Assembly: GCF_015353075.1 (NCBI RefSeq)
Contig: NZ_CP064187.1
Coordinates: forward strand, 2,976,001 to 3,040,000
From: Rhizobium sp. 007
Lineage (GTDB): Bacteria > Pseudomonadota > Alphaproteobacteria > Rhizobiales > Rhizobiaceae
DNA length: 64,000 nt
Reading direction: 5' to 3'
Position numbers and translations under genes: made by a program. This document shows, piece after piece, positions 1-64,000 of the stretch. The notes beneath the pieces are model-generated. The model worked only from the letters and a program-made list of their open reading frames with translations, did not search any database and had not been told where the DNA came from. Position 1 is the first letter of the stretch; the number at the start of each line of letters is the position of its first letter.

Positions 1-2
1 CT

Positions 3-119
3 CACAAGGTGACCATCTCATTGGTCGACGCTAATCACAACGTTATCCCCGGACAGGTTGTGACGGTGCCGTTCACCGTGCCCGAGTCGGCGAACCTGAC
101 TCATAAGCATCAGAGGTGA
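3..119 (+). CDS. C-terminal end of a small secreted-type protein, DUF6130-like (partial)
   Basis: An open frame enters from the left edge and stops with TGA at 117-119, giving the last 38 residues of a protein. The visible segment (HKVTISLVDANHNVIPGQ, then VVTVPFTVP) has the alternating beta-strand look of small periplasmic DUF6130/DUF4399-type domains, whose function is unknown. The start lies outside the window, so signal peptide and length cannot be judged. Family assignment is from recollection of the strand pattern and is tentative. Confidence 0.45.
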   Translation, partial: HKVTISLVDANHNVIPGQVVTVPFTVPESANLTHKHQR

Positions 120-297
120 CGTGCAGCATCTCGAGGCGGAAACAGGACGCTGCATGGCAGCGGATTGCCTCCCGGGCCGCCATGGACTGGTTCCGGTTTC
201 CGCGTGATTGCCGTCGGCTGATTGTCGCGGCGACAGAAATCTTCGGGAGGCAAGCCCATGGCTGAAAACTGGATGGAATGAGCGTCTCTGGCTTCAA

Positions 298-318
298 GGG
301 GATCCCGAATGGATCCCC
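298..318. repeat. Perfect inverted repeat upstream of the CMD-family gene
   Basis: The arms GGGGATCC and GGATCCCC are perfect and separated by CGAAT. There is no T-run, so a classical terminator is unlikely. The repeat lies about 95 bases before the next gene, in a 294-base gap (120-413) in which I see no convincing gene. Confidence 0.5.
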
Positions 319-413
319 GCTGGAAATCATCAGCAACCAACTTCTCAGATCTGCAGCACGAAAGCTTTTAAGCCAGGACACCAACTGCAATCAGAGGACG
401 AAAGGAGATTAAA

Positions 414-752
414 TTGCTCGACTGGAAGAAGAAAATCCATGATGTGAATGAGCGACTCAAGGAGCTATCCGCGCCTACGCCCGATACACTGCGGGGCGCG
501 GCGCTGATGGCCGGGGCCGGAGCGAAAACCAATCATCCCGATGCCAAGACGCGTGAACTGATTGCTTTAGCAGTTGCGGTGACGACGCGCTGCGACGGTT
601 GCATCGCCTTTCATTCGGCCGAAGCCGTGAAACTCGGCGTAAGCGACGAAGAGATCGCAAAAGCACTGGGCGTAGCGATCAACCTCAATGCCGGCGCGGC
701 CATGGTCTACAGCAGCCATGTGCTGGACGCCGTCAGCAGCCTCAAAGCCTAA
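414..752 (+). CDS. Carboxymuconolactone decarboxylase / AhpD-like protein
   Basis: A 112-residue CMD-family protein. The core motif CDGCIAFHSAEA (about residues 61-72) carries the CxxC...H arrangement typical of AhpD-like alkylhydroperoxidase/thiol-disulfide enzymes, which use the cysteine pair for peroxide reduction. Length matches single-domain family members. The start is a TTG at 414, chosen because AAAGGAG lies at 401-407 with good spacing and the protein begins MLDWKKKIHDVNERL, a usual family N-terminus. It is followed 20 bases later by a SDR gene, so the two probably form an operon. Physiological substrate unknown. Confidence 0.85.
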   Translation: MLDWKKKIHDVNERLKELSAPTPDTLRGAALMAGAGAKTNHPDAKTRELIALAVAVTTRCDGCIAFHSAEAVKLGVSDEEIAKALGVAINLNAGAAMVYSSHVLDAVSSLKA

Positions 753-772
753 CCCCAAGAAAGGAACGTAGA

Positions 773-1534
773 ATGCTTAACGGCAAGACAGCACTTATCA
801 CCGGTGGGACCTCGGGCATTGGTCTCGCGACCGCCAAGCTCCTGCACCAAAACGGCGCGCGCGTTGCGATTAGCGGCCGCGATCGGGCCGCCCTTGAGCG
901 GGCGCGGGAGACCATCGGGGAGAATGTCCTACTACTGCAGGCAGATGTGCTTTCCCGAGGCGCCTTGCAGAAGATGGCCACTGACGTTCAACAGGCCTTC
1001 GGCGCACTCGACGTCTTCTTTGCAAACGCGGGCGTCGCTTATGTAACGCCTCTGTCAACTACCGACGAAGCTCAATACGACCGTCTCATGGATACGAACG
1101 TCAAGTCCGTGTTCTTTTCCATCCAGGCGGTGGAGCCTATCATGAAGGAGGGGGGCTCGATCATCCTGAATACAGCCTGGCTCAACCATGTCGGCGTGCC
1201 TGGTCGAGCGATGCTTTCAGCATCGAAGGCGGCTGTGCGATCCCTCGCCCGCACGCTGTCGGCGGAATTGCTCAACCGGCGCATCCGCGTGAACGCCGTC
1301 AGTCCGGGCCTCATAGAGACGCCCATTCTTCGCGGCGTAGGCCAATCGGAGCATCCTGGGCAGACCGATGAGGAGTTTCGTGACTACCTCGCTGACGCAA
1401 GTAAATTGATTCCGATCGGGCGGCTTGGACAGCCCGAAGAAGTCGCTGCCGCCGTGTTGTTCCTTGCCAGCGACGCATCCAGCTACATGCTCGGATCCGA
1501 ATTGGTCGTCGACGGTGGGTTCGGCGAACTTTGA
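773..1534 (+). CDS. SDR-family oxidoreductase lacking the catalytic tyrosine
   Basis: A 253-residue classical short-chain dehydrogenase/reductase. The NAD(P)-binding glycine motif TGGTSGIG is near residues 9-16, NAG near 86, and the C-terminal VDGGF is present. The start is the ATG at 773 behind AAAGGAACG, not the longer upstream frame, which overlaps the CMD gene. Oddity: the canonical YxxxK is read as LSASK (codons at about 1211-1225, Leu for Tyr), and the catalytic Ser region reads NTAWLNH. It may therefore be a non-canonical or inactive SDR. Co-oriented with the CMD-family gene 20 bases upstream. Confidence 0.85.
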   Translation: MLNGKTALITGGTSGIGLATAKLLHQNGARVAISGRDRAALERARETIGENVLLLQADVLSRGALQKMATDVQQAFGALDVFFANAGVAYVTPLSTTDEAQYDRLMDTNVKSVFFSIQAVEPIMKEGGSIILNTAWLNHVGVPGRAMLSASKAAVRSLARTLSAELLNRRIRVNAVSPGLIETPILRGVGQSEHPGQTDEEFRDYLADASKLIPIGRLGQPEEVAAAVLFLASDASSYMLGSELVVDGGFGEL

Positions 1535-1578
1535 ATGCAACTGCAGCCGGGGGCTTCGCCCTCGGTTTTTTCGCAGGT

Positions 1579-1830
1579 CAAATTCCTTCGAAGTTGCAGG
1601 TACTCACTAGGGAATTCTTTGACTTGCAGCTCAAATGGCTTACAAAAATTCTCGACGATGCAGTGGCGGCCGGTGAAGTGCCACCTAGCAGTGATACCCC
1701 GCAAAAAGCCTACCTCCTTTTGAGTTTAATGGAAGGCTTCAGCTTCATCGATTGGGCGATGCAGGACGGGCGTCGCCTCGATACGCCCGCCCTTTCGCAA
1801 CTTGCCCGGCTGCCTCTGCTGTCCCAATAG
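1579..1830 (+). pseudogene. Remnant of a TetR-family regulator C-terminal domain
   Basis: The frame from about 1579 to TAG 1828-1830 encodes a segment resembling the ligand-binding tail of TetR regulators (FFDLQLKWLTKILDDAVAAG, then a LLSLMEGF stretch). No N-terminal helix-turn-helix is present in any frame upstream, where the SDR gene ends at 1534, so this looks like a 5'-truncated relic. After the stop, 1831-1939 carries another short open tail of about 35 residues in the same frame that I do not recognise. Confidence 0.4.
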
Positions 1831-2062
1831 AGTGACAACTCGTTGCTTGATCCGCCGACCGTTCCGAAGGACGTCGCAACGGCGCTCCGACGCGGTGATC
1901 CGGCTCCGGCTGTCGCACGGCGACGGAAGGCCGCTTAGATTCGCTTAGGAACTTCTATACAAGGAGCACGGGCTGCTCCCGCCATGATGGTTACACGCCA
2001 CCAGATCGCGATAAAAGCGTGCTCGCTGCAACAATAAGATATCTTCGGAGGAAGTCGGACGA

Positions 2063-2965
2063 ATGCTGAATAGAAGCCAGTTATCGGACCTCTCGATTTT
2101 CCTACTGATTGTCCAGCATCGCAGCTTTCGAAAGGCCGCCGATCATCTGGACGTGACGGTGTCGGCACTCAGCCATCGCATGAAGTCCCTCGAGGAACGA
2201 CTGGGCGTCCGCCTTCTCAACCGCACAAGCCGCAGTGTCGCCCCGACCGCTGCGGGGGAGGCGCTCGCCGAAAAAATAGCCGCGGGTCTTGACCTCATCA
2301 ATTCAGGCCTGGAAGAGCTGCAGGCGCAATCCGAGGGAGTAGTCGGAAGTGTCCGCGTCAATGTTCTGCGCGATGCGGTGCCTCTGCTTTTGAGCCCGGC
2401 ACTGCCAATTTTCGCACAAAGATATCCGAACATCGAACTAGAAATCGCCGTCGACGACCATTTCGTCGACGTTACGGGGGAAGGCTTTGATGCCGGGCTT
2501 CGCTACAGCGGCACGATCCCGGAGGACATGATCGCGATGCCGTTGACTTCGCCCTTGCAATGGATTGCCGTCGGATCACCGGACTATTTCGCTCGTCATG
2601 GCCGACCTGTGGTTCCGGAGGATCTGAACAGGCACAGATGCATTCGCATCCGAACCGGACGTGGCCAGATCTATCACTGGGAATTCGAGCGCGGCGAGGA
2701 TCGTCGCCAAATCGAGGTACCAGGGTCGATCATTTCCGGCGCAACCGACCTCGCCGTCGGTGCGGCGATCAACGGCGCTGGCCTCGCCTATTGCCTGGAA
2801 AGGCTGGTTCGTCCTCACCTTCAGGCAGGACGCCTCGAAATCGCGCTGCCGGAATGGTCATCGGTCGGCCCTCCCCTTTCGATCTATTACTCCAGCCGGC
2901 GCCAGCTCCCCTTCGGCATCAGCGCACTCATCCAGACAATTCGGGAAAGCGAGCGGCTAGCATAG
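2063..2965 (+). CDS. LysR-family transcriptional regulator
   Basis: A 300-residue LysR-type regulator. The winged helix-turn-helix occupies about residues 8-66 (SFRKAADHLDVTVSALSHRM is the recognition region), followed by a linker and a periplasmic-binding-protein-like effector domain (about 92-295) with the CysB/CrgA-type WEFERG segment. The start ATG at 2063 follows TCGGAGGAAG at 2044-2053. It lies in the same direction as the flanking oxidoreductases, so targets are probably the SDR upstream and/or the aldo/keto reductase genes downstream. Effector unknown. Confidence 0.9.
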   Translation: MLNRSQLSDLSIFLLIVQHRSFRKAADHLDVTVSALSHRMKSLEERLGVRLLNRTSRSVAPTAAGEALAEKIAAGLDLINSGLEELQAQSEGVVGSVRVNVLRDAVPLLLSPALPIFAQRYPNIELEIAVDDHFVDVTGEGFDAGLRYSGTIPEDMIAMPLTSPLQWIAVGSPDYFARHGRPVVPEDLNRHRCIRIRTGRGQIYHWEFERGEDRRQIEVPGSIISGATDLAVGAAINGAGLAYCLERLVRPHLQAGRLEIALPEWSSVGPPLSIYYSSRRQLPFGISALIQTIRESERLA

Positions 2966-3097
2966 CTGCATCACCATCATTGAACTAGGCTCAACGATCC
3001 GTTGATGCCGGCGGCATTGATTCAACGTTCGTTGCGCAATAGGTCCGTCTCGACAATCCGGCAGCTCCGAAGAGCCCAGCGATTCTACGTCGAGGTT

Positions 3098-4129
3098 ATG
3101 AAAATGTATGCTCCAGCTCCGAACAGAAACGAGAACGTCAATTATCGCCCGTGCGGGCGCTTTGGCCTCAAGCTTCCGCCGATTTCGCTTGGCCTATGGC
3201 AGAACTTCGGCGGCACGGACTGCTTCGAAACCGGCCGCGCCATTATCCAGCGCGCATTTGACCGCGGCATCACCCACTTCGACCTCGCCAATAACTATGG
3301 CCCGCCATTTGGATCCGCCGAGGAGAATTTCGGCTCGATCCTAAAGAAGGACTTCGGGCATCACCGCGACGAGATGGTGGTCTCCTCCAAGGCCGGCTGG
3401 GATATGTGGCCAGGCCCTTATGGATCGGGAGGCTCCCGCAAGCATCTTCTCGCCTCACTGGACCAAAGCCTGCGGCGGATGCGTCTGGACTATGTCGATA
3501 TCTTCTACTCACACAGGCCGACCACGGATGTACCGCTCGAAGAGACTATGGGTGCGCTCGTGCAGATGGTCCGGCAAGGCAAGGCGCTCTATGTGGGCAT
3601 CTCGTCCTACGGTCCGGAAAGGACGCGCGAGGCAGAGCGCATTCTTCGCGCCGAGGGCGTGCCGCTGCTGATCCACCAACCTTCCTATTCCATGCTCAAC
3701 CGCTGGATCGAGGACGAACTCCTCGACGCGTTGGGCACCCTCGGGGTGGGCTGCATCGCCTTCTCGCCGCTGGCTCAGGGACTGCTGACCTCAAAATATC
3801 TCAACGGAATTCCGGAAGACGCCCGTGCAGCGAAAGGCGGTTCCTTTGATACGCGCCTGTTGACCGTGGATAACCTAAGACGAGTCAAGGCACTCGACAC
3901 GATTGCAAAACGGCGGGGTCAATCACTGGCGCAGATGGCGATTGCCTGGACTTTGCGCAATCCTCGGGTCACCTCGGCGCTGATCGGGGCACGCACCATC
4001 GCCCAGCTCGATGACGCCCTCGATTCTCTCAACAATCTGGAGTTCTCCCCGGAGGATCTGCGGGAGATCGACCATTACGCCACCGAAGGTGGCATCGATC
4101 TTTGGCGTGGCGTCAGCAAGCAAGTGTGA
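3098..4129 (+). CDS. Aldo/keto reductase, YghZ/MgrA-like
   Basis: A 343-residue NADPH-dependent aldo/keto reductase of the group related to E. coli YghZ (L-glyceraldehyde 3-phosphate reductase, 346 aa). The catalytic tetrad is visible: Asp and Tyr in HFDLANNYGPP, Lys in SSKAGWDMW, His in YSHRPTTDVP. The C-terminal cofactor-binding part includes ALIGARTIAQLDDALD. I start at the ATG 3098 (MKMYAP) because the earlier codons to 3002 are extra to the family; ATG 3104 is the alternative. The actual carbonyl substrate is unknown. It precedes a small ORF, an epimerase-like SDR and a second aldo/keto reductase, suggesting a sugar-related operon. Confidence 0.88.
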   Translation: MKMYAPAPNRNENVNYRPCGRFGLKLPPISLGLWQNFGGTDCFETGRAIIQRAFDRGITHFDLANNYGPPFGSAEENFGSILKKDFGHHRDEMVVSSKAGWDMWPGPYGSGGSRKHLLASLDQSLRRMRLDYVDIFYSHRPTTDVPLEETMGALVQMVRQGKALYVGISSYGPERTREAERILRAEGVPLLIHQPSYSMLNRWIEDELLDALGTLGVGCIAFSPLAQGLLTSKYLNGIPEDARAAKGGSFDTRLLTVDNLRRVKALDTIAKRRGQSLAQMAIAWTLRNPRVTSALIGARTIAQLDDALDSLNNLEFSPEDLREIDHYATEGGIDLWRGVSKQV

Positions 4130-4154
4130 GCCGTACGGCCGAAAGGGATTAACT

Positions 4155-4409
4155 ATGCTCGACCTGCTCGCATTGGCCAGGCTGCTCGAGTTGAGCGGCC
4201 GGAAGAACAGGGAAGGCTGCCGCCGCGACGAGGACGCATTTTACGAGGAGTTCGGCACCGATCCGCCCGTCCTCATCGTTGCATTCGGCCGCGCACTGAG
4301 CTTCATCGCCCGTCGCCGGGCAACGGGACACGCGCAGAAAGTGGCTTATTGTCAGGCGGAAGGGAACTGTCGACCTGCTGTTCAGAATGGGGCGCTTACA
4401 CGCGTGTAG
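4155..4409 (+). CDS. Small hypothetical protein (84 aa)
   Basis: An ATG at 4155 is preceded by GAAAGGGATT (4141-4150), 26 bases after the aldo/keto reductase stop, and opens an 84-residue frame. The first 60 residues (MLDLLALARLLELSGRKNRE, and a following FYEEFGTDPP segment) have plausible protein composition; the Arg-rich tail is less convincing. No family recognised. A longer frame on the opposite strand (4149-4907) overlaps both this ORF and the next gene and is judged a shadow. Confidence 0.45.
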   Translation: MLDLLALARLLELSGRKNREGCRRDEDAFYEEFGTDPPVLIVAFGRALSFIARRRATGHAQKVAYCQAEGNCRPAVQNGALTRV

Positions 4410-4481
4410 TGCCCCAGGTAGGCGGATCGCCGGCGCAATAGCCGCGAGGAATTTTCGACTACGGAAGAATCGGAGGTCAAA

Positions 4482-5378
4482 ATGAACAAGCGAATCGTAT
4501 TTACCGGTGGGAGCGGCAAAGCAGGCCGCCATGCCGTCTCCTATCTGGTGAACAAGGGATACAAGGTTCGCAACCTTGATCTCGTCCCGCTGAACTGTCC
4601 GGGCGTCCAAACACTGATCACAGATCTCACCGATGGTGGCCAGACGTTCAACGCTTTGTCGATGCATTTTAGCGGCGAGGATCTCCAGCCTGGAGGCGGG
4701 CCGGCTCCGGTTGATGCCGTGGTGCATTTCGCGGCAATTCCGAGCCTTCTGCTCAAACCGGATAATCGGACCTTCGAGGTCAATGTGATCTCGACCTACA
4801 ATGTCATAGAAGCCGCCGTGAAACTTGGCATCCGAAAGGTAATCATCGCTTCCAGCGAGACAACCTATGGGGTGTGCTTTGCCGAGGGAGACAAGAATTT
4901 CCAGCAATTCCCGCTAGAAGAGGACTATGACACCGACCCGATGGACAGCTACGGCTTGTCCAAGGTCGTCAATGAGAAGACGGCGCGAGCGTTCGCGATG
5001 CGCAGCGGCGCGGACATTTACGCCTTGCGGATCGCCAATGTCATCGAACCTCAGGAGTACGACCGTTTTCCCGGTTTCCTGGCCGAGCCAGCGTCGCGCA
5101 AACGGAACGCCTGGAGTTACATCGACGCCCGCGACCTGGGGCAAATCGTCGACCTTTGCCTGCAGGTCGACGGTCTTGGCTTTCAGGTCTTTAACGCGGT
5201 CAATGACACGATCACGGCGACTATGCCAACGCGCGACTTTCTGAGGCGCTGGGCCCCGGACACACCCATCGTTCGAGAACTCGGCGAGTTGGAAGCACCT
5301 CTCTCGAACCGCAAGATCCGTGAAGTTCTCGGATTCAAGGAAGAACACAATTGGCGGAAATACGTGTCTGGCCAGTGA
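4482..5378 (+). CDS. NAD-dependent epimerase/dehydratase-family protein (extended SDR)
   Basis: A 298-residue extended SDR. The N-terminal Rossmann motif is FTGGSGKAGRH (residues 7-17), VHFAA near 85, and the active-site pair is in DSYGLSK (Tyr and Lys of YxxxK). The second half contains the sugar-epimerase-like YIDARDLGQIVDL. Start ATG 4482 follows ATCGGAGGTC. Proteins of this type act on nucleotide sugars or on free sugars such as uronates; the substrate here is not determinable. Flanked by two aldo/keto reductases in the same direction. Confidence 0.85.
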   Translation: MNKRIVFTGGSGKAGRHAVSYLVNKGYKVRNLDLVPLNCPGVQTLITDLTDGGQTFNALSMHFSGEDLQPGGGPAPVDAVVHFAAIPSLLLKPDNRTFEVNVISTYNVIEAAVKLGIRKVIIASSETTYGVCFAEGDKNFQQFPLEEDYDTDPMDSYGLSKVVNEKTARAFAMRSGADIYALRIANVIEPQEYDRFPGFLAEPASRKRNAWSYIDARDLGQIVDLCLQVDGLGFQVFNAVNDTITATMPTRDFLRRWAPDTPIVRELGELEAPLSNRKIREVLGFKEEHNWRKYVSGQ

Positions 5379-5576
5379 TCCCTGGCGGCACGTCGAAATT
5401 TCTTCGATACGGCAAATGCGTCCGCACAGGGAAGAGCGAAGTCATGTCCGGCGTTTTGCTAGGGGAACGAGCGCTAGCCAGGACATCATGCCTCGCCATC
5501 AAGGTGTCCGGCCGGATTGGGCCATGTGTGCCGCTTTACGTGGACGGATTCCGAGCAAAGGAAGAAGGAAGACGAT

Positions 5577-6401
5577 ATGACAATAGAAGCAACGGTCGCC
5601 GGTATCCCGCAGATCGGTTACGGTACGTGGAACCGCTCCGCGGAAGAAGCTTATCAGGGTGTCATCTGGGCGCTGGAAGCGGGCTATCGGCACATCGATA
5701 CCGCCCAGGGCTATAATAACGAGCAGGACGTCGCCCGCGGCATCAAGGACGCCGGTGTGCCCCACAGCGAAATCTTCATCACGACAAAGGTGAAGCCCGA
5801 AAATTACGGACCCGGCGCCGTCATGCCCTCCGTCAAGGAGAGTCTCGAAAAGCTGCAGACGGACCAGGTTGATCTGCTCCTCCTACATTGGCCGTCGCCC
5901 CACAAAAAATATGCACTGACCGACTACATTGGCCAGCTTGCAGAAGTTTTCGACGCTGGTCTCGCCAAGCGAATCGGCGTTTCGAACTTCACGAAAGCGT
6001 TGATAGATGAAAGCATCCGCCTGCTCGGAGACCGCACGATCACCACCAATCAGGTGGAATGCCACGTCTACATGCAGAACCGGCCGATCATCGATCATTG
6101 CGAAACCCTCGGCATTGCCATCACCGCCTATTCGCCGCTGGCGCGCGGTGCCGTCGTCGGTGATCCGGTTCTCGAAGAAATCGCCAAAGCGCACGACGTC
6201 ACTGGCGAGCAGATCGCTCTCGCTTTCCTGATGGCCAAAGGGCACATCGTCATCCCCTCTTCCGGCAAGAAGGATCGCATTGTCTCGAATTTTGCGGCCC
6301 GCAAGATCATTTTGACGCCGGATGAAGTCAGACGGATCGCAGGTTTCGAAAAGGGGATGCGACTGGTGAACGGCGACTGGTGCCCTGTTTGGGATCTATG
6401 A
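5577..6401 (+). CDS. Aldo/keto reductase, 2,5-diketo-gluconate reductase-like
   Basis: A 274-residue AKR3/AKR5-type aldo/keto reductase. The tetrad is Asp and Tyr in HIDTAQGYNNE (about residues 41-51), Lys in TTKVKPE, His in LLLHWPSP. NADPH-binding residues are near the C-terminus (IPSSGKKDRI). I start at ATG 5577, which has GGAAGAAGGAAGACG just upstream; the longer frame from 5517 lacks family similarity. Length is close to 2,5-DKG reductases. Likely cytosolic reduction of a sugar-derived ketone or aldehyde, in line with the neighbouring epimerase-like gene; exact substrate unknown. Confidence 0.88.
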   Translation: MTIEATVAGIPQIGYGTWNRSAEEAYQGVIWALEAGYRHIDTAQGYNNEQDVARGIKDAGVPHSEIFITTKVKPENYGPGAVMPSVKESLEKLQTDQVDLLLLHWPSPHKKYALTDYIGQLAEVFDAGLAKRIGVSNFTKALIDESIRLLGDRTITTNQVECHVYMQNRPIIDHCETLGIAITAYSPLARGAVVGDPVLEEIAKAHDVTGEQIALAFLMAKGHIVIPSSGKKDRIVSNFAARKIILTPDEVRRIAGFEKGMRLVNGDWCPVWDL

Positions 6402-6969
6402 AGCCCCAAAAAGCGCGTGCGAGGAGTGTCGCTCGTACGGCTGATCGAAGCCAAGGCGGAATGCTGACCCGAGACGCACGGAACTGACTTATCGAAATTC
6501 AATGCTGTTATTGGCGGTCGAAGCGGACGACGCGGCGTTCTACGCCGCCTGCGATTACGACCATGAAGGCGTCGTCGCGAAGCATCGCGAAATGTTGTCA
6601 CGCGAATGCAGGCAGATGCAGAAACAGGAGAGACACATGACTGCGCCAAGGCGTTGTTGCAGGACGACTGGCGGTCCCGCAACGCTGAATTTTCCGGGGA
6701 GCATCTTACCCGCAATCTGGCGCTCGCCGATTCCTGAAGCCACTTGCCGAGTGTCACTAGGTGAGCGTTGCCGCAGCCCCGGTCGCCTGGACGCTGGCTT
6801 GGCCCGGGCGTCGTGATACCGCGGAGAAAGACCGATCTTGTCGACGAACAGCAAGACCAGCCTGCCGATGATCAGAACGACGCGACCGCACCCAAGATCA
6901 ACGCGCTTTATCCGGCATGCATCAAGCCTCAGAGGACCGTCAAACATTGTTCTGTGTGAGTATCGCCGG
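6402..6969. other. 568-base region without a confident gene
   Basis: Between the aldo/keto reductase and the PAP2 gene I see only weak coding signs: a frame from about 6502 (AVEADDAAFYAACDYDHEGV) and, in a different frame, 6606-6737 (DCAKALLQDDWRSRNAEFSG). These could be pieces of one decayed small gene, but I recognise no family. On the opposite strand a short hydrophobic stretch (RVVLIIGRLVLLFV) is encoded near 6850. Nothing can be called with confidence. Confidence 0.3.
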
Positions 6970-7698
6970 TCATCTGGCGGAAGTCAGAATGCGCTGTTCG
7001 AGTGCGATCAGGCCAGAGAAAACGACGATCGGCATCAAAAAACCGAGGATGGCATCGGACATATAATGGGCGCCGACCACCACGCGCAGGACTGCGGTCG
7101 CGACTGAAGCAATGGCAACCGGCCGGCCGAACCAGAGCCTTGCCTTCGGCGGCAGAAGAATGATCAGGCACAGCAACCAGCCGGCTCCCGACGCCTCACC
7201 AGACACGAAGGAGCAGTTGCTCGTACATTGACCGAGAAACGATCCGGCCGCCATAAAGTCCATGTGACCGCCGAAAAAGTTGGTCTGAATCGGGCGGGGA
7301 CGCCCCGAATGGCTCTTCAGCAGCAGGTTGACGATCAATCCCGTGCTGAGGCCCAAAGTAGCAAGCGAGAGCCACAGGCGCCGCATCGGCATTTTCGCTG
7401 CAATCGATTTGGACAGGCTTCCCGCGGTGACGGCGATCACGATCGCGACGGCCGCGATGTACGGCAAAACATAGAGAGCCCAGCGCAGCAATTTGATGAA
7501 TTCATAGCGGCCGAGGGCAAAGCTGCCGCATCCCGCACCTCCCCCGCAAAGCGCTCCCCGAAAGAAGAATGACGAGACTGCAATATCCATCGCCGGGAAT
7601 ACATGAAAAATGGAAAGCAGCAACAGCCAGGTCGAGGCCACGAGGAAGAAGGTCCAGCTGGCGCTGGCGCGGCCGAGCGGCACGGCTTGATAGGCCAT
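6970..7698 (-). CDS. PAP2-superfamily membrane phosphatase, LpxE/LpxF-like
   Basis: A 242-residue integral membrane phosphatase with about six hydrophobic segments. The PAP2 triad is recognisable: KSHSGRPRP (motif 1), SFVSGEASGAG (motif 2, with the SGEAS variant known from lipid A phosphatases in place of PSGH), and RVVVGAHYMSDAILG (motif 3, with the catalytic His and Asp). This family removes the 1- or 4'-phosphate of lipid A or dephosphorylates prenyl or phosphatidyl lipids in the inner membrane. The start at 7698 has AGGAAC just upstream on the minus strand; the longer frame to 7884 is rejected. Followed downstream by unassigned DNA. Confidence 0.85.
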   Translation of the reverse strand: MAYQAVPLGRASASWTFFLVASTWLLLLSIFHVFPAMDIAVSSFFFRGALCGGGAGCGSFALGRYEFIKLLRWALYVLPYIAAVAIVIAVTAGSLSKSIAAKMPMRRLWLSLATLGLSTGLIVNLLLKSHSGRPRPIQTNFFGGHMDFMAAGSFLGQCTSNCSFVSGEASGAGWLLCLIILLPPKARLWFGRPVAIASVATAVLRVVVGAHYMSDAILGFLMPIVVFSGLIALEQRILTSAR

Positions 7699-7843
7699 GT
7701 TTATAGTTCCTGTGTTTCGACCACCGGCTTCGACGACATGGCTTCTGGAACGTCGCCATGCGTCCTTGTCTGCCTCTTGCCTGACAATTGCCTGAACGGG
7801 ATTTGATACCGGAACTGATGATAAGATTTCCGAAGAGCCGGCT

Positions 7844-7876
7844 GTGGATACCGGCAAAACGCACGCCGGTATCCAC
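7844..7876. repeat. Perfect 12-bp inverted repeat
   Basis: The arms GTGGATACCGGC (7844-7855) and GCCGGTATCCAC (7865-7876) are separated by 9 bases. It lies about 145 bases upstream of the PAP2 gene start (which reads leftward), just beyond the cupredoxin relic. It could be a terminator-like hairpin of the relic or part of the PAP2 leader. No T-tract follows on either strand. Confidence 0.5.
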
Positions 7877-7904
7877 GGATGCATTTATTGGCGCGGAACC
7901 CTCT

Positions 7905-8042
7905 GCCTGCCTTCACCGTCGGCTGTCGAGCGTCAGGGTCATCGGACCTCCGCCATTCGCCGCCCTCCGTCACCTTCACCGTGGTCGCGGAAAGAGAGGA
8001 CACGGACGGCCAGAGCCGCAAACATGTAAAGCTAAATCGCAT
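7905..8042 (-). pseudogene. Decayed cupredoxin precursor, copy 1
   Basis: Reading the minus strand from ATG 8042 (GAGGTGAAAT just before it), the translation keeps pieces of a small secreted plastocyanin/cupredoxin-type protein: a degenerate signal region, then SVSSLSATTVKVTEGGE, and after a frame change DDPDARQPTVKAG, which corresponds to an MTLTLD...TVKAG segment. Frameshifts and the lack of the copper-ligand region show it is a relic of about 45 codons. It is closely related to the relic at 59.4-59.6 kb, and the shared DNA extends beyond the gene on the 5' side. Confidence 0.5.
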
Positions 8043-8115
8043 ATATTTCACCTCATTGGAGCAGCCTGGCGATCTGCGTAAGAGGCAGACCTGACAGCTG
8101 TCTGAACAAGAGTGA
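7912..8115. repeat. Dispersed repeat, copy 1 (about 200 bp, mate at 59.46-59.68 kb)
   Basis: Most of this stretch aligns with 59459-59678 in the same orientation with small indels. Shared blocks include GTCAGGGTCATCGGACCTCC, GGACACGGACG, CCAGAGCCGCAAAC, GGAGCAGCCTGGCGA and GCAGACCTGACAGCTG. It covers the cupredoxin relic and about 75 bases of its former upstream region, so it appears to be a duplicated gene start rather than an IS end. Confidence 0.7.
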
Positions 8116-8194
8116 AATTTGAGCAACCTAGGACCAAGGCCTTACGCCCAGAACAATGGCTCGGCTCCTTCGCTCCTTGTGCCCGAACGCAAAA

Positions 8195-8222
8195 AGCTCC
8201 TCGACGCTTACGCGGAGGAGCT
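8195..8222. repeat. Inverted repeat (hairpin)
   Basis: The arms AGCTCCTC and GAGGAGCT flank a 12-base loop. An A-run precedes it, which on the minus strand is a T-run after the stem. It could therefore act as a weak terminator for leftward transcripts coming from the hipBA relic. Confidence 0.45.
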
Positions 8223-8260
8223 TCTATAAGGTATCTCAATATATCTGTGTTTTGTAAGCG

Positions 8261-8285
8261 TTGGTTGCGGGCTGCACGCAAACCA
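8261..8285 (+). repeat. GGTTGCGGG-type palindromic element, copy 1
   Basis: TTGGTTGCGGG followed by CTGCACGCAAACC is one of six related elements in this window (others at 19170, 34730, 36971, 57125 and 57272). It shares GTAAGC immediately upstream with the 19.17 kb copy. Confidence 0.5.
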
Positions 8286-8318
8286 TCGTTCGGAACACGC
8301 AGGCTTCGCCGGCGGGGT

Positions 8319-8827
8319 CTAGCCCCTCACCTCGCGAACGAGCTGGAGCGTCGACAGCCGATCCATGATTAGCTTCGCCCGTTCCTCGCCTAAAAACTCG
8401 GTGGCGCGGTCTGGCCATAGTTCGAGGGCGCGCGTGACGGTGGATCTGACTTCATCAACGATCCATTTCGGATCGACGCGCAAGAAGCTCGCGACCCGTT
8501 CGAAGCGACGCAGATTCACATTCTCGAAATTATGGGTCCCGACAAAGCGTAGCGCCATTGTATCACCCGACATGAACAGGACTGTCGGGACGATATAAGA
8601 CCGATCTTGTCTCCGCGATAGGCAAGCCGGGCACGCGTGCTTTTATCGCTGTCCGGATCATACCAGCCGAGGCTGAGGTTAGGGCGCTGGGTGTCTCTGA
8701 GATACGGTTCTGCAACCGAGAACACGACGCCTCCATCCCCGTCTCGTGTCAATGTGCCGACCCGGACCGGCCCGCGCGCATGATCGAGAAGATGGACGCC
8801 AAGGATAGCCGGCTCTTTTTTTGGCAT
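8319..8827 (-). pseudogene. hipA: HipA-family toxin, internally deleted
   Basis: HipA toxins are Ser/Thr kinases of about 400-440 residues. Here only the ends remain. From ATG 8827 the N-terminal domain is present to about 8600 (VRVGTLTRDGDGGVVFSVAE, then ARLAYRGDKIG), and from about 8590 a different frame carries the C-terminal tail (DTMALRFVGTHNFENVNLRR, EVRSTVTRALELWP) to 8319. The kinase core, roughly 250 residues, is missing at the join, so the product cannot be an active toxin. It overlaps the hipB stop by one base (TGATG), the usual translational coupling of this operon type. Confidence 0.8.
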
Positions 8828-9150
8828 CAGCGTTCGCCCTCATCCTCGGCACCGAGATCGACGAACAATTCGTCGAAAGCCGTGCGGCCGGGTTGCGCGC
8901 GTCGCTCCTCTTTGTCGGTCTCACTGACCAAGGCACGGACTTCCAGGGCGCGAGAACGGGGCACGAGTACGGGAACAAGGTCAAGCGCATCGCATATCTC
9001 GGCGAATAGAGTGAGCCGATCGCGGCCCGATCGATCACCGCTCAGGTCGCGCTCGAGTTCGGAGATCCGCGCTCGATCTCGCCCCACCCGCATGGCCAGT
9101 TGTGGTTGACTCAGGCCGCGTCGCACCCGGGCTTCGTGCAGTTGCGTGCC
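8827..9150 (-). pseudogene. hipB: HipB-like XRE antitoxin, 5' end lost
   Basis: Minus-strand frame with a Cro/C1-type helix-turn-helix (LHEARVRRGLSQPQLAMRVG then RISELERDLSGDRSGRDRLT) and an acidic C-terminal tail ending just at the hipA start. Coding similarity continues upstream of the nominal GTG at 9126 to about 9150, where it is replaced by IS6 transposase sequence on the other strand. The original start codon and promoter were thus probably removed by the IS event. Whether any antitoxin is made from an internal GTG is unclear. Confidence 0.7.
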
Positions 9151-9512
9151 GATACCAAGGCCGCCAGGCGACTGCTGTGCAGACTACTGAAGAAGCAAGG
9201 CCTACCACCCGAGCGGATCATCACCGACAAACTCCGCTCTTATGGAGCGGCAAAGCGGGAAGTCATGCCAGCGATCGAGCACCGGTCCCACAAAGGCCTT
9301 AACAATCGAGCAGAATATTCTCATCTGCCACTGCGAAAACGCGAACGGGAGATGCAAGGGTTCCGATCAGTCGGCGGTTTGCAGCGTTTCATATCCGTTT
9401 TTTCCGAAATCTCTTCGTCGCACCGCATCAGAAACGCTCAGCCCTTGCCAACCACATCCATCGTGTCCGCGCCCTGGCCCACTGGAAAGCCGTGACCGGC
9501 GCGCTTGCCTGA
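9150..9512 (+). mobile_element. IS6-family transposase, 5'-truncated and frameshifted
   Basis: The plus strand encodes the C-terminal half of an IS6-type DDE transposase: TKAARRLLCRLLKKQGLPPE, RIITDKLRSYGAAKREVMP (with the second Asp), HRSHKGLNNRAEYSHLPLRK (with the terminal Glu), RKREREMQGFRSVGGLQRF. At about 9405 the frame changes and continues as NLFVAPHQKRSALANHIHRV and AHWKAVTGALA to TGA 9510-9512. The N-terminal half and left end are missing, so the element is dead. Its left border coincides with the broken 5' end of hipB. Confidence 0.85.
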
Positions 9513-9832
9513 TTTCACAAAACCACGCCCACTTCGGTCATTAATGAAATAACGTGACATCGCCCTACACGCAAGTGCAAGGATGCGCTTCAGCCAAGCC
9601 GCGTTCGGCGTGCCGTCGAAGCCGTGTCCATCGGACCGCGCAAAGGCGACCGCGCGCTGGTCTCGTGCCGTAAGCGATCCGTAAGCGCGCGCATTCAATG
9701 GTCCCACCGTAAGTCATAAGCGCCACCATACGCGCGGGACTGGACGCACTCGCTTCCTCGCCATTCAGTGATTGCGTGGTCGTCTGGTCCACGCGCAGAC
9801 GCGTGACATCTGTGGACGCCGGAGACGTCGCC
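9513..9832. other. 320-base region without a confident gene
   Basis: This lies between the IS6 relic and the propeller/cytochrome gene. It probably contains the right end of the IS copy and then the upstream region of the next operon. A minus-strand frame (9438-9707) has no recognisable family. No terminal inverted repeat could be matched because the left IS end is absent. Confidence 0.3.
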
Positions 9833-11992
9833 ATGCGAAAAAAAGCCCCTGCAATGGTCCCTGCGGATCTCGTCGGAGCTTGCCAGCCGCGGCGATGGTC
9901 CGTGCTGCCGGATCCTACTGCCCGCCGGAACATGTCGAGGGCAGCGGCGGTATTTTTCAGCCTCCTGCCGACCTTGGGATTCGCTGGAGATCAGCCCCCC
10001 GACTGGAGCCTGAGCGCCCGTGTCGTCGCGGTCGGGCTGTTCGACGTGGCCGGCGTGCGTGAAGTGGGGCGCTTTCATGTCGGTGGACCGATACCGGGAA
10101 ATCCGGAATTCCTCATGACGACGCGCGAAGGGCGGGTGCTCGATCCGCTGAGGGTTCTGGTGGCGGTGAGCAGCAATTTCGGCGCTCGCCCGAGCGACCC
10201 CAGAATCAGGACCGGCGCAATCCTGTCCATCGATCCCCGCGGGGGCAAGTCGGGCGGCACCATAGTCGTTTCGGAAGACATCACCGGCGACATTGGAGAG
10301 ACCCGGGTCCAGCTCTACACTGCACAGAGCGACCAGTTCCTCAACCGCCACTACAATGCCGGGGCGCGAACAGCGCACCTCACAGCTGCATCCGGACCGC
10401 GATACATTTCCATCAACAACGCCTTCGGAAGGCCTTGGATCGCGAACGCGCCAAATGGGATGGGTCGCGAGGGCAGCGTTAGCGTTGTCGACCCCGACGG
10501 AGCGCCGCTCGCCAACGCGCCGAGCCACAAGGCCGGCGGCGTATTTGTCGGCCGGCTAACCGATCGCGAGCGTACGCCGAAAGGACAGCCCAGCGGATGG
10601 CTCGCTAGGCTGCTGAACTATCAGGCGAGTGGCCAGTTGACGCCCGGCGGGCTGCAGACGGGCGCGCTCGGAACGGCGTTTCTCGGTCCGTCGCCGGACG
10701 GCAGCGGTTTTGCCGTGTTCGCCGCAGTCACGGCGGATGGCGGCGTGGTTCAGATCCATGTCCAGGATGGCGTGGACGGCCTGGCCGCTCCCGGCACGGT
10801 GAGCGCCGGCCGCAGTATTGACGACGATCCCGGCGTCATCGGCATCGCCTTCAAGTGGAACCCGGATCGTGTCCTCTACATCGCCGATCCCGGCCGTGAC
10901 CGGCTGGTGCTGCTCGAACTAGAGGACGACCGGCGGCATTTCACGGTCGCTCGGACCCGTACGATCTCGTTGCCGGAATTCGACCGCCCGGTCGACATCG
11001 TCGCCGCCATACCCGAAATCGCCAATCCGCATTTCTCGAGCCACACGACGCTTGCCGGCGGATCCGATCTCCTCGTCGCTAACCGCGGCGACGGCTCGCT
11101 GCTTCGCGTTAGCCAGGACGGCCGGCTTCTCGCCCGAGCGACGATCGATGTTCCAGGCGTCGGACCCCTCGGCCCAGATCGTCTTCGCGCGATCGCGACG
11201 TCGGCGGACGCGCAGCGGATCTGGATAACGATAGGCGGCGAGGTTCCTGGATTCCCGGGCCGCGAAGGGGCGCTCCTCGAGGTCGCTGCCTTCGACGAAC
11301 ACGGCGCGGCGGCGACGAAGACGACTCAGGAGATGCAAAGCGCGGCTGCCGACACCAATCTCGCGGCACGCGGAAGGCAGTTGTTTCAAGCCGACTTCAC
11401 GCCGCAGACGGGCCTCGGCCCATTATTCAATGCACCATCTTGCGTGGCCTGCCATCCCGGCCCCGGCGGCGCCAGCACCGATGAAAGCCATTTTGCGCGC
11501 AGGATAGCCTCTATGGATCCGGAGTCGGGCCGAATGGTCGCAATCGATCATCCCAACAGTCCGGTCGCCAGACGCTATGCGCTGGGCGATGGCATCGGCA
11601 CCACGACTGTCTCGGCGGCAATGCCGCGCGAGGCCAATGTGATCTCGCTGCGCATGCCGCTTGCTCTCTACGGCATCGCCAAGATCGACGAGATACCTGA
11701 CAGTGTCATCGAAGCACAGGCTGTCAGCAAGGGCGACGGAATCAAGGGCCGGGCACATCATGTCGTCGACGCCAACGGCGCGTCGCGGGTTGGCCGATAC
11801 GGCTGGAAGGCCGACATTGCTCGCCTCGAGGAGATGGTGGCGGACGCCTTCGCAAAGGAACTCGGCGTCACCAGCGCAATCGTCGACCGCCGCGACACGG
11901 TCACGCAGCCGGTCGAGCAGGATACCGGCCAGATCCACGCGGTGAGTTCCTATCTGCGAACACTCAGCCTATCCGAGGAGGCCAAGCCATGA
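9833..11992 (+). CDS. Beta-propeller protein fused to the first heme half of a DUF1111 diheme protein
   Basis: A predicted exported protein of 719 residues. A hydrophobic signal (MSRAAAVFFSLLPTLGFAGD) is followed by a YncE-like beta-propeller region of about 430 residues (repeats such as RVLYIADPGRDRLVLLELED and GSDLLVANRGDGSLLRVSQD). The last ~200 residues match the N-terminal half of DUF1111/MauG-like diheme proteins: LGPLFNAPSCVACHPGPGG with heme motif CVACH at 537-541, LRMPLALYGIAKIDEIPDSV, and VGRYGWKADIARLEEMVADA. The second heme half expected in one chain is absent here and instead sits at the end of the next protein. Start 9833 has GGAG 8 bases upstream; 9932 is the alternative. It overlaps the next gene by 4 bases (ATGA). 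Confidence 0.75.
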   Translation: MRKKAPAMVPADLVGACQPRRWSVLPDPTARRNMSRAAAVFFSLLPTLGFAGDQPPDWSLSARVVAVGLFDVAGVREVGRFHVGGPIPGNPEFLMTTREGRVLDPLRVLVAVSSNFGARPSDPRIRTGAILSIDPRGGKSGGTIVVSEDITGDIGETRVQLYTAQSDQFLNRHYNAGARTAHLTAASGPRYISINNAFGRPWIANAPNGMGREGSVSVVDPDGAPLANAPSHKAGGVFVGRLTDRERTPKGQPSGWLARLLNYQASGQLTPGGLQTGALGTAFLGPSPDGSGFAVFAAVTADGGVVQIHVQDGVDGLAAPGTVSAGRSIDDDPGVIGIAFKWNPDRVLYIADPGRDRLVLLELEDDRRHFTVARTRTISLPEFDRPVDIVAAIPEIANPHFSSHTTLAGGSDLLVANRGDGSLLRVSQDGRLLARATIDVPGVGPLGPDRLRAIATSADAQRIWITIGGEVPGFPGREGALLEVAAFDEHGAAATKTTQEMQSAAADTNLAARGRQLFQADFTPQTGLGPLFNAPSCVACHPGPGGASTDESHFARRIASMDPESGRMVAIDHPNSPVARRYALGDGIGTTTVSAAMPREANVISLRMPLALYGIAKIDEIPDSVIEAQAVSKGDGIKGRAHHVVDANGASRVGRYGWKADIARLEEMVADAFAKELGVTSAIVDRRDTVTQPVEQDTGQIHAVSSYLRTLSLSEEAKP

Positions 11993-13419
11993 GCCTCGCG
12001 CTGGCGCTCTCCCATGCACCGGAACGAGCGCGCTCGGTCTTGCCTGGCGTCATTGTGGCCGCTGCGCTAGCCCTTGCGGCCGGCTGGATCGCCGGCGGAC
12101 TGGGCGAGCCCCTCTCGCGCAACCCCATCCTCGTCGCCATGCTCTTCGGCCTCCTGATCGGCAACAGTTTCGCCTGTCCAGACGCATTGCGTCCGGGGCT
12201 CGACTTCACCAAGCGCTACCTGTTGCGGCTGGCCGTGGTGCTGGTCGGCTTCCGCATCACGATGCGGCTGTTTCTGGATCTGGGGTTGATGCCGCTCGGG
12301 GTGGCAGCCATCGAGTTGGTCCTAGTCGTGACCTTGCTCTACGCCATCGCGCGCAAGCTGTTCAGGCTCGACCCCGAGATCGCGCTGCTCGTCGCAGTCG
12401 GCAGCGCCGTGTGCGGCGCCGCGGCTATTCTTTCCATGGCGGCGCTGATGCGTGCCCGCGACCAGAACGCCGGTGTCGCCATCGCCTTGATAACGCTGAG
12501 CGGCACCATGGCGCTGCTTGCCTATCCCGTCATATTCCTGAATGGATGGCTGCCGCATCTCGACGACCGCCTCTACGGCGTGTTTGTCGGGGCGAGCATC
12601 TTCGAACTGGCGCAGGTCTACGGCGCCTCCTTCGCCGTCTCCGAAGGGGCACTCAACACCGCGACGCTCGTCAAGCTCAGCAAGGTGCTGATGCTCGTCC
12701 CGCTTCTGCTTGCCGTCGGCCTGCACTTTCGCGGCCGCAACAAGGCGCAAGAGGCAGCACCGATACCGTTCCCCTGGTTCATCGTTGCATTCATTGGCGT
12801 GGTGATCGTCAATTCGGAGATCACCCTCAATCCGCAGCTGCGCCGCATCATCCTCGATGTCGACCAGTTCCTGTTCCTGATGGTGATGGTGGCGCTCGGC
12901 ATCACCACCCACATCGCTCGCCTAGGAGAGGCTGGCGGCGCGTGGCGACTGATCGGGGTGGGTTTCGTCGGGGTGGTCCTGTCGGCCGCCATAGCCTATG
13001 GCGCTCTGATACCCTTCTCGGCGGCCTTCCGGGCCGCATCGCCGTCGTCGAGCGCAAGCGCGATGCTTGGCAGCCAGGGCGGAAGGCTCTTTGCCTCGGT
13101 CGGTTGCGCCAAATGCCATGTGCCGGCGCTCGAGGGCGTCAGCGGCGAGGTCCGGCTCTACTCGGATCTGCTGCTGCACGACATGGGACCGGCGCTAGAC
13201 GACAAGATTGTCCAGGGCGACGCCATCGGTGCCGAATGGCGGACCGCTCCACTCGTCGGCATCCGCCTGCGCGAACGCTACCTGCATGACGGCCGCGCGA
13301 TCACGTTGCGCGATGCGGTCCTCGCCCATGGCGGGACGGCACGGATCGTGCGCGACCGCTTCTTCGATCTTGGCGATGCCGACCGCCAGGCGATCCTCGA
13401 TTTTGTGGCCAAGCTATGA
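11989..13419 (+). CDS. YeiH-like sulfate-exporter permease fused to the second heme half of a DUF1111 diheme protein
   Basis: A 476-residue protein. Residues 1 to about 345 form a ~10-helix membrane protein of the UPF0324/YeiH putative sulfate exporter (PSE) family, with the typical LVAMLFGLLIGNSFACPDAL, CGAAAILSMAAL and FELAQVYGASFAVS segments. After a short Ser/Ala linker, residues about 362-476 are the C-terminal half of DUF1111: GRLFASVGCAKCHVPALEG (heme motif 373-377), LYSDLLLHDMGPALDD, and EWRTAPLVGIRLRERYLHDG with DAVLAHGG. Family permeases end near residue 340-350 without a heme domain. The overlap ATGA at 11989-11992, with GAGGAGG upstream, implies coupled translation with the preceding gene. 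I infer that the two heme halves assemble in trans in the periplasm. Confidence 0.82.
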   Translation: MSLALALSHAPERARSVLPGVIVAAALALAAGWIAGGLGEPLSRNPILVAMLFGLLIGNSFACPDALRPGLDFTKRYLLRLAVVLVGFRITMRLFLDLGLMPLGVAAIELVLVVTLLYAIARKLFRLDPEIALLVAVGSAVCGAAAILSMAALMRARDQNAGVAIALITLSGTMALLAYPVIFLNGWLPHLDDRLYGVFVGASIFELAQVYGASFAVSEGALNTATLVKLSKVLMLVPLLLAVGLHFRGRNKAQEAAPIPFPWFIVAFIGVVIVNSEITLNPQLRRIILDVDQFLFLMVMVALGITTHIARLGEAGGAWRLIGVGFVGVVLSAAIAYGALIPFSAAFRAASPSSSASAMLGSQGGRLFASVGCAKCHVPALEGVSGEVRLYSDLLLHDMGPALDDKIVQGDAIGAEWRTAPLVGIRLRERYLHDGRAITLRDAVLAHGGTARIVRDRFFDLGDADRQAILDFVAKL

Positions 13420-13464
13420 ACCGGCTGCATCACGCCACCGCTATGGTTCACCGGTCGAATCGCC

Positions 13465-14168
13465 ATGTATGAAGCTGCCATCGCAGAGCTGAGCCATCTC
13501 GACGGACCCGACCTGCTGGCGCGGCTCGTCACCGACCTGTTCGATGGAAACATAGCGCTCGTATCCTCGTTTGGCGCGGAATCCGCGGTTCTGCTGCATA
13601 TGGCGGCCTCGATCGACCGTTCGCTCCGGTCATTACGCTCGACACCGGAAAGCTGTTTGCAGAAACGATCGCTTGTCGTACGCAAATGACAGCTCGGCCT
13701 GACCGATCTGCGCGTCGTGGCGCCCGACGTCGATGTCTTGCGGGTGCTCGACGGTGCCGGATCACTGCACCGCCGCGATCCGAACCAGTGCTGCCATGTC
13801 CGCAAGGTTCTGCAGCTCGAAGAAGCCCTAACCGGTTTCAAGGCCTGGATTTCCGGTCGCAAGCGATATCACAGCGGGGTTCGCGCGGATGTTTCGACGC
13901 TCGAGGAACACGACGGACGCCTGAAGATCGACGCGCTTGCTCGCTTCACACGCCAACAGATCGAGGCCTATCTCGATCGCTATCACCTGCCCCGGCATCC
14001 GCTCCTCGAAAAAGGCTATCTTTCGATTGGCTGCGTCCCCTGCACGGTCGAATGTGGCCGCGAGGACAACCCTCGCGCGCGGGCCGCTGGAGCGGATTGT
14101 CGAAAATGGAGTGCGGGATCCATCGGTCGCCCTTTTCCTCTCGCAATTCGGCCGCCTCCGCCTCCTGA
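13465..14168 (+). pseudogene. cysH: cysH-type phosphoadenylyl/adenylyl-sulfate reductase, frameshifted
   Basis: Conserved pieces of an assimilatory APS/PAPS reductase occur in successive frames: NIALVSSFGAESAVLLHMAA (P-loop-like site), then PVITLDTGKLFAET in a second frame from about 13630, then LGLTDLRVVAPDVDVL, NQCCHVRKVLQLEEAL and KGYLSIGCVPCT in a third from about 13695. After about 14090 comes AGRWSGLSKMECGIH, containing the catalytic ECGIH, to TGA 14166-14168. The CC and C..C iron-sulfur cysteines are all present. Three small indels break an otherwise complete gene of about 234 codons. It follows the exporter-heme gene by 45 bases, supporting a sulfur theme. It could be a real pseudogene or a sequence-quality problem. 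Confidence 0.8.
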
Positions 14169-14326
14169 TTTCCGGTTGCGCAGCACCCCGGTCGGCCAAT
14201 GCCGCTTCCACTGCAAAGGCACTACTAGGAATTGTCGCATTATTGGGCTACGCTGAGGCTAATCTGGGCGGCGGGACGGGTCACGGTGACATGACCGGCG
14301 TTCGAGGATCAGTGGAGCGGAGCCCC

Positions 14327-17300
14327 ATGCCCCCCCTAGACGCCGTCGAAGCCGACGCGAGGCGCCCGCTCTCGGCCCCCAACCGGATCGCCAAACTGGC
14401 GGCGCCGCGGAGCGCCAGGATACTGAGGCGAAACCGCGTTCTCGAAGCGATCGACCGGACGCCGCGATCTGGCGTCTGCTGGCTGGCCGCGCCAGCCGGA
14501 TACGGCAAGACGACCGCGGTCATCGACTATCTCGAAAGCACCAATGCTCCGCATGTGTGGTTCCGGATCGACGAGGGCGATCAGGACATTGCGCGATTCT
14601 TCCAGTATCTGACGCACTCACTCAACCCGGCCGCTACGATTGGAGACATGCCGGTTTTCGGCGTGGAGTACGCCGAGCAGCCAAAGGAGTTCGCCAGACG
14701 CTTCTTCAGAGATTATTTCGCACGGCTGAAGCCCGGGACAATTCTGGTCCTCGATGATCTGCACGACGTCGACACACCTGAGTTCCGGACGATTCTTTCC
14801 GTGATGTTCCGGGAACTGCCGGACACGGTTCGGTGCATCTGTGCCTCACGAACGCTGCCGTGCGAAGAACTGGGCGAGCTCACCATCAAGGGCCAGATGC
14901 AGGTCGTCGATAGGTCGGCGCTCGAATTCTCGATCGCGGAAGCGCGCGATCTCGTCAAGCTGCGTTCGAAAGACGCTGCTGCCTGGATCGATGTCGAGGC
15001 GGCGCGGGGCTGGGCGGTCGGGCTCGTGCTGCTTGCGGATCGCGGTTCGACATTCGGGCCGGACACAACTGCGTTAGGGTGGAGGTGGGATGTCGAGCTC
15101 TCTGATGTTCTCGGTCGTCATTTCTTCCTCACACTTCCCGCCGCCGACCAGGACATGCTCCTGAAGCTGAACTTGTTGCCCGAAATCAGCGCCGAGCTAG
15201 CGGACGTGATGATAGGTTCGAGCGAGGCGGGAAGGTTGCTCGACAGACTCTACAGGCGGCAGTTGCTCGTCACGCGTACAGAAAGCAGCCGTGATATCTT
15301 TCACCTGCATGACCTTTTGCGGGAGTTCCTCGACCGACGTTTCGCGCAGTACGTCTCCAAGGAGGAGCAGAAGTCGTTCAAACGGAGGGCGGCGAAGGTG
15401 CTTGTGGAAGCCGGCCGGCATGATGACGCGATACCCCTTGCACTGGATGCTGAGGACTTCGTCTGGGCAAGCGAGCTCATGCTGACCCGCGCGGAGGCCG
15501 TGCTGGCGCAAGGACGCCGCGCTACCTTCATCGAATGGACCGGCCGGTTACCAGAAACGTTGATGAACGGCTGGCATTTCTATTGGCTTGGTGTAGCCCA
15601 TATGCCGGATGACGCTGCGGCGGAGCGCTGGCTTTCAAGGGCATGGCAGGCGTTTGGTCGGACCGACGATCTGAGCGGCCTTTGTCTCACGGTATCACGT
15701 GCGGTGCTGGTCAAGACAGACAGTTGGCGGACCTACGAAGGTCTTTCCGTGTGGACCCGTCGAGCGTCCGAGATCATCGAACGCGGCCTTCCGGAACTTC
15801 CGCCGGTAGAAGCGATGCTCGTGCGCATCGGCATGGTGCGTGCTCTGAACTTCGCCGAGGAATACTATCGCAGCAGCACAGCCGGACAGGTGCTTGAAGC
15901 CCAACTCCTGGAGCGGTTGACCAGAAATCCCGAGCAGGATCCGAGCTTATTGCGGTTGCTTGCGAGCGAATCGCTGATCGAGCATTCGGTGTCGACCATG
16001 GATGCCGATCTGTTCACAAAAGCTGTCGACAGCGTCGTTGATGATTTAAGCGACAAGAACGTGCTGCCATGGGTTCTCGGCATGTGGCTGGTCGCCTTTG
16101 GAGCCAAGAGCGGCCGCTATTTTCCCTACAAGAGAAGGGACTTTCCCTATCCGTCGGCCGAAGCCGCGCTGCGAGCGGCGATCGCGATCGGCGAGCGCGA
16201 TTCCCTCAGAAGCGTGGAATTCGGGGGACTTTATCATCTTCAGATGCAGATGAAGTTCCGTAGCGATTTTGCCGAATTCCACAAAGTGGTCGGGCGTCTG
16301 GCCGAGATCGCCGACAGCCGTTTCACCACGCAGGTAGCCGTTGTCGCCGACTGCCACGCGACCTTATACGCGAGGCAAGGCGACTTCACGGCAGCCTACC
16401 GGGAGTGCGAGCGCTTCATGGCGGCCATCGAGGCCGCGAACGAGCCGATGGTCGAGCGCTGGCCACATTACATTACAAAGTTCCAGGTGCTCCTTGCGGA
16501 CAGGAAGCCGCAGGACGCCGCTGCTCTGCTAGTGGACCTTCTGCCGCGGCTGGACGGCGGTGCTCGCAAGCGGACCGAGATATGCATCTTGGCCGCGACG
16601 GCGCTGGAGAGTTTTTGGGACGACGATCCGCACTATGGCGACCGTCTGAAGGCCTTCCTGGACGAACTCCGCAGCACGAACTGGCCGATGGTGCTTCTCA
16701 ACCTTCCTGAGCTGCTCGGCGAACTGCTTGGCGATGCGCTGGAGCGCGGCATCGAGCCCGAGCTCTGCCGGTCGCTGATCCGGGAACGCCTGCTGGAAGT
16801 GCCGCGGCAGCGGCCCGCGGCCTGGCCATGGCCGCTCAAGGTCTACGTTCTCGGAGGCTTTCGGCTCGAACTCGATGGAAATCCTCTCCATCTCGGTGCC
16901 AAGCCACCGACGAAAGCCCTCGACATTCTGCGGGCGCTGGCGATCTCGAAAAATAACACCTGCTCGCTGGAGACTCTTCAGGACTGGCTGTGGCCCGATC
17001 TCGACGGCGATAAGGCGCGTGCGGCATGCGAGCAGGCACTTCATCGGCTTCGCAAGCTGCTGGGACGGACGGACCTCATCGTGCAGCGCGAAGGCAAGCT
17101 TCGCGTGGCATTGGACAAGGTCTGGGTCGACCTCGCCGACTGGGAAGCACGGCTCAAGGCTGTCGCGACAGCCAATGGAGAGGCGGTTGGAATACGTCCG
17201 GACGCGGAGGCGCTCTTCCTGGCATTCCCCGGTCCTTTGTTCCTGCACGAGCGAGTCAGTTCTTGGTCGCTCGCTGCCGCTGAGAAAGTGCGTCGCGATC

Positions 17301-17572
17301 TGATCGATCTCGGGTTGAGGCTTGGCCAGCGGCTGGAGACGACCAACAACTCCCATGGGGCGCGTTCCATATATCTTAGGACGTTGGACTTTTATCCGGA
17401 TGCCGGCCCCATCTGCAAAGCGCTGATCAAGGAGCGACTGGCGCGCCATGATTTCGAAGGCGCGGTTGACGACTACGCACGCTACGAGCGGGCACTGCGT
17501 GCTGCCGGAGAGACAGCGGCGGCCGAAATACGCGCCCTGGTCGAACCCTACCTCATACGGCAGACAGGCTGA
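14327..17572 (+). CDS. STAND NTPase-SARP (BTAD) transcriptional regulator
   Basis: A 1081-residue regulator. The N-terminal MalT-like STAND NTPase has a Walker A site in AAPAGYGKTTAVIDYL (about residues 55-63), a Walker B-like ILVLDDLHDVDTPEF, and a winged-helix HLHDLLREFLDRRF. A long TPR-like helical arm follows. From about residue 837 there is an OmpR-type winged helix (LKVYVLGGFRLELDGNPLHL, TLQDWLWPDLDGDKARAACE, QALHRLRKLLG) and then a bacterial transcriptional activation (BTAD) domain to the end. The DNA-binding part is therefore at the C-terminus, opposite to AfsR-type SARPs. Start 14327 has TGGAGCGG 7 bases upstream; 14291 is an alternative. Targets unknown; the sulfur/heme locus just upstream is a candidate. 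Confidence 0.85.
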   Translation: MPPLDAVEADARRPLSAPNRIAKLAAPRSARILRRNRVLEAIDRTPRSGVCWLAAPAGYGKTTAVIDYLESTNAPHVWFRIDEGDQDIARFFQYLTHSLNPAATIGDMPVFGVEYAEQPKEFARRFFRDYFARLKPGTILVLDDLHDVDTPEFRTILSVMFRELPDTVRCICASRTLPCEELGELTIKGQMQVVDRSALEFSIAEARDLVKLRSKDAAAWIDVEAARGWAVGLVLLADRGSTFGPDTTALGWRWDVELSDVLGRHFFLTLPAADQDMLLKLNLLPEISAELADVMIGSSEAGRLLDRLYRRQLLVTRTESSRDIFHLHDLLREFLDRRFAQYVSKEEQKSFKRRAAKVLVEAGRHDDAIPLALDAEDFVWASELMLTRAEAVLAQGRRATFIEWTGRLPETLMNGWHFYWLGVAHMPDDAAAERWLSRAWQAFGRTDDLSGLCLTVSRAVLVKTDSWRTYEGLSVWTRRASEIIERGLPELPPVEAMLVRIGMVRALNFAEEYYRSSTAGQVLEAQLLERLTRNPEQDPSLLRLLASESLIEHSVSTMDADLFTKAVDSVVDDLSDKNVLPWVLGMWLVAFGAKSGRYFPYKRRDFPYPSAEAALRAAIAIGERDSLRSVEFGGLYHLQMQMKFRSDFAEFHKVVGRLAEIADSRFTTQVAVVADCHATLYARQGDFTAAYRECERFMAAIEAANEPMVERWPHYITKFQVLLADRKPQDAAALLVDLLPRLDGGARKRTEICILAATALESFWDDDPHYGDRLKAFLDELRSTNWPMVLLNLPELLGELLGDALERGIEPELCRSLIRERLLEVPRQRPAAWPWPLKVYVLGGFRLELDGNPLHLGAKPPTKALDILRALAISKNNTCSLETLQDWLWPDLDGDKARAACEQALHRLRKLLGRTDLIVQREGKLRVALDKVWVDLADWEARLKAVATANGEAVGIRPDAEALFLAFPGPLFLHERVSSWSLAAAEKVRRDLIDLGLRLGQRLETTNNSHGARSIYLRTLDFYPDAGPICKALIKERLARHDFEGAVDDYARYERALRAAGETAAAEIRALVEPYLIRQTG

Positions 17573-17617
17573 CAACGATGCGCATCGCCTTTTAGCCAAA
17601 CCCGACCTCATCTTCCT

Positions 17618-18247
17618 CTAGACCATGATGTTTGCGGCCAGGACAAGGGCTGCGAGGATCAGAACGACGCCCGCGATCGCGTCCATCCGTTTGCGGTAGA
17701 TCGGGTGGTCGAAGCAGCGGGACAGGCTTACGCCGGCCAGGCTCCAGCCATAGAACTTGATCGCGGAAGCCGCGAGGAACCCGGCTCCGAATCCCGCCTG
17801 TTCCTCGCTGCCGTAGCTGAAGGAGAGAACGCCGACGAGAAACATCGCCTCGAGCCAGACCAGCGGATTGAGCCAGGTGACGACAAGCATCGAACCGATC
17901 GCTTGGAACCGCGACTTGCAATGTGCCGTGACAACCTGCGTCCTGGATGTCCGGCTAATTTTGTGCAGGGTTCTCGCCCCCGACCATGCGAGAAATCCGG
18001 CGCATACCGCCTGCAGAATACCGGAGAGCGTCGGATGGTGCGTCAGCAGCGTTCCAAACCCACCAATGCCCATAGTAACCAGCGCGATTTCAGAGACGTA
18101 GCCGGTGGAAGCGACTGCAAAGGGGTGGCTGCGCGTTAAGCCCGCCCGGATAAGCGTGAGGTTCTGCGGACCGAGGGAAAAGATGAGCCCGAGGCCGAAC
18201 ACGAAGCCGGATGCCACTGCCGGCGACAACAAACCGTCGGCGGTCAT
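17618..18247 (-). CDS. LysE-family amino-acid exporter
   Basis: A 209-residue membrane protein with about six helices. Signature segments of the LysE/ArgO superfamily are visible: GLIFSLGPQNLTLIRAGLTR near the N-terminus and VTWLNPLVWLEAMFLVG in the second half. These proteins export basic amino acids or related solutes across the inner membrane. I start at ATG 18247 (MTADGLLSP) with AGGGAT upstream; a GTG at 18268 would add 7 residues. It converges with the STAND-SARP regulator; no terminator is obvious in the 45-base gap. Confidence 0.85.
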   Translation of the reverse strand: MTADGLLSPAVASGFVFGLGLIFSLGPQNLTLIRAGLTRSHPFAVASTGYVSEIALVTMGIGGFGTLLTHHPTLSGILQAVCAGFLAWSGARTLHKISRTSRTQVVTAHCKSRFQAIGSMLVVTWLNPLVWLEAMFLVGVLSFSYGSEEQAGFGAGFLAASAIKFYGWSLAGVSLSRCFDHPIYRKRMDAIAGVVLILAALVLAANIMV

Positions 18248-18522
18248 CGGCCGGTATCCCTGCGCCACCGGACAGGCAGCCTGGTGTGCTGCCGCTCAAC
18301 AGACCCTGGCCTTCCCGTTCGCGGACCCTTCTGCATCTCTTGCCTCCCACCCGTTCGGTTTACCGAGGCTCGCGCACCGGCAGACGTTACAAACGCGGCC
18401 GGATCGCTCGCCTCACGATGCGGCGCAATGTGGAAGGCAAGCGCATATGGATCACTTACGGAACAAGCGGGCATTCCAAGGCACGCCAGGCGGAAGTCGG
18501 CGATCTGCACGTAGCCTCTAGC

Positions 18523-18745
18523 ACCAACCGTCTCAACGCGACGCACCGCCCGGAATATCTCCTCAGCCACTTTTGGAAGGCGCGGAGTGCGGCGGCCCCT
18601 ACGCCATCAGCGGCAAGGATCGCTATAGCTGCACCAACCGCAAGAAGCGCCTGCCGATCGACGAACTGGACGGACAGCGCTGCACGAACAGCAAGACGAT
18701 CAAACGCCAGGAGCTTGGGGACCGCGTCCTCAACTGCCTACCGGC
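18523..18745 (+). pseudogene. Serine recombinase fragment (zinc-ribbon region)
   Basis: The plus strand retains a resolvase/invertase zinc-beta-ribbon segment: THRPEYLLSHF in one frame, then after a shift near 18570 LEGAECGGPYAISGKDRYSC and RCTNSKTIKRQELGDRVLNC. Large serine recombinases have RP..LLSGLL.C..CGG, then a C...R and R..EL pattern. Only about 70 codons remain and the catalytic domain is missing. The fragment abuts the phoX relic on the opposite strand. Confidence 0.65.
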
Positions 18746-19144
18746 GGCATTCTTTTCGAAGGCCTCGTAGCCATAACGCGTTTCCGCTGCAATGCCGTAG
18801 CGCTTGAAGTCATCGGGCATGGCAAAGTTCGGATCGGTGGAACCGAAATATCCGTTGAAGTTTTCCTCGCAGGTCAGGTAGGTGCCCCACGGCGTCTTGC
18901 CGGCGCCGCAGTTATTGAAGGTCCGAGACGGCCGGTGCCGTTCGGATCGGGTTTGGATGAGATCCGAGCCGGCGGCCGGACCAGAGATTTTCGTCGGCGT
19001 TACATGGGTAATGCGGCGGTTGAACGGGCTGTCGAGGACGATCTCCCAGCCGTTGTTCCCTTCGGTGACTTCCATGACGGTGACGCCCTGCAGGTTCTGC
19101 AGGATCTTCACATCATCGGCGCAAAGGGCTCCGAGTTTCCTCAA
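18740..19144 (-). pseudogene. phoX: PhoX-family alkaline phosphatase fragment
   Basis: The minus strand encodes an internal piece of a PhoX/DUF839 phosphatase: GVTVMEVTEGNNGWEIVLDS, PFNRRITHVTPTKISGPAAG, FNNCGAGKTPWGTYLTCEEN, FNGYFGSTDPNFAMPDDFKR. Between these blocks, a short stretch (DPNGTGRLG) is in another frame, implying two nearly compensating indels. Whole PhoX proteins exceed 600 residues; here about 135 remain, cut on the left by the recombinase relic and on the right at about 19144. Confidence 0.75.
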
Positions 19145-19416
19145 AGCCCTTTGATATTACTCGTAAGCTTTGGTTGCGGGGGCCCGAATACACCGAGACT
19201 TGTAGGCGGTCGGTCCGAGCGCGTCTGAGGCGTAAGGCGATTTATGGAACACCTGGAACTAGGCCGACACGCCGCTCAAGCTCGGTTTTTTCCGTCTAGG
19301 TTGACGCCACGATGAAAAGCGGAGGGAATGGAAATAGAGCGGTACCATAATCTTGTACTCGATAATGCTGTTGGAGCTGCGAAGATCTGCAGGTATCGCG
19401 CGCAGATCGAAACAGT
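19145..19416. other. 272-base gap downstream of graC
   Basis: No gene is recognised. The gap contains copy 2 of the GGTTGCGGG-type element (TGGTTGCGGGGGCCCG at 19171-19186, preceded by GTAAGC). The remaining sequence shows no clear hairpin that could terminate the leftward gra operon. Confidence 0.4.
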
Positions 19417-20472
19417 TCAGTCAAGCCAACCGCCGTCGAATGCATCCGTCAACAGCGCGCGAACGGCCGGTTCGGTGACAGGCGCCGGATTCCAATAGGG
19501 ATTGGACACCGCCTGGGCGGCGGCTTCGCCTATACGCTCGCCCGGCATTCCGATTGCAGCAAGAGACAGCGGCGCACCGATCTCCCGGGTGAGGTTCCGG
19601 AGTCCGGTTGCGGCATTGTCCACACTCAGCGCCCGCGCCACTTTTGCGGCCGCTTCGGGTGCAGCCTGCATGTTGTAACGCATCGCGTAAGGCAGGATCA
19701 CGCTGTGGGTTTCGGCATGCGGCAGGTCGAACATGCCGCCCAGCGTGTGGCAAAGCTTGTGATGAAGCGCCATGCCGACGCAACCCAGGCAGATGCCGCA
19801 GAGCCATGCACCATAGAGAGCATCTGAGCGGGCCTCAACGTTCAGGCTATCACGGACAATCTGCGGCAGCGCTCGCGCCAGCGCGCGGATCCCGTCCTCT
19901 GCCATCAGATTGGTCACCGGGTTGCGGTCGCAGGCGTAGAGTGCCTCGACCGCATGTGCAATCGCGTTGAGGCCGCTGACCGCTGATAAATGCACCGGAA
20001 GTTCCAGTGTGAGCGAGACGTCGTAGATAACCGTTTCCGGCAGTACGCGCATGTCACGGAGCGTGACTTTGCGGCCATCTTCGGTCTGCCCGAGAATGGG
20101 CGTCATTTCCGACCCCGCATAAGTCGTCGGCACGATGAGCTGCGGCAGATCCGTGCGAAGCGCGATTGCCTTCGAAAGGCCGGTTGTCGAGCCGCCGCCG
20201 ATTGCGATCAGACCATCGGCACCGGTTTTCTCGACATACTTCATTGCCTCCTGCGTAACCTCGACAGGCGTATGCATGACCGCGCCCGAAAAGATCACGG
20301 CCTGTGTCCCGATCAGGTCCGCTACCCTTTCCGCCTCGCTGTTCTGATGAGGCGTGGAAAGGACCAGCGGCCGGGACATGCCGAGCCGCTTCACCTCATC
20401 GGCAAGCTGTTTGAGCGTGTCGGTACCGAAAATCACGCGCGTTGCCAATCCGTTGTAAACGAAGTCCTTCAT
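19417..20472 (-). CDS. graC: Maleylacetate reductase
   Basis: A 351-residue iron-type alcohol dehydrogenase-fold protein that reduces maleylacetate to 3-oxoadipate with NAD(P)H, the last specific step of hydroxyquinol degradation. Family marks are IAIGGGSTTGLSKAIALRTD (nucleotide binding), PTTYAGSEMTPILGQTEDGR and GLNAIAHAVEALYA, with the HHKLCHTLGG metal-region histidines. Length is typical (350-360). It starts 1 base after the graB stop on the minus strand and is the promoter-distal gene of the gra operon. The symbol follows the Rhizobium sp. MTP-10005 cluster. Confidence 0.93.
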   Translation of the reverse strand: MKDFVYNGLATRVIFGTDTLKQLADEVKRLGMSRPLVLSTPHQNSEAERVADLIGTQAVIFSGAVMHTPVEVTQEAMKYVEKTGADGLIAIGGGSTTGLSKAIALRTDLPQLIVPTTYAGSEMTPILGQTEDGRKVTLRDMRVLPETVIYDVSLTLELPVHLSAVSGLNAIAHAVEALYACDRNPVTNLMAEDGIRALARALPQIVRDSLNVEARSDALYGAWLCGICLGCVGMALHHKLCHTLGGMFDLPHAETHSVILPYAMRYNMQAAPEAAAKVARALSVDNAATGLRNLTREIGAPLSLAAIGMPGERIGEAAAQAVSNPYWNPAPVTEPAVRALLTDAFDGGWLD

Positions 20473-20473
20473 C

Positions 20474-21361
20474 TCAGGTCTCAGCCCTTTTTGTCAGCAC
20501 GAAGTCCCAGTCAACCTGCCAATAGGGGGCCTTGAGGCCCTCGTCCTCACCCACGCCGTCCTCCTGCCGCGTCCGGAAATCGGCAATGAGACTCTCCTTC
20601 ACCCCGAACACTGCATCCTGATCCAGATATTGGCAATCCGGGGGGAAGATGTGGGTGACAACGGGATCGTAACCCTCGGCGCTGACGATGAAATGGATAT
20701 GCGCCGCGCGGTTCGGATGCCGGCCGAGGCGCCCCAGCAGCTTGCCCACCGGCCCGTCGTCGGGGATCGGATAATAGCGCGGTTTGACGGAACGAAACCG
20801 ATAGCCGCCCTCCCCGTCCGTAGTGAAGACGCCGCGCAGATTCCAATCCGGCTGCGTGCCTTTCTGCTGGACGTCGTAGAAGCCGTCGTCATTGGTCTGC
20901 CAGACGTCGATCAACGCGCCTTCGATCGGATTTCCATCGGTGTCCCTGACAAAGCCACCGACCACGAGCGGCTCACCTTTGCCGTCGAGACAGATGTTCG
21001 TCCCCCGCGCATAACGCGGTGCCTCCGGCACGTAGAACGGACCGAGAATGGTGTTCTCCGTCGCGCCCGAGGGGCGTCGATGGTTGATCGCATCGACCAG
21101 CATGGACACACCGAGCACATCCGAGAGCAGGATGAACTCCTGCCGCCACTCATTGCACATCTGGCCGGTCCTGGTGAGGAACTCGATCGCCGCCAGCCAT
21201 TCCTCATGCGTCGGCTCGATCTCCTTCACCGCGGCATGAAGATGACGCACGATGGCCGACATGATCTCACGCAGGCGGGGATCGATATCCCCGCCCATAC
21301 GCGTATTGACGGCCTCGACCGAGTTTTCCTCGGTGAAAAGCGGATAGTTCGTCGCGACCAT
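20474..21361 (-). CDS. graB: Hydroxyquinol 1,2-dioxygenase (intradiol)
   Basis: A 295-residue intradiol ring-cleavage dioxygenase converting hydroxyquinol to maleylacetate. The non-heme iron(III) ligands are visible: Tyr in ILGPFYVPEAPRY, Tyr in KPRYYPIPDDGPVG, and two His in HPNRAAHIHFIVSAEGYDPV. An N-terminal helical dimerisation region precedes the catalytic beta-sandwich. The start at 21361 follows GAGGGAGGGCAAG; the longer upstream frame overlaps graF and is rejected. It lies 11 bases after the graF stop, so it is co-transcribed. Confidence 0.95.
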   Translation of the reverse strand: MVATNYPLFTEENSVEAVNTRMGGDIDPRLREIMSAIVRHLHAAVKEIEPTHEEWLAAIEFLTRTGQMCNEWRQEFILLSDVLGVSMLVDAINHRRPSGATENTILGPFYVPEAPRYARGTNICLDGKGEPLVVGGFVRDTDGNPIEGALIDVWQTNDDGFYDVQQKGTQPDWNLRGVFTTDGEGGYRFRSVKPRYYPIPDDGPVGKLLGRLGRHPNRAAHIHFIVSAEGYDPVVTHIFPPDCQYLDQDAVFGVKESLIADFRTRQEDGVGEDEGLKAPYWQVDWDFVLTKRAET

Positions 21362-21372
21362 CTTGCCCTCCC

Positions 21373-22347
21373 TCATATCCCGAAGAGTAGCTTGGCATTG
21401 GTCCGGCCGATTTTCGCCCGATCGGCCTCCGAAATCGTCGTGGTATCGAACCAATCGGCGGCGTGATCGATGTTCTCGAAGGGCCAGTCGGTCGAGAAGA
21501 GGATCCGGTCGGCGCCGATTTCCAGCATTGCATCGATGAGCGTCTGGGTACGGAAATTCCCTGATGTCGTGATGTAGAAATTCTCGTTGAAATAGTCGGC
21601 GATGCGGCGCTTGGCCGGATATTTCGGCGGCACCTTGACCCAGGCATTGCGGTGGTCGATGCGCCACATCATGTAGGGAAGGCCTTCGCCCATATGGCCG
21701 AGGATGATCCTGAGATTGGGATGCTCGTCGAACAGGCCCGATCCCATCAGGCGCAATGCATGGACCGCCGTTTCCTGGGCAAAGGCCCAGGTCGGGCCCA
21801 TCAGCCAGGGGTGGCCCTCATAGATCCGGCTGTCCTGCGGCAGGGGATTGCGCGGATGCAGGTAGAACGGCACATTGAGGGCGGCGACCGTCGCCCAGAA
21901 GTCGCGATATTGCGGCAGGTCGTAATAGAGAAGCGCATCGGTATCCGCGCGCTGGCTGAAACCGTTGACCAGCGCGCCGACGAAGCCCAGCTCCTTGACG
22001 CAGCGCTCAAGTTCCCGGGCGGCCGCCTCGGGGTCCTGCAGCGGCAGGGCAGCAAAGGCACGAAAGCGGTCAGGACGCTTGGCACATTCTTCGGCTAGCG
22101 CATCATTGGCGCGGCGGGCGATATCGATGGCGCGTCCCGTCTCGGCGATGGCCTGAACCGCCGGCGCGTTAAGCGACAGGATCATGGTTTCGATGCCGTG
22201 CGCGTCCATCAGTTTCAGGCGCTTGTCCTGAATGTCGAGCAGCCGCGACTGAAGCTCGGTCCAGTAATCGCCCGGTACGAACCCGGCCGAATCCATCAGC
22301 GTTTCCGGAATGGCGAAATGTTCCTCGAGCGCGATTTTGCCTTGCAT
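21373..22347 (-). CDS. graF: Gamma-resorcylate (2,6-dihydroxybenzoate) decarboxylase
   Basis: A 324-residue amidohydrolase-superfamily, non-oxidative decarboxylase that turns gamma-resorcylate into resorcinol. It is nearly colinear with the structurally characterised Rhizobium enzyme. The metal ligands known from that family fall at the expected positions: Glu8 and His10 in LEEHFA, His164 in FYLHPRNPLP, and Asp287 in LFSTDWPFEN, with His218 in LGHMGEGLPY. The start follows GGGGAGAGAGAC. It sits between the resorcinol hydroxylase oxygenase and the dioxygenase genes in pathway order. Confidence 0.96.
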   Translation of the reverse strand: MQGKIALEEHFAIPETLMDSAGFVPGDYWTELQSRLLDIQDKRLKLMDAHGIETMILSLNAPAVQAIAETGRAIDIARRANDALAEECAKRPDRFRAFAALPLQDPEAAARELERCVKELGFVGALVNGFSQRADTDALLYYDLPQYRDFWATVAALNVPFYLHPRNPLPQDSRIYEGHPWLMGPTWAFAQETAVHALRLMGSGLFDEHPNLRIILGHMGEGLPYMMWRIDHRNAWVKVPPKYPAKRRIADYFNENFYITTSGNFRTQTLIDAMLEIGADRILFSTDWPFENIDHAADWFDTTTISEADRAKIGRTNAKLLFGI

Positions 22348-22368
22348 GTCTCTCTCCCCGTTCTTGTT

Positions 22369-23595
22369 TCAGTATTGGCCCTTCGGCTCGAGGCCGAGCA
22401 TATGCTGGCCGACCATTGTGCCGACGGCATCCCAGTTCATGCTGATATGGCGGCCGACGGCATTGGCATCCCGCCAGGCCCGTTGCACCGGATTGTCCAT
22501 GTTGAGGCCAAGTCCGCCGGTGGACGCGTTAAGCGCCTCCACGGCTCGCAGCGCCAGGTTGACCGCAAAGGATTGGCCGCGGCGGCTCAGCAATCTGTCC
22601 TCGATCGTGAATTCGCTGCCTGAACCTGCCAGTTCCTCGGCCCGCGCCACGTCACGCAGCAGGATCTCGCGTGCCGCATCGACGCTGGCCGCGGCTTCCG
22701 CCACCCGGAGCTGGATCGTCGCAAATTCCGCCATGCGGCTGTTACCGCCGGCGACCGCCCCGCGAGTGACTCGGGCGCCGGTGGACGCGACATAGCTCTC
22801 CAGTGCGCCCTTTGCCGCGCCGACGGCGGCGGAGGCGAGGCAGGACGGAATGCCGGTCAGAAGCGGCATGTTGAAAAGACCGGTTTGGGCATAGAACCTT
22901 GCGCCCGGCGTGCGACCGCTTGTGGCATCCGGGAATGTGAGCACGCGATATTTCGGCACGGTAACATTGCTGAGGATCAGGGTCTTGGACCCCGTTCCCG
23001 CCAGCCCCGCCACATCCCAGGTGTCCTCGATTTCATATTGCGTCGCGGGCACGAGCAGGAAGGCGGGAACCGGCTTCCGCTCGCCCTCGGCGGGGAGGAT
23101 GGCGGCGCAGAGCGACCAGTCGGCATTCTCGCAGCCGCTGGCAAAAGCCCAGCGGCCGTTCAGCCGATAACCGTCTTCGGCGGCCTCAGCCATGGAGGTC
23201 GGCGCATAGGAACCGCAGAGAAGCGCATCCGGGTTTTCGCCCCAGACATCATCCTGCGCGGCCTTGGGAAACATGGCGAGCAGCCATTGATGTGCCGACA
23301 GAAGGCCCGCGACCCACCCAGTCGAGGCGCAGGCCGAGGCAAGTTCGATATTGGCGTCGACAAGCTCTGAAAAGGGCTTCGGCACGCCACCATAGGCGGC
23401 CGGCTTGACCGCATCGAAATAGCCGGCCTCGCGTAGCGCTGCGATATTTTCCGCCGGCACCCGGCGCGCCCTTTCGGTCGCCAATGCCCGGTCCCTGAAT
23501 GCCGGCAGAAGCGGCAGGACCCGGTCCTTCAGGGAACCGCCGCGCATGATGCGGGCCAGGTTTTCCCCGCCGCTTTCGATGAACTCGAGTTTCAT
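22369..23595 (-). CDS. graA: Resorcinol 4-hydroxylase, oxygenase component
   Basis: A 408-residue member of the acyl-CoA-dehydrogenase-fold flavin monooxygenases (HpaB/HsaA type, two-component). It hydroxylates resorcinol to hydroxyquinol using reduced flavin delivered by the partner reductase. Recognisable parts are the N-terminal helical domain (ENIAALREAGYFDAVKPAAY), the central beta domain (YRLNGRWAFASGCENADWSL) and the C-terminal helical bundle with ALNASTGGLGLNMDNPVQRA, WRDANAVGRHISMNWD. The start at 23595 is preceded by GAAGGAGGAGATC. It lies 24 bases after the reductase gene stop, in one operon. Confidence 0.93.
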   Translation of the reverse strand: MKLEFIESGGENLARIMRGGSLKDRVLPLLPAFRDRALATERARRVPAENIAALREAGYFDAVKPAAYGGVPKPFSELVDANIELASACASTGWVAGLLSAHQWLLAMFPKAAQDDVWGENPDALLCGSYAPTSMAEAAEDGYRLNGRWAFASGCENADWSLCAAILPAEGERKPVPAFLLVPATQYEIEDTWDVAGLAGTGSKTLILSNVTVPKYRVLTFPDATSGRTPGARFYAQTGLFNMPLLTGIPSCLASAAVGAAKGALESYVASTGARVTRGAVAGGNSRMAEFATIQLRVAEAAASVDAAREILLRDVARAEELAGSGSEFTIEDRLLSRRGQSFAVNLALRAVEALNASTGGLGLNMDNPVQRAWRDANAVGRHISMNWDAVGTMVGQHMLGLEPKGQY

Positions 23596-23619
23596 GATCT
23601 CCTCCTTCGTCTTCCGCGA

Positions 23620-24123
23620 TCAGGCTGCCGGCTGCGAAACGCAGTAGCGGGCGTCCTCGTAGATCAGCGGTATGGTGCTGGGGGCCACGGTCGCGTGAAC
23701 GACCTGACCAATGAAAAGCGTGTGGGTGCCATAAGGCACGGCAGCCATGCGGCGGCAGACGACATTGGCGTTCGCACCGTCGAGAAGCTGCATGCCGGCC
23801 TCGTGCCGCCGCCAGTTCGCCAGTCCGAAGCGCGCATGCGGCTCGACTTTGCCGGCGAATGCCTCAGACAGCGGCCGCTGAGCGTGACTGAGCACATTCA
23901 CCGCGAAATCCGGCTGACACAGCAGCATTTCGTGCAGGAGGGTCCTGTTGTTGAGGCAGATCACCAGCGACGGCGGATCCATGGAAACGGAGGTGACTGC
24001 CGTGACTGTCATGCCATGGTCGATACCGTCCTTTACCGCCGTGATCACGGTGACCGTCGCTGGAAATTTTCGCATCGCGGCACGAAAATTCGCGCCGACC
24101 ACTCCATCGGATAAAATCTGCAT
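23620..24123 (-). CDS. graD: Flavin reductase component of resorcinol hydroxylase
   Basis: A 167-residue HpaC/RutF-type flavin reductase. Typical segments are AMRKFPATVTVITAV, HGMTVTAVTSVSMDPPSLVI (flavin phosphate-binding region), CLNNRTLLHEMLL and FAVNVLSHAQRPLSEAFAGK. It supplies reduced FMN/FAD to the adjacent GraA. The start at 24123 has GGGAGAGAGATC upstream; the 9-codon longer frame is rejected. It is the first gene of the leftward gra operon, right next to a predicted GraR operator at 24155-24166. Confidence 0.92.
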   Translation of the reverse strand: MQILSDGVVGANFRAAMRKFPATVTVITAVKDGIDHGMTVTAVTSVSMDPPSLVICLNNRTLLHEMLLCQPDFAVNVLSHAQRPLSEAFAGKVEPHARFGLANWRRHEAGMQLLDGANANVVCRRMAAVPYGTHTLFIGQVVHATVAPSTIPLIYEDARYCVSQPAA

Positions 24124-24154
24124 GATCTCTCTCCCATTCCTTTTTTCCAACTAT

Positions 24155-24166
24155 TTGCATTTGCAA
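24155..24166. promoter_or_regulatory. Predicted GraR (MarR) operator 1
   Basis: TTGCATTTGCAA contains TTGCA and TGCAA arms around a 2-base spacer, 31 bases upstream of the graD start. A related degenerate site (TTGTCAATGCAA) follows at 24170-24181. The identical 12-mer recurs at 24291-24302, and a variant precedes graR. MarR proteins bind such AT-rich palindromes. Confidence 0.65.
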
Positions 24167-24290
24167 TTATTGTCAATGCAAATATTTTCTTAGCCGTAAT
24201 GGACGAGACCGTAATCGGACAACCGGTCGACGCATTTGAGGTCCCCGCCGAAGATAATTTTAATCGGCATCAGATTTTCTCTTGCAATAT

Positions 24291-24302
24291 TTGCATTTGC
24301 AA
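24291..24302. promoter_or_regulatory. Predicted GraR (MarR) operator 2
   Basis: The second exact copy of TTGCATTTGCAA, preceded by TTGCAATA (24282-24289). It lies in the 323-base divergent region between graD and graK, closer to the transporter side. Repression of both divergent operons by GraR is inferred. Confidence 0.65.
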
Positions 24303-24446
24303 TCTTTTATTGTTGTAGGCATCGGGCGGGAGAGGACTGTCGGACAAGCGTGCCTTGCGCGCCGTTCACAAACCCGATGACGAAGGGGGAGTCTTTGATT
24401 TTTGGGCTTCAGCCTTTTTTCAAAGCGAGATCACGGAGGAGGAGCC

Positions 24447-25745
24447 ATGTCTTCGCAGGAAATGAGCGCCATGGTGGCGCAAACCAAAAGTACGGCAAGT
24501 GTCATTGCCATGTGCGGCTTCATGATAATGTTCGACGGCTATGACTTAGTCGTCTTCGGTGTCATTGCACCCGCGCTGCTCACGCAGGTGGAATGGGCCC
24601 TGGATCCGTCTCTCGTCGGCCGCGCCGCCGCCTTGACCCTGTTCGGCATGCTGCTCGGTGCTGCAATCGCCGGCACTCTCGCCGATCGCATTGGCCGGAA
24701 GAAAGTCGTTCTCGGTAGCCTCGCCAGCTTTTCCGTCATGATGATCGCAAGCGGGCTTGCTCCGAACTTCCCGGTCTTCGCAGGCACGCGCTTCCTGAGC
24801 GGGCTCGGGCTTGGCGCGCTTCTGCCGACAGTGACCGCACTCATTCTCGAATTCTCACCCACCAAACGAAAGGCGCTGGCCAACTCGCTGTCCTTTATGG
24901 GCTATCTGCTGGGCGGCATTCTCTCGGGTATTCTTGGCATGCTGATCCTGCAGCATTACGGCTGGCGTCCCCTGATGATCATCGGCGGCGCGCCTTTGCT
25001 GGCACTGCCGTTCCTGATCAAGTCACTGCCTGAGTCGCCCGACTGGCTCGCCGCCAAAGGCCGCCGTGCCGAGGCTGACGCAATCTGCGATACTTTCGGC
25101 CTGGAACGGGTTCTGCACCAGCCGACCACCTCTGGAAAGCAGGGTATCCTGGCGCTGTTTGCGGAAGGGCGGCTTGCGCTGACGCTGAACGCCTGGGGGA
25201 TTCATTTCTGCTCCCTGCTGCTGACCTTCGGCATGGTGAACTGGCTGCCAACCATCATGAACAAGATGGGTTACGACATCAGTTCGGCGCTGCTGTTTGC
25301 GATCATGCTCAATGTCGGCGCCGCCATCGGTATCGTCATTGCCGGCCGGATTGCCGATAGGGGCCATGTGAAGATGACTGTCGCCGTATTGTTCGCGATC
25401 GGCGCCGCAACGATCTACATGCTTACGCTGAAGCAGGGCGTTCTCATGTACGCACTTGTCGCTCTTGCCGGCGCCGGTACAATCGGAACCCAAATCCTCT
25501 CGAATGTTCTGGTCGGCCGCTTCTATCCTGTCCAGATCCGCGGAACGGGCCTCGGCTTTTCGCTCGCGGTCGGCCGGCTGGGTGGTATCGCCGGACCGCT
25601 GATCGGTGGCGCCGTGCTGCAGCGAGGGCTCGCACCGGAGTGGAACTTCTACATCTTCTCGATAACGGCAGTGGTTGGCTGCGTTTTGACGGCCCTCACC
25701 TTCCTGCATGTGACGACCGAGAAGGGAAGTGTCATCGCGCACTGA
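24447..25745 (+). CDS. graK: MFS aromatic-acid transporter (AAHS family)
   Basis: A 432-residue, 12-helix major facilitator of the aromatic acid:H+ symporter group. Signatures are MFDGYDLVVFGVIAPALL in helix 1 (DGxD motif), GTLADRIGRKKVVLGSLASF in loop 2-3 and LPESPDWLAAKGR in the central loop. Probably imports gamma-resorcylate. The start ATG 4 bases after GGAGGAGGAG is used; a frame opening at 24402 adds 15 residues without a ribosome site. Divergent from graD and followed by a strong terminator, then graR. Confidence 0.9.
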   Translation: MSSQEMSAMVAQTKSTASVIAMCGFMIMFDGYDLVVFGVIAPALLTQVEWALDPSLVGRAAALTLFGMLLGAAIAGTLADRIGRKKVVLGSLASFSVMMIASGLAPNFPVFAGTRFLSGLGLGALLPTVTALILEFSPTKRKALANSLSFMGYLLGGILSGILGMLILQHYGWRPLMIIGGAPLLALPFLIKSLPESPDWLAAKGRRAEADAICDTFGLERVLHQPTTSGKQGILALFAEGRLALTLNAWGIHFCSLLLTFGMVNWLPTIMNKMGYDISSALLFAIMLNVGAAIGIVIAGRIADRGHVKMTVAVLFAIGAATIYMLTLKQGVLMYALVALAGAGTIGTQILSNVLVGRFYPVQIRGTGLGFSLAVGRLGGIAGPLIGGAVLQRGLAPEWNFYIFSITAVVGCVLTALTFLHVTTEKGSVIAH

Positions 25746-25768
25746 CCGGCAGGAATACCCGCGATCAT

Positions 25769-25797
25769 AGCCGGCCTCGATGAGGCCGGCTTTCATT
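25769..25797 (+). terminator. Rho-independent terminator after graK
   Basis: A perfect 10-bp stem with arms AGCCGGCCTC and GAGGCCGGCT around GAT, followed by TTTCATTT, starting 24 bases after the graK stop. It separates graK from graR. Confidence 0.8.
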
Positions 25798-25850
25798 TGC
25801 CCGGACGAACGCGACATTTGATTGCACATGCCCTCGGCTACGGCTATTCA

Positions 25851-25862
25851 GTGCAGATGCAA
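25851..25862. promoter_or_regulatory. Predicted GraR operator 3 (autoregulatory)
   Basis: GTGCAGATGCAA fits the xTGCA-NN-TGCAA pattern of the two sites in the graD-graK region and lies 15 bases before the graR start. This suggests autorepression. Confidence 0.5.
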
Positions 25863-25877
25863 TAATTGCGAGCGAAA

Positions 25878-26315
25878 ATGTCCTATCGATTTACCGGATC
25901 TCTTCCCTATCTTCTCAATCGCGTCGGCGTGCGCATGGGCGAGCTTTTTTTGGAACGGCTGCACGATTTTGACGTTACCTTGCCCATGTACCGCGTCCTG
26001 GCCATCCTGAAGCAGGAGGGCCCGCAAAGGCTGACAGATCTGAGCCCCATGGTTACGGTCGAAATCTCCACCCTGTCGCGTCTGGTCACAGTGATGAAGA
26101 AGAAAGGACTGGTGTCGCGCACCCGGCCCGACGACGGGCGCACGGTTTCGATCATGCTTACGCCCTCGGGCGATGCGCTCGTGCAGAAGTTGATGCCGCT
26201 CGCAGCAGAGTTCGAGGCGGTCGGCGTCGAGACATTCAGCGAGGCTGAAGTGGCCTGGCTGAAATCGGCGCTGAAGATCATCCATACCAACCTGGACAAG
26301 CTCGAAGCACGCTGA
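25878..26315 (+). CDS. graR: MarR-family regulator of the gra cluster
   Basis: A 145-residue MarR-type winged-helix protein. The core reads MYRVLAILKQEGPQRLTDLS, then VTVEISTLSRLVTVMKKKGL (recognition helix) and VSRTRPDDGRTVSIMLTPSG (wing with the conserved DxR). Such regulators of aromatic catabolism usually repress until the substrate binds. I use ATG 25878; a TTG at 25866 is possible, and the ribosome site is weak for both. Location beside the transporter and recurrent TTGCA-NN-TGCAA sites support a role in gra control. Confidence 0.88.
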   Translation: MSYRFTGSLPYLLNRVGVRMGELFLERLHDFDVTLPMYRVLAILKQEGPQRLTDLSPMVTVEISTLSRLVTVMKKKGLVSRTRPDDGRTVSIMLTPSGDALVQKLMPLAAEFEAVGVETFSEAEVAWLKSALKIIHTNLDKLEAR

Positions 26316-26336
26316 CGTGCCGAGGTGGAAACTATC

Positions 26337-27115
26337 CTAGGCCGGTCCGATGGCGGGAGGCGGCGCGAGGGCAGGCAGGGCACCACCTTCGGCGCTTAGT
26401 TTGCCTACGCCCTTTCCGCTGAGCCAACCCGCGAGGTCGCGGGCGGTCCCCCTGACGATTATTGCTGGCGCCTGGCCCATGATCAGTGGGGCGGCCCGAT
26501 CGGTCGCGACCAGCGCGAACCCGGAAGCCGTCGCGAGGCCTGGTCGAGGATCAGGAAATCGACGAAATCCGCCGGCATATCCGCAAACCGGCCGCCAGAA
26601 TTCAGATCGATGGCAAGAAGCCAGAGCTTGCGAGCCCGCGTCAGTGGCGTATCGCGCAGTTGGGTCTTTCGTCCTGTGGTGTCGGCCACCGAGCGGCCCC
26701 AGTCTTCATTGCTCAAATCGCGCCATTCGACATTGAGATGAACCGCAGAATGGTCGAAGAGATAACGCAATGCCCGCGAGGGCTGGGTAATGCCGAATTC
26801 GAGATCGTCGGCGGCAACGTCGAGATTGCGCGGAAAAGGTCCGGCCTCGCCGGCCCTTCCCCAAGCCACGAATTCGCTCAGGAGACGCGCATGGTAACCG
26901 GCATAAGCGACAAGCCGCCGCCGGCTGAACCCTTCCACGACGCTAGGTTCGTCAAGAGCGCGATCGGAGAGATCGTTGAGCAAGCGGGCGAAATAGGCCG
27001 TGCCGCGTCGAGCCCAGTCCAGCGCTTGCGAGGGCGCGAGCGCTGCGTCATGTCGCGCGCCGCTGCCCTGCCTTTCGCGCAATGCGATCCGGGCCTCCTC
27101 CAGCGTCTGGCTCAT
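26337..27115 (-). pseudogene. DinB-type maleylpyruvate isomerase, frameshifted near its C-terminus
   Basis: From ATG 27115 the minus strand encodes a mycothiol-dependent maleylpyruvate isomerase-like protein of the DinB/MDMPI_N fold: LNDLSDRALDEPSVVEGFSR, LVAYAGYHARLLSEFVAWGR, and HLNVEWRDLSNEDWG. The frame stops at 26483, but the family C-terminus continues in another frame (ASGFALVATDRAAPLIMGQA, IVRGTARDLAGWLSGKG) to TAG 26337-26339. One indel near 26535 therefore separates the two parts. It would convert maleylpyruvate to fumarylpyruvate. Rhizobia are not known to make mycothiol, so the cofactor is uncertain. It overlaps the gentisate dioxygenase stop by 4 bases. Confidence 0.75.
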
Positions 27116-28215
27116 GTTTCGGCCATTTCGACATGGCTACGCATGAAATTCAGTCGCTCCATGATCGGCGCATCGGAAAAGCGGAACAGGTCGAATTGCG
27201 TTTCGGCTTGAAGCGACCAGGGAATCCAGGACGGGATCACGAAAATATCTCCGATATCCAGCTTATGCGTAACACCGCCGATCACGGCCGCGCCCTTACC
27301 GTCGAAGACCTGGAACACGGTCGAGCCCACCTCGCGGCGCGGCGGCGTGTCGGTGCCCGCGCGCAAGCGGTGGAATTCGCAGCGGATGGTCGACATGACA
27401 TCGCCTCCGGTCGTGGGGTTGACGTAGCGGATGGCAGCATGACCTTGCTCGACGGTCGCGGGCTGGCCTTCTTCCTCAAGAAGCAGCTGCTCTGTCAGCG
27501 CGCGGTCCGTATGTTCCCAGCGATAGGCGCCGATCGGCGAAGCAACCGTATCCCGCAGGCCCGACAGCGGGCGAAGGCCCGGATGGCACCAGAGCCGCTC
27601 TCCCCGCGAGAAGCGCGGCGTCGCGTAGTCCGTCACCCGGTCGGAACCGAATTCGAAGAAGCCTACATCGTTCTGTTGCGCAAACGGAATATCGAGCCCG
27701 TCGATCCAGGCCATCGGCTTGTCGGTATCGTTGTGATGGCCGTGAAAATGCCAGCCGGGCGTCAGAAGCAGGTCGCCCCGGCTCATGCGTACGGGATCGC
27801 CGTTCACCACCGTCCAGACGCCTTCGCCTTCGACCACGAAGCGGAAGGCGTTTTGCGCATGGCGATGCTCAGGCGCCGTCTCACGCGGGCCGAGATACTG
27901 GATCGCGGCCCAGAGCGTGGGGCTGACATAAGCATGTCCACCAAGGCCCGGATTGGCAAGGCCGATGGCCCGCCGTTCGCCGCCACGGCCCACGGGCACC
28001 AGGTCCCCCGATGTCTGGGCGAGCGGCAGGAGATCGGCCCATTTCCACACATGCGGGACAGCCTTGGGCTTCGGATGACGCGGCATGAGATCGCCGAGCT
28101 GTGTCCAGAGCGGCATCAGATGCATCGCCTCGAAGCCCTCATACAGCGCGCGCAATTCCGGCGTATCATCAGGCTGCATCGCATTGGCCGGCTTGCCGTG
28201 GATCTCATCATGCAT
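27112..28215 (-). CDS. Gentisate 1,2-dioxygenase
   Basis: A 367-residue bicupin iron(II) dioxygenase that opens gentisate to maleylpyruvate. The N-terminal cupin has APEHRHAQNAFRFVVEGEGV with metal-binding His residues and TPGWHFHGHHNDTDKPMAWI; the C-terminal cupin has GSTVFQVFDGKGAAVIGG and IFVIPSWIPWSL. Length matches GDOs (350-370). The start at 28215 is preceded by ACGGAGGATAT. It lies in an operon with two isomerases and a fumarylpyruvate hydrolase, giving the full lower gentisate pathway. Confidence 0.93.
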   Translation of the reverse strand: MHDEIHGKPANAMQPDDTPELRALYEGFEAMHLMPLWTQLGDLMPRHPKPKAVPHVWKWADLLPLAQTSGDLVPVGRGGERRAIGLANPGLGGHAYVSPTLWAAIQYLGPRETAPEHRHAQNAFRFVVEGEGVWTVVNGDPVRMSRGDLLLTPGWHFHGHHNDTDKPMAWIDGLDIPFAQQNDVGFFEFGSDRVTDYATPRFSRGERLWCHPGLRPLSGLRDTVASPIGAYRWEHTDRALTEQLLLEEEGQPATVEQGHAAIRYVNPTTGGDVMSTIRCEFHRLRAGTDTPPRREVGSTVFQVFDGKGAAVIGGVTHKLDIGDIFVIPSWIPWSLQAETQFDLFRFSDAPIMERLNFMRSHVEMAET

Positions 28216-28238
28216 GGCATATCCTCCGTTTCACGGTC

Positions 28239-28886
28239 TCAGGCCGCATCGGGTTGCCGGGGCGGCGCGGCGTTGCTGAACGCCGGTATTGTGTCGAGGC
28301 GCGCGAAAATCCGTTGGATGGTCGGCCAGGCCGACGTGGCGATCCCGAAGCGCTGATTGTTCCAGACCTGCGCATAAAGGCAGATGTCGGCGAGGCCCGG
28401 CACGTCGCCGTGGCAGAAGGCGCCGGTGCGCGGATGGCAAGCCAGCATCGTCTCAAGCGCGTCGAACGTCGTCGCCACCCAATGGGTGAACCATTCCTTC
28501 TGGCCATCCTCGCTCGCGCCGAAGCGGTCGGCGAGATAGCCGAGCACGCGCAGATTGTTCAGCGGGTGGATTTCGCAGGCGATCATATAGGCAAGCGCAC
28601 GCACCCGTGCCCGCCCATCCGGATCGGTGGGCAGCAACGCGGGCGTGGGATGCGTCTCCTCCAGCCATTCGATGATGGCGAGCGATTGCGTCAGAAAGCT
28701 TGCGTCTTCCCGCTCCAGAACAGGCACGAGACCCTGGGGGTTCATCGCCAGATATTCGGGCTTTCGCGTATCGCCACGGCGCAGGACATAGGGGACATAA
28801 TCATAGGCCAACCCCTTGAGATTGAGCGCTGCGCGCAGCCGCGTCGATGTCGAGGAGCGGAAGAAATTGTGGAGCTTGAGGACCAT
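28239..28886 (-). CDS. maiA: Zeta-class GST: maleylpyruvate/maleylacetoacetate isomerase
   Basis: A 215-residue glutathione S-transferase-fold protein. The zeta-class active site SSTSTRLRAALNLKGL (Ser-rich SS.C-type motif, here SSTS) is at residues 10-25, NPQGLVPVLE in the thioredoxin-like domain, and EIHPLNNLRVLGYL in the helical domain. It isomerises maleylpyruvate (or maleylacetoacetate) with glutathione, the same step as the broken DinB-type enzyme two genes downstream. Start 28886 is 2 bases after the upstream gene's stop; the 21-residue longer frame is rejected. Confidence 0.88.
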   Translation of the reverse strand: MVLKLHNFFRSSTSTRLRAALNLKGLAYDYVPYVLRRGDTRKPEYLAMNPQGLVPVLEREDASFLTQSLAIIEWLEETHPTPALLPTDPDGRARVRALAYMIACEIHPLNNLRVLGYLADRFGASEDGQKEWFTHWVATTFDALETMLACHPRTGAFCHGDVPGLADICLYAQVWNNQRFGIATSAWPTIQRIFARLDTIPAFSNAAPPRQPDAA

Positions 28887-28888
28887 TT

Positions 28889-29584
28889 TCAGTCCCTCGG
28901 CCCGATCGTGGTGGAAATCTCGCCCAGACCCTTGATGCTCACGGTGCAAACATCACCCGGCACCAGCGGACCGACCCCGGCCGGCGTTCCCGTCATGATG
29001 AGATCGCCGGGCGCAAGCGCGATCGAATGCGAGAGATAGGAAATGACTTCCGGAACCGACCATATCAGTTCGGCCAGATCCGCATCCTGCTTGACCACGC
29101 CATTGACCGCAAGCCGGATCGACCCCTTCGCGGGATGCCCCGTCTCCGATACCGCATGCACCGGGCCGATAATGGCGGAGCGGTCGAACGCCTTGCCGAA
29201 ATCCCAGGGCCGGCCCACGTCACGCGCGGCCAATTGTAGGTCGCGCCGCGTCAGATCATTGCCGACAGCATAGCCCCAGATGTGATCGAGCGCGTCCGCC
29301 TCCGCTATGTTGCATCCACCCTTGCCGATCGCCACGACCAGCTCGGCCTCGTAGTGGAAATTCTCGGTCTGGGGCGGATAGGCCACGGTTTCACCGGAAT
29401 CGACCACGGCATCCGCCGGCTTGCTGAAGAAGAATGGCGGCTCCCGGTCAGGGTCCTTGCCCATTTCGCGCGCATGCGCCTCATAATTGCGGCCGACGCA
29501 GAATATCCTGCGTACCGGAAATCTGGCATCCGATCCGGCGACGGCGACGGTGGGGGTGGCAGGAGCGGGTAGGACCAGGGTCAT
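28889..29584 (-). CDS. Fumarylpyruvate hydrolase (FAH family)
   Basis: A 231-residue fumarylacetoacetase-family hydrolase. The conserved core includes IFCVGRNYEAHAREMG, PFFFSKPADAVV, FHYEAELVVAIGKGG (the acidic metal ligands) and GYAVGNDLTRRDLQ, with IMTGTPAGVGPLVPGD near the end. It splits fumarylpyruvate to fumarate and pyruvate as the last gentisate-pathway step. The start is preceded by AAGGAAAGATAG. Directly upstream of the GST isomerase gene, in pathway order. Confidence 0.9.
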   Translation of the reverse strand: MTLVLPAPATPTVAVAGSDARFPVRRIFCVGRNYEAHAREMGKDPDREPPFFFSKPADAVVDSGETVAYPPQTENFHYEAELVVAIGKGGCNIAEADALDHIWGYAVGNDLTRRDLQLAARDVGRPWDFGKAFDRSAIIGPVHAVSETGHPAKGSIRLAVNGVVKQDADLAELIWSVPEVISYLSHSIALAPGDLIMTGTPAGVGPLVPGDVCTVSIKGLGEISTTIGPRD

Positions 29585-29612
29585 CTATCTTTCCTTGTTG
29601 GTTGCAGTTCTG

Positions 29613-29634
29613 GCTCCGCGGTGATCCGCGGAGC
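29613..29634. repeat. Perfect hairpin between the hydrolase and FAH genes
   Basis: The arms GCTCCGCGG and CCGCGGAGC surround TGAT, in the gap between two leftward genes. There is no T-tract on the minus strand, so it may be an intra-operon processing or stability element rather than a terminator. Confidence 0.5.
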
Positions 29635-29662
29635 GTTTGGGCTTTCGCCTATGTTTGCGGCT

Positions 29663-30387
29663 TCAATCCCGCCCGGCTTCCATGATCTTCTCGCCCAGCA
29701 GCACGGGCGCCGTTACATGCGTCGAATGACTGCCGGGCATGCTGACCAGACGGTAGAGCCGAGCTTTTCCGAAAGACGCGGATGGAAGGGTAGCGACTGC
29801 GGCAGCGACGCATCTTCCGTGCAGTGCAGGAAGGACTTGCCGATCATGAGCTCCGCCGGGTTCTTCGAGAGCCTGATCCTGTCGTTCATCGTGTTGAAGG
29901 GCTGGGCGTTGAGGCTGTCGAAGAGCGACTGCGCCTGCTCCTCCGTTCCGTCGTTGATGAAGGCTTCACGCAGGATCGGATAGGGAAACAAAACTTCGCC
30001 GGTCTCGCCGGCAAGCTGCGGAAACAGCGCCTGATAATGCGGCGGGCACATATCGATCAGGCTTTCGCCATTGTTGGGCACGAGGGCGCTGAAATAGACG
30101 AGACGACGCACACGTCCCGGACCCAACCGGTCGGCTGCCCCGGTGATGGCAATGCCGCCCCAGCTGTGGCCGACCAGAACCGCGTCCTGAATGTCGTTTT
30201 CCTCGAAGAACGCCACGAGGGAGTCGATCGCATCGTCCAGTGTCACGGCCTTGCGGTCGTCTCCCGGCCGGTTGCCCTTCAGCGTCGGGCAGTGGACGGT
30301 ATGCCCGGCTGCGCGAATGGGCGCGGCGCAAGCCTCAAAATGGCTGCCATCATGACATGCGCCATGGACAAGTACATACGTTCCCAT
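29663..30387 (-). pseudogene. Alpha/beta hydrolase (salicylate-esterase-like), frameshifted at the catalytic His
   Basis: From ATG 30387 the minus strand encodes a small MES/HNL-type alpha/beta hydrolase: YVLVHGACHDGSHFEACAAP (oxyanion region) and AVLVGHSWGGIAITGAADRL (nucleophile GHSWG). The frame then runs into a stop at 29713. One base change in frame near 29758 restores LYRLVSMPGSHSTHVTAPVL, with the expected catalytic His, and LGEKIMEAGRD to TGA 29663-29665. As given, the protein lacks its catalytic His. Location in the salicylate operon suggests hydrolysis of a salicylate ester; that is inference. The long frame from 30417 adds only a few residues. Confidence 0.75.
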
Positions 30388-30413
30388 GGTCTCCCCTCCT
30401 CTGGTCATACGCT

Positions 30414-33167
30414 TCAAAGTCCGATTGCAGCATCTTGCCGCACCGGCATCGCAGCCAGTGCCTGGCGATCGATCTTCCCTGTTCCGGTCTTCGGCAGGTC
30501 GGCGACATAATCCACGATGCGCGGATATTTGTAGGGCTGCAGCCGCGTCTTCACATAGGCGCGCAACGCATCCGACTGCACTTCAGTCGCGGCGCGCCCC
30601 TCCCTCAGCCTGATCACGGCCCGCAGCGTCATTCGGCGGTCTTCGAGTTGATGGGCCATGACCGCGCATTCATGGACATCGGGATGCTCGTTGAGACAGC
30701 GTTCAACCTCAAGCGGCCAGACCCATTGGCCCGAAACCTTGATAAGCTCGTCGGCGCGGCCCTGGAAATAATAGTAACCGTCAACCTCGATGAAGCGGTC
30801 GCCGGTATAGATCCAGTCGCCCCGCATCGTCTCCTTCGTCTTGTCGGACCGGTTCCAGTAAGACGGAGCGGAAGAATCGCCCCGCACGAACATGACGCCC
30901 TCCTCTCCGGGCTCTGGCACCCTGCCATCCGGCGTCTCGAGCCGGATTTCGTAGCCCGGCACCCGCGCGCCGGCCGAACCGATGCGGTGATCGGAAAGGC
31001 TGTTCGAGAGGTAGATGTGAAGCAGTTCGGTCGACCCCAGTCCCTCGGTCGGACCATGGCCGGTCAGACTTTTCCAGGCGTCGTAAATATCCTGCGACAG
31101 GATTTCCGCCGCCGACATCGATTGCCGGAGCGAACTCAGATCGCGCGTCCCGACATTTTCCGTCCGCGCCAGCGCCGTATAAAGCGTCGGCAATCCGAAG
31201 AGCACCGTCGGCCGGTATTTTTCGATCATGTCGAGCACCGCGTCGGGCCTCGGCTGGCCCGGCATCAGAAGCGTAGTCGCGCCGATCGAAAACGGGAATG
31301 TGAGGGCGTTGCCGAAGCCATAGGCAAAGAAGATCTTCGGGACGGAGAAGCAAATGTCATCCTCGGCGAGCTTGAGCGCATGCTTGCCAAAGGAGGCCTG
31401 CGTATAGGCCATGTCATGGTGGAGGTGGACGATCCCCTTGGGCCTCCCCGTCGAACCCGAGGAATACATCCAGAAGGCCATGTCCTCTGGCCCGGTATCG
31501 GCGCAATCGAGCGTGTCGGGCTGCCCAGCAAGAAAGTCCGCCGCCGCGATGCGCCCTTCACCATCCGCCGCGCCATTGACGATCACCACCCGCTCGAGCG
31601 TCGTGCCGTGTAGCGCCTCGCCCTCAAAGCGCCTCGCAAGCGCTGCTTCGCACAGCGCGATCTTCGCGCCCGTGTCCTGAAGGAAGAAATTCAGCACATC
31701 GGCCGTGGTCTGGGTGTTGAGCAGGACCGGCACGAAGCCAGCTCGGACTGCTCCGAAGAAGGCAGCCGGATAGACAGGCGTGTCGTCGAGGAAGAACGGA
31801 ATCCGGTCGCCACGCTTAAGCCCAGCGGCGATGAAGGCATTCCCCCAGCGTGCCGCCTCGGCCACCAACTCGGCATAGGTCAGCGATCCCGCCGGGCCGA
31901 TCAGCGCAAGCTTGTCCGGATTGCGGAAGAGATTGTCCCAGAGGATTGAAGAACAATTCGGATGGTCCTCCCGCCTGAAGCCGACCTCCGTAGCACCCGC
32001 GTTATCGTGGCCGACGGGATCGACGATATTGCCGCCGCCCTTCTCCGCATCGTATCTTGCCATGAAGCCGGGAGCCATCCGGCGCAGCCTGTCCATATCG
32101 ACACGGCCCGAGCGCATCAGATAGTCGAGCCCGAAATCGACCGGCGACAGATCCATCTTGGCGGCAAAATTCTCATACCATGTGGCGGACGTGTTGGCGG
32201 CATCGACGATCTTCCTGGCAATCGGCTGGCGCTCCGCCTGATAGGCAGCCAATGCCTCTTCGACATCGTCGTGAGACGAGAGTGCCCGGACAAGCGCGAT
32301 GGCATCCTCCATGGCAAGCCGCGTGCCGGAGCCGATGGAGAAGTGGGCGGTATGAGCGGCATCCCCGAGAAGCACGTGACGGCCGACTACCCAGTTTTCG
32401 CACCAGAGACGAGGAAACTGCCGCCAGGTGGACTTATTGGTGATCAGCGGCGCGCCATCAAGAAGATCGGCGAAGATCGCCTCGCAGGCCCGCGCGCTCT
32501 CGGCCTCGTCCATGGCCGCAAAGCCATAGGCCTGGAATGTGGCGTCGTCGCATTCGACGATGAAGGTACTGCGATCGGGCTGATAGCGGTAGTGATGCGC
32601 ATTGAACGCACCCCTCTGCATTTTCACGAAAGTCTGGGTCAGGGTGTCGAAAGGCCGTTCCGTGCCGAACCAGGCAAAATGATTGCTGAAATGCTCGATC
32701 GTCGGCGCAAAGTCCGCCTGGTTGGACCGCCGCACCAGCGAGTTCAGCCCGTCGGCGCCGATGATCAGGTCGGCCTGCACTTCGTCCAGCGATTCGATCA
32801 GATGTGAAAAACGGATTTCGACGCCGAGGGCTTCTGCGCGCTTGCGCAGGACCTCGATCAGTTCCAGCCGCCCGATGGCCGAGAAACCGACGCCATCGAG
32901 GACGGCCTGCCCACCGGGAAGGTTCAAGGTCATGTTGCGCCAGCGCTCCATGGCGGGCGTGACGAGATCATGCGTTTCCGGATCATCCGCCTTCAGGAAA
33001 TCCAGCGCCTGATCGGAAAAGACTACACCGAATCCGAAGGTCGCACCTTCAGGATTCTGTTCCGTCACGCGGAGGCGCAGATGCGGCATGGCACGCCGCA
33101 AGAGGATTGCGGTGTAGAGCCCCGCAGGGCCTCCCCCCAGTATCTCCACGCTGGACAGTTGCGACAT
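30414..33167 (-). CDS. Bifunctional salicylyl-CoA 5-hydroxylase / salicylate-CoA ligase fusion
   Basis: A 917-residue fusion. Residues 1 to about 390 are a FAD-dependent aromatic monooxygenase: ILGGGPAGLYTAILLRRAM (FAD dinucleotide fold), LIIGADGLNSLVRRS, and VLLGDAAHTAHFSIGSGTRL near 268, resembling salicylyl-CoA 5-hydroxylases. Residues about 405-917 are an adenylate-forming ligase of the benzoate-CoA ligase type: YSSGSTGRPKGIVHLHHD (P-loop, about 570), GLGSTELLHIYLSNS, DWIYTGDRFIEVDGYYYFQG and the C-terminal PKTGTGKIDRQAL lysine. Together they would make salicylyl-CoA and hydroxylate it to gentisyl-CoA. The start at 33167 has GGGAGGAAAC upstream; the long frame to 33446 overlaps the divergent gene. 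It is the first gene of the leftward operon. Confidence 0.88.
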   Translation of the reverse strand: MSQLSSVEILGGGPAGLYTAILLRRAMPHLRLRVTEQNPEGATFGFGVVFSDQALDFLKADDPETHDLVTPAMERWRNMTLNLPGGQAVLDGVGFSAIGRLELIEVLRKRAEALGVEIRFSHLIESLDEVQADLIIGADGLNSLVRRSNQADFAPTIEHFSNHFAWFGTERPFDTLTQTFVKMQRGAFNAHHYRYQPDRSTFIVECDDATFQAYGFAAMDEAESARACEAIFADLLDGAPLITNKSTWRQFPRLWCENWVVGRHVLLGDAAHTAHFSIGSGTRLAMEDAIALVRALSSHDDVEEALAAYQAERQPIARKIVDAANTSATWYENFAAKMDLSPVDFGLDYLMRSGRVDMDRLRRMAPGFMARYDAEKGGGNIVDPVGHDNAGATEVGFRREDHPNCSSILWDNLFRNPDKLALIGPAGSLTYAELVAEAARWGNAFIAAGLKRGDRIPFFLDDTPVYPAAFFGAVRAGFVPVLLNTQTTADVLNFFLQDTGAKIALCEAALARRFEGEALHGTTLERVVIVNGAADGEGRIAAADFLAGQPDTLDCADTGPEDMAFWMYSSGSTGRPKGIVHLHHDMAYTQASFGKHALKLAEDDICFSVPKIFFAYGFGNALTFPFSIGATTLLMPGQPRPDAVLDMIEKYRPTVLFGLPTLYTALARTENVGTRDLSSLRQSMSAAEILSQDIYDAWKSLTGHGPTEGLGSTELLHIYLSNSLSDHRIGSAGARVPGYEIRLETPDGRVPEPGEEGVMFVRGDSSAPSYWNRSDKTKETMRGDWIYTGDRFIEVDGYYYFQGRADELIKVSGQWVWPLEVERCLNEHPDVHECAVMAHQLEDRRMTLRAVIRLREGRAATEVQSDALRAYVKTRLQPYKYPRIVDYVADLPKTGTGKIDRQALAAMPVRQDAAIGL

Positions 33168-33214
33168 GTTTCCTCCCAAAGTCACTCGACAGTTCCCGAT
33201 CCTGATGATAGATA

Positions 33215-33254
33215 TTTTTCCACACAGTGCAACTAGTTTCATACAGTGGAAAAA
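33215..33254. promoter_or_regulatory. Inverted repeat in the divergent promoter (candidate IclR site)
   Basis: TTTTTCCAC (33215-33223) and GTGGAAAAA (33246-33254) are perfect complements 22 bases apart, and ACAGTG occurs just inside both arms. The site fills the 86-base gap between the fusion gene and the thioesterase. The IclR gene lies two genes away and is the likely ligand-responsive regulator. The right arm touches the thioesterase ATG. Confidence 0.5.
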
Positions 33255-33664
33255 TGAGAAGCGTACATGTGCTTGAATATTCGGTGAGTTTTGGCGACTG
33301 CGATCCGGCGGGGATCGTTTTCTACCCCCGGACCTACGCTTGGTTTGACCGCGCCTTCCACGACTGGTTGCGTAACTTTGGGGGCCATGGAAAAATCTGC
33401 CAAACCCTCGGCGCGGTCGGCATCGGCCTCCTGGAAGCAAAGGCACAGTTCCGCAGGCCTATGCGCGACGGCGACCGGCTTCGCATCGCGCTTTCCATCG
33501 AGGAGTGGGGCCGCAAAACCCTGCGGCTCGGCTATGAGATCACGGTAGCAGGCGAGGTCGCGGCTGTGGGCGGCGAGGTCCGGGGCCTGTTCAAGCCGGC
33601 GGGCGATGCTATTGTCGCCAGCGAAATAGAGGTACTGCGCATATTACTAGGTGAAGATGGATAA
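33254..33664 (+). CDS. Acyl-CoA thioesterase (probable gentisyl-CoA thioesterase)
   Basis: A 136-residue hotdog-fold protein of the 4-hydroxybenzoyl-CoA thioesterase family. The active-site segment SVSFGDCDPAGIVFYPRTYA carries the conserved catalytic Asp (DPAGIVFYP), followed by WFDRAFHDWL. It would release gentisate from gentisyl-CoA, closing the CoA route started by the divergent fusion gene. I use ATG 33254; an upstream ATG (33227) would start inside the putative operator. The stop overlaps the start of the IclR gene, implying coupled expression. Confidence 0.85.
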   Translation: MRSVHVLEYSVSFGDCDPAGIVFYPRTYAWFDRAFHDWLRNFGGHGKICQTLGAVGIGLLEAKAQFRRPMRDGDRLRIALSIEEWGRKTLRLGYEITVAGEVAAVGGEVRGLFKPAGDAIVASEIEVLRILLGEDG

Positions 33665-34457
33665 GGACGACGAAAGCGATCGCCAGTCCGGCGGCATCCA
33701 GTCGCTGGACGCGGCGTTGAAGCTCTTGAGCGCGATGGGCGGCTATCTGCGTCCGATGTCGCTGTCGGAACTCGCGCGCGACTGCGGCATGCCACCGAGC
33801 AAGGTGCACCGCTATCTGACGTCATTCCTAAACGCGGGCCTGGTCGTTCAGGCTGGCAAGTCCGGCAAATACGATCTCGGTGAAGGCGCGATCGCGCTCG
33901 GTCTTGCGGCGCTCGCCCGGCATGACTTCGTCAATCGTGCGTCCGACGCTCTTCCGGAGCTCTGCCTCGAATCCGGCCTGACCGTGCTTCTGTCGGTCTG
34001 GGGCACGCATGGTGCGACCGTCGTCCGCTGGGAGCGCGCCGCCACGCCCACGGTCACGTCGATGGGCCTCGGCACCATCCTGCCGCTTCTTAACTCCGCG
34101 ACCGGACGGGCCTTTCTCACCTGGGCTCCGCCGGCGCCGCTTCAGGCGATCCGCGAAGCGGAACTACGCGCCGCACGCAAGGCATCATCCACCGTGAACA
34201 GCCAATTGCGAACGGAGCAGGACATCGACAGAATGACCGAGACGTTCCGAATGCGTGGATTCTCATCAGTGGAAGGACGCTTCATTCCCGGCCTCGTTGC
34301 GATTGCCGCACCCATCCTCGATTGGCAGGGTAGAGCCCAATGCGTGATCACCCTCATAGGCACGGACCCCGCAGTGACGGAGCCGGGTTCCGATGCTGTG
34401 CGGAAGCTCATAGGATTCTGCGAGAAACTATCCTTTTCGCCGATAATCACCGGCTGA
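33657..34457 (+). CDS. IclR-family transcriptional regulator
   Basis: A 266-residue IclR-type regulator. The N-terminal winged helix includes SLDAALKLLSAMGGYLRPMS, SELARDCGMPPSKVHRYLTS and GKYDLGEGAIALG; the C-terminal effector domain has TVLLSVWGTHGATVVRWERA and LLNSATGRAFLTW. The start ATG 33657 overlaps the thioesterase end by 8 bases. It probably controls the divergent salicylate/gentisate operon through the inverted repeat at 33215-33254, with salicylate, salicylyl-CoA or gentisate as candidate effectors. Confidence 0.9.
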   Translation: MDKDDESDRQSGGIQSLDAALKLLSAMGGYLRPMSLSELARDCGMPPSKVHRYLTSFLNAGLVVQAGKSGKYDLGEGAIALGLAALARHDFVNRASDALPELCLESGLTVLLSVWGTHGATVVRWERAATPTVTSMGLGTILPLLNSATGRAFLTWAPPAPLQAIREAELRAARKASSTVNSQLRTEQDIDRMTETFRMRGFSSVEGRFIPGLVAIAAPILDWQGRAQCVITLIGTDPAVTEPGSDAVRKLIGFCEKLSFSPIITG

Positions 34458-34729
34458 CGGGCCGCCCCAAATACGCCTTCCGGGGCCGCGACGGCGTGAT
34501 CCAGGCCCTGGCGCCGGCACACATCGTCGAAAGCGGTTCTGCCGACAGAACGACTGCTTGCCTATATTGCAGTCTCCAAATACCCTGGCGGTCTTCGCTT
34601 TACCGGCAGGAGGCGATCTACCTGCGCGACGGCATCCAATCAGCCGGTCGTTGATAGTGCAGTGGATGGGGCATCTGAGCGGCAGCGTATCGTGTGGGAT
34701 CGCAGTTTCGGCCGCTACAGCCTATAGCG

Positions 34730-34750
34730 TGGTTGCGGGGGGCAGGATTT
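34730..34750 (+). repeat. GGTTGCGGG element, copy 3, resembling a tRNA-fMet 3' end (reverse)
   Basis: TGGTTGCGGGGGGCAGGATT closely matches the reverse complement of the 3' end of bacterial initiator tRNA (acceptor stem and T-arm), but only about 20 bases agree and the rest of a tRNA is missing. This could be an attachment-site-like remnant. Confidence 0.45.
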
Positions 34751-34751
34751 A

Positions 34752-34782
34752 ATTATTACTTGCGCTCGCCGCAAGTAATAAT
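34752..34782. repeat. Perfect 13-bp hairpin downstream of the IclR gene
   Basis: The arms ATTATTACTTGCG (34752-34764) and CGCAAGTAATAAT (34770-34782) are perfect around CTCGC. It lies between convergent genes (IclR rightward, Fic leftward) and is AT-rich at its base, so a bidirectional terminator is one reading. It directly abuts the tRNA-like element at 34730-34750. Confidence 0.6.
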
Positions 34783-34888
34783 GGTTGCAGGCTTTGAGAC
34801 GCGAAAACTCCCTTGTTTATCAACGCATTTCAGAGCGCATCTCAACGTTTAGCAGCGATGCCAGCCGTTCTTGGAGGGTCGGAGGGCG

Positions 34889-36460
34889 TCAATCGTGCCG
34901 CTGGTCCGCGTAGAGCGCCTCGATCCTTGCAATCTCGTCTTCTGTCAGCGCGGCGAATTCCTTCTCCCGCGCCCGCTTCGAGAGCGTCCCGCCATTCTGA
35001 TGCAGGAAGCGGAAAAGAAGATCGAGCAGACGATCCGGCATGTCGATCATAAGCGACAGGCCGGCCCTGAACCCGTCATAGGCCCTCAGGAACCTGGCCT
35101 CCTCCGGCAGATCTACATCGATCGTACGCGCCACGCATTGGAAGAGAAACTCCGCATGCGGCGTCGCATCAAAATAGCGGTAGAAATCCGCGGTGTCGTT
35201 CAACACCTCGACATTTCCCCGGTCGGTCGGCCTCCAGAGGACATGGGCCAGCAAACGCCGCGAGTAGCTTTCTAGTACGCGGCGATACTCATCGATGCGG
35301 TCGAGGATGACGGCTGAGACAGGAAAGACCAGCCCGGGCGGATTGAAACCACGCTCGGCAAGCACATGATGGATGAGATAGCGGTGCAGGCGGCCGTTCC
35401 CGTCCTCGAAAGGATGGATATAGGCGAATCCGAAGGCGAGCGCGGCAGCGGCAAGGACCGGATCGAGATGCCGGGCCGGCCCCTGATCGAATGCGGTCAA
35501 CCCGTCGATCAGGTCCGGCAGGTCCTCATGCCGGGCGCTGATATGGTCGGGGATCGGAGCACCGCTCACGCGGTCATGCTCACCGACGAACCCGCCTTCC
35601 TGACGCAGGCCGAGGTGAACGAAGCGGGCATCCCCAATGACGATGCGCTGCAATCGCTCCAGTTCCATGCGGTCCACTGGGCGGCGCCCCGCCTCGCCAA
35701 TAACCTGGCCCCAACGCTGGATGCGGTCTTGAGGCGGGTCTTCGCCCTCGATCTGGAAACTGGATCGCGAGTCCTTGAGCAGGAGGAATGCGGCGGTGCG
35801 GGCCAGAAGGTCTGCCGGAACCTCAGCGATCACGCGACGGGCTTCCTCGCCCAGATTCCGGGCGACGAAGTCATCCAGCTCCGGCGTGCGGAAAATCATC
35901 GGACACCAGGCACGTGTTCCGGGCAGATTGTTTTTCACACGATGGCGTGAAGAGGTCTCACCCTCCGATGTCCATTGCTGTTCAGGATCGACGACAAGGG
36001 CATAGGTGCCGCGGGTGGCGTTGGGCAGATCGAGCGGCTGATCGAGCAGCCATTCGTAGAGGAACCAGAGCCGTCGCGCATAGGCCCCGGTCGGGGCCGC
36101 GCGAACGATCTCGACGATGGCTTCCGGACCCGTCGCGCGAAAGAGCATTTTCAGGACAGCGAGATCCAGCCCCTCGTAGCGCAACGCAAAGGTCAGGTGG
36201 CCGGTCAGACTGGCTTCGGGCTCATGGCGGGGCGTATAGAGTTTCCAGCCCTCCGCCTGATAGACCTTATGTCGGGGGCCAATCGCAGCGAGGGTGATGG
36301 GGATCGGCACGGCCAGATCGAAGGCGTCAATCAGAGCGGCATAACCGGCCGGGATAGCCGTTTTCGGCAGCCAGCGGCCGTGAAGAACGCTGACTGGCCC
36401 TGAAAACGGCTTCTTCTGTCCCTGTTCCATGATTTTCGATGCTCGCGCCTGAGAATCCAT
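34889..36460 (-). CDS. Fic-domain protein with in-cis inhibitory motif
   Basis: A 523-residue protein with a Fic AMP-transferase core: HPFEDGNGRLHRYLIHHVLA (about residues 345-365) is the full HPFx(D/E)GN(G/K)R active site. About 110 residues earlier, SFQIEGE matches the [S/T]xxxE[G/N] inhibitory helix, so the enzyme is probably self-inhibited (class II). An N-terminal domain of about 200 residues includes a segment typical of type IV TA-like AbiEi/transcription-linked proteins (KVYQAEGWKLYTPRHEPEAS), and a helical C-terminal domain follows. ATG 36430 is an alternative start. It is a single gene with no partner antitoxin next to it. Confidence 0.87.
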   Translation of the reverse strand: MDSQARASKIMEQGQKKPFSGPVSVLHGRWLPKTAIPAGYAALIDAFDLAVPIPITLAAIGPRHKVYQAEGWKLYTPRHEPEASLTGHLTFALRYEGLDLAVLKMLFRATGPEAIVEIVRAAPTGAYARRLWFLYEWLLDQPLDLPNATRGTYALVVDPEQQWTSEGETSSRHRVKNNLPGTRAWCPMIFRTPELDDFVARNLGEEARRVIAEVPADLLARTAAFLLLKDSRSSFQIEGEDPPQDRIQRWGQVIGEAGRRPVDRMELERLQRIVIGDARFVHLGLRQEGGFVGEHDRVSGAPIPDHISARHEDLPDLIDGLTAFDQGPARHLDPVLAAAALAFGFAYIHPFEDGNGRLHRYLIHHVLAERGFNPPGLVFPVSAVILDRIDEYRRVLESYSRRLLAHVLWRPTDRGNVEVLNDTADFYRYFDATPHAEFLFQCVARTIDVDLPEEARFLRAYDGFRAGLSLMIDMPDRLLDLLFRFLHQNGGTLSKRAREKEFAALTEDEIARIEALYADQRHD

Positions 36461-37309
36461 ACTAGGGAAAGCATCACCTGAAAAACAATTATAGGCAATG
36501 AATTTTGATGACTATGGCGCACGTGCGTGATTTTTGATTCTCGCACGCTTGATAGGTCTCACGGTAATAGCAGCAGGCCGGTCGGGGATTTCATCTTAAC
36601 TTGCAGCAACCATGGGTGCCCTGCCTATGCGGGTATTGCTGGCGGCTAGGAACCGTCTCGGGCTTTTCACACCCCCCATCTGCAGGGAGACCCCGCAGCG
36701 CGCCCCTGAGAGGGAGGTGGCTTTACAAGATCGGACAGGCGAAGTGACTGCGAGGCTACCCCAGTCGTCCCATCCCATTGAGTTGCTCCGCCAAGCGGTC
36801 CTTGAGGGGACACGCGGTATCGCCCATTCGGCGATACATCATGAAACGAACATCTGGTAACAACGGCATGACAGGGATGAAGTGGCCGTCGATCGTAGTG
36901 CCTTAGCGCACTGGAGCGCAGTATTCGGCTATTGTGGGATACTGTAGCGTAGGAATTGGTAGCGTAGGAATTGGTTGCGGGGGCTCGCAACCAACGATTC
37001 CTGCGATTGGTCCAGCGGTGCATACGCTGCGATGCCTTGAACGGAAACTCACTGCCGACCGTTATCGATAAGGTTCGCCTAGAGGGACCTAACCGGATAG
37101 CCCGCTCGGTACTGACGGAGAACCTCGCCATTCTCGCCTATATCGCGCACGAAAGCCGCACGCTCATCCCCAGGGAAGGCGTTACGTGCTGGCGCGCGCT
37201 TGAGGCTCTTTCCTTCATGGCTTCCGAAATCCATGGAACCAAAGCCATTCTTCAAAAATTTCCCTGAGCCAGAAAAGGAGAGAGCTCGCGAAACTCGAAC
37301 CAAACACTT
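36461..37309. other. Region of about 850 bases without a recognised gene
   Basis: Short frames on both strands (for example 36612-36860 plus, 36667-37131 minus) show no family I know. The region carries a 15-16 base tandem duplication (AGCGTAGGAATTGGT at about 36946-36960 and 36961-36975) running into the 41-base repeat at 36971-37011. It looks like decayed intergenic DNA. Confidence 0.4.
36971..37012 (+). repeat. GGTTGCGGGGGC palindromic element, copy 4 (exact mate at 57.27 kb)
   Basis: This stretch of about 41 bases is identical to 57272-57313. It consists of a hairpin with arms TTGGTTGCG and CGCAACCAA around GGGGCT, followed by CGATTCCTGCGATTGGTC. The identity is limited to the element; flanking DNA differs, so it is a dispersed unit rather than a large duplication. 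Confidence 0.8.
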
Positions 37310-37435
37310 TGCCTCCATTGCCGACCATTCGGGGAGCGCGCATCCGGTCTCGCGCGCGAAGAACTTCGCAAAATTGGTGGCCTCGCCGAAACCCAAGCGT
37401 TCGGCAATGAGGTAGATTGGCAGGTCAGCGTGATC
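37310..37435 (-). pseudogene. AraC-family DNA-binding domain fragment
   Basis: The minus strand retains DLPIYLIAERLGFGEATNFA and KFFARETGCALPEW, which correspond to the second helix-turn-helix of AraC regulators (usually PI.EIA..LGFSE.S.F.R.FKR..G..P). About 40 codons remain; no start, effector domain or first HTH is seen in any frame. Confidence 0.6.
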
Positions 37436-37636
37436 TTCGCCAGCATGTCCGCTCCTCATCGTATTACAACCGCCTGATGAAAGCGATCGATGATCCTATG
37501 TCCGGAAGCCGAAGGGCCATAATTTCATCATCGATCGGCGATCGAGAGGACCAGCGGTAGCTCGTCATATGAGCGTCACCGGCGGCTAGTTTGGCTTATC
37601 TGCGCGTTCGAGTTACCGAATGCCCTTGAATCTGTA

Positions 37637-37708
37637 CATTCAGAAATCCCGTTTCTAGGCTCATGCAAATAATGCGGCCTAATCCCGCGCCAGTCAGCGA
37701 GGTATCGT
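37637..37708 (+). promoter_or_regulatory. LysR-regulated promoter P1 (cytochrome c)
   Basis: CATTCAGAAATCCCGTTTCT with an AGAAA/TTTCT inverted repeat, then CTCATGCA, TAATCC (37680-37685) as -35 and TATCGT (37703-37708) as -10 with a 17-base spacer. The same layout occurs at 38338, 42843 (minus) and 43748. Predicted leader of about 145 bases to the cytochrome gene. Confidence 0.75.
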
Positions 37709-37861
37709 CGTTGCATGAACGGCGACGCTGAAGATCAACAGTTGGCTGATCGCTTGACCGCAGCATTTTCCGTGAACCCCCGCTGCCAGCGACGGTGCTG
37801 ACGCGCGCAACTCCATCGTCCTTCAGGGATTTCACAGCCTGCTTATTCAGGGAGAACACGC

Positions 37862-38236
37862 ATGATAAAAATTCTGGCTTTTGTCGCCTCCACTGCTCTG
37901 GTTCTTCTGTCAACCATAGCTCCCGCCGCTGCGGAGGGAGATGCAGCCCTGGGGCAAAAAGCGTTTCAGCGCTGTTCCGCCTGCCATTCGACCACAGACC
38001 AGAAAAAGGTGGGGCCCGGTCTCGGCGGCGTCGTTGGGCGCGCCGCCGGCTCTGTGGAGGGCGTCCGCTATTCGGCGGCCATGAAGGCGTCCGGATTGGT
38101 GTGGGACGAGGCGACCTTGGATCGATTTCTCGCAGCTCCCCGCGATGTGGTGCCGAAGACCACAATGGCCGTGAGCGTGCCCAAGCCTGAGGATCGGCAG
38201 AACATCATCGCTTATCTGAAATCGATATCGCAGTAG
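37862..38236 (+). CDS. Periplasmic class I c-type cytochrome
   Basis: A 124-residue precursor with a Sec signal peptide (hydrophobic 4-20, cleavage after APAAA at about 24). The mature protein has heme motif CSACH (38-42), the PGLGGVVGR segment usual in cytochrome c2/c550-type proteins, and a distal Met in PKTTMAVSVP. It carries electrons in the periplasm; a plausible partner is the molybdenum hydroxylase encoded next, which is expressed from the same type of promoter. The start ATG is preceded by AGGGAGAACACGC. Confidence 0.92.
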   Translation: MIKILAFVASTALVLLSTIAPAAAEGDAALGQKAFQRCSACHSTTDQKKVGPGLGGVVGRAAGSVEGVRYSAAMKASGLVWDEATLDRFLAAPRDVVPKTTMAVSVPKPEDRQNIIAYLKSISQ

Positions 38237-38337
38237 GTTGCCTGGCTCTTTGCGGCTTGGCGGCGGCCCGCCTAATGCATTGGGGAAAAACACTGAACCT
38301 GCTCCGGGTCCGCGCGATCTACTCCGCTTTCGCAACG

Positions 38338-38409
38338 CATTCAGAAACCGCGTTTCTAAAGTCATGCAGTGCGCTTCATCTAATCCGGCGTTGCCGAACA
38401 AGCTATCGT
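38338..38409 (+). promoter_or_regulatory. LysR-regulated promoter P2 (molybdenum hydroxylase)
   Basis: CATTCAGAAACCGCGTTTCT with perfect arms AGAAAC and GTTTCT around CGC, then GTCATGCA, TAATCC at 38381-38386 and TATCGT at 38404-38409 (17-base spacer). This is the best palindrome of the four. Confidence 0.78.
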
Positions 38410-38549
38410 CGTTGCGGAGAGCGGGCTCCCGACCGAAAGCACCATGGCTCCGGAGGTCGGTGTCGGCAGTCGAGACTGCTGGTACTCGCGGCCGGCTGAC
38501 CCCCGGGCACCGAGCATATTCATAGGAAGTATAGGAGAACCGACCAGCC

Positions 38550-39023
38550 ATGATCACACTGAATATCAACGGCCGTCAGCACGAGGTCGATGCCGATCCG
38601 GAAACCCCCATACTTTGGGTCCTGCGCGACACGCTCGGCATGACCGGTACCAAGTTCGGATGTGGCGCCGCGCTTTGCGGTGCTTGCACCGTGCATCTCG
38701 ACGGAGAGGCCGTCCGCTCCTGCAGCACCCCTCTCTCCGCTGCCGAGGGCATGAATATCACCACGATCGAAAAAACGACCGACGGCAGCGACCGCGTCGG
38801 CGCCGCCGTGCATGCGGCTTGGGTCAAGCACGACGTGGCTCAGTGCGGTTATTGTCAGAGCGGTCAGATCATGAGCGCCACGGCGTTCCTTGCATCCCTG
38901 CCAAAGGGCAAGCAGCCGACTGCCGCGGAGATTGATACCGCAATGGAAGGCAACATTTGTCGCTGCGGCACTTATGTCCGTATCCGCGCCGCCATAGCCG
39001 ACGCTGCCAGCACTCTCGTCTAA
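38550..39023 (+). CDS. (2Fe-2S) subunit of a molybdenum hydroxylase (IorA-like)
   Basis: A 157-residue protein with two iron-sulfur clusters. The N-terminal plant-ferredoxin-type cluster is in [17 protein letters not shown], and the C-terminal cluster uses [10 protein letters not shown] and [11 protein letters not shown]. It transfers electrons from the molybdopterin subunit encoded 12 bases downstream to an acceptor, probably a cytochrome c because no FAD subunit gene is present. It resembles isoquinoline 1-oxidoreductase alpha and aldehyde dehydrogenase small subunits. Start ATG follows AGTATAGGAGAAC. Confidence 0.92.
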
Positions 39024-39035
39024 AGGAGACGCCAT

Positions 39036-41276
39036 ATGTTGCCAAACACAGACTATAGCGAATTGCCTCGTGCACTGCAGCACATGCTGGAACGAGGCCG
39101 TTCAACAGTGGTCCAAGCGATGCCACGCCGAAGCTTTCTGAAGCTGACGGGGTCTCTCGGCTTGGCTGTCGGCGTTTTCCCTCACTTGGCCGCCGCGCAG
39201 GCCACCGGCACGACTGAGGCAGGTCTGAAGCCGACCGAGCAGCCCTCTGCATTTGTTCAGATTGCGCCCAATGGCGAGGTTACGGTCACAATCAACCGGC
39301 TGGAATTCGGTCAGGGCGTCCAAACGGCGTTGCCCATGATCCTTGCCGAAGAACTCGATGCGGACTGGAGCCTGGTCCGCAGCCAGCTCGGCACCAATGA
39401 CACGGCCTATGTCGATCCGGCCTTCGGCATGCACCTCACCGGCGGTTCGAACACGATTAAGAACAGCTTTACGCAGTATCGCGAACTGGGTGCGCGCGTT
39501 CGTGCCATGCTGCTTGCCGCCGCGGCGGACCGCTGGAACGTGGATGTTGCCACGCTGCGAACCGAGGCCGGTGCGGTTCTCGCCTCCGACGGACGCAAGC
39601 TCGGTTATGGAGAGCTTGCGGAGGCGGCCATGGCCTTGCCGGTGCCGCAGAAGATTGCGTTGAAGGATCCGAAGGATTTCCGCATTATCGGCAAGCCCAC
39701 ACAGCGATTGGACGCAAAAGCCAAGAGCAGCGGCCAACAGAGTTTTGGCATCGACTTCAAATTATCGGGACAATTGACGGCCGTGGTGGCTCGCCCTCCG
39801 GTCTTCGGCGCCAAAATTGCCTCCCTTGACGACAGTGCAGCGCGCGCCATCAAAGGCGTGAAGGCCGTCCTGCGCGTGCCGCTGGATCGTGGCGCAGAGG
39901 GCGTGGCGGTAGTGGCCGATGGATATTGGCAGGCGTCACAGGGCCGGGATGCCCTCAAGCTTGAGTGGGACACATCGAAGGTCGAAAAGGTCGACAGCGA
40001 ACAGTTACTTGCACAATACCGCGAGATGGCCGCTCGCCCCGGCCCGCACCAGTTCGATGCCGACATGGCGCCATTGGAAACCGCACCGCTCAGTCTGGAA
40101 GCTGAATTCGTGTTCCCGTATCTCGCCCACGCGGCGATGGAACCGCTGAACTGCACGGTTCAGCTTTCCGACGATCGCGCCGAGATCTGGATGGGGAGTC
40201 AAAGTGCCGGGCTCGATGCCGGCGCTGCCGCAACCGTGCTCGGCCTCAAGCCGGAACAGGTCGTGGTTAACGTGCAGACGTCGGGCGGCGGGTTCGGCCG
40301 GCGCTTTTCGAGCAGCAGCGACACCATCGTCGAGGCCTGCCAGATAGCAAAGGCTGCCAAGGCGGCGGGGCTCGACGCGCCGGTTCGAACGCTTTGGAGT
40401 CGCGGGGACGATATGAAGGGCGGTTACTACCGTCCGCTGCACCTGCACCGTGCCCGCATCGGCTTTGACAAAGAAGGCAACGTGCTGGCATGGGATCACA
40501 GCATCGTCGGCCAGTCGATATTGACGGGAACCGTGTTCGAGCAATTCATGGTGAAGAACGGCATCGATGCCGCCACGACCGAAGGGATGCGGAACCCCTA
40601 CCCGCTTCCCATGCGGCTGACAGTGCATCATCCTGTTGTCAACGTGCCGGTTTTGTGGTGGCGCAGCGTTGGCTCCACCCACACGGCTTTCGTGATGGAA
40701 ACCTTGCTTGACGATATAGCGCGTGCAACCGACCAGGACCCGGTCGCCTATCGTATGAAGATGTTCGGCAACGACCATCCTCGTCATCGCGATGCACTGC
40801 AACTCGCCGTAGACAAGAGTGGTTACGGCTCCAAGACCTTGGCCGAAGGTAGGGCCTGGGGCGTAGCCGTGCATGAATCCTTTGCGTCGGTGGTCGCCTA
40901 CGTGGTGGAAGCCTCCGCTGTCGATGGGCAGCCGAAGCTGCATCGGGTCACGGCCGGGGTTCACTGCAATCTGGCCGTCAACCCTCGAACCGTTGAAGCA
41001 CAGGTCCAGGGCGCGGCGATCATGGGCTTGTCGACATGCCTTGAGGGCTCGGAAATCACGTTTAAGGACGGTGTTGTGGAGCAAAGCAATTTCAGCGAAT
41101 TCACGGTGGCAAGGATTACTGATGTGCCGGAGTTCGATGTCCACATCGTTCCAAGCGCGGATGCTCCGACAGGCATGGGCGAGCCCGGCTTGCCACCCCT
41201 GGCGCCTGCATTTGCCAATGCCATCTCGCGTCTGACAGGCAAGCCGGTGCGACAGTTGCCTTTCAACCTCGCTTAG
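39036..41276 (+). CDS. Molybdopterin-binding subunit of a molybdenum hydroxylase (IorB-like)
   Basis: A 746-residue xanthine-oxidase-family large subunit of the two-subunit IorAB type. The N-terminus has a twin-arginine export signal (PRRSFLKLTGSLGLAVGVF, residues 30-48), so the complex is probably exported folded by Tat. Molybdopterin-region segments include LEFGQGVQTALPMILAEELD, TSGGGFGRRFSSSSD and the C-terminal TGMGEPGLPPLAPA with the catalytic Glu. The substrate could be an aldehyde or N-heteroaromatic compound. ATG 39123 (MPRRSF) is an alternative start. No maturation (XdhC-like) gene is adjacent. Confidence 0.9.
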   Translation: MLPNTDYSELPRALQHMLERGRSTVVQAMPRRSFLKLTGSLGLAVGVFPHLAAAQATGTTEAGLKPTEQPSAFVQIAPNGEVTVTINRLEFGQGVQTALPMILAEELDADWSLVRSQLGTNDTAYVDPAFGMHLTGGSNTIKNSFTQYRELGARVRAMLLAAAADRWNVDVATLRTEAGAVLASDGRKLGYGELAEAAMALPVPQKIALKDPKDFRIIGKPTQRLDAKAKSSGQQSFGIDFKLSGQLTAVVARPPVFGAKIASLDDSAARAIKGVKAVLRVPLDRGAEGVAVVADGYWQASQGRDALKLEWDTSKVEKVDSEQLLAQYREMAARPGPHQFDADMAPLETAPLSLEAEFVFPYLAHAAMEPLNCTVQLSDDRAEIWMGSQSAGLDAGAAATVLGLKPEQVVVNVQTSGGGFGRRFSSSSDTIVEACQIAKAAKAAGLDAPVRTLWSRGDDMKGGYYRPLHLHRARIGFDKEGNVLAWDHSIVGQSILTGTVFEQFMVKNGIDAATTEGMRNPYPLPMRLTVHHPVVNVPVLWWRSVGSTHTAFVMETLLDDIARATDQDPVAYRMKMFGNDHPRHRDALQLAVDKSGYGSKTLAEGRAWGVAVHESFASVVAYVVEASAVDGQPKLHRVTAGVHCNLAVNPRTVEAQVQGAAIMGLSTCLEGSEITFKDGVVEQSNFSEFTVARITDVPEFDVHIVPSADAPTGMGEPGLPPLAPAFANAISRLTGKPVRQLPFNLA

Positions 41277-41516
41277 ACGCAGATTTGACGGGCTTAATCC
41301 GGTCCTGTGCGCCGCTGAATGTAGCGTGCCGCACCGGGCCGAGATGCGCTTCAATTGGGTGGCGTCTCTAGCATCGAGGACTGAAGCGATTCTGGAATCA
41401 GCGATCAGGAGCCGCTGATCTCGCGGATTTCCGAAGATCAGGAAAGGCAGGACCTCATATCTATCGGGAACCGCCCAATTCGGATGAGGCCCCACAACTC
41501 ATCGCCACTACCAACC

Positions 41517-42677
41517 TCAGGCGCAGGTATCGACGAGTTCCATCTGCATCTCGTTCATTTCGCCCGCCGTGAATCGTGATCTTCGCAAAGGCAGTCTCGA
41601 TCTCCCGTAAACCAGAGCGCGAAAGATCGACACGTAGAGCGCCCAAATTCTCCTTCAGGTGACCGACGTTGCGGGTGCCTGGAATGGGAACGATGAACGG
41701 CTTCTGCGCTAGCAACCAAGCGAGCGCAATCTGCGATGGCATTGCATCCTTTTTTACGGCGAACTCCTTCAGAAGCACGACGACAGGCATGTTGGCAGCC
41801 ATGTTTTCAGGGGTGAACCGCTCGAAGGTAGCGCGAATGTCCGTCTTCTGATCGAGCTGCGTGCCACCATCCATCTTTCCTGTCAGATAGCCCATGCTGA
41901 TCGGCCCCCACGGGACAAAGCCGATGCCCAGCTCTTCGCATGCGGCGAGAACGCCGGTTTTCTCCGGGTCTCGTTCCATCAGTGAGTATTCGGTCTGGAC
42001 CGCCGAGACCACCTGGACGGTGCGCGCCTTCCGGATCGGGGCCACGCTTGGTTCGGAAAGCCCGAAATGCAGCACTTTGCCTTGCTGAATGAGTTCCTTG
42101 ACGGTGCCCGCAACGTCTTCGATCGGCACATTCGGATCGACGCGATGCTGATAGAGGAGATCGATACGATCGGTTTTGAGATGCTTCAACGAGGCTCCAC
42201 AACCCGCCTGATGCGTTCAGGGCGGCTGTCCAAACCGATGGTGCCGTCGATCGCAAAACCGAACTTCGTTGCGATTTTGACTTCATTGCGGATTGGCGCA
42301 AGAGCCTCGCCGACCAGTTCCTCGCTGGTATAGGGACCGTAGACCTCAGCGGTGTCGAAGAGCGTCACGCCGTTTTCGTAAGCGGTGCGAAGGGTTTTGA
42401 TCCCTTCGGAGATATCGGCCGAAGGACTATAATTGGCGCTGATGCTCATCGCACCCGCACCGAGTTCAGAAACCTCAAGCGTTCCGAGTTTGCGCGTTTC
42501 CATGTTCGATCCTATCTTCTGATTGGTTGCTTTTGCCTGCCTCGAAGAGGCGGCCAAGATCATCGGAGCGGACGGCAAGGCAGCGCTTGCAATGGCGGTC
42601 GCCTTCAGAAAGTCTCGCCGGCCGATACCGGGTTGGCTGGGAGTTCGTTGCTTGTTGTTGTTGTCGTTCATGGTCAA
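41517..42677 (-). pseudogene. Tat-exported aldo/keto reductase, broken by two frameshifts
   Basis: From ATG 42677 the minus strand encodes a Tat signal (IGRRDFLKATAIASAALPSA), then an aldo/keto reductase: FDTAEVYGPYTSEELVGEAL (Asp, Tyr) and VKIATKFGF (Lys), up to ERIRRVVE. The frame then stops; one base restores KHLKTDRIDLLYQHRVDPNV (His), which continues to ITIHGG. A second indel near 41558 separates the usual end, MNEMQMELVDTCA, with TGA at 41517-41519. All four catalytic residues survive, so a sequence error is as likely as decay. Its upstream region holds LysR-type promoter P3. Confidence 0.8.
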
Positions 42678-42772
42678 TCTCCTGAAGGTTGGCCTCGGCC
42701 GCAGGGGCCGCGGCCCGTAAGACGGCGAGGTCTTGAACGGTGAAAGCGCCTTGGCTCTCGATGACCCGGACG

Positions 42773-42843
42773 GAGATAGTGACCGAACCCCATCGGATTA
42801 GGCTGCATTCACTGCATGACTTTAGAAGTGGGATTTCTGAATG
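42773..42843 (-). promoter_or_regulatory. LysR-regulated promoter P3 (aldo/keto reductase)
   Basis: On the minus strand CATTCAGAAATCCCACTTCT is followed by AAAGTCATGCAG, TAATCC at 42800-42795 and TATC at 42778-42775 (16-base spacer, one shorter than the others). It lies about 100 bases upstream of the reductase start and faces it. Confidence 0.72.
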
Positions 42844-42856
42844 GCTGGGCGGAGCG

Positions 42857-43750
42857 CTAGCCTTTGAAGCGGAGCGCCTCGACGAGCAGCGCGAACGCAG
42901 CCGTATGCTGACGTCGGCTCGGGTAATAGAGATGATAGCCGGAGAACGGCTGGCACCAGTCGTCAAGAACGCGGATCAGCCGGCCGTCTTCGATGTACTG
43001 CGAGACCTGGCTTTCAAATGTGTAGGCAAGCGCCAACCCGTCCAAAGCAGCGGCCTCCAGCATTTCGCCGTCGTTAATGATCAAAGGGCCGTTCATCCTG
43101 ACTTGAAGCTCTTCCCCGTCGCGCTCGAACTCCCAGGCATACAGCCCTCCCCCGGTGGTCTGCCGATAGCTTACCCCCCGATGCTCGCCGAGATCACGGG
43201 GTGTCTGCGGGATTTTGCGGTTCGCGAAGTAGGATGGCGATCCGACGACGGCCATGCGGAGATCGGGGCTAATCCTGACGGCCACCATGTCTTTCTGGAC
43301 CTGTTCGCCGACGCGGATACCGGCGTCGAACCGGCTGGCCACGATATCGGTCAGGCCCTCATCAACACTAATCTCCACGTCGATATCGGGATACTCCGCC
43401 AAGAACTTCGTGATGACAGGCCAGAGCACGGTTCGGGCGGCATGCCGGAATGTCGTGATGCGGATAGTGCCGGCCGGTTTGTCGCGAAGTGCGGTGACGG
43501 CGGCGATCTCGCTTTCGATGTGTGCAAAGGCCGGGCGAAGGCTTCGCAGCATGCGCTCGCCGGCATCGGTCAGTGACAGGCTTCGTGTGGTGCGGGAGAT
43601 CAGCCGCACCCCCAGCTTCTGCTCCAGCATCCTGACCGAGTAGCTGACAGCGGACTGTGAAAGGCCGAGTTTGGCGGAGGCGCGCGTGAAACTACCGGCC
43701 TCGGCGACTGCGATGAAGGCTGCAAGTTCGCTGAAGTCACCGTGTCTCAT
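42857..43750 (-). CDS. LysR-family regulator of the redox regulon
   Basis: A 297-residue LysR-type regulator. The N-terminal wHTH reads DFSELAAFIAVAEAGSFTRA and SAKLGLSQSAVSYSVRMLEQ; the effector domain includes GTIRITTFRHAARTVLWPVI and SRFDAGIRVGEQVQKDMVAV, as in the group that regulates aldo/keto reductases. The start at 43750 overlaps the first bases of the P4 site (43748-43819), which reads away from it toward the old yellow enzyme gene. It may bind there and at P1-P3; this is inferred from the shared site and its central position. Confidence 0.9.
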   Translation of the reverse strand: MRHGDFSELAAFIAVAEAGSFTRASAKLGLSQSAVSYSVRMLEQKLGVRLISRTTRSLSLTDAGERMLRSLRPAFAHIESEIAAVTALRDKPAGTIRITTFRHAARTVLWPVITKFLAEYPDIDVEISVDEGLTDIVASRFDAGIRVGEQVQKDMVAVRISPDLRMAVVGSPSYFANRKIPQTPRDLGEHRGVSYRQTTGGGLYAWEFERDGEELQVRMNGPLIINDGEMLEAAALDGLALAYTFESQVSQYIEDGRLIRVLDDWCQPFSGYHLYYPSRRQHTAAFALLVEALRFKG

Positions 43751-43819
43751 TTATCAACCCCATTTCTAACTTCATGCAGATTATAGCGGCTAATCATCGT
43801 TTGTCTTCATCGCTATCTG
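43748..43819 (+). promoter_or_regulatory. LysR-regulated promoter P4 (old yellow enzyme)
   Basis: CATTTATCAACCCCATTTCT keeps the right half-site only; CTTCATGCAG, TAATC (43791) and TATC (43814) keep the same spacing as P1 and P2. The left end coincides with the LysR start codon. It may combine activation of the divergent gene with autorepression. Confidence 0.7.
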
Positions 43820-43858
43820 TCACTCACAAACCCCTGAAACGGCTAGCAAGAGACACAA

Positions 43859-45031
43859 TTGCTCATGGAAGCCACCCGCAAAATCTTTGAACCGTTCGTC
43901 TTCGCCAATGTGCTCACGCTTCGAAACCGGGTCGTCATGGCCCCAATGACGACGTGGTCAGCGAATGACGATGGAACTGTCTCGGATGAGGAAGTTTCAT
44001 ATTATCGACGCAGGGTAAACGGCGTCGGCCTCGCTCTGACGGGCTGCACGCATGTCTTGCCCAATGGCATCGGCTTCACGGGCGAATTCGCTTCTTATGA
44101 CGACAGCTTCACGCCAAGTCTGCGGCGCCTGGCGGAAGCCGCCAAGAGCGGCGGCGCGCCAGCGATTCTTCAGATATTCCACGCTGGGAACAAGGCTGTG
44201 CCGGAGCTTATCCCGGACAGGGACGTGGTCAGCGCCAGTGCGCTCGAAGTTCCTCCTGGCCCGTTCAATCCAGGCGGGGTCACTACACGAGCTCTGAGCC
44301 ATGACGAAATCCTCGATGTGATTTCCGCATTCGGCGAAGCAACGCGCCGCGCCATCGAAGCGGGCTTCGATGGCATCGAACTCCATGGTGCCCATGGCTT
44401 CCTGATCCAGAACTTCTTCTCGCCGCTCTACAACCAGCGCAACGACGAATGGGGAGGCACGCTGGAAAACCGGATGCGGCTGCCGCTCGCCGTAGTCCGC
44501 GAAGTGAAACGGGTGATAACCACATGCGCGACGCGCCCGTTCCTTTTGGGATACCGGGTTTCGCCCGAGGAACCGGAACAAGGCGGCCTTCGCATAAACG
44601 ATACCTACGCGCTTATCGAGCAGCTCATCGATGGCGGGGTGGACTACCTCCATGCATCGCTGTCGAATGCACTCGAAGCCAAGCCGGTCGAAGCTAGCGG
44701 TGATCGGACCATCGCCGAGCTGATCGCCGCCAGAGTTGCGGGGCGCGTTCCAGTCCTTGCCGCTGGTCAGGTCAGAACGCCTCAACAGGCGGAGCGTGCC
44801 CTCGATCTCGGCCTTTCACTTGTGGCTGTCGGCCAATGGCTGGTGATCAACCCGGATTGGGTCGAACTTTCACAGAGCGGCAAGGACAATCTGATCGAGA
44901 CAGAGATCAGGACCACGACGATCCCGGAAATCGCGCTTCCCGCCAAGCTCTGGGGCGTCATCGAGGCAGCCGCCGGCTGGTTCAAGATCAACGATGATCA
45001 TGAGGCGCGGCGGCGGAAGGCCACCGCATAG
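43859..45031 (+). CDS. Old yellow enzyme-family NADH:flavin oxidoreductase
   Basis: A 390-residue FMN-dependent TIM-barrel oxidoreductase. Family features are LRNRVVMAPMTTWSAND (FMN/substrate loop), ILQIFHAGNKA (Gln and His), GFDGIELHGAHGFLIQNFFS (the HGAHGYL-type motif), PLYNQRNDEWGGTLENRMRL and VLAAGQVRTPQQAERALD. It reduces activated C=C bonds such as in enones. TTG 43859 follows AAGAGACAC with good spacing; ATG 43865 is the alternative. It is followed by a SDR gene 35 bases on and is driven from promoter P4. Confidence 0.88.
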   Translation: MLMEATRKIFEPFVFANVLTLRNRVVMAPMTTWSANDDGTVSDEEVSYYRRRVNGVGLALTGCTHVLPNGIGFTGEFASYDDSFTPSLRRLAEAAKSGGAPAILQIFHAGNKAVPELIPDRDVVSASALEVPPGPFNPGGVTTRALSHDEILDVISAFGEATRRAIEAGFDGIELHGAHGFLIQNFFSPLYNQRNDEWGGTLENRMRLPLAVVREVKRVITTCATRPFLLGYRVSPEEPEQGGLRINDTYALIEQLIDGGVDYLHASLSNALEAKPVEASGDRTIAELIAARVAGRVPVLAAGQVRTPQQAERALDLGLSLVAVGQWLVINPDWVELSQSGKDNLIETEIRTTTIPEIALPAKLWGVIEAAAGWFKINDDHEARRRKATA

Positions 45032-45066
45032 AGCGTCGTACACAACTCACAATCAAGGAGAATGCG

Positions 45067-45906
45067 ATGAGCAAGATTTGGATGATCACAGGCGCCGGGC
45101 GCGGCATGGGGCTCGATTTCGCCAAGGCAGTCCTGGCTGCCGGCGACAAACTCGTCGCGACCGGCCGAAATCCGCAGCGCGTTGCCGAGGCCATCGGTCA
45201 ATCGGAAAACCTGCTGGTCGTCACGCTTGACGTGACAAAGCCTGCCGATGCGGACTCTGCTGTCAAAGCGGCCCTTGAACGCTTTGGTCGCATCGACGTG
45301 CTGGTCAACAATGCCGCGAACTTCTACGCAGGCTATTTTGAGGAATTGACGCCGGCCCAGATGGATCTACAGCTGGCCAGCAATCTCATCGGCCCCATGA
45401 ACGTCACACGGGCCGTACTGCCGGTGATGCGCAAGCAGGGATCCGGCAAGATCATTTCGATCTCGTCGACGGCCGGCTTGCTTGGCTTTGAATTCTGCAG
45501 CGCCTATTCTGCCTCGAAGTTCGCCCTCGATGGCTGGATGGAATCGCTGCAGCCGGAAGTGGCGCCGTTTGGTATTGAAACGATGGTCGTCAATCCGGGC
45601 TTCTTCCGCACCGAGCTGCTGACCGACGAATCCACCCAATACGCCCCGCAGTCTATGAGCGCCTACGATGAACGGCGGGCTCAGCACCTCGCCTTCTGGA
45701 AGTCCGCCAATGGCCAGCAAAGCGGCGACCCCGCGAAGCTTGCCCAAGCGCTGATCACGCTTGTCAATCAACCGGAGCTGCCCCGCCGGTTCATTGCCGG
45801 AGCTGATGCTATAGGTATGGTGGAGCAGAAAATCGCGCTGCTTCAGCAGCAGATCGATGCCTACCGGGAACTTTCAAGTTCGCTTGCCTTCGACCTGAAG
45901 GCTTAG
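45067..45906 (+). CDS. SDR-family oxidoreductase
   Basis: A 279-residue classical SDR. Glycine motif TGAGRGMGLDFA (residues 8-19), VNNAANFYAG, catalytic Ser in ISISSTAGLLG and YSASKFALDGWMESL (YxxxK) are all intact. Length and C-terminal extension (AIGMVEQKIALLQQQIDAYR) fit the subgroup often found beside old yellow enzymes. The start ATG has AAGGAGAATGCG upstream. Likely the second gene of the P4 operon and closed by the hairpin at 45917-45939. Confidence 0.9.
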   Translation: MSKIWMITGAGRGMGLDFAKAVLAAGDKLVATGRNPQRVAEAIGQSENLLVVTLDVTKPADADSAVKAALERFGRIDVLVNNAANFYAGYFEELTPAQMDLQLASNLIGPMNVTRAVLPVMRKQGSGKIISISSTAGLLGFEFCSAYSASKFALDGWMESLQPEVAPFGIETMVVNPGFFRTELLTDESTQYAPQSMSAYDERRAQHLAFWKSANGQQSGDPAKLAQALITLVNQPELPRRFIAGADAIGMVEQKIALLQQQIDAYRELSSSLAFDLKA

Positions 45907-45916
45907 GTTTTCCTTC

Positions 45917-45939
45917 GCGGGGCGTCAGGAACGCCCCGC
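45917..45939 (+). terminator. Hairpin terminator after the SDR gene
   Basis: The arms GCGGGGCGT and ACGCCCCGC are perfect around CAGGA, starting 10 bases after the stop. The following T-run is weak (ATATTTTC further on), so termination efficiency is uncertain. Confidence 0.6.
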
Positions 45940-46035
45940 ACGCCGCGATATTTTCAGATGGTGCAACAGGCTTCCATGCGCGCTATTTGGCGTTGCGTTC
46001 GCCTAGTGGTCGCCACTATGCTCATCCTCGCGATG

Positions 46036-46905
46036 TCAGGGACGCGTCAGCCAGTCGGCAAAAATGCGGGCGAGTCGCCGCTGGCTGCCGGATTTGGGAT
46101 AGGCGAGATAATGACCGATATAGCGGTTATCGCGACAGATCCGCTGGAGAGGGCGGACCAGCTTACCGCTTTCCAGTTCGCGCCTGGCCAGCACGTCGGA
46201 TTCGAGCGCGATGCCGAGCCCGTTAACGGCAGCATCGACCGCTAGGAAGCTGCGATCAAAGCTCATCGACGGAGAAGGTGGCGGTCCGAGGTCGTTGGCT
46301 TCGAACCAGTCGATCCACTGTATGCGCTTGAGATCGCTTCTGATCAGCGGCTGGTGGATCAGGTCGCGCGGGGATTTGATCTGTCGCGCGAGTTCGGGCG
46401 CGCAAAGCGGCGAGACGATCTCTTCGGAAAGCGGGATGACGATCAGGTCTTCGCGATTCAACGGTTCGCCGTAGACGACGTCGGCATCGAAGAGCCCATC
46501 GACGAAGCGGGCATAGTTCGTGCTGGCGGCCACCCGGACCTCTATCCCAGGATTCTCCTTGAGAAACTGCGGCAGGCGCGGTGACAGCACCTGCGCCGCA
46601 AAACTGGGAGCGCAGTGGAGGCGCAGCAATTGCGCCTTGTTGGATGAAATCTGCTCAACACCGCGCCGCAATTCCTCAAACGCGTTCGAAGCATGGTTCA
46701 ACAGTGTCTGCCCGGCGAGAGTCAGCGAAACTCTGCGCGTCGTGCGCTCGAAGAGAGCCACGCCAAGATCGCGTTCCAACCGCACAATCGCATGGCTGAC
46801 CGCGCTCGGCGAGAGGTTAAGTTCTTCGGCTGCCGCCCGGAACGAACCGAGCCGGGCGGCGGCCTCGAAAATGCGCATGGCGGACAGTGAGGTCATCTGC
46901 AGCAT
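46036..46905 (-). CDS. LysR-family regulator (GcvA-like)
   Basis: A 289-residue LysR-type regulator. The DNA-binding part is SLSAMRIFEAAARLGSFRAA plus ELNLSPSAVSHAIVRLERDL; the effector part includes DADVVYGEPLNREDLIVIPL and AVNGLGIALESDVLARRELE, as in GcvA-type proteins. It is transcribed divergently from the ten-gene catabolic operon starting at 47047, with a candidate operator just past its start codon, and is the natural candidate regulator of that operon. Confidence 0.9.
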   Translation of the reverse strand: MLQMTSLSAMRIFEAAARLGSFRAAAEELNLSPSAVSHAIVRLERDLGVALFERTTRRVSLTLAGQTLLNHASNAFEELRRGVEQISSNKAQLLRLHCAPSFAAQVLSPRLPQFLKENPGIEVRVAASTNYARFVDGLFDADVVYGEPLNREDLIVIPLSEEIVSPLCAPELARQIKSPRDLIHQPLIRSDLKRIQWIDWFEANDLGPPPSPSMSFDRSFLAVDAAVNGLGIALESDVLARRELESGKLVRPLQRICRDNRYIGHYLAYPKSGSQRRLARIFADWLTRP

Positions 46906-46912
46906 GGGATTA

Positions 46913-46927
46913 GTGAAACAGATTCAC
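46913..46927. promoter_or_regulatory. Candidate LysR operator
   Basis: GTGAA and TTCAC are perfect arms around ACAGA, a T-N11-A-like palindrome. It lies 8 bases outside the LysR start and about 120 bases upstream of the divergent SDR. A further TTCACG follows at about 46942. Confidence 0.5.
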
Positions 46928-47046
46928 CCATAGATGTAAACTTCACGTTTGTCGCGGCGATCCTCTTCCGTCAGAAATCTCGTCATGGATGGTGATCCAT
47001 TCGGCGGTATTGCCAGATGCCGGGGAGGCATCGGGAGGAGAACGAG

Positions 47047-47808
47047 ATGCTGTTAAAGGGAAAGACCGCGGTCATTTCGGGCGCGGCGAGCAAACGTGGT
47101 ATTGGCCGGGCTACGGCGGAGCTTTTTGCATCACATGGCGCACGCGTCGCCATTCTCGACATCAACGCCGAGGAGGCGAAGGCAGCCGCGGGCGACCTAA
47201 CGCCCGTCGACCAGGGTGATCATATTGGCCTGCGCTGCGACGTTGCCGATCGTGCCTCCTGCGCATCCGCAGCCGGCGAGGTTCTCGCGGCCTTTGGCGT
47301 GGCGAATATCCTCATCAACAATGCCGGCATCACCCAGCCGGTAAAGACGCTCGAAATCTCCGACGCGGACTGGCAGCGCATTGTCGCCGTAAACATGACA
47401 GGCGTCCTCAATCTCAGCCAGGTCTTCATCCCCAATATGCGCGATAACGGCGGGGGGGCGATTGCCTGCATGTCGTCAGTTTCGGCGCAGCGCGGCGGGG
47501 GCATTTTTGGCGGCCCGCACTATTCCGCCGCCAAGGCCGGCGTCCTCGGCCTCGCCAAGGCCATGGCGCGGGAGTTCGGTCCAAACGGCATTCGCGTCAA
47601 TTGCGTGACGCCCGGTCTCATCCAGACCGATATCACCGGCGACAAGCTTTCGGCCGAAATGCGCGCCGATATCATAAAGGGCATCCCGCTCAGCCGGTTG
47701 GGCGACGCGGGCGACGTGGCCAACATCTATCTCTTCCTCGCATCCGATCTCTCCGCCTACGTCACCGGCGCGGTCATCGACGTCAATGGCGGCATGCTGA
47801 TCCACTGA
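47047..47808 (+). CDS. SDR-family dehydrogenase, first gene of the catabolic operon
   Basis: A 253-residue classical SDR. Motifs are SGAASKRGIGRATAELFASH (a slightly long glycine loop), INNAGITQPV, the Ser in ACMSSVSAQRG and HYSAAKAGVLGLAKAM (YxxxK). The C-terminus GAVIDVNGGMLIH is typical of 3-oxoacyl reductase or sugar dehydrogenase-like SDRs. The start ATG 47047 has GGGAGGAGAACGAG upstream; the frame from 47017 is rejected. In context it probably oxidises a sugar or polyol imported by the downstream transporters. Confidence 0.9.
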   Translation: MLLKGKTAVISGAASKRGIGRATAELFASHGARVAILDINAEEAKAAAGDLTPVDQGDHIGLRCDVADRASCASAAGEVLAAFGVANILINNAGITQPVKTLEISDADWQRIVAVNMTGVLNLSQVFIPNMRDNGGGAIACMSSVSAQRGGGIFGGPHYSAAKAGVLGLAKAMAREFGPNGIRVNCVTPGLIQTDITGDKLSAEMRADIIKGIPLSRLGDAGDVANIYLFLASDLSAYVTGAVIDVNGGMLIH

Positions 47809-47844
47809 TCCGCGCGCGAAGAGTCTGACAAGGATAGGAAGAGA

Positions 47845-48684
47845 ATGGTCCAGATCGGTCACAATATCAGTCTTCCCGAACGGGCCCGGCGCATTCGTCG
47901 GCACGCCCTGCGCATGGGCGAGGTTCAGGGCCAGGGCTATATCGCCCAGGCGCTTGGCATTGCTGACGTTCTGGCGGTCGCCTACTTCCATGCGACGACC
48001 TACAGGCCGGAAGACCCGGAATGGGAAGGGCGCGACCGCTTCCTGCTGTCGATCGGCCATTACGCCATCGCGCTTTATGCGGCACTGATCGAGGCGAAGA
48101 TCGTACCGGAGGATGAACTCGAGACCTACGGCACGGATGACAGCCGCCTGCCCATGTCAGGCATGGCCGCCTATACGCCGGGCATGGAAATCACCGGCGG
48201 ATCGCTTGGCCACGGCCTCGGCATTGCCGTCGGCATGTCGCTCGCGCTCAAGCGCAAGGGCTCACGTTCCTTCGTCTACAACCTGTTTTCCGATGGCGAG
48301 CTCGACGAGGGATCGACTTGGGAAGCGGCGATGTCTGCCGGATCCTACAAGCTCGACAACCTGATCGGCATCGTCGACGTCAACCAGATGCAGGCCGACG
48401 GTCCGTCGCTCGGCGTCCTCAACTTCGAGCCGCTTGGGCCGAAGTTCGAGGCCTTCGGCTGGTTCGTCCAGCGCGTCGATGGCAACGACATTGATGCGCT
48501 CGTCGAAGCCTTCGACAAGGCGCGCCATCATTCTGAGGCGCAGCCCAGAATCATCATCTGCGATACGAAAATGGCCAAGGGCGTGCCTTTCCTTGAAGCG
48601 CGTGAGCGCAACCACTTCCTGCGCGTGGAACCGCATGAATGGGCAGAGGCGATCCGGATCATCGACGCGGGAGCAACGGCATGA
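47845..48684 (+). CDS. Transketolase, N-terminal (TPP pyrophosphate-binding) subunit
   Basis: A 279-residue protein equivalent to the N-terminal third of transketolase. It has IGHYAIALYAALIEA, ITGGSLGHGLGIAVGMSLAL and the diphosphate/metal-binding FSDGELDEGSTWEAAM...DNLIGIVDVNQMQADG (GDG...N pattern). It must pair with the next gene product for a complete active site. Two-subunit transketolases are known from sugar catabolic operons, for example those acting on branched or unusual keto-sugars. The stop overlaps the next start by 4 bases, supporting a 1:1 complex. Confidence 0.92.
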   Translation: MVQIGHNISLPERARRIRRHALRMGEVQGQGYIAQALGIADVLAVAYFHATTYRPEDPEWEGRDRFLLSIGHYAIALYAALIEAKIVPEDELETYGTDDSRLPMSGMAAYTPGMEITGGSLGHGLGIAVGMSLALKRKGSRSFVYNLFSDGELDEGSTWEAAMSAGSYKLDNLIGIVDVNQMQADGPSLGVLNFEPLGPKFEAFGWFVQRVDGNDIDALVEAFDKARHHSEAQPRIIICDTKMAKGVPFLEARERNHFLRVEPHEWAEAIRIIDAGATA

Positions 48685-49718
48685 GACGCTCGAAATACGA
48701 ACGCCCGACGCATCTGATCGGCAACGCCGACAGGCCACGGCTGACGACGTCGGCGATGATCGCCTCCATTGCCGGAGCCAACCAGCCCACCCGGCCCGCA
48801 CCCTTCGGCCACGCGCTCTCGGCGCTGGCGGAAAAGGATGACCGCATCGTCGGCCTTTCGGCGGATCTCGCAAAATATACCGACCTGCATGTCTTCCGCG
48901 CAGCCCATCCCGACCGCTTCTATCAGATGGGCATGGCCGAGCAGTTGCTGATGATGTCGGCTGCCGGCATGGCGCGCGAAGGCCTGCAGCCCTGGGTCAC
49001 GACATACGCCGTCTTCGCCTCGCGCCGGGCCTATGACTTCGTCTGCCTGGCGATTGCCGAGGAGATGCTGGACGTCAAGATCGTCTGCGCGCTGCCCGGG
49101 CTCACCACCGGCTACGGCCCCAGCCACCAGGCGACCGAAGACATCGCGATGTTCCGCGGCATGCCGAACCTCACCATCGTCGATCCCTGCGACGCGAGCG
49201 AGATCGAGCAGGCGGTGCCCGCCATCGCCGCCCATCGGGGTCCGGTCTACATGCGGCTTCTCCGCGGCAACGTGCCGCTCGTGCTCGAGGAGTACGGTTA
49301 TCGGTTCGAGCTGAGCAAGGCGAAGCTGCTGCGCGACGGCAGGGATACGCTGATCATTTCGTCGGGCCTGATGACGATGCGCGCGCTCGAAGCGGCCGAA
49401 GAACTCCGCAAGGACGGTGTCGATGCCGGCGTGCTGCACGTTCCCACGATCAAGCCGCTCGACGAAGCCACGATCCTTGCCGAATGCGCCAAGCAGGGGC
49501 GGCTCGTCGTCGTCGCTGAGAACCACACTGTCATCGGCGGTCTCGGAGAGGCGGTCGCCGCCACCTTGATGCGCTCGAACGTACGCCCCGCCGCATTCCG
49601 GCAGATCGGGCTACCGGACGCCTTCCTCGAAGCGGGCGCCCTGCCGACCTTGCACGACATGTACGGCATATCGACCGCGAAGGTCGCGGCTCGAATCAGG
49701 GGGTGGCTAGACAGCTAA
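48681..49718 (+). CDS. Transketolase, C-terminal subunit
   Basis: A 345-residue partner subunit. The pyrimidine-binding domain has PFGHALSALAEKDDRIVGLS, ADLAKYTDLHVFRAAHPDRF and YQMGMAEQLLMMSAAGMARE (Glu that activates TPP); the C-terminal transketolase domain has DTLIISSGLMTMRALEAAEE and VVVAENHTVIGGLGEAVAAT. The first ~30 residues are longer than usual. Start ATG 48681 overlaps the preceding stop (ATGA). With the SDR it would process a keto-sugar, but no sugar kinase is present in the operon. Confidence 0.92.
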   Translation: MRRSKYERPTHLIGNADRPRLTTSAMIASIAGANQPTRPAPFGHALSALAEKDDRIVGLSADLAKYTDLHVFRAAHPDRFYQMGMAEQLLMMSAAGMAREGLQPWVTTYAVFASRRAYDFVCLAIAEEMLDVKIVCALPGLTTGYGPSHQATEDIAMFRGMPNLTIVDPCDASEIEQAVPAIAAHRGPVYMRLLRGNVPLVLEEYGYRFELSKAKLLRDGRDTLIISSGLMTMRALEAAEELRKDGVDAGVLHVPTIKPLDEATILAECAKQGRLVVVAENHTVIGGLGEAVAATLMRSNVRPAAFRQIGLPDAFLEAGALPTLHDMYGISTAKVAARIRGWLDS

Positions 49719-49781
49719 GTCACAGGGTCGCCGCGTTGAGGAGCGCGGCGGGCCGCAACAGTTCCAAGTGGAGGAGAAAAG

Positions 49782-50786
49782 ATGAAATTCGAGATCAACA
49801 GACGCCAGTTCCTGGCAGCGTCGTCGGCCGTGCTGGCTGCCCCGGCGATCGTCACCATGGTCCGGCCCGCGCGCGCCGGCACGACGCTGACCCTTGGTCA
49901 CGGCGCCGCACCAGGAAATCCGAGAACAGTCGCCGCGGCGAAGTTCGCGGAATTGGTAGCCGAGAAGACGGCCGGCCGCATCAAGGTCAACGTCGCCGGC
50001 GCGGAAACGCTCGGCAGCGATTCGGCGATGCTGACAAGCCTGCGCACGGGCGCTCTCGATTTCACCGCCAACAGCCAGGGAGCCACATCTGCGCTCGTTC
50101 CTGAACTTGCAGCACTCGGCCTCCCCTTCCTGTTCGAGAACACAGCGAAGGCGATGACGGTTCTCAACGGCCCGGTTGGCGGCGAGCTCGTCAAGCGCTT
50201 CGAAGCCGTCGGCGTGGTGCCGCTTGACTGGTGGGACAATGGCATCCGCCACCTCACCAACTCCAAGCGCAAGGTCGCCGCACCCGCCGACGTGAGCGGC
50301 ATGAAAATCCGCACGCCGGCCGACCCGATGACGATGGACATTTTCAAGGCCCTGGGTGCCGCGACAGAGCAGATCGCCTTCGGCGAGCTCTATGTCGCCC
50401 TGCAGCAGGGCGTGGTCGACGGACAGGAGAATCCGCTCGCCAATATAGACAGTTCCAAGCTCTACGAAGTCAACAAACACATCAGCCTGACCGGTCATAA
50501 GTGGGAATCGACGCCGTTCCTGATGTCGCAGGTCGCTCAGGCGCGACTGGGCGGTGACCTTGAGGCGGTAAAGGCGGCTGCGAAGGAAGCCGGTGAGCTC
50601 CAGCGCAAGCTTTCCGCCGACAAGGACGCCGGGGTGCTCGCAGCGTTCCGGAGCAATGCAGCAATCGAGGTCACCGAAGTGGACCGGCAAGCCTTCGCCA
50701 AGGTAACCGCTTCGGTCGCCGAGACCTGGAAGCAGAAGCCTTTCGGAGATTTTGTCGCCCAGATCGAATCCGCCACCAAAGGCTGA
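49782..50786 (+). CDS. TRAP transporter substrate-binding protein (DctP family)
   Basis: A 334-residue precursor with a twin-arginine-like signal (NRRQFLAASSAVLAAPAIVT, cleavage near ARA-G 33). The mature protein has the DctP fold: LTLGHGAAPGNPRTVAAAKF, RTGALDFTANSQGATSALVP, KIRTPADPMTMDIFKALGAA (with the conserved Arg binding a carboxylate) and YVALQQGVVDGQENPLANID. It captures an organic acid, usually a carboxylate or sugar acid, in the periplasm. Followed by the DctQ and DctM genes. Confidence 0.93.
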   Translation: MKFEINRRQFLAASSAVLAAPAIVTMVRPARAGTTLTLGHGAAPGNPRTVAAAKFAELVAEKTAGRIKVNVAGAETLGSDSAMLTSLRTGALDFTANSQGATSALVPELAALGLPFLFENTAKAMTVLNGPVGGELVKRFEAVGVVPLDWWDNGIRHLTNSKRKVAAPADVSGMKIRTPADPMTMDIFKALGAATEQIAFGELYVALQQGVVDGQENPLANIDSSKLYEVNKHISLTGHKWESTPFLMSQVAQARLGGDLEAVKAAAKEAGELQRKLSADKDAGVLAAFRSNAAIEVTEVDRQAFAKVTASVAETWKQKPFGDFVAQIESATKG

Positions 50787-50810
50787 GGCCTTTCTCAACG
50801 GGAGCACCCC

Positions 50811-51341
50811 ATGAAAAGCCTCTCAAGTCTCATAGAAGCCGCGGCGCGGGCCATCGTCTGGTTTGCGCGGCAGGTCGTCATCTTCAGCGGGATAGCGCTG
50901 ATGGTCTTCATGACGGCGAACGTCTTTGCCCGCTATGTGCTGACCGGGGGAGGCTTTTCTTTCGCTCAGGAGCTGCCGGTGCTGATCTTTCCATGGTTCA
51001 TCCTGGGCGGCATCGTGCTCGCCGCCCATTCCGGCGGCCATATGGCCGTCGAATGGATCTACGACAAGCTGCAAGGCGGTGCCTGTTCCACCGCCTTCGT
51101 CCTCGCCAATGCCGTCAGTGCCGGAGCTTTTCTGGTGCTCGGTTATCAGGCCTACCGGGTCGGCGAGATCGCTGGGATCGAACACAGCCCGGTCTTCCAG
51201 CTGCCCAATAGCATGGGGTATTTCGCTCTCGCCATAGGTTCCGTGCTCGTGGCGATCGTTACGCTCGGCGTTGTCCTGCGCGTGCTGCGCCTCGGTTGGG
51301 AGTACCGGACGAACACCGAGAGTGGTGAGGTGGCGCTATGA
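50811..51341 (+). CDS. TRAP transporter small membrane subunit (DctQ family)
   Basis: A 176-residue protein with four hydrophobic segments: the first near 24-46 (VVIFSGIALMVFMTANVFAR), then ELPVLIFPWFILGGIVLAAH, a third with VLANAVSAGAFLVLGYQAYR, and the last near the C-terminus. The ARYVL and QELPVLIFPW segments and length are usual for DctQ. It forms the inner-membrane complex with DctM; its stop overlaps the dctM-like start by 4 bases. Confidence 0.9.
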   Translation: MKSLSSLIEAAARAIVWFARQVVIFSGIALMVFMTANVFARYVLTGGGFSFAQELPVLIFPWFILGGIVLAAHSGGHMAVEWIYDKLQGGACSTAFVLANAVSAGAFLVLGYQAYRVGEIAGIEHSPVFQLPNSMGYFALAIGSVLVAIVTLGVVLRVLRLGWEYRTNTESGEVAL

Positions 51342-52597
51342 CCATCTTGATGATCATCGTCTTCTGCGTGCTGATGATGATGGCGGTGCCGGTCGGCTAC
51401 GCCCTTATCATCTCTGCCGGCGTCGCGGTCCTGTTCAACGGCTATCTGCCGCTGTCGATCGTCGCGCAGCAGATCTATGACCAGACCCAATCCTTTCCGA
51501 TGCTCGCGTTGCCGTTCTTCATGCTGGCCGGCACGCTGATGCTCGGCGGTGAGCTCGGCCGGCAACTGCTGGAGCTGGCATCGCATACGATGCAGCGCTG
51601 GCGTGGCGGACCCCTGTCGACCACCGTCGTTTCGTCCGTCGTGTTCGGCGGCGTGTCCGGCTCGGCGGTGGCCAACGCCAGTGCGCTCGGCTCCGTGCTC
51701 ATCCCGTGGCAGAAAAAGCATGGTTTTCCACCCGCGCTTTGCGCCGCCAACAATGCCACGTCGGCCGTCATCGACGTCCTGATCCCGCCGTCGATTCCGA
51801 TGATCCTCTTTTCGCTGGTGAGCGGCGTCAGCGTCGCCAACCTCTTCGTCGCCGGCATCCTGCCGGGCATCCTGATGGCCGCGAGTTTCGTCTTCGTCTG
51901 CTGGTTCATTTCGGTGAGACGGGGTTATGCCGCACAGGCCGCGCGAACCAGCAGGCGGCAACTGGCGACGCTGGCGCTGAAGAGCCTGCCCGCCGTGCTC
52001 CTCCCGGTTCTGATCATCCTCTTCCTGCGGTTCGGCCTGGCCACGCCGACGGAAGTTGCCGTCCTGTCGGTCGTCTATTCGCTCGCCCTCAGCCTGGTCT
52101 ACTATCGCGACCTGACGTGGAAGCGATTTTGCGACAACGTGGTCGAGGCGGGCATGGCGACCGGCGTTGTGATGCTGGTGATCATGGGCAGCGCAGCCGT
52201 CGGCTGGGTGCTGACCTTCGACCAGGCGCCGCAGCAGATGGCCGACTGGGTCGCCGCCAACATTTCGAGCCCGATCGTCATCATCCTGATGATGAACATC
52301 CTCATGCTCATTGTCGGCATGCCGCTCGACATGCCGCCGGCCATCCTGCTGCTTGGACCAATCTTCGTACCGCTTGCCGACGCGATCGGGCTGGACCGGG
52401 TTCAGCTCGGTCTGATGATGGTAATCAATCTCGGCATCGGACTTTACACGCCGCCGATCGGCACGACGCTCTTCATCTCGTCGTCGATCGCAAAATCATC
52501 GCTCGGCGAGACGACGCGGGAACTCTGGCCCTTCTTCACCATGGCAATGGCACTCCTGCTTGCGGTGAGCTTCATACCGGCGCTCACGCTCTATTGA
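51338..52597 (+). CDS. TRAP transporter large permease (DctM family)
   Basis: A 419-residue, 12-helix permease. Family segments include QSFPMLALPFFMLAGTLMLG, SSVVFGGVSGSAVANASALG, NATSAVIDVLIPPSIPMILF and LGIGLYTPPIGTTLFISSSI. It drives sodium- or proton-coupled uptake of the solute delivered by the DctP protein. The overlap with the DctQ gene and the 12-base gap to the ABC ATPase gene indicate one transcript containing two different transporter systems. Confidence 0.93.
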   Translation: MTILMIIVFCVLMMMAVPVGYALIISAGVAVLFNGYLPLSIVAQQIYDQTQSFPMLALPFFMLAGTLMLGGELGRQLLELASHTMQRWRGGPLSTTVVSSVVFGGVSGSAVANASALGSVLIPWQKKHGFPPALCAANNATSAVIDVLIPPSIPMILFSLVSGVSVANLFVAGILPGILMAASFVFVCWFISVRRGYAAQAARTSRRQLATLALKSLPAVLLPVLIILFLRFGLATPTEVAVLSVVYSLALSLVYYRDLTWKRFCDNVVEAGMATGVVMLVIMGSAAVGWVLTFDQAPQQMADWVAANISSPIVIILMMNILMLIVGMPLDMPPAILLLGPIFVPLADAIGLDRVQLGLMMVINLGIGLYTPPIGTTLFISSSIAKSSLGETTRELWPFFTMAMALLLAVSFIPALTLY

Positions 52598-52609
52598 GGA
52601 CCGCGAACC

Positions 52610-54103
52610 ATGACCGACGACCAGAAATACATCGTCTCAGTTCGATCCCTCACCAAGGCCTATGGCGCGACGTCGGTGCTGAAAGGGGTCGATTTCTCGG
52701 TGGCACGGGGGGAAATCCACGCGCTCCTCGGCGGCAACGGCGCGGGCAAGTCGACCCTCATCCGCATCATCACGGGAACGGCCACGAAGGACGGTGGCGA
52801 ACTCGTCTTCCGCGACGCCTCGGGCAACCTCCTCAGCGAGACGGACTGTCGCCACAAGGTCGCCGCGGTCCATCAGGAACTGGCGCTTCTCCCGAATTTG
52901 ACCGTCGCGGAGAACATCGCGCTGCCACACTTCCGCAAGGGCTCTCGCTTCTACGATCGGCGTCTGGCGACAAGGCAAGCGCATGACGCCTTGTCGATGA
53001 TCGACCGGGACTTCGCCGCGGTCGCCCTGAACCGCCTCGTCGGCGATCTCAGCCTGCACGAGGGGCAAATGGTGGAGATCGCGCGAGCGCTGTCTTCGGG
53101 CGCCGAACTCATCCTGCTTGACGAGCCCACCGCCAATCTCACCGCAATCGAGACCGAGCGGCTGTTCGGCGTCCTGCGGCGGCTGACGCGGGACAATGGC
53201 CTCTCGGTCGTCTTTGTCTCGCACCGCATGAAGGAAATCCGCCAGATCGCCAACGTCTGCTCGATCATCCGGGACGGCAGGACGGTGGTGAGGAGCGTGC
53301 CGACGGCCGACCTGACTGACCTCGCGATCGTCGAGCATATGGGCCAGGCCCACGCTATGGCCGCTCCGCGGGTCACCAGGGTCGCGACGCAACAGTCTAT
53401 GGCAGGAGAACCGCTGACCATCGCCGAAGACGGCTTCTCCGTGGTGCTGCAGCCGGGGACTATCCTCGGCGTTGCCGGTGCCCCGGCGGGCCCCGAGACG
53501 CTGATCGCCGCCCTCGTCGGTGCGGCCCACGCCAAGCGCTGGACGGTGACGCGCGCGGGATGGCCAGGCCGTTTCCGCTCCCCGCGTGAGGCTGCGCGCC
53601 TCGGCGCGGGTTTCGTGACAGGTGACCGGTCGCATCGCGGCATCCTTCATTCCTTGCCGATCATCGACAACGTGCTCGCATCGCGTCGCGTGACACGGGG
53701 TTCGCTCTTCGCCAACAAGCACGAAGGGGTTGAGTGCCTCGACCTGATGCAGGCGCTCAAGATGAAGGCGGGCTCGCTCTGGCACCTGCCGAATACGCTG
53801 AGTGGCGGCACTCAGCAGAAGCTGCTTCTCGCGCGCTGGCTGAACGTACCCTCCCGCCTTCTGGTCCTCGAGGAACCCACGCGTGGCGTCGATATCGGCA
53901 CCAAGCGGGAAATCTACCAACTGATCCGCGACATGGCGGCAACCGGAACCGCGATCGTCTGGTGGTCGACGGAAAATGCGGAACTGCTTGAAGTTTGCGA
54001 CCGCGTGCTGCCCTTCGACACTGGAGGACGCTCGTCGGGTGTGATCGAACGCGACCAACTCAGCGAGGACAGGCTCGCGATACTGACAGGAATGGCGGCA
54101 TGA
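52610..54103 (+). CDS. Sugar-type ABC transporter ATP-binding protein (RbsA-like, two NBDs)
   Basis: A 497-residue protein with two ATPase domains. The first is complete: ALLGGNGAGKSTLIRIITGT (Walker A), LSLHEGQMVEIARALSS (signature region), ELILLDEPTANLTAIETE (Walker B). The second has a degenerate Walker A (GVAGAPAGPETLIAALVG) but keeps NTLSGGTQQKLLLARWL and LLVLEEPTRGVDIGTKREIY, as is normal for RbsA/XylG-type proteins. It energises import with the adjacent permease and binding protein; the stop overlaps the permease start (ATGA). Confidence 0.93.
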   Translation: MTDDQKYIVSVRSLTKAYGATSVLKGVDFSVARGEIHALLGGNGAGKSTLIRIITGTATKDGGELVFRDASGNLLSETDCRHKVAAVHQELALLPNLTVAENIALPHFRKGSRFYDRRLATRQAHDALSMIDRDFAAVALNRLVGDLSLHEGQMVEIARALSSGAELILLDEPTANLTAIETERLFGVLRRLTRDNGLSVVFVSHRMKEIRQIANVCSIIRDGRTVVRSVPTADLTDLAIVEHMGQAHAMAAPRVTRVATQQSMAGEPLTIAEDGFSVVLQPGTILGVAGAPAGPETLIAALVGAAHAKRWTVTRAGWPGRFRSPREAARLGAGFVTGDRSHRGILHSLPIIDNVLASRRVTRGSLFANKHEGVECLDLMQALKMKAGSLWHLPNTLSGGTQQKLLLARWLNVPSRLLVLEEPTRGVDIGTKREIYQLIRDMAATGTAIVWWSTENAELLEVCDRVLPFDTGGRSSGVIERDQLSEDRLAILTGMAA

Positions 54104-55113
54104 CGAAAACCACTATGGACCAAGCCGGGGCAAGTATCGAAATGCGACCGGCAATCCGGACCCGGGAAAGTCTCCTTTCCACTTACCGGACGGAATTGGC
54201 GATCGCCGGGGCAATCGTCCTTCTTGTGCTGGCGGTCGGAACCCAGGTGCCGCAGGCGCTGAGCTGGGGCAATTTCGCTAACATCACCCAGGCGGGCGCA
54301 CCGCTGATCATCATGTCGCTCGGCGTCCTTCTCGTGGTGATCACCGGCGGAATCGACCTTTCCGTCGGATCCGTCTTTTCGCTGACGGGCATGGTCACGG
54401 CGCGGGCCATGGCCATGGGCTTCGGCGGCGTGAGCGCCGCCCTCTTCGGGCTCGGCGTCGGCCTTGTCTTCGGCTCGATCAACGGCTTCCTCGTCACGGT
54501 GGCGGGTCTTGCGCCTTTTGTGGTGACGCTGATCACCTTCGCTGTCGCCGGCTCGCTTGCCTTCATCGTCACCAATGGACGATCGATGCCAATCGGCGAT
54601 CCGGATTTCTGGCTCCTGAATAGCGGCAGCATGATACCCGGCATGCCGAACTACATCCTGTTCTGCATCGTGCTGCTCGTCGTCATCGAAATATTTCTCA
54701 AGAAGATGGTCGCGGGGCGCTGGTTCTACGCCGTTGGCAGCAGCGCGGCAGCCGCGCGTCTTCTTGGAATTCCCGTCAAGCGGACGCAATTCTTCGCCTA
54801 TGTCGCCTCATCGCTTCTCGCGTCCTTCTCCGGTTTGCTGACCATCTCCTACATTCTCAACGCGGAATCGACGGCCGGCTCGAGCCTCATGCTCCAGGCG
54901 ATCGCCGCGGTCGTGATCGGCGGGGCCAGCCTGCTCGGCGGCACGGGAACGGCGGTGGGCGCTGTCTTTGGAGCCCTGATGATCACAGTCATCCAGAACG
55001 GCGTCAATCTCATCGGCATCAACAGCTTCTGGCAGGGGTCGGTCACCGGCCTCGCCATCCTGATCGCGGTCCTGATCGATCGCTTCAGCAAATCGCGGCG
55101 CGGTGCCGTGTGA
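54100..55113 (+). CDS. Sugar-type ABC transporter permease (RbsC-like)
   Basis: A 337-residue membrane protein with 8-10 helices. Typical RbsC/BPD_transp_2 features are PLIIMSLGVLLVVITGGIDL followed by SVGSVFSLTGM, VTVAGLAPFVVTLITFAVAG, RWFYAVGSSAAAARLLGIPV and AVVIGGASLLGGTGTAVGAV. It is a homodimeric channel for a monosaccharide-like solute. Start ATG 54100 overlaps the ATPase stop; the earlier frame start at 53995 lies inside the ATPase gene and is rejected. Confidence 0.93.
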   Translation: MTKTTMDQAGASIEMRPAIRTRESLLSTYRTELAIAGAIVLLVLAVGTQVPQALSWGNFANITQAGAPLIIMSLGVLLVVITGGIDLSVGSVFSLTGMVTARAMAMGFGGVSAALFGLGVGLVFGSINGFLVTVAGLAPFVVTLITFAVAGSLAFIVTNGRSMPIGDPDFWLLNSGSMIPGMPNYILFCIVLLVVIEIFLKKMVAGRWFYAVGSSAAAARLLGIPVKRTQFFAYVASSLLASFSGLLTISYILNAESTAGSSLMLQAIAAVVIGGASLLGGTGTAVGAVFGALMITVIQNGVNLIGINSFWQGSVTGLAILIAVLIDRFSKSRRGAV

Positions 55114-55155
55114 TCCGTCCCGGGGAAACCTGGACGTCAAGAGGAGGAAGAAGGC

Positions 55156-56130
55156 ATGAAGAAGAGACTCAACGGGTGGCTGGCCATTGCGGCGAGCGTC
55201 GCACTGGCGGCATTGTCGAGCGTTGCGCATGCGGAGGAAAAGAAGACGGTCGCCTATCTGGCGCCCTCGCTGGACATTTCCTACTGGCAATGGGTCGGCT
55301 TCGGCGTGAAGCAGAAGGCGGAAGACCTGGGCATGGACTATGTCGAATTCACCTCGGAGAATTCGCCGGCCAAGCAGATGGACAATGCGCGTACGGCCGT
55401 GACCAAAGGCGTCGATGCGATCGTCATCGGTCCTGTGAGCTCGACCAGCACGCCGCCACTGCTCGCCTACCTGAAATCCCAGAACATCCCGATCGCCTTC
55501 GCCGGCATCGGCCCGCAGCCCGGCCAGACGGACTACACGTCCTCCGTCACCGCTAACAACTACGAGACCGGTAAGGCAGAGGGCAGCTTCGTCTGCGCGC
55601 TCGCGAAAGAGCGCGGCGGGAACAAGGTCGGCATGCTGTCCCTGCCTCAGGACCGTGAGAACGCCCAGAAATATCTCAAGGGCGCGCAGGAAGCCTTTGC
55701 GGCCGACGGCTGCGAACTCGTTCAGATGCTCGAGACGCGCGGTCTGACCGTGAACGAAGCCGTGACGCAGGCCAATGACATGCTGACGGCCCATCCCGAC
55801 ATCAAGGCGATCTATGGCATGTATGACGAGGCCGGCACCGGCGCGGCGAAGGTTCTTGAGACCCGTGGCCTGACCGGAAAGATCGGCATCGCGGTCGCCG
55901 ACGGCAGCCCGGCGACCATTGCGCTTTTGAAGGCCAACGCCATCCAGGGCATCTTCTTCCAGGAAGCGGTCGGCCAAGGCATTGACGGCACGCAGCAAGT
56001 GTTCAATGCACTGACAAACGCAAAGATCGAGAAGGATCTTGCTCTCGTCATGCCGCTCGTGACTGCCGACAAGATCGATACGCCCGAGGCGAAGGCCGTG
56101 ATCGCACGCGTCTTCCCGCCGAGCAACTGA
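55156..56130 (+). CDS. Sugar-type ABC transporter substrate-binding protein (RbsB-like)
   Basis: A 324-residue precursor with a Sec signal ([20 protein letters not shown], cleavage after AHA at about 25). The mature part is a pentose/hexose binding fold: [60 protein letters not shown] and [20 protein letters not shown]. Start ATG follows AGAGGAGGAAGAAGGC. It is encoded after the permease, and a hairpin that could stabilise its mRNA lies just downstream. Confidence 0.92.
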
Positions 56131-56140
56131 CCAGGAAAAG

Positions 56141-56169
56141 GCGGGAACGGCCGGGATCGTCGTTCCCGC
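56141..56169 (+). repeat. Intra-operon hairpin after the binding-protein gene
   Basis: The arms GCGGGAAC (56141-56148) and GTTCCCGC (56162-56169) enclose 13 bases. There is no T-tract. Such stem-loops after periplasmic binding-protein genes often protect the upstream mRNA and reduce downstream expression. Confidence 0.5.
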
Positions 56170-56186
56170 AACCCCGAGGAGGAACC

Positions 56187-57080
56187 ATGTCCGACATCGC
56201 CATTATCGACCCCCATTTCCACCTCTGGGATCTGGAGACAAACTACTATCCTTGGCTTTCCGACGGCGTGAAGCCATCCGCCTTCGGGGACTATACCGCT
56301 ATCAACAAGACCTATCTGATCGGAGATTTTCTCGCCGACGCGAAAAACCAGAACCTCGTCAAGGCGGTCCACCTCGATGTCGGGTTCGACCCGAAGGACC
56401 CGGCCGATGAGACCAAGTGGCTGCAGGGTATCGCCGACGTGCATGGGTTCCCCCACGGCATCGTCGGCTATGCCGACTTGCGCAAGCCGGATGTCGGCGA
56501 CCTGCTCGACGAGCATATGCAATACGCCAATTTCCGTGGCATCCGCCAGTCGATGAACTATCACACCGACACCGCCAAGACCTACCTGGCCGAGCCCGAG
56601 GTGAGCCGAACGCCGGAATGGCGTCGGGGCTTCAAGGAACTGGCGCGCCGGGGCCTTAGCTTCGACCTCCAGCTCTACTACTGGCAGATGGAGGAGTTTC
56701 TCGAACTCGCACGAGAATTTCCCGACGTCCAGATCATTCTCAACCATACCGGCATGCAGGTCGATGGCCCCGCGCATTTCGACGGCTGGCGCAAGGCCAT
56801 GCATACGCTGGCGCAAGCGCCAAACGTCGCCTGCAAGATCTCAGGGCTCGGCATGGGTGACTGGACGTGGACCACTGAGAGCATCCGCCCCTATGTCGAG
56901 GAGGCGATTGGCGCCTTCGGCGTTGAGCGGGCGATGTTCGCCTCGAATTTCCCCGTCGACAAGCTGTTCTCGAGCTATGACGCAATATGGAACGCCTTCA
57001 ACGAGATCGCCGCCGGCTACTCGGCCTCGGAACGCTCGGCACTGTTCCACGACAACGCTGGCCGACTATATCGATTGTAG
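56187..57080 (+). CDS. Amidohydrolase-family protein (lactonase-like TIM barrel)
   Basis: A 297-residue amidohydrolase_2 protein resembling L-fuconolactonase and 2-pyrone-4,6-dicarboxylate lactonase types. The N-terminal metal motif is IIDPHFHLWDLETNYYPWLS (HxH), followed by KAVHLDVGFD, GFPHGIVGYADL, the central IILNHTGMQVDGP and C-terminal ACKISGLGMGDWTW and RAMFASNFPVDKLF. It probably opens a sugar lactone or hydrolyses a related cyclic ester. It ends the ten-gene operon; the substrate is not identifiable from the context alone. Confidence 0.87.
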   Translation: MSDIAIIDPHFHLWDLETNYYPWLSDGVKPSAFGDYTAINKTYLIGDFLADAKNQNLVKAVHLDVGFDPKDPADETKWLQGIADVHGFPHGIVGYADLRKPDVGDLLDEHMQYANFRGIRQSMNYHTDTAKTYLAEPEVSRTPEWRRGFKELARRGLSFDLQLYYWQMEEFLELAREFPDVQIILNHTGMQVDGPAHFDGWRKAMHTLAQAPNVACKISGLGMGDWTWTTESIRPYVEEAIGAFGVERAMFASNFPVDKLFSSYDAIWNAFNEIAAGYSASERSALFHDNAGRLYRL

Positions 57081-57124
57081 CAGAGTCGGCTGTACCGATC
57101 GCGAGGTGGGCTCTTCCCGTGTCG

Positions 57125-57142
57125 CAATTGGTTGCGGGGTGC
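57125..57142 (+). repeat. GGTTGCGGG element, copy 5
   Basis: AATTGGTTGCGGGGTGCG, 45 bases after the operon's last stop. It is less complete than the copy 130 bases further on. The 255-base gap 57081-57335 otherwise has no gene. Confidence 0.45.
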
Positions 57143-57271
57143 GCCTCACTCGATTTGCACCTGCGGAAGTATGTGTTTGATTTTGTTGAAGAGCCGAGTC
57201 ATCACGGCGACCTATCGCCAAAACGAGAAACTCGGTAACCTATTGTGCCGCCAAGCTTTTTTCGCGTTATG

Positions 57272-57313
57272 TTGGTTGCGGGGGCTCGCAACCAACGATT
57301 CCTGCGATTGGTC
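57272..57313 (+). repeat. GGTTGCGGGGGC palindromic element, copy 6 (exact mate at 36.97 kb)
   Basis: About 41 bases identical to 36971-37011, with the hairpin arms TTGGTTGCG and CGCAACCAA around GGGGCT. It lies between the convergent amidohydrolase and PIN genes. Confidence 0.8.
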
Positions 57314-57335
57314 ACCCATGGCCCGCGGATCGCTC

Positions 57336-57791
57336 TTACCTGTCCGAATCGTCCAGCAAGGCATCCAGCAACATATGCCGGACTTCCGCGAATGGATTGA
57401 CCACCGTTACACCGCCCCAGGTGAAGCCTTCCTGCATGTCTTCCGAAAGAAGCAGTCGGGACCCCGCTTGCGAAGACGCCGATAAGATCACCGCGTCCCA
57501 AATACCGAATCTGTGAGACGTCGCCAGATCAACGGCCGTTTGCATGACCTCTCCGGATGTCTCGACGACGGAGAATGCGTCACGCCAGCTGAGCAAGGCT
57601 TCACGCGCCTCGTCCCTTGACCTGCCCGCCTTACGCACAAGGACGTTGAAAAGCTCCCCGAGCACCTGAACCGGTATAACGGTGGCATCCGCCGGTAAGC
57701 GCCTCAAAAGGGAAAGGGCCATATCCTGCCTGTCCGCTCCATTCACGCCTTCCGCGTAAGCGAGAAGATTGGTATCGAGCGCGACCTTCAC
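57336..57791 (-). CDS. PIN-domain toxin (VapC-like)
   Basis: A 151-residue PIN-domain ribonuclease. The acidic metal-binding residues are in MKVALDTNLLAYAEG (Asp6), QVLGELFNVL (Glu near 45) and IWDAVILSAS (Asp near 100), with LLLSEDMQEG near the end. It would cleave RNA unless bound by its antitoxin. The start overlaps the stop of the upstream antitoxin gene by 4 bases, the usual coupled layout of type II toxin-antitoxin pairs. Confidence 0.92.
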   Translation of the reverse strand: MKVALDTNLLAYAEGVNGADRQDMALSLLRRLPADATVIPVQVLGELFNVLVRKAGRSRDEAREALLSWRDAFSVVETSGEVMQTAVDLATSHRFGIWDAVILSASSQAGSRLLLSEDMQEGFTWGGVTVVNPFAEVRHMLLDALLDDSDR

Positions 57792-58045
57792 CGATCATCC
57801 TCATACAGTTCATCTCGTGTCCACGGTTCGGCATTCACAACTGACTGCCGTTCAAGACGGGACAAAAGAGCATTGCGAGCACCAGTCGCCACATTTTCGC
57901 GCCTGTCCGCAGGAATGATCCGTGCCACGGGTCGTCCATGACTTGTAACGACATAACTATGCCCTTCCCTGACGCTGCGCAGGATGAGAGAGAATTTGCG
58001 ATTTGCATCGGCTGCCGAAACAGCTTCCTCCATTGTCGCCTCCAT
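57788..58045 (-). CDS. Phd/YefM-type antitoxin
   Basis: An 85-residue antitoxin. The N-terminal Phd/YefM DNA-binding fold shows EAVSAADANRKFSLILRSVR and VVTSHGRPVARIIPA; the acidic C-terminal tail (EPWTRDELYEDDR) would wrap the toxin. It starts at ATG 58045 (or MEEAV at 58033) directly next to a palindrome that is likely its own operator. First gene of the two-gene operon. Confidence 0.92.
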   Translation of the reverse strand: MEATMEEAVSAADANRKFSLILRSVREGHSYVVTSHGRPVARIIPADRRENVATGARNALLSRLERQSVVNAEPWTRDELYEDDR

Positions 58046-58048
58046 AAA

Positions 58049-58065
58049 GTAGTTATATTAACTAC
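58049..58065. promoter_or_regulatory. Palindromic operator of the toxin-antitoxin operon
   Basis: GTAGTT and AACTAC arms around ATATT, 3 bases upstream of the antitoxin ATG. The position and AT-rich palindrome suit autorepression by the antitoxin or the complex. Confidence 0.65.
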
Positions 58066-58159
58066 ACTAGTCGCAAAGCAGCGCCTCTGCAAGAGCCTTT
58101 TCGATAGCTACCTGCAACGAATAGACCTCTTTGCTTTCCGCCTGGCACCGCCGTCAGAG

Positions 58160-58405
58160 GTGGAGCGCAGACGCTCGCTAGGCTGCGGCATTTGCGAACA
58201 CGGCCACGTCGTCGCCGATGGCGACGAAGGTCGCGGCGAATTCGACATAGTGCCGGGCGAGCGCAAGGTCGCCGATCAGGATGCCGGCAGCCTTGCCGTG
58301 CGACTGGTTCAGGAGCGGCCTTCTCCACTTTGGCCCGCATTTGCGGCGCGCCCGGATTGCCGAGGTACCCCATGTTGGCGGCAAGATCGGCCGTGCTGGT
58401 TATCC
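58160..58405 (-). pseudogene. HpcH/HpaI aldolase C-terminal relic
   Basis: The minus strand preserves, over two frames, DLAANMGYLGNPGAPQMRAK then LLNQSHGKAAGILIGDLALA and HYVEFAATFVAIGDDVAVFA. This matches the C-terminal third of HpcH/HpaI-type class II aldolases (usual DL..SMG..GNP, then G.L......A..Y...G..F.A.G.D). No start or N-terminal part is seen. The rest of 58066-58671 has no gene. Confidence 0.65.
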
Positions 58406-58671
58406 GGAGTGGGAGAATTTGCAAGCGCCAGTGTTTGCGGGGTCCCGATTGAACAGAGACTTGTAACTATTAGCCTCTTACGAACCTCAGCTAACATGTC
58501 CGGTTTTGGGGCCACCTCCGGACCTTCGCTAATGATGTCTCCAAGGTCCGCTTATCGACCCCCGTTGCCGCCACTGGGTTTGCTCGCGCTATGGCGCAAG
58601 TGGACTGCATTCCGGTCATTCCTGAGTTTGATCACAAAGCTGTCTGGGAATAAACTGGCTGAGGAAAGCCC

Positions 58672-59352
58672 GTGATCATGAAACCAATGAATGAAGAGCA
58701 CCTCGCGGTCCTGCGCAGGCACATGGTCGAGTTGATTGCAATCCATGTTGAGCTTGCGAGCGAAGAGCTTGGCAGGGCGGCGCTCGATGAGCGGGTGATG
58801 GCTGCGATGCAGCGGGTGCCGCGGCATCTCTTCGTGCCAGCCCCGCTTGCGCCGTATGCCTACCAGGACATGCCGCTGCCGATCGGCTTCGATAAAACCA
58901 TCTCGCAGCCCTTCATCGTCGCTCTCATGACCGATCTCCTCGCTCCCCAACCGCACGAGGCAGTGCTCGAGATCGGCACCGGCTTGGGCTACCAATCCGC
59001 AATCCTCGCGGAGCTCGCCGGGCAGGTCTGGAGCGTCGAAATCATCGAGGAATTCGCAAGCCGTGCCGAGGCTCTGCTGCCGGGCCTGGGCTTTATTAAT
59101 GTCGGCATTCGTGTCGGAGACGGGTCCCGCGGCTGGCCTGAGCACGCCCCGTTCGACAAGATACTGGTCACGGTGGCGGCCGAGCGGTCGCCGCCGGCAT
59201 TGCTTGAGCAGCTCAAGCCCGACGGACGCCTGGTTATGCCGTTGGGATCTGAAAAAGAACAGTTCCTAACTGTCATTGACAAAGAAACGGCAGGGCAACT
59301 CAAGATTCGCAAACTCATCGCGGTTCAGTTTAGTCTGCTCGAAACGGTCTAA
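58672..59352 (+). CDS. pcm: Protein-L-isoaspartate O-methyltransferase
   Basis: A 226-residue PCMT. Motifs include AMQRVPRHLFVPAPLAPYAY, YQDMPLPIGFDKTISQPFIV (substrate loop with the ISQP motif), EAVLEIGTGLGYQSAILAEL (SAM-binding motif I; the GTGxGYQ form) and DKILVTVAAERSPPALLEQL. It methylates L-isoaspartyl residues in aged proteins for repair. GTG 58672 is 5 bases after GAGGAA; ATG 58678 is the alternative. It stands alone between relics. Confidence 0.93.
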   Translation: MIMKPMNEEHLAVLRRHMVELIAIHVELASEELGRAALDERVMAAMQRVPRHLFVPAPLAPYAYQDMPLPIGFDKTISQPFIVALMTDLLAPQPHEAVLEIGTGLGYQSAILAELAGQVWSVEIIEEFASRAEALLPGLGFINVGIRVGDGSRGWPEHAPFDKILVTVAAERSPPALLEQLKPDGRLVMPLGSEKEQFLTVIDKETAGQLKIRKLIAVQFSLLETV

Positions 59353-59429
59353 CGCGACGTCGGACATCGGGCGCGACCGCACCTCTCCGATCGTACACAG
59401 AAGTCAAATTCTGCCGGTCTGCACCGTTG

Positions 59430-59606
59430 GCGGACGTGAAAGTTCGACCCGTCTCGCCTGCCTTCACCGTCGGCTGATCGAGCGTCAGGGTCATCGGACC
59501 TCCGCCTTCGCCGCCCTCCGTCATCTTCACTGTGTCGCGGCAAAAGAGAGGACACGGACGAGCAAGCAACGGCCAGAGCCGCAAACGCCTAAAACCTATA
59601 TCGCAT
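59430..59606 (-). pseudogene. Decayed cupredoxin precursor, copy 2
   Basis: Reading leftward from ATG 59606 (GAGGTGAAAAT just before), a stop follows five codons, but beyond it the same frame gives AFAALAVACSSVSSFAAT, a clear signal-peptide end. A second frame then continues KMTEGGEGGGPMTLTLDQPT and VKAG, as in secreted plastocyanin/azurin-like cupredoxins. The His/Cys/Met copper ligands are missing. It is a longer relic than the copy at 7.9-8.0 kb. Confidence 0.55.
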
Positions 59607-59678
59607 ATTTTCACCTCAATGGAGCAGCCTGGCGACCTGCGTAGCAGGCAGACCTGACAGCTGCCTGAACAAGAGTGA
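59459..59678. repeat. Dispersed repeat, copy 2 (mate at 7.91-8.12 kb)
   Basis: Same orientation as the 7912-8115 copy, sharing GTCAGGGTCATCGGACCTCC, GAGAGGACACGGACG, GGAGCAGCCTGGCGA, GCAGACCTGACAGCTG and TGAACAAGAGTGAA. It has small insertions (for example AGCAAGCAA near 59562) relative to copy 1. Confidence 0.7.
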
Positions 59679-60147
59679 AGGGCGGTGCAGTAGACAACGG
59701 TAATTCGATCGTGATTCGGGGGGCTTCTGCGGACGGTCGGTCATTGCCGATCATCTCCCCAGATACGGATCGGGGTGACTGCGGCTGTGGCTGCTCCGGT
59801 AGCGATTGCTCGCCTCCATGTAGCTCTAACGTCATCGGTCAAGCTCCTGCTACTGGCGGCAAGGATCCCAGCGACTCTCGCCAACAGCGCCGATCGGACA
59901 AATCGAAACGACATCGTCTTTCGCTTTACGTGGACACCGGAAACGCTAGATGTGCCTTTCGCGCCTTCGCGATACAATGGTGCGATGGGTGATCTGCTGA
60001 CTGTCAATGCATCACGAGCCTCCGGAATCTTTTTAGTGCAAGAAACCAGAGGCTAGCACGCATCGTTGCCGGTTTTTCATGACATCCCGTTCGACAATTT
60101 AACACGAGTCAAACGGGCAACATTCCAGTCCAACCGGAAGCAAGTGA
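59679..60147. other. Region of about 470 bases without a confident gene
   Basis: A minus-strand frame from ATG 59914 begins with a possible short signal sequence (MSFRFVRSALLARVAGILAA) but then loses protein character, with a second frame (59611-59835) perhaps continuing it. No family recognised; it could be another decayed secreted protein. Confidence 0.3.
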
Positions 60148-60615
60148 TCAGGCGCGTGTGTCACGTGAGACTGTTGCATCGAGATTGGCAATCTGACGCT
60201 GTATCACGTGATAGCGTTGGACGGGTAACATGCCATCGTTCCGAGCCGCCTGGAGGGCTTCATTGCGGACCATGGCTTCCTCCGAACGGAGATCCCGAAC
60301 TTCCGCGGGGCTGAGCAGCCCACGCCGGTGGTCAGCCACGATACGACCATCGACGGCATGGATCTCGCCGAGGACCGTGTCCAACCGGGTGTCCGAGACG
60401 AAGAGGGGGATCGGATCCACAAGGGGGTCGTCGTGGTGGAACTCGTGTTGATACCAATGATCGCGATCATCCCAATGATCGCGATGGTCAAACCCGCCGG
60501 CGCGCGAGTCATGTGAATCGTGGGAAGCAGAACCCGCGGGAGCGGCATAAGCGGCTGCGAGAGGGGCAGACATGAGGATGGCGGTGAGCGCCGTTGTAAC
60601 GATCAAAGAGCGCAT
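60148..60615 (-). CDS. His/Asp-rich periplasmic protein of unknown function
   Basis: A 155-residue protein with a Sec signal (LIVTTALTAILMSAPLAAAY, cleavage near YAAPAG) followed by a strongly His/Asp-rich segment (DSHDSRAGGFDHRDHWDDRD, then HEFHHDD) at about residues 30-60, and a helical C-terminal half (LLSPAEVRDLRSEEAMVRNE). The rich segment suggests metal binding, but no family is recognised. Start 60615 is chosen because AGGAG lies 9 bases upstream; ATG 60624 has it too close. It lies downstream of the RND efflux genes in the same direction, though separated by 455 bases. Confidence 0.6.
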   Translation of the reverse strand: MRSLIVTTALTAILMSAPLAAAYAAPAGSASHDSHDSRAGGFDHRDHWDDRDHWYQHEFHHDDPLVDPIPLFVSDTRLDTVLGEIHAVDGRIVADHRRGLLSPAEVRDLRSEEAMVRNEALQAARNDGMLPVQRYHVIQRQIANLDATVSRDTRA

Positions 60616-61069
60616 TTTTTGCATCTCCTGAAATGTGGAGGCCGACTTCTTGTCGTCCTCCTGCTGGCAGGTCGTCCAGTTCCGTCGCGTCACGGTGGTC
60701 ATCCATCGCCGGCGGTTCTCGGCCTGCATAGAGCCTAGCGCCTTGCCGTCGCGAGGTGTAATTAATAAAAGATAATCTTTCCGGCACTGGACATTCCGCA
60801 ATCCGGCCAACTTCGTCGCGATAACTCGCGTGCCGCAGAACGTGTCGTATATAGGCGCCGCCTTATTGCAACAAGTCGGCTGGACTAGGATCAAGTTGAC
60901 GAAACTGCTGCATTGCAGTCCGGTGCGTATGGCCTTCCGCGAACCAGCATTGAACCGATACATGAACAAGATGACATCCGGTGTCAGCACTACCGTCGTG
61001 GAATTCGCGCAGGGATCCGGACGTGTTGCGCTGGAATGGCCAGGCCGCCCATCGGGCACTGGCGAAGAT
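60616..61069. other. 454-base gap upstream of the His-rich gene
   Basis: No gene recognised. AT-rich stretches (TTAATAAAAGATAATC near 60760) could hold the promoter of the leftward His-rich gene. No clear terminator follows the efflux gene. Confidence 0.35.
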
Positions 61070-62527
61070 CTACGACGGAACATTCGCGGGCGTTGATGGC
61101 TGCAACGACGGCAGCGCCTTCTGCGGCGTCCAACCGCCACCCAAAGCCTGAAATAGGCTGCTGACCGCCAGCAGCTTCGACAGCCGCACCTGCACCAAGG
61201 TATTCTCGGCGGTAAAGAGCGTCTGCTGCGTCTGCAATACGGTGATCTGATTGACGGTGCCGGCGCGCAACTGGGTTTCCGCTACGTCGAAGGCCCGGCG
61301 GGAACTGGTAACGACTTTGGTTTGCAACCCCTCCTGCAGGGTGAATTGCTGAAGGGCAACCAGCGCTTTTTCGACGTCGGCGAATGCCGACAGTACGGCC
61401 TTGCGATAGGCCTGCAGGTTCTCCAGCTGCACGCCCTTTGCCTGCTTGAGCTGGCTCTCCAGCAGGAAGCCATCGAAGATCGGCTGCGTCATGTTTGCAG
61501 CAAGAGTGTAGAACCAGGCCCCCGGCCCGAACAGCGACGCGAGCGCCGCACTTTGGAAGCCGGTTTGACCCGTCAACGGGATTTGCGGGAAGAACGCCGC
61601 GCGCGCCGCTTCCACACTGAAGTTGGAGGAGGCAAGCTGTGCCTCGGCCTGCCGAATATCCGGGCGCTGGTTGAGCAGTTCCGATGGCAAGCCCGGAGTG
61701 ACGCGCGGAACGGCGATTTGCGTGGTCGATCCGCCGAGCACCTTAAAATTGACAGGCGCACGCGCCACCAGCACAGCTAACGCCGCGATGTTCTGCCGCA
61801 ACGTCACCTCGAGCGGAGGAATCGATGCACGCTGCGTCGACACCAGCGCCTCCTGCTGCGACAGATCAAGTTGCGATGCTGTTCCGGCGTTGAACTGCTG
61901 CTTGATGAGACCAAGGATGCGCTCGGCCGCGCCAAGATCATGGCGGGCGATGCGCAATTGATCCTGGGCGGCCAAAATCTGGAAATAAGTGTTCGCGACC
62001 GTCACCATCGTCGTCAGCGTCACCACTTCGCGATTGTAGCGAGCGACGGTTGCACTTTCTTCGGCGGCATAGAGCGAGGCGCGGTTCTTTCCCCAAAAAT
62101 CGACCATATAACTCCCGGTGAGCCCTAGATTGAACTGCGAAGACATGCCGGCACCTCCTGGGTCACGGACCCGCTCTGCCATCGCCGTTCCGGTGACTGT
62201 CGGCAGCAGCGCAGCCCCCGAAACCCCGACCTGGGCGTCCGCTTGGGCGATCTGGGCGATGGCGGCCGCGACATCGAGATTACGGGTCTGCGCGTCCTCC
62301 ATCAGCGAAGTCAGCTCTTGGGAGCGAAAACCCCGCCACCACTCCAGCGCCGGAACGGCGGCATCGGGCGCGCGCGTCTGTTGCTCGCGATATTTGTCGG
62401 GGATATTAAGACCGAGTTCGGGATGCTCGGTGGCGAGAGTGCAGCCGGACATTCCCGTGCCTAACACAAGCGCGGCGAGAGCGGGCCTGGTGGCAAAAGA
62501 CAGCGACTTCAACGAAATGTAACGCAT
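61070..62527 (-). CDS. RND efflux outer-membrane lipoprotein (NodT/OprM family)
   Basis: A 485-residue TolC-like outer-membrane factor. The N-terminus has a lipoprotein signal ending in MSGC (lipobox near residue 28), so it is lipid-anchored. Two OEP repeats are visible: RNLDVAAAIAQIAQADAQVG with LGLTGSYMVDFWGKNRASLY, and RPDIRQAEAQLASSNFSVEA with TQPIFDGFLLESQLKQAKGV. It forms the outer exit duct of a tripartite pump with the RND transporter encoded just upstream. The gap between the two genes is about 100 bases and holds no other gene. Confidence 0.93.
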   Translation of the reverse strand: MRYISLKSLSFATRPALAALVLGTGMSGCTLATEHPELGLNIPDKYREQQTRAPDAAVPALEWWRGFRSQELTSLMEDAQTRNLDVAAAIAQIAQADAQVGVSGAALLPTVTGTAMAERVRDPGGAGMSSQFNLGLTGSYMVDFWGKNRASLYAAEESATVARYNREVVTLTTMVTVANTYFQILAAQDQLRIARHDLGAAERILGLIKQQFNAGTASQLDLSQQEALVSTQRASIPPLEVTLRQNIAALAVLVARAPVNFKVLGGSTTQIAVPRVTPGLPSELLNQRPDIRQAEAQLASSNFSVEAARAAFFPQIPLTGQTGFQSAALASLFGPGAWFYTLAANMTQPIFDGFLLESQLKQAKGVQLENLQAYRKAVLSAFADVEKALVALQQFTLQEGLQTKVVTSSRRAFDVAETQLRAGTVNQITVLQTQQTLFTAENTLVQVRLSKLLAVSSLFQALGGGWTPQKALPSLQPSTPANVPS

Positions 62528-62627
62528 CTGGTGCCCTTCTGAGCTGTAAAAATTGAGTTGTATCCAAAGGTCTCAAATCCCCTTGAGAAGACCGCAATGC
62601 CAGCATTTTGAACCGCCCCGCACGCCA

Positions 62628-64000
62628 TCATTCGCCCGGTGGAAATGCCGAGCCGCTCGCGGACGGCGTTACGCTGGCGCGCCGACACCAAAGCCTCAAT
62701 CGGTCCACATACAGATAAATTACCGGTGTTGTATAAAGCGTCAGGATCTGGCTGAGGATGAGGCCGCCAACGATCGCGATGCCGAGCGGCCGCCGCAACT
62801 CGCTGCCCTCCCCCGTGCCGATCACAAGCGGCACCGCGCCTAGCAAGGCGGCCGCAGTCGTCATCATGATCGGCCTGAAGCGCAGCAAACAGGCTTCGTA
62901 GATCGCTTCGACGGACGTTAGCCCCCGCGTGCGCTCTGCGTCGAGCGCGAAATCGATCATCATGATCGCATTCTTCTTCACAATGCCGATCAGCAGGATG
63001 ACGCCGATCAAGGCCATGATGCTGAACTCGGTGTGGAACGCCATCAACGCCAGTAGCGCACCGACGCCCGCAGACGGCAAGGTCGAGAGAATCGTGACCG
63101 GGTGGAAGAAACTTTCGTAAAGAATGCCGAGCACGATGTAGATCGTCACCATCGCAGCCAAGATAAGATAGGGCTGATTTCTGAGCGAATCCTGGAAAAC
63201 CTTGGCGGTGCCCTGAAAGGAACCATGGATCGTCGCCGGTACGCCGATCCGGTTCATCGTCGCCTCGATCGCGGCAACGGCCATGCTCAGCGAGACATTG
63301 GGCGCAAGGTTGAACGAGATCGTGTTCGCGACCAGCAGGCCCTGATGGTTAACGGCGAGCGGAGTTGATCCTTGCGCGAAATGAGCAACGCCCGACAACG
63401 GAACCATCGGCTCTTGGTCGGTACTGACCGCCGAGCCGGTTGACGAGGCGCTGCGGCCGGTGGCGCCAATCGAATTGGTGGCGAGATTGCGTTCTTCATC
63501 CGCGGCAACCGTGTTGATCGAGGACGCTTGCCCCGCGGCCACGAAAGTACCCGCCACCGCATTGGTCGCCTGCGACCCGCCGACCGAGCCACCCGCCGCG
63601 CTGACGTAAACATCCTTCAGCGTCTCGGGATTTTGCCAAAACCGCGGCGCAACCTCCATGATGACGTGGTACTGATTGCGGGCGGCGTAGATGGTCGAGA
63701 CCTGGCGCTGCCCAAACGCGTCATAGAGCGTATTGTCGATTTGGTTGACCGTGATCCCAAGCCTGGCAGCGGTGTCCCGATCGATCACCAGGTCGGATTC
63801 GAGTCCCTTGTTCTGCTGATCGCTGTTGACGTCGGCGAGAACCGGCACGCTCTGAAGCGCGGCCGCGATCTTCGGGCTCCATTCATTGAGCTCTTCGAAC
63901 GTCGAGCCCTGCAGTGTGTACTGATACTGCGCATTGCTGGAGCGCCCGCCGGCGCGAATATCCTGCACAGCCTGCAGAAACAGCGTGGCCCCCGGCACCA
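62628..64000 (-). CDS. RND multidrug efflux transporter (partial, C-terminal part)
   Basis: The last ~457 residues of an AcrB/MdtB-type inner-membrane RND pump; the gene continues past the right edge. Visible parts are the porter region ([60 protein letters not shown]), SPGN-like exit loops, and the second membrane half ([60 protein letters not shown]). The MdtB/MdtC-like [12 protein letters not shown] segment favours the MdtBC/heavy branch. The periplasmic adaptor gene, if any, lies outside the window. Confidence 0.92.

Follow-up and report, generated by a model that had tools for sequence, protein, structure and literature searches.

The stretch analysed here (the window) comprises 64,000 nucleotides of Rhizobium sp. 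007 (NZ_CP064187.1, positions 2,976,001–3,040,000), and all coordinates refer to it. Two genes occupy the region of interest, 9833..13419. ORF1 (9932..11992, + strand) encodes a putatively secreted beta-propeller protein whose C-terminal end is the N-terminal heme half of DHOR. ORF2 (11989..13419, +) encodes a PSE/YeiH-type permease that carries the C-terminal heme half of DHOR. The TGA stop of ORF1 (11990–11992) overlaps the ATG start of ORF2 (11989–11991), forming the sequence ATGA (11989..11992, +). Both open frames and their overlap lie where a sequence-only reading of this DNA had placed them, and so do the motifs towards the ends of the genes, CVACH and GRYGWKAD in ORF1 and CAKCH and YSDLLLHDMGP in ORF2. 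The ORF1 frame is also open from ATG 9833 and GTG 9776. Because M34 is the first residue of a Sec-type signal peptide and the database copy P0121, at 686 aa, has the length of ORF1 counted from ATG 9932, ATG 9833 is probably the wrong start and ATG 9932 (M34) the likelier one. Residue numbers of ORF1 are counted from ATG 9833.

The signal peptide of ORF1 is probably of the Sec type (9932..9985, +; residues 34–51), judged by inspection of the sequence by eye and by a helix at residues 28–43 of the structure model. It is followed by the beta-propeller (9989..11296, +; residues about 53–488). None of the Pfam models reported a propeller, and its assignment by the sequence-only reading is backed by an AlphaFold2 model and by structural comparison. 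The rows of that comparison cover residues 53–638 and the propeller occupies the whole list, so its support is for the propeller; the heme half is mostly of low confidence in the model. The heme half itself (11360..11989, +; residues about 510–719) was placed using Pfam and alignment with intact DHORs. Its match to DHOR PF06537 is only just above the cut-off (23.5 bits against 22), with the best stretch at profile positions 204–301. The heme 1 motif CVACH (11441..11455, +; residues 537–541) is present in 36/36 aligned proteins. Sequence searches of solved structures with ORF1, profile A2 and the intact DHOR L114 returned nothing up to E 1.

The permease part of ORF2 (11989..13023, +; residues 1–345) matches PF03601 over residues 20–316 at 3.9e-66 (223.5 bits, cut-off 24.5), and thus shares its domain with YeiH and the putative sulfate exporter family PSE. 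The first re-entrant motif and K229, common to both, are strongly kept in the fused proteins. ORF2 differs from the family in three respects: it scores below the cut-off of the NCBIfam YeiH subfamily TIGR00698 (166.7 against 232.6 bits), it has lost conserved permease residues, and it adds a C-terminal heme domain (13054..13416, +; residues about 356–476). The heme half matches PF06537 over residues 361–475 (2.6e-20, 72.8 bits, cut-off 22; profile positions 363–498), in agreement with the DHOR alignment. None of the plain PSE sequences runs more than 5 residues beyond the end of the permease part. The heme 2 motif CAKCH (13105..13119, +; residues 373–377) is conserved in 29/29 fused proteins. 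H447 (13327..13329, +), also in 29/29 and aligned with a Met of 1iqc, is the likely distal ligand of heme 2. The structure model of ORF2 has a mean pLDDT of 47 and supports no claim.

The same split was sought in other genomes, as the earlier reading had proposed, and it recurs in distant relatives; the pair is present in rhizobia and in Burkholderiales relatives. PF03601 and PF06537 occur together in 119/120 ORF2 homologues among the matches listed, of 1605. ORF1 lies directly upstream of ORF2 in all 18 distinct loci that hold the upstream stretch, and a 4-base overlap, ATGA or GTGA, joins them in 17 of the 18. The homologue lists of ORF1 and ORF2 have 31 contig sizes in common, against a mean of 0.5 by chance. 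Because it recurs in distant relatives, the split layout is not due to chance; on these comparisons the pair is an old recurring module and not a local event. No relative was found among viral contigs, and none of 63 matches in plasmid records spans >80% of the query.

A frame change between the permease and the heme domain had been named as one of two observations that would overturn this layout; the frames are as described in 17/18 distinct loci, so this check does not overturn it. A single-chain version occurs in one metagenome-assembled genome (L009). Its frames are merged by a difference of one base close to where ORF1 ends, and for this reason it was treated as a sequence or assembly difference. 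An artefact or a decaying locus would agree with this merged copy, with the broken frame of the cysH-like neighbour in the window and with a transposase piece upstream of the locus. Such an explanation is hardly credible given the same layout in 18 distinct loci and a dN/dS of 0.10–0.19 across four segments, which indicates purifying selection. In two loci (L019 and L020), alternative starts just past the ORF1 stop count against the explanation preferred below.

Pfam matches and alignment with intact DHORs confirm that ORF1 and ORF2 each carry one half of the same diheme family, arranged in the order given by the sequence-only reading, with the break between the genes at the interdomain linker of the intact proteins. 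Intact DHOR/DUF1111 proteins, including a copy in the same genome (C1:4239639-4240943) and the compact DHOR P0289, have the same heme halves in the same order, the same Trp and the same three further His in half 2. Those seen are single chains with neither permease nor propeller. Because each protein of the pair matches one heme half, the pair is a split derivative and not an ordinary DHOR member. Separate midpoint-rooted trees of the two halves, with 10 split proteins (out of 36 and 29) and 20 intact ones as tips, each placed the split proteins in one clade beside P0289. Because P0289 was picked by its N-half similarity, only its placement in the C-half tree is independent; it has a long branch and ranks seventh by mean C-half identity. 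The trees agree with a single interruption of one ancestral DHOR gene. Insertion of a permease gene at the linker, as the sequence-only reading had proposed, is one possible order of events. A search of 200 genomes with P0289 gave matches in 43, all in open frames of at least 455 aa, and no additional compact form. N-halves without a propeller gave 49 matches among 1207 candidates, many of them on short contigs.

Every aligned split protein keeps its CXXCH motif and, in the respective half, W658 or H397, M399, H433 and H447. GR(Y/F)GWKA is found in 36/36 and the three further His of half 2 in 29/29. Because the CXXCH pair, the putative inter-heme Trp and the three half-2 His are invariant, the halves of ORF1 and ORF2 are likely to dock and reassemble the diheme unit in trans. 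A different possibility is that each heme domain acts alone, heme 2 as the route by which electrons leave the permease, ORF1 as a separate, transiently docking electron carrier. The disulfide-type Cys residues of the intact N-half are missing from the split form, which fits such independence, but the invariant Trp and GR(Y/F)GWKA, the break exactly at the linker and the 4-base overlap make it quite improbable.

A cytoplasmic C-terminal heme domain had been named as evidence against the proposed layout. The hydropathy and K/R profile of ORF2 agree with an N-in, C-out topology, as published for the PSE family in the accessible text of PMC8396727 and PMC12880088, so the heme tail is very likely periplasmic and this check, too, does not overturn the layout. 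The published topology places both hemes in the periplasm and would account for the stop and restart between the genes, since a secreted N-half cannot be followed, within a single polypeptide, by a permease whose N-terminus is cytoplasmic.

No match to PF03150 (CCP_MauG) was obtained up to E 1 for either ORF, nor at E 0.001 across the genome. MauG has a propeller-bearing partner. The split pair shares two c-heme domains and an inter-heme Trp, putative in the pair, with MauG and the bacterial cytochrome c peroxidases; in the accessible text of PMC10094543 and PMC6405878 these differ from it in carrying both hemes on one chain, with no permease and with the catalytic Gln retained. Alignment with the peroxidases places W658 (11804..11806, +; 36/36) at the inter-heme Trp position and Met668 (11834..11836, +) at the site of the Gln. 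This position holds Met in 34/36 split proteins and Ala and Ile in one each; it is Gln in 19/19 aligned intact DHORs and Phe in P0289. The acid is kept as well (Glu676, Glu in 36/36). Retention of W658 and Glu676, and the Pfam annotation of DHOR as a putative peroxidase, are consistent with a peroxidase or MauG-like oxidase that reduces H2O2 or modifies a protein and needs the permease for nothing but anchoring. However, variants of the Gln in bacterial peroxidase are described as inactive (PMC10094543 / PMC6405878, as far as the accessible text goes), and a bare anchor would not need the strongly kept re-entrant motif and K229. We consider an anchored peroxidase improbable.

Residues typical of the permease family have been lost from the fused proteins. 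His205, Val211 and Arg232 of plain PSE proteins are replaced in 29/29; the His of the second re-entrant motif is present in 90/92 plain and 0/29 fused proteins, and Arg at 232 in 92/92 and 0/29. The substrate is therefore possibly not sulfite. Loss of the peroxidase Gln, attachment of the heme domain directly to the last permease helix and the lack of a conserved partner enzyme beside the pair among the matches listed would suit a redox-gated permease, in which the trans diheme responds to the redox state of the periplasm, or to a ligand that the propeller may bind, by opening or closing the permease, and oxidises no substrate. A mere sensor would have no need of the invariant Glu and the Trp bridge, and we regard gating without oxidation as unlikely.

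Our preferred explanation is a two-subunit, membrane-tethered diheme redox system, to which we give even chances as a whole. ORF1 would leave via Sec and pick up heme 1, and ORF2 would enter the inner membrane so that its N-terminus faces the cytoplasm and its heme 2 domain the periplasm. Docking of the halves would then re-form the ancestral diheme unit; W658 would bridge the hemes for electrons, and the propeller would sit beside the permease exit. The exported substrate may be a small anion, with sulfite or another sulfur oxyanion related to it as plausible cases; at the exit the hemes would oxidise it or take its electrons for the respiratory chain. A function in small-anion (sulfur?) export tied to periplasmic heme redox is a guess. 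Equally tentative is the idea that the transporter has its own c-type diheme enzyme, assembled in trans, to which substrate is handed directly, so that export and oxidation (or redox gating) form one coupled step. On this reading, a permease gene would have landed within the linker of a gene for a compact DHOR, and membrane topology would have forced a stop and restart. The propeller profile matched no further genome among 289, which was counted as support for the preferred explanation.

To our knowledge, physical linkage of a transporter to a redox enzyme is rare, and a literature search found no description of a split diheme/permease pair. The closest precedent found is the urate oxidase PuuD (PMC4562309), which, in the accessible text, has a different membrane domain (DUF989), a single-heme domain and no split diheme partner. 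The pair offers a model, open to direct testing, of how export and oxidation could be coupled. If the preferred explanation is true, the pair gives a functional clue for DHOR/DUF1111, a little-studied heme family, and an example of membrane topology forcing a gene into two pieces.

Two-heme c-type units are not known to oxidise sulfite, which counts against the preferred explanation. The accessible text of the relevant reports states that yeiH is required for sulfite resistance (PMC12880088) and that Sinorhizobium meliloti oxidises sulfite in the periplasm, the exporter being unidentified (PMC3511301). The SorT system of S. meliloti resembles the proposed role in that sulfite from the cell interior is oxidised after its export to the periplasm, with electrons passing to cytochrome c; it differs in using a molybdenum enzyme and separate carriers (PMC3511301, accessible text). 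The split pair is a candidate for the missing sulfite exit step in some rhizobia. The sulfur link that the sequence-only reading drew from a neighbouring cysH-like gene is weakened. Among 19 loci searched, this gene adjoins the pair in 12/12 Mesorhizobium-type loci (11 others and the window, where its frame is broken) and in 0/7 other fused-type loci, one of which (L020) ends inside ORF2. A sulfur operon was set aside on this distribution; the permease residue losses also weaken the sulfur link. Elsewhere in the genome there is another cysH-like gene (34% identity), and sulfite dehydrogenase PF03404 has a single marginal match, in a 171-aa frame. When 11 representative loci were compared all against all, the matches listed included no neighbours conserved across groups beyond ORF1 and ORF2. 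A MobA-like gene lies beside L019, and L016 and L020 have in common an NHL/Ig-domain ORF and another ORF that is kinase-like in L016.

ORF2 (11989-13419, + strand), a YeiH/PSE permease (PF03601) ending in the C-terminal heme half of a DHOR (PF06537, DUF1111), had 1605 homologues among 8000 scored candidates. PF03601 and PF06537 were both found in 119 of the best 120 of these, the query's own entry among them; the remaining one, P0046 (383 aa), has PF03601 only. ORF1 (likely 9932-11992, +), a secreted beta-propeller ending in the N-terminal heme half, had homologues 540-768 aa long (best 120 of 792). The listed homologues of the two ORFs shared 31 contig sizes; a shifted-size control gave 0.5 on average and never more than 3. 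Among named genomes, 18/80 loci kept were of the fused type (permease plus heme tail): 11 labelled Mesorhizobium, one labelled Rhizobium tropici (L015) and six betaproteobacterial (L016-L021). L113, from a later search, is part of L015 letter for letter and was left out of locus counts; the genome that carries these 4422 identical bases belongs to the same genus as the window. With the window counted and L021, which starts within ORF2, excluded, 18 distinct loci include an upstream stretch, and ORF1 is the immediate upstream neighbour of ORF2 in all 18. The ORF1-ORF2 pair is a real, conserved two-gene system whose architecture is secure.

The overlapping start and stop codons (ATGA) described in the sequence-only reading recurred as a 4-base overlap in 17/18 distinct loci, with GTGA replacing ATGA in L017 and L020. 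An alternative start lies just past the ORF1 stop in L019 and L020. In the sole exception, L009 from a MAG, ORF1 differs by a single base close to its end (L009 7960-8004), which places both ORFs in one frame. Given this recurrence, the check for a frame change did not refute the permease/heme layout.

Alignment with intact DHORs, which carry both heme halves in one chain, located the break at the interdomain linker, as had been proposed. ORF1 stops within the final helix preceding the linker (VSSYLRTLSL, VTFYSANLAVPA in the intact L114), and the ORF2 tail opens on the segment that runs up to the second CXXCH. A set of 92 automatically excised plain PSE permeases, which have no heme tail, reach no further than 5 residues past ORF2 position 345, so the heme domain has been added. 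Midpoint-rooted trees of 10 split tips (from 36 available N-halves and 29 C-halves) and 20 intact ones, built separately for the N-half and the C-half, each placed the split proteins in a single clade (support 0.999 for the N-half, 0.982 for the C-half) beside the compact intact DHOR P0289, which is on a long branch and was picked by N-half similarity; its placement is independent in the C-half tree only, and it ranks seventh by mean C-half identity. This result agrees with an origin of both halves from one gene. P0289 (370 aa) lacks the longer first-half segments seen in the aligned intact DHORs; like the split proteins, it also has no Trp ahead of the final His.

According to PMC8396727, PSE proteins occur in two forms, one with 9 TM helices and one with 11, each having two further re-entrant helices and an N-in orientation; the YeiH C-terminus is reported to be periplasmic (PMC12880088). 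Hydropathy and K/R content were profiled along 29 fused sequences and showed a charged stretch (311-320) ahead of the last helix (~321-341). The profile agrees with the published N-in, C-out topology and with a predicted periplasmic, rather than cytoplasmic, heme tail. As a single chain, a secreted N-half leading into a permease that starts inside would need an extra helix, which a stop and restart would avoid.

The reference for the heme halves was the set of positions that are near-invariant among the 19 intact DHORs, being shared by 18 or 19 of them. In at least 90% of the proteins, 22/41 were kept in ORF1 (36 proteins) and 31/46 in ORF2 (29 proteins); the 19 and 15 positions below this level include two Cys present in the intact N-half, and the Trp that precedes the final His. 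Both CXXCH motifs, ORF1 W658 (counted from the ATG at 9833) and ORF2 H397, M399, H433 and H447 are invariant in the split proteins. In the alignment of the intact-DHOR profile with the solved peroxidase 3o5c (E 0.004 for the stretch), the DHOR Trp falls on the inter-heme Trp; the Gln 10 residues and the Asp 18 residues further on fall on the catalytic Gln and Glu, respectively. In the N. gonorrhoeae peroxidase (Trp98, Gln108, Glu118), Gln108 and Glu118 variants are reported inactive (PMC10094543). The acid position is Glu in 36/36 split ORF1 proteins, and the catalytic Gln position is Met in 34/36, which makes a standard peroxidase unlikely. Met668 of ORF1 may be a ligand of heme 1. The residue of 1iqc aligned to H447 (E 0.033) is a Met that serves as axial ligand to the second heme there, which suggests that heme 2 is bis-His. 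The diheme unit is likely reassembled in trans from ORF1 and ORF2. Among the open full-text papers listed, judged by title and abstract start, none described a YeiH/PSE permease with a DHOR/diheme layout; in line with the sequence-only reading, the system is undescribed as far as could be found.

C142, G143 and K229 are common to all 29 fused (alignment A1) and 92 plain PSE sequences compared. Three other positions differ: 205 is Tyr or Phe in the fused form vs His in 90/92 plain PSE, 211 is Tyr vs Val in 85/92, and 232 is Lys vs Arg in 92/92. Because of these changes, the ORF2 substrate may differ from that of YeiH.

Sulfite resistance in Salmonella is reported to require yeiH (PMC12880088). 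In S. meliloti, SorT is reported to oxidise internally made sulfite in the periplasm, with the exporter still to be found and a cytochrome c and a pseudoazurin as possible electron acceptors (PMC3511301). Together, the yeiH role and periplasmic oxidation by SorT make an 'export and oxidise' device plausible in rhizobia. A cysH-like gene (PAPS reductase family) is linked in 12/12 Mesorhizobium-type loci, the window counted, vs 0/7 others, one of which has no downstream sequence. In the window it lies 44 bases past ORF2 (13464-14175, +) and is frame-broken; its relative is in one frame in 10/11 other Mesorhizobium loci and frame-split in L004. The proposed sulfur link is weakened by the gene's restriction to Mesorhizobium-type loci among those searched and by its broken frame here. 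The pair is followed by a 1211-aa ORF (13937-17572, +), a very large putative regulator with weak AAA and Trans_reg_C matches, all below cut-offs; in L015, the upstream side carries a different AAA/LuxR regulator. An IS240-type DDE transposase piece (9100-9492, +) lies upstream of ORF1.

The fused form is patchy in distribution. In overlapping genome draws, the ORF2 profile found it in 1/398 genomes of the phylum (1e-70), 1/385 of the class, 1/297 of the family (1e-90) and 2/148 of the genus (1e-90), the second of these holding the Rhizobium tropici locus. Some match at 1e-40 occurred in 59 genomes of the class, with only the window's own genome below 1e-60, and among 289 genomes of the class the propeller profile matched the window's locus alone. 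The window's ORF2 shares 88-90% identity with Mesorhizobium ORF2s vs 65% with that of Rhizobium tropici, which would fit horizontal transfer; going by the genus of the L113 genome, the window may be a Rhizobium with a Mesorhizobium-like pair. Compared with locus L007, dN/dS was 0.18 for the propeller, 0.19 for the N-half, 0.17 for the permease and 0.10 for the C-half.
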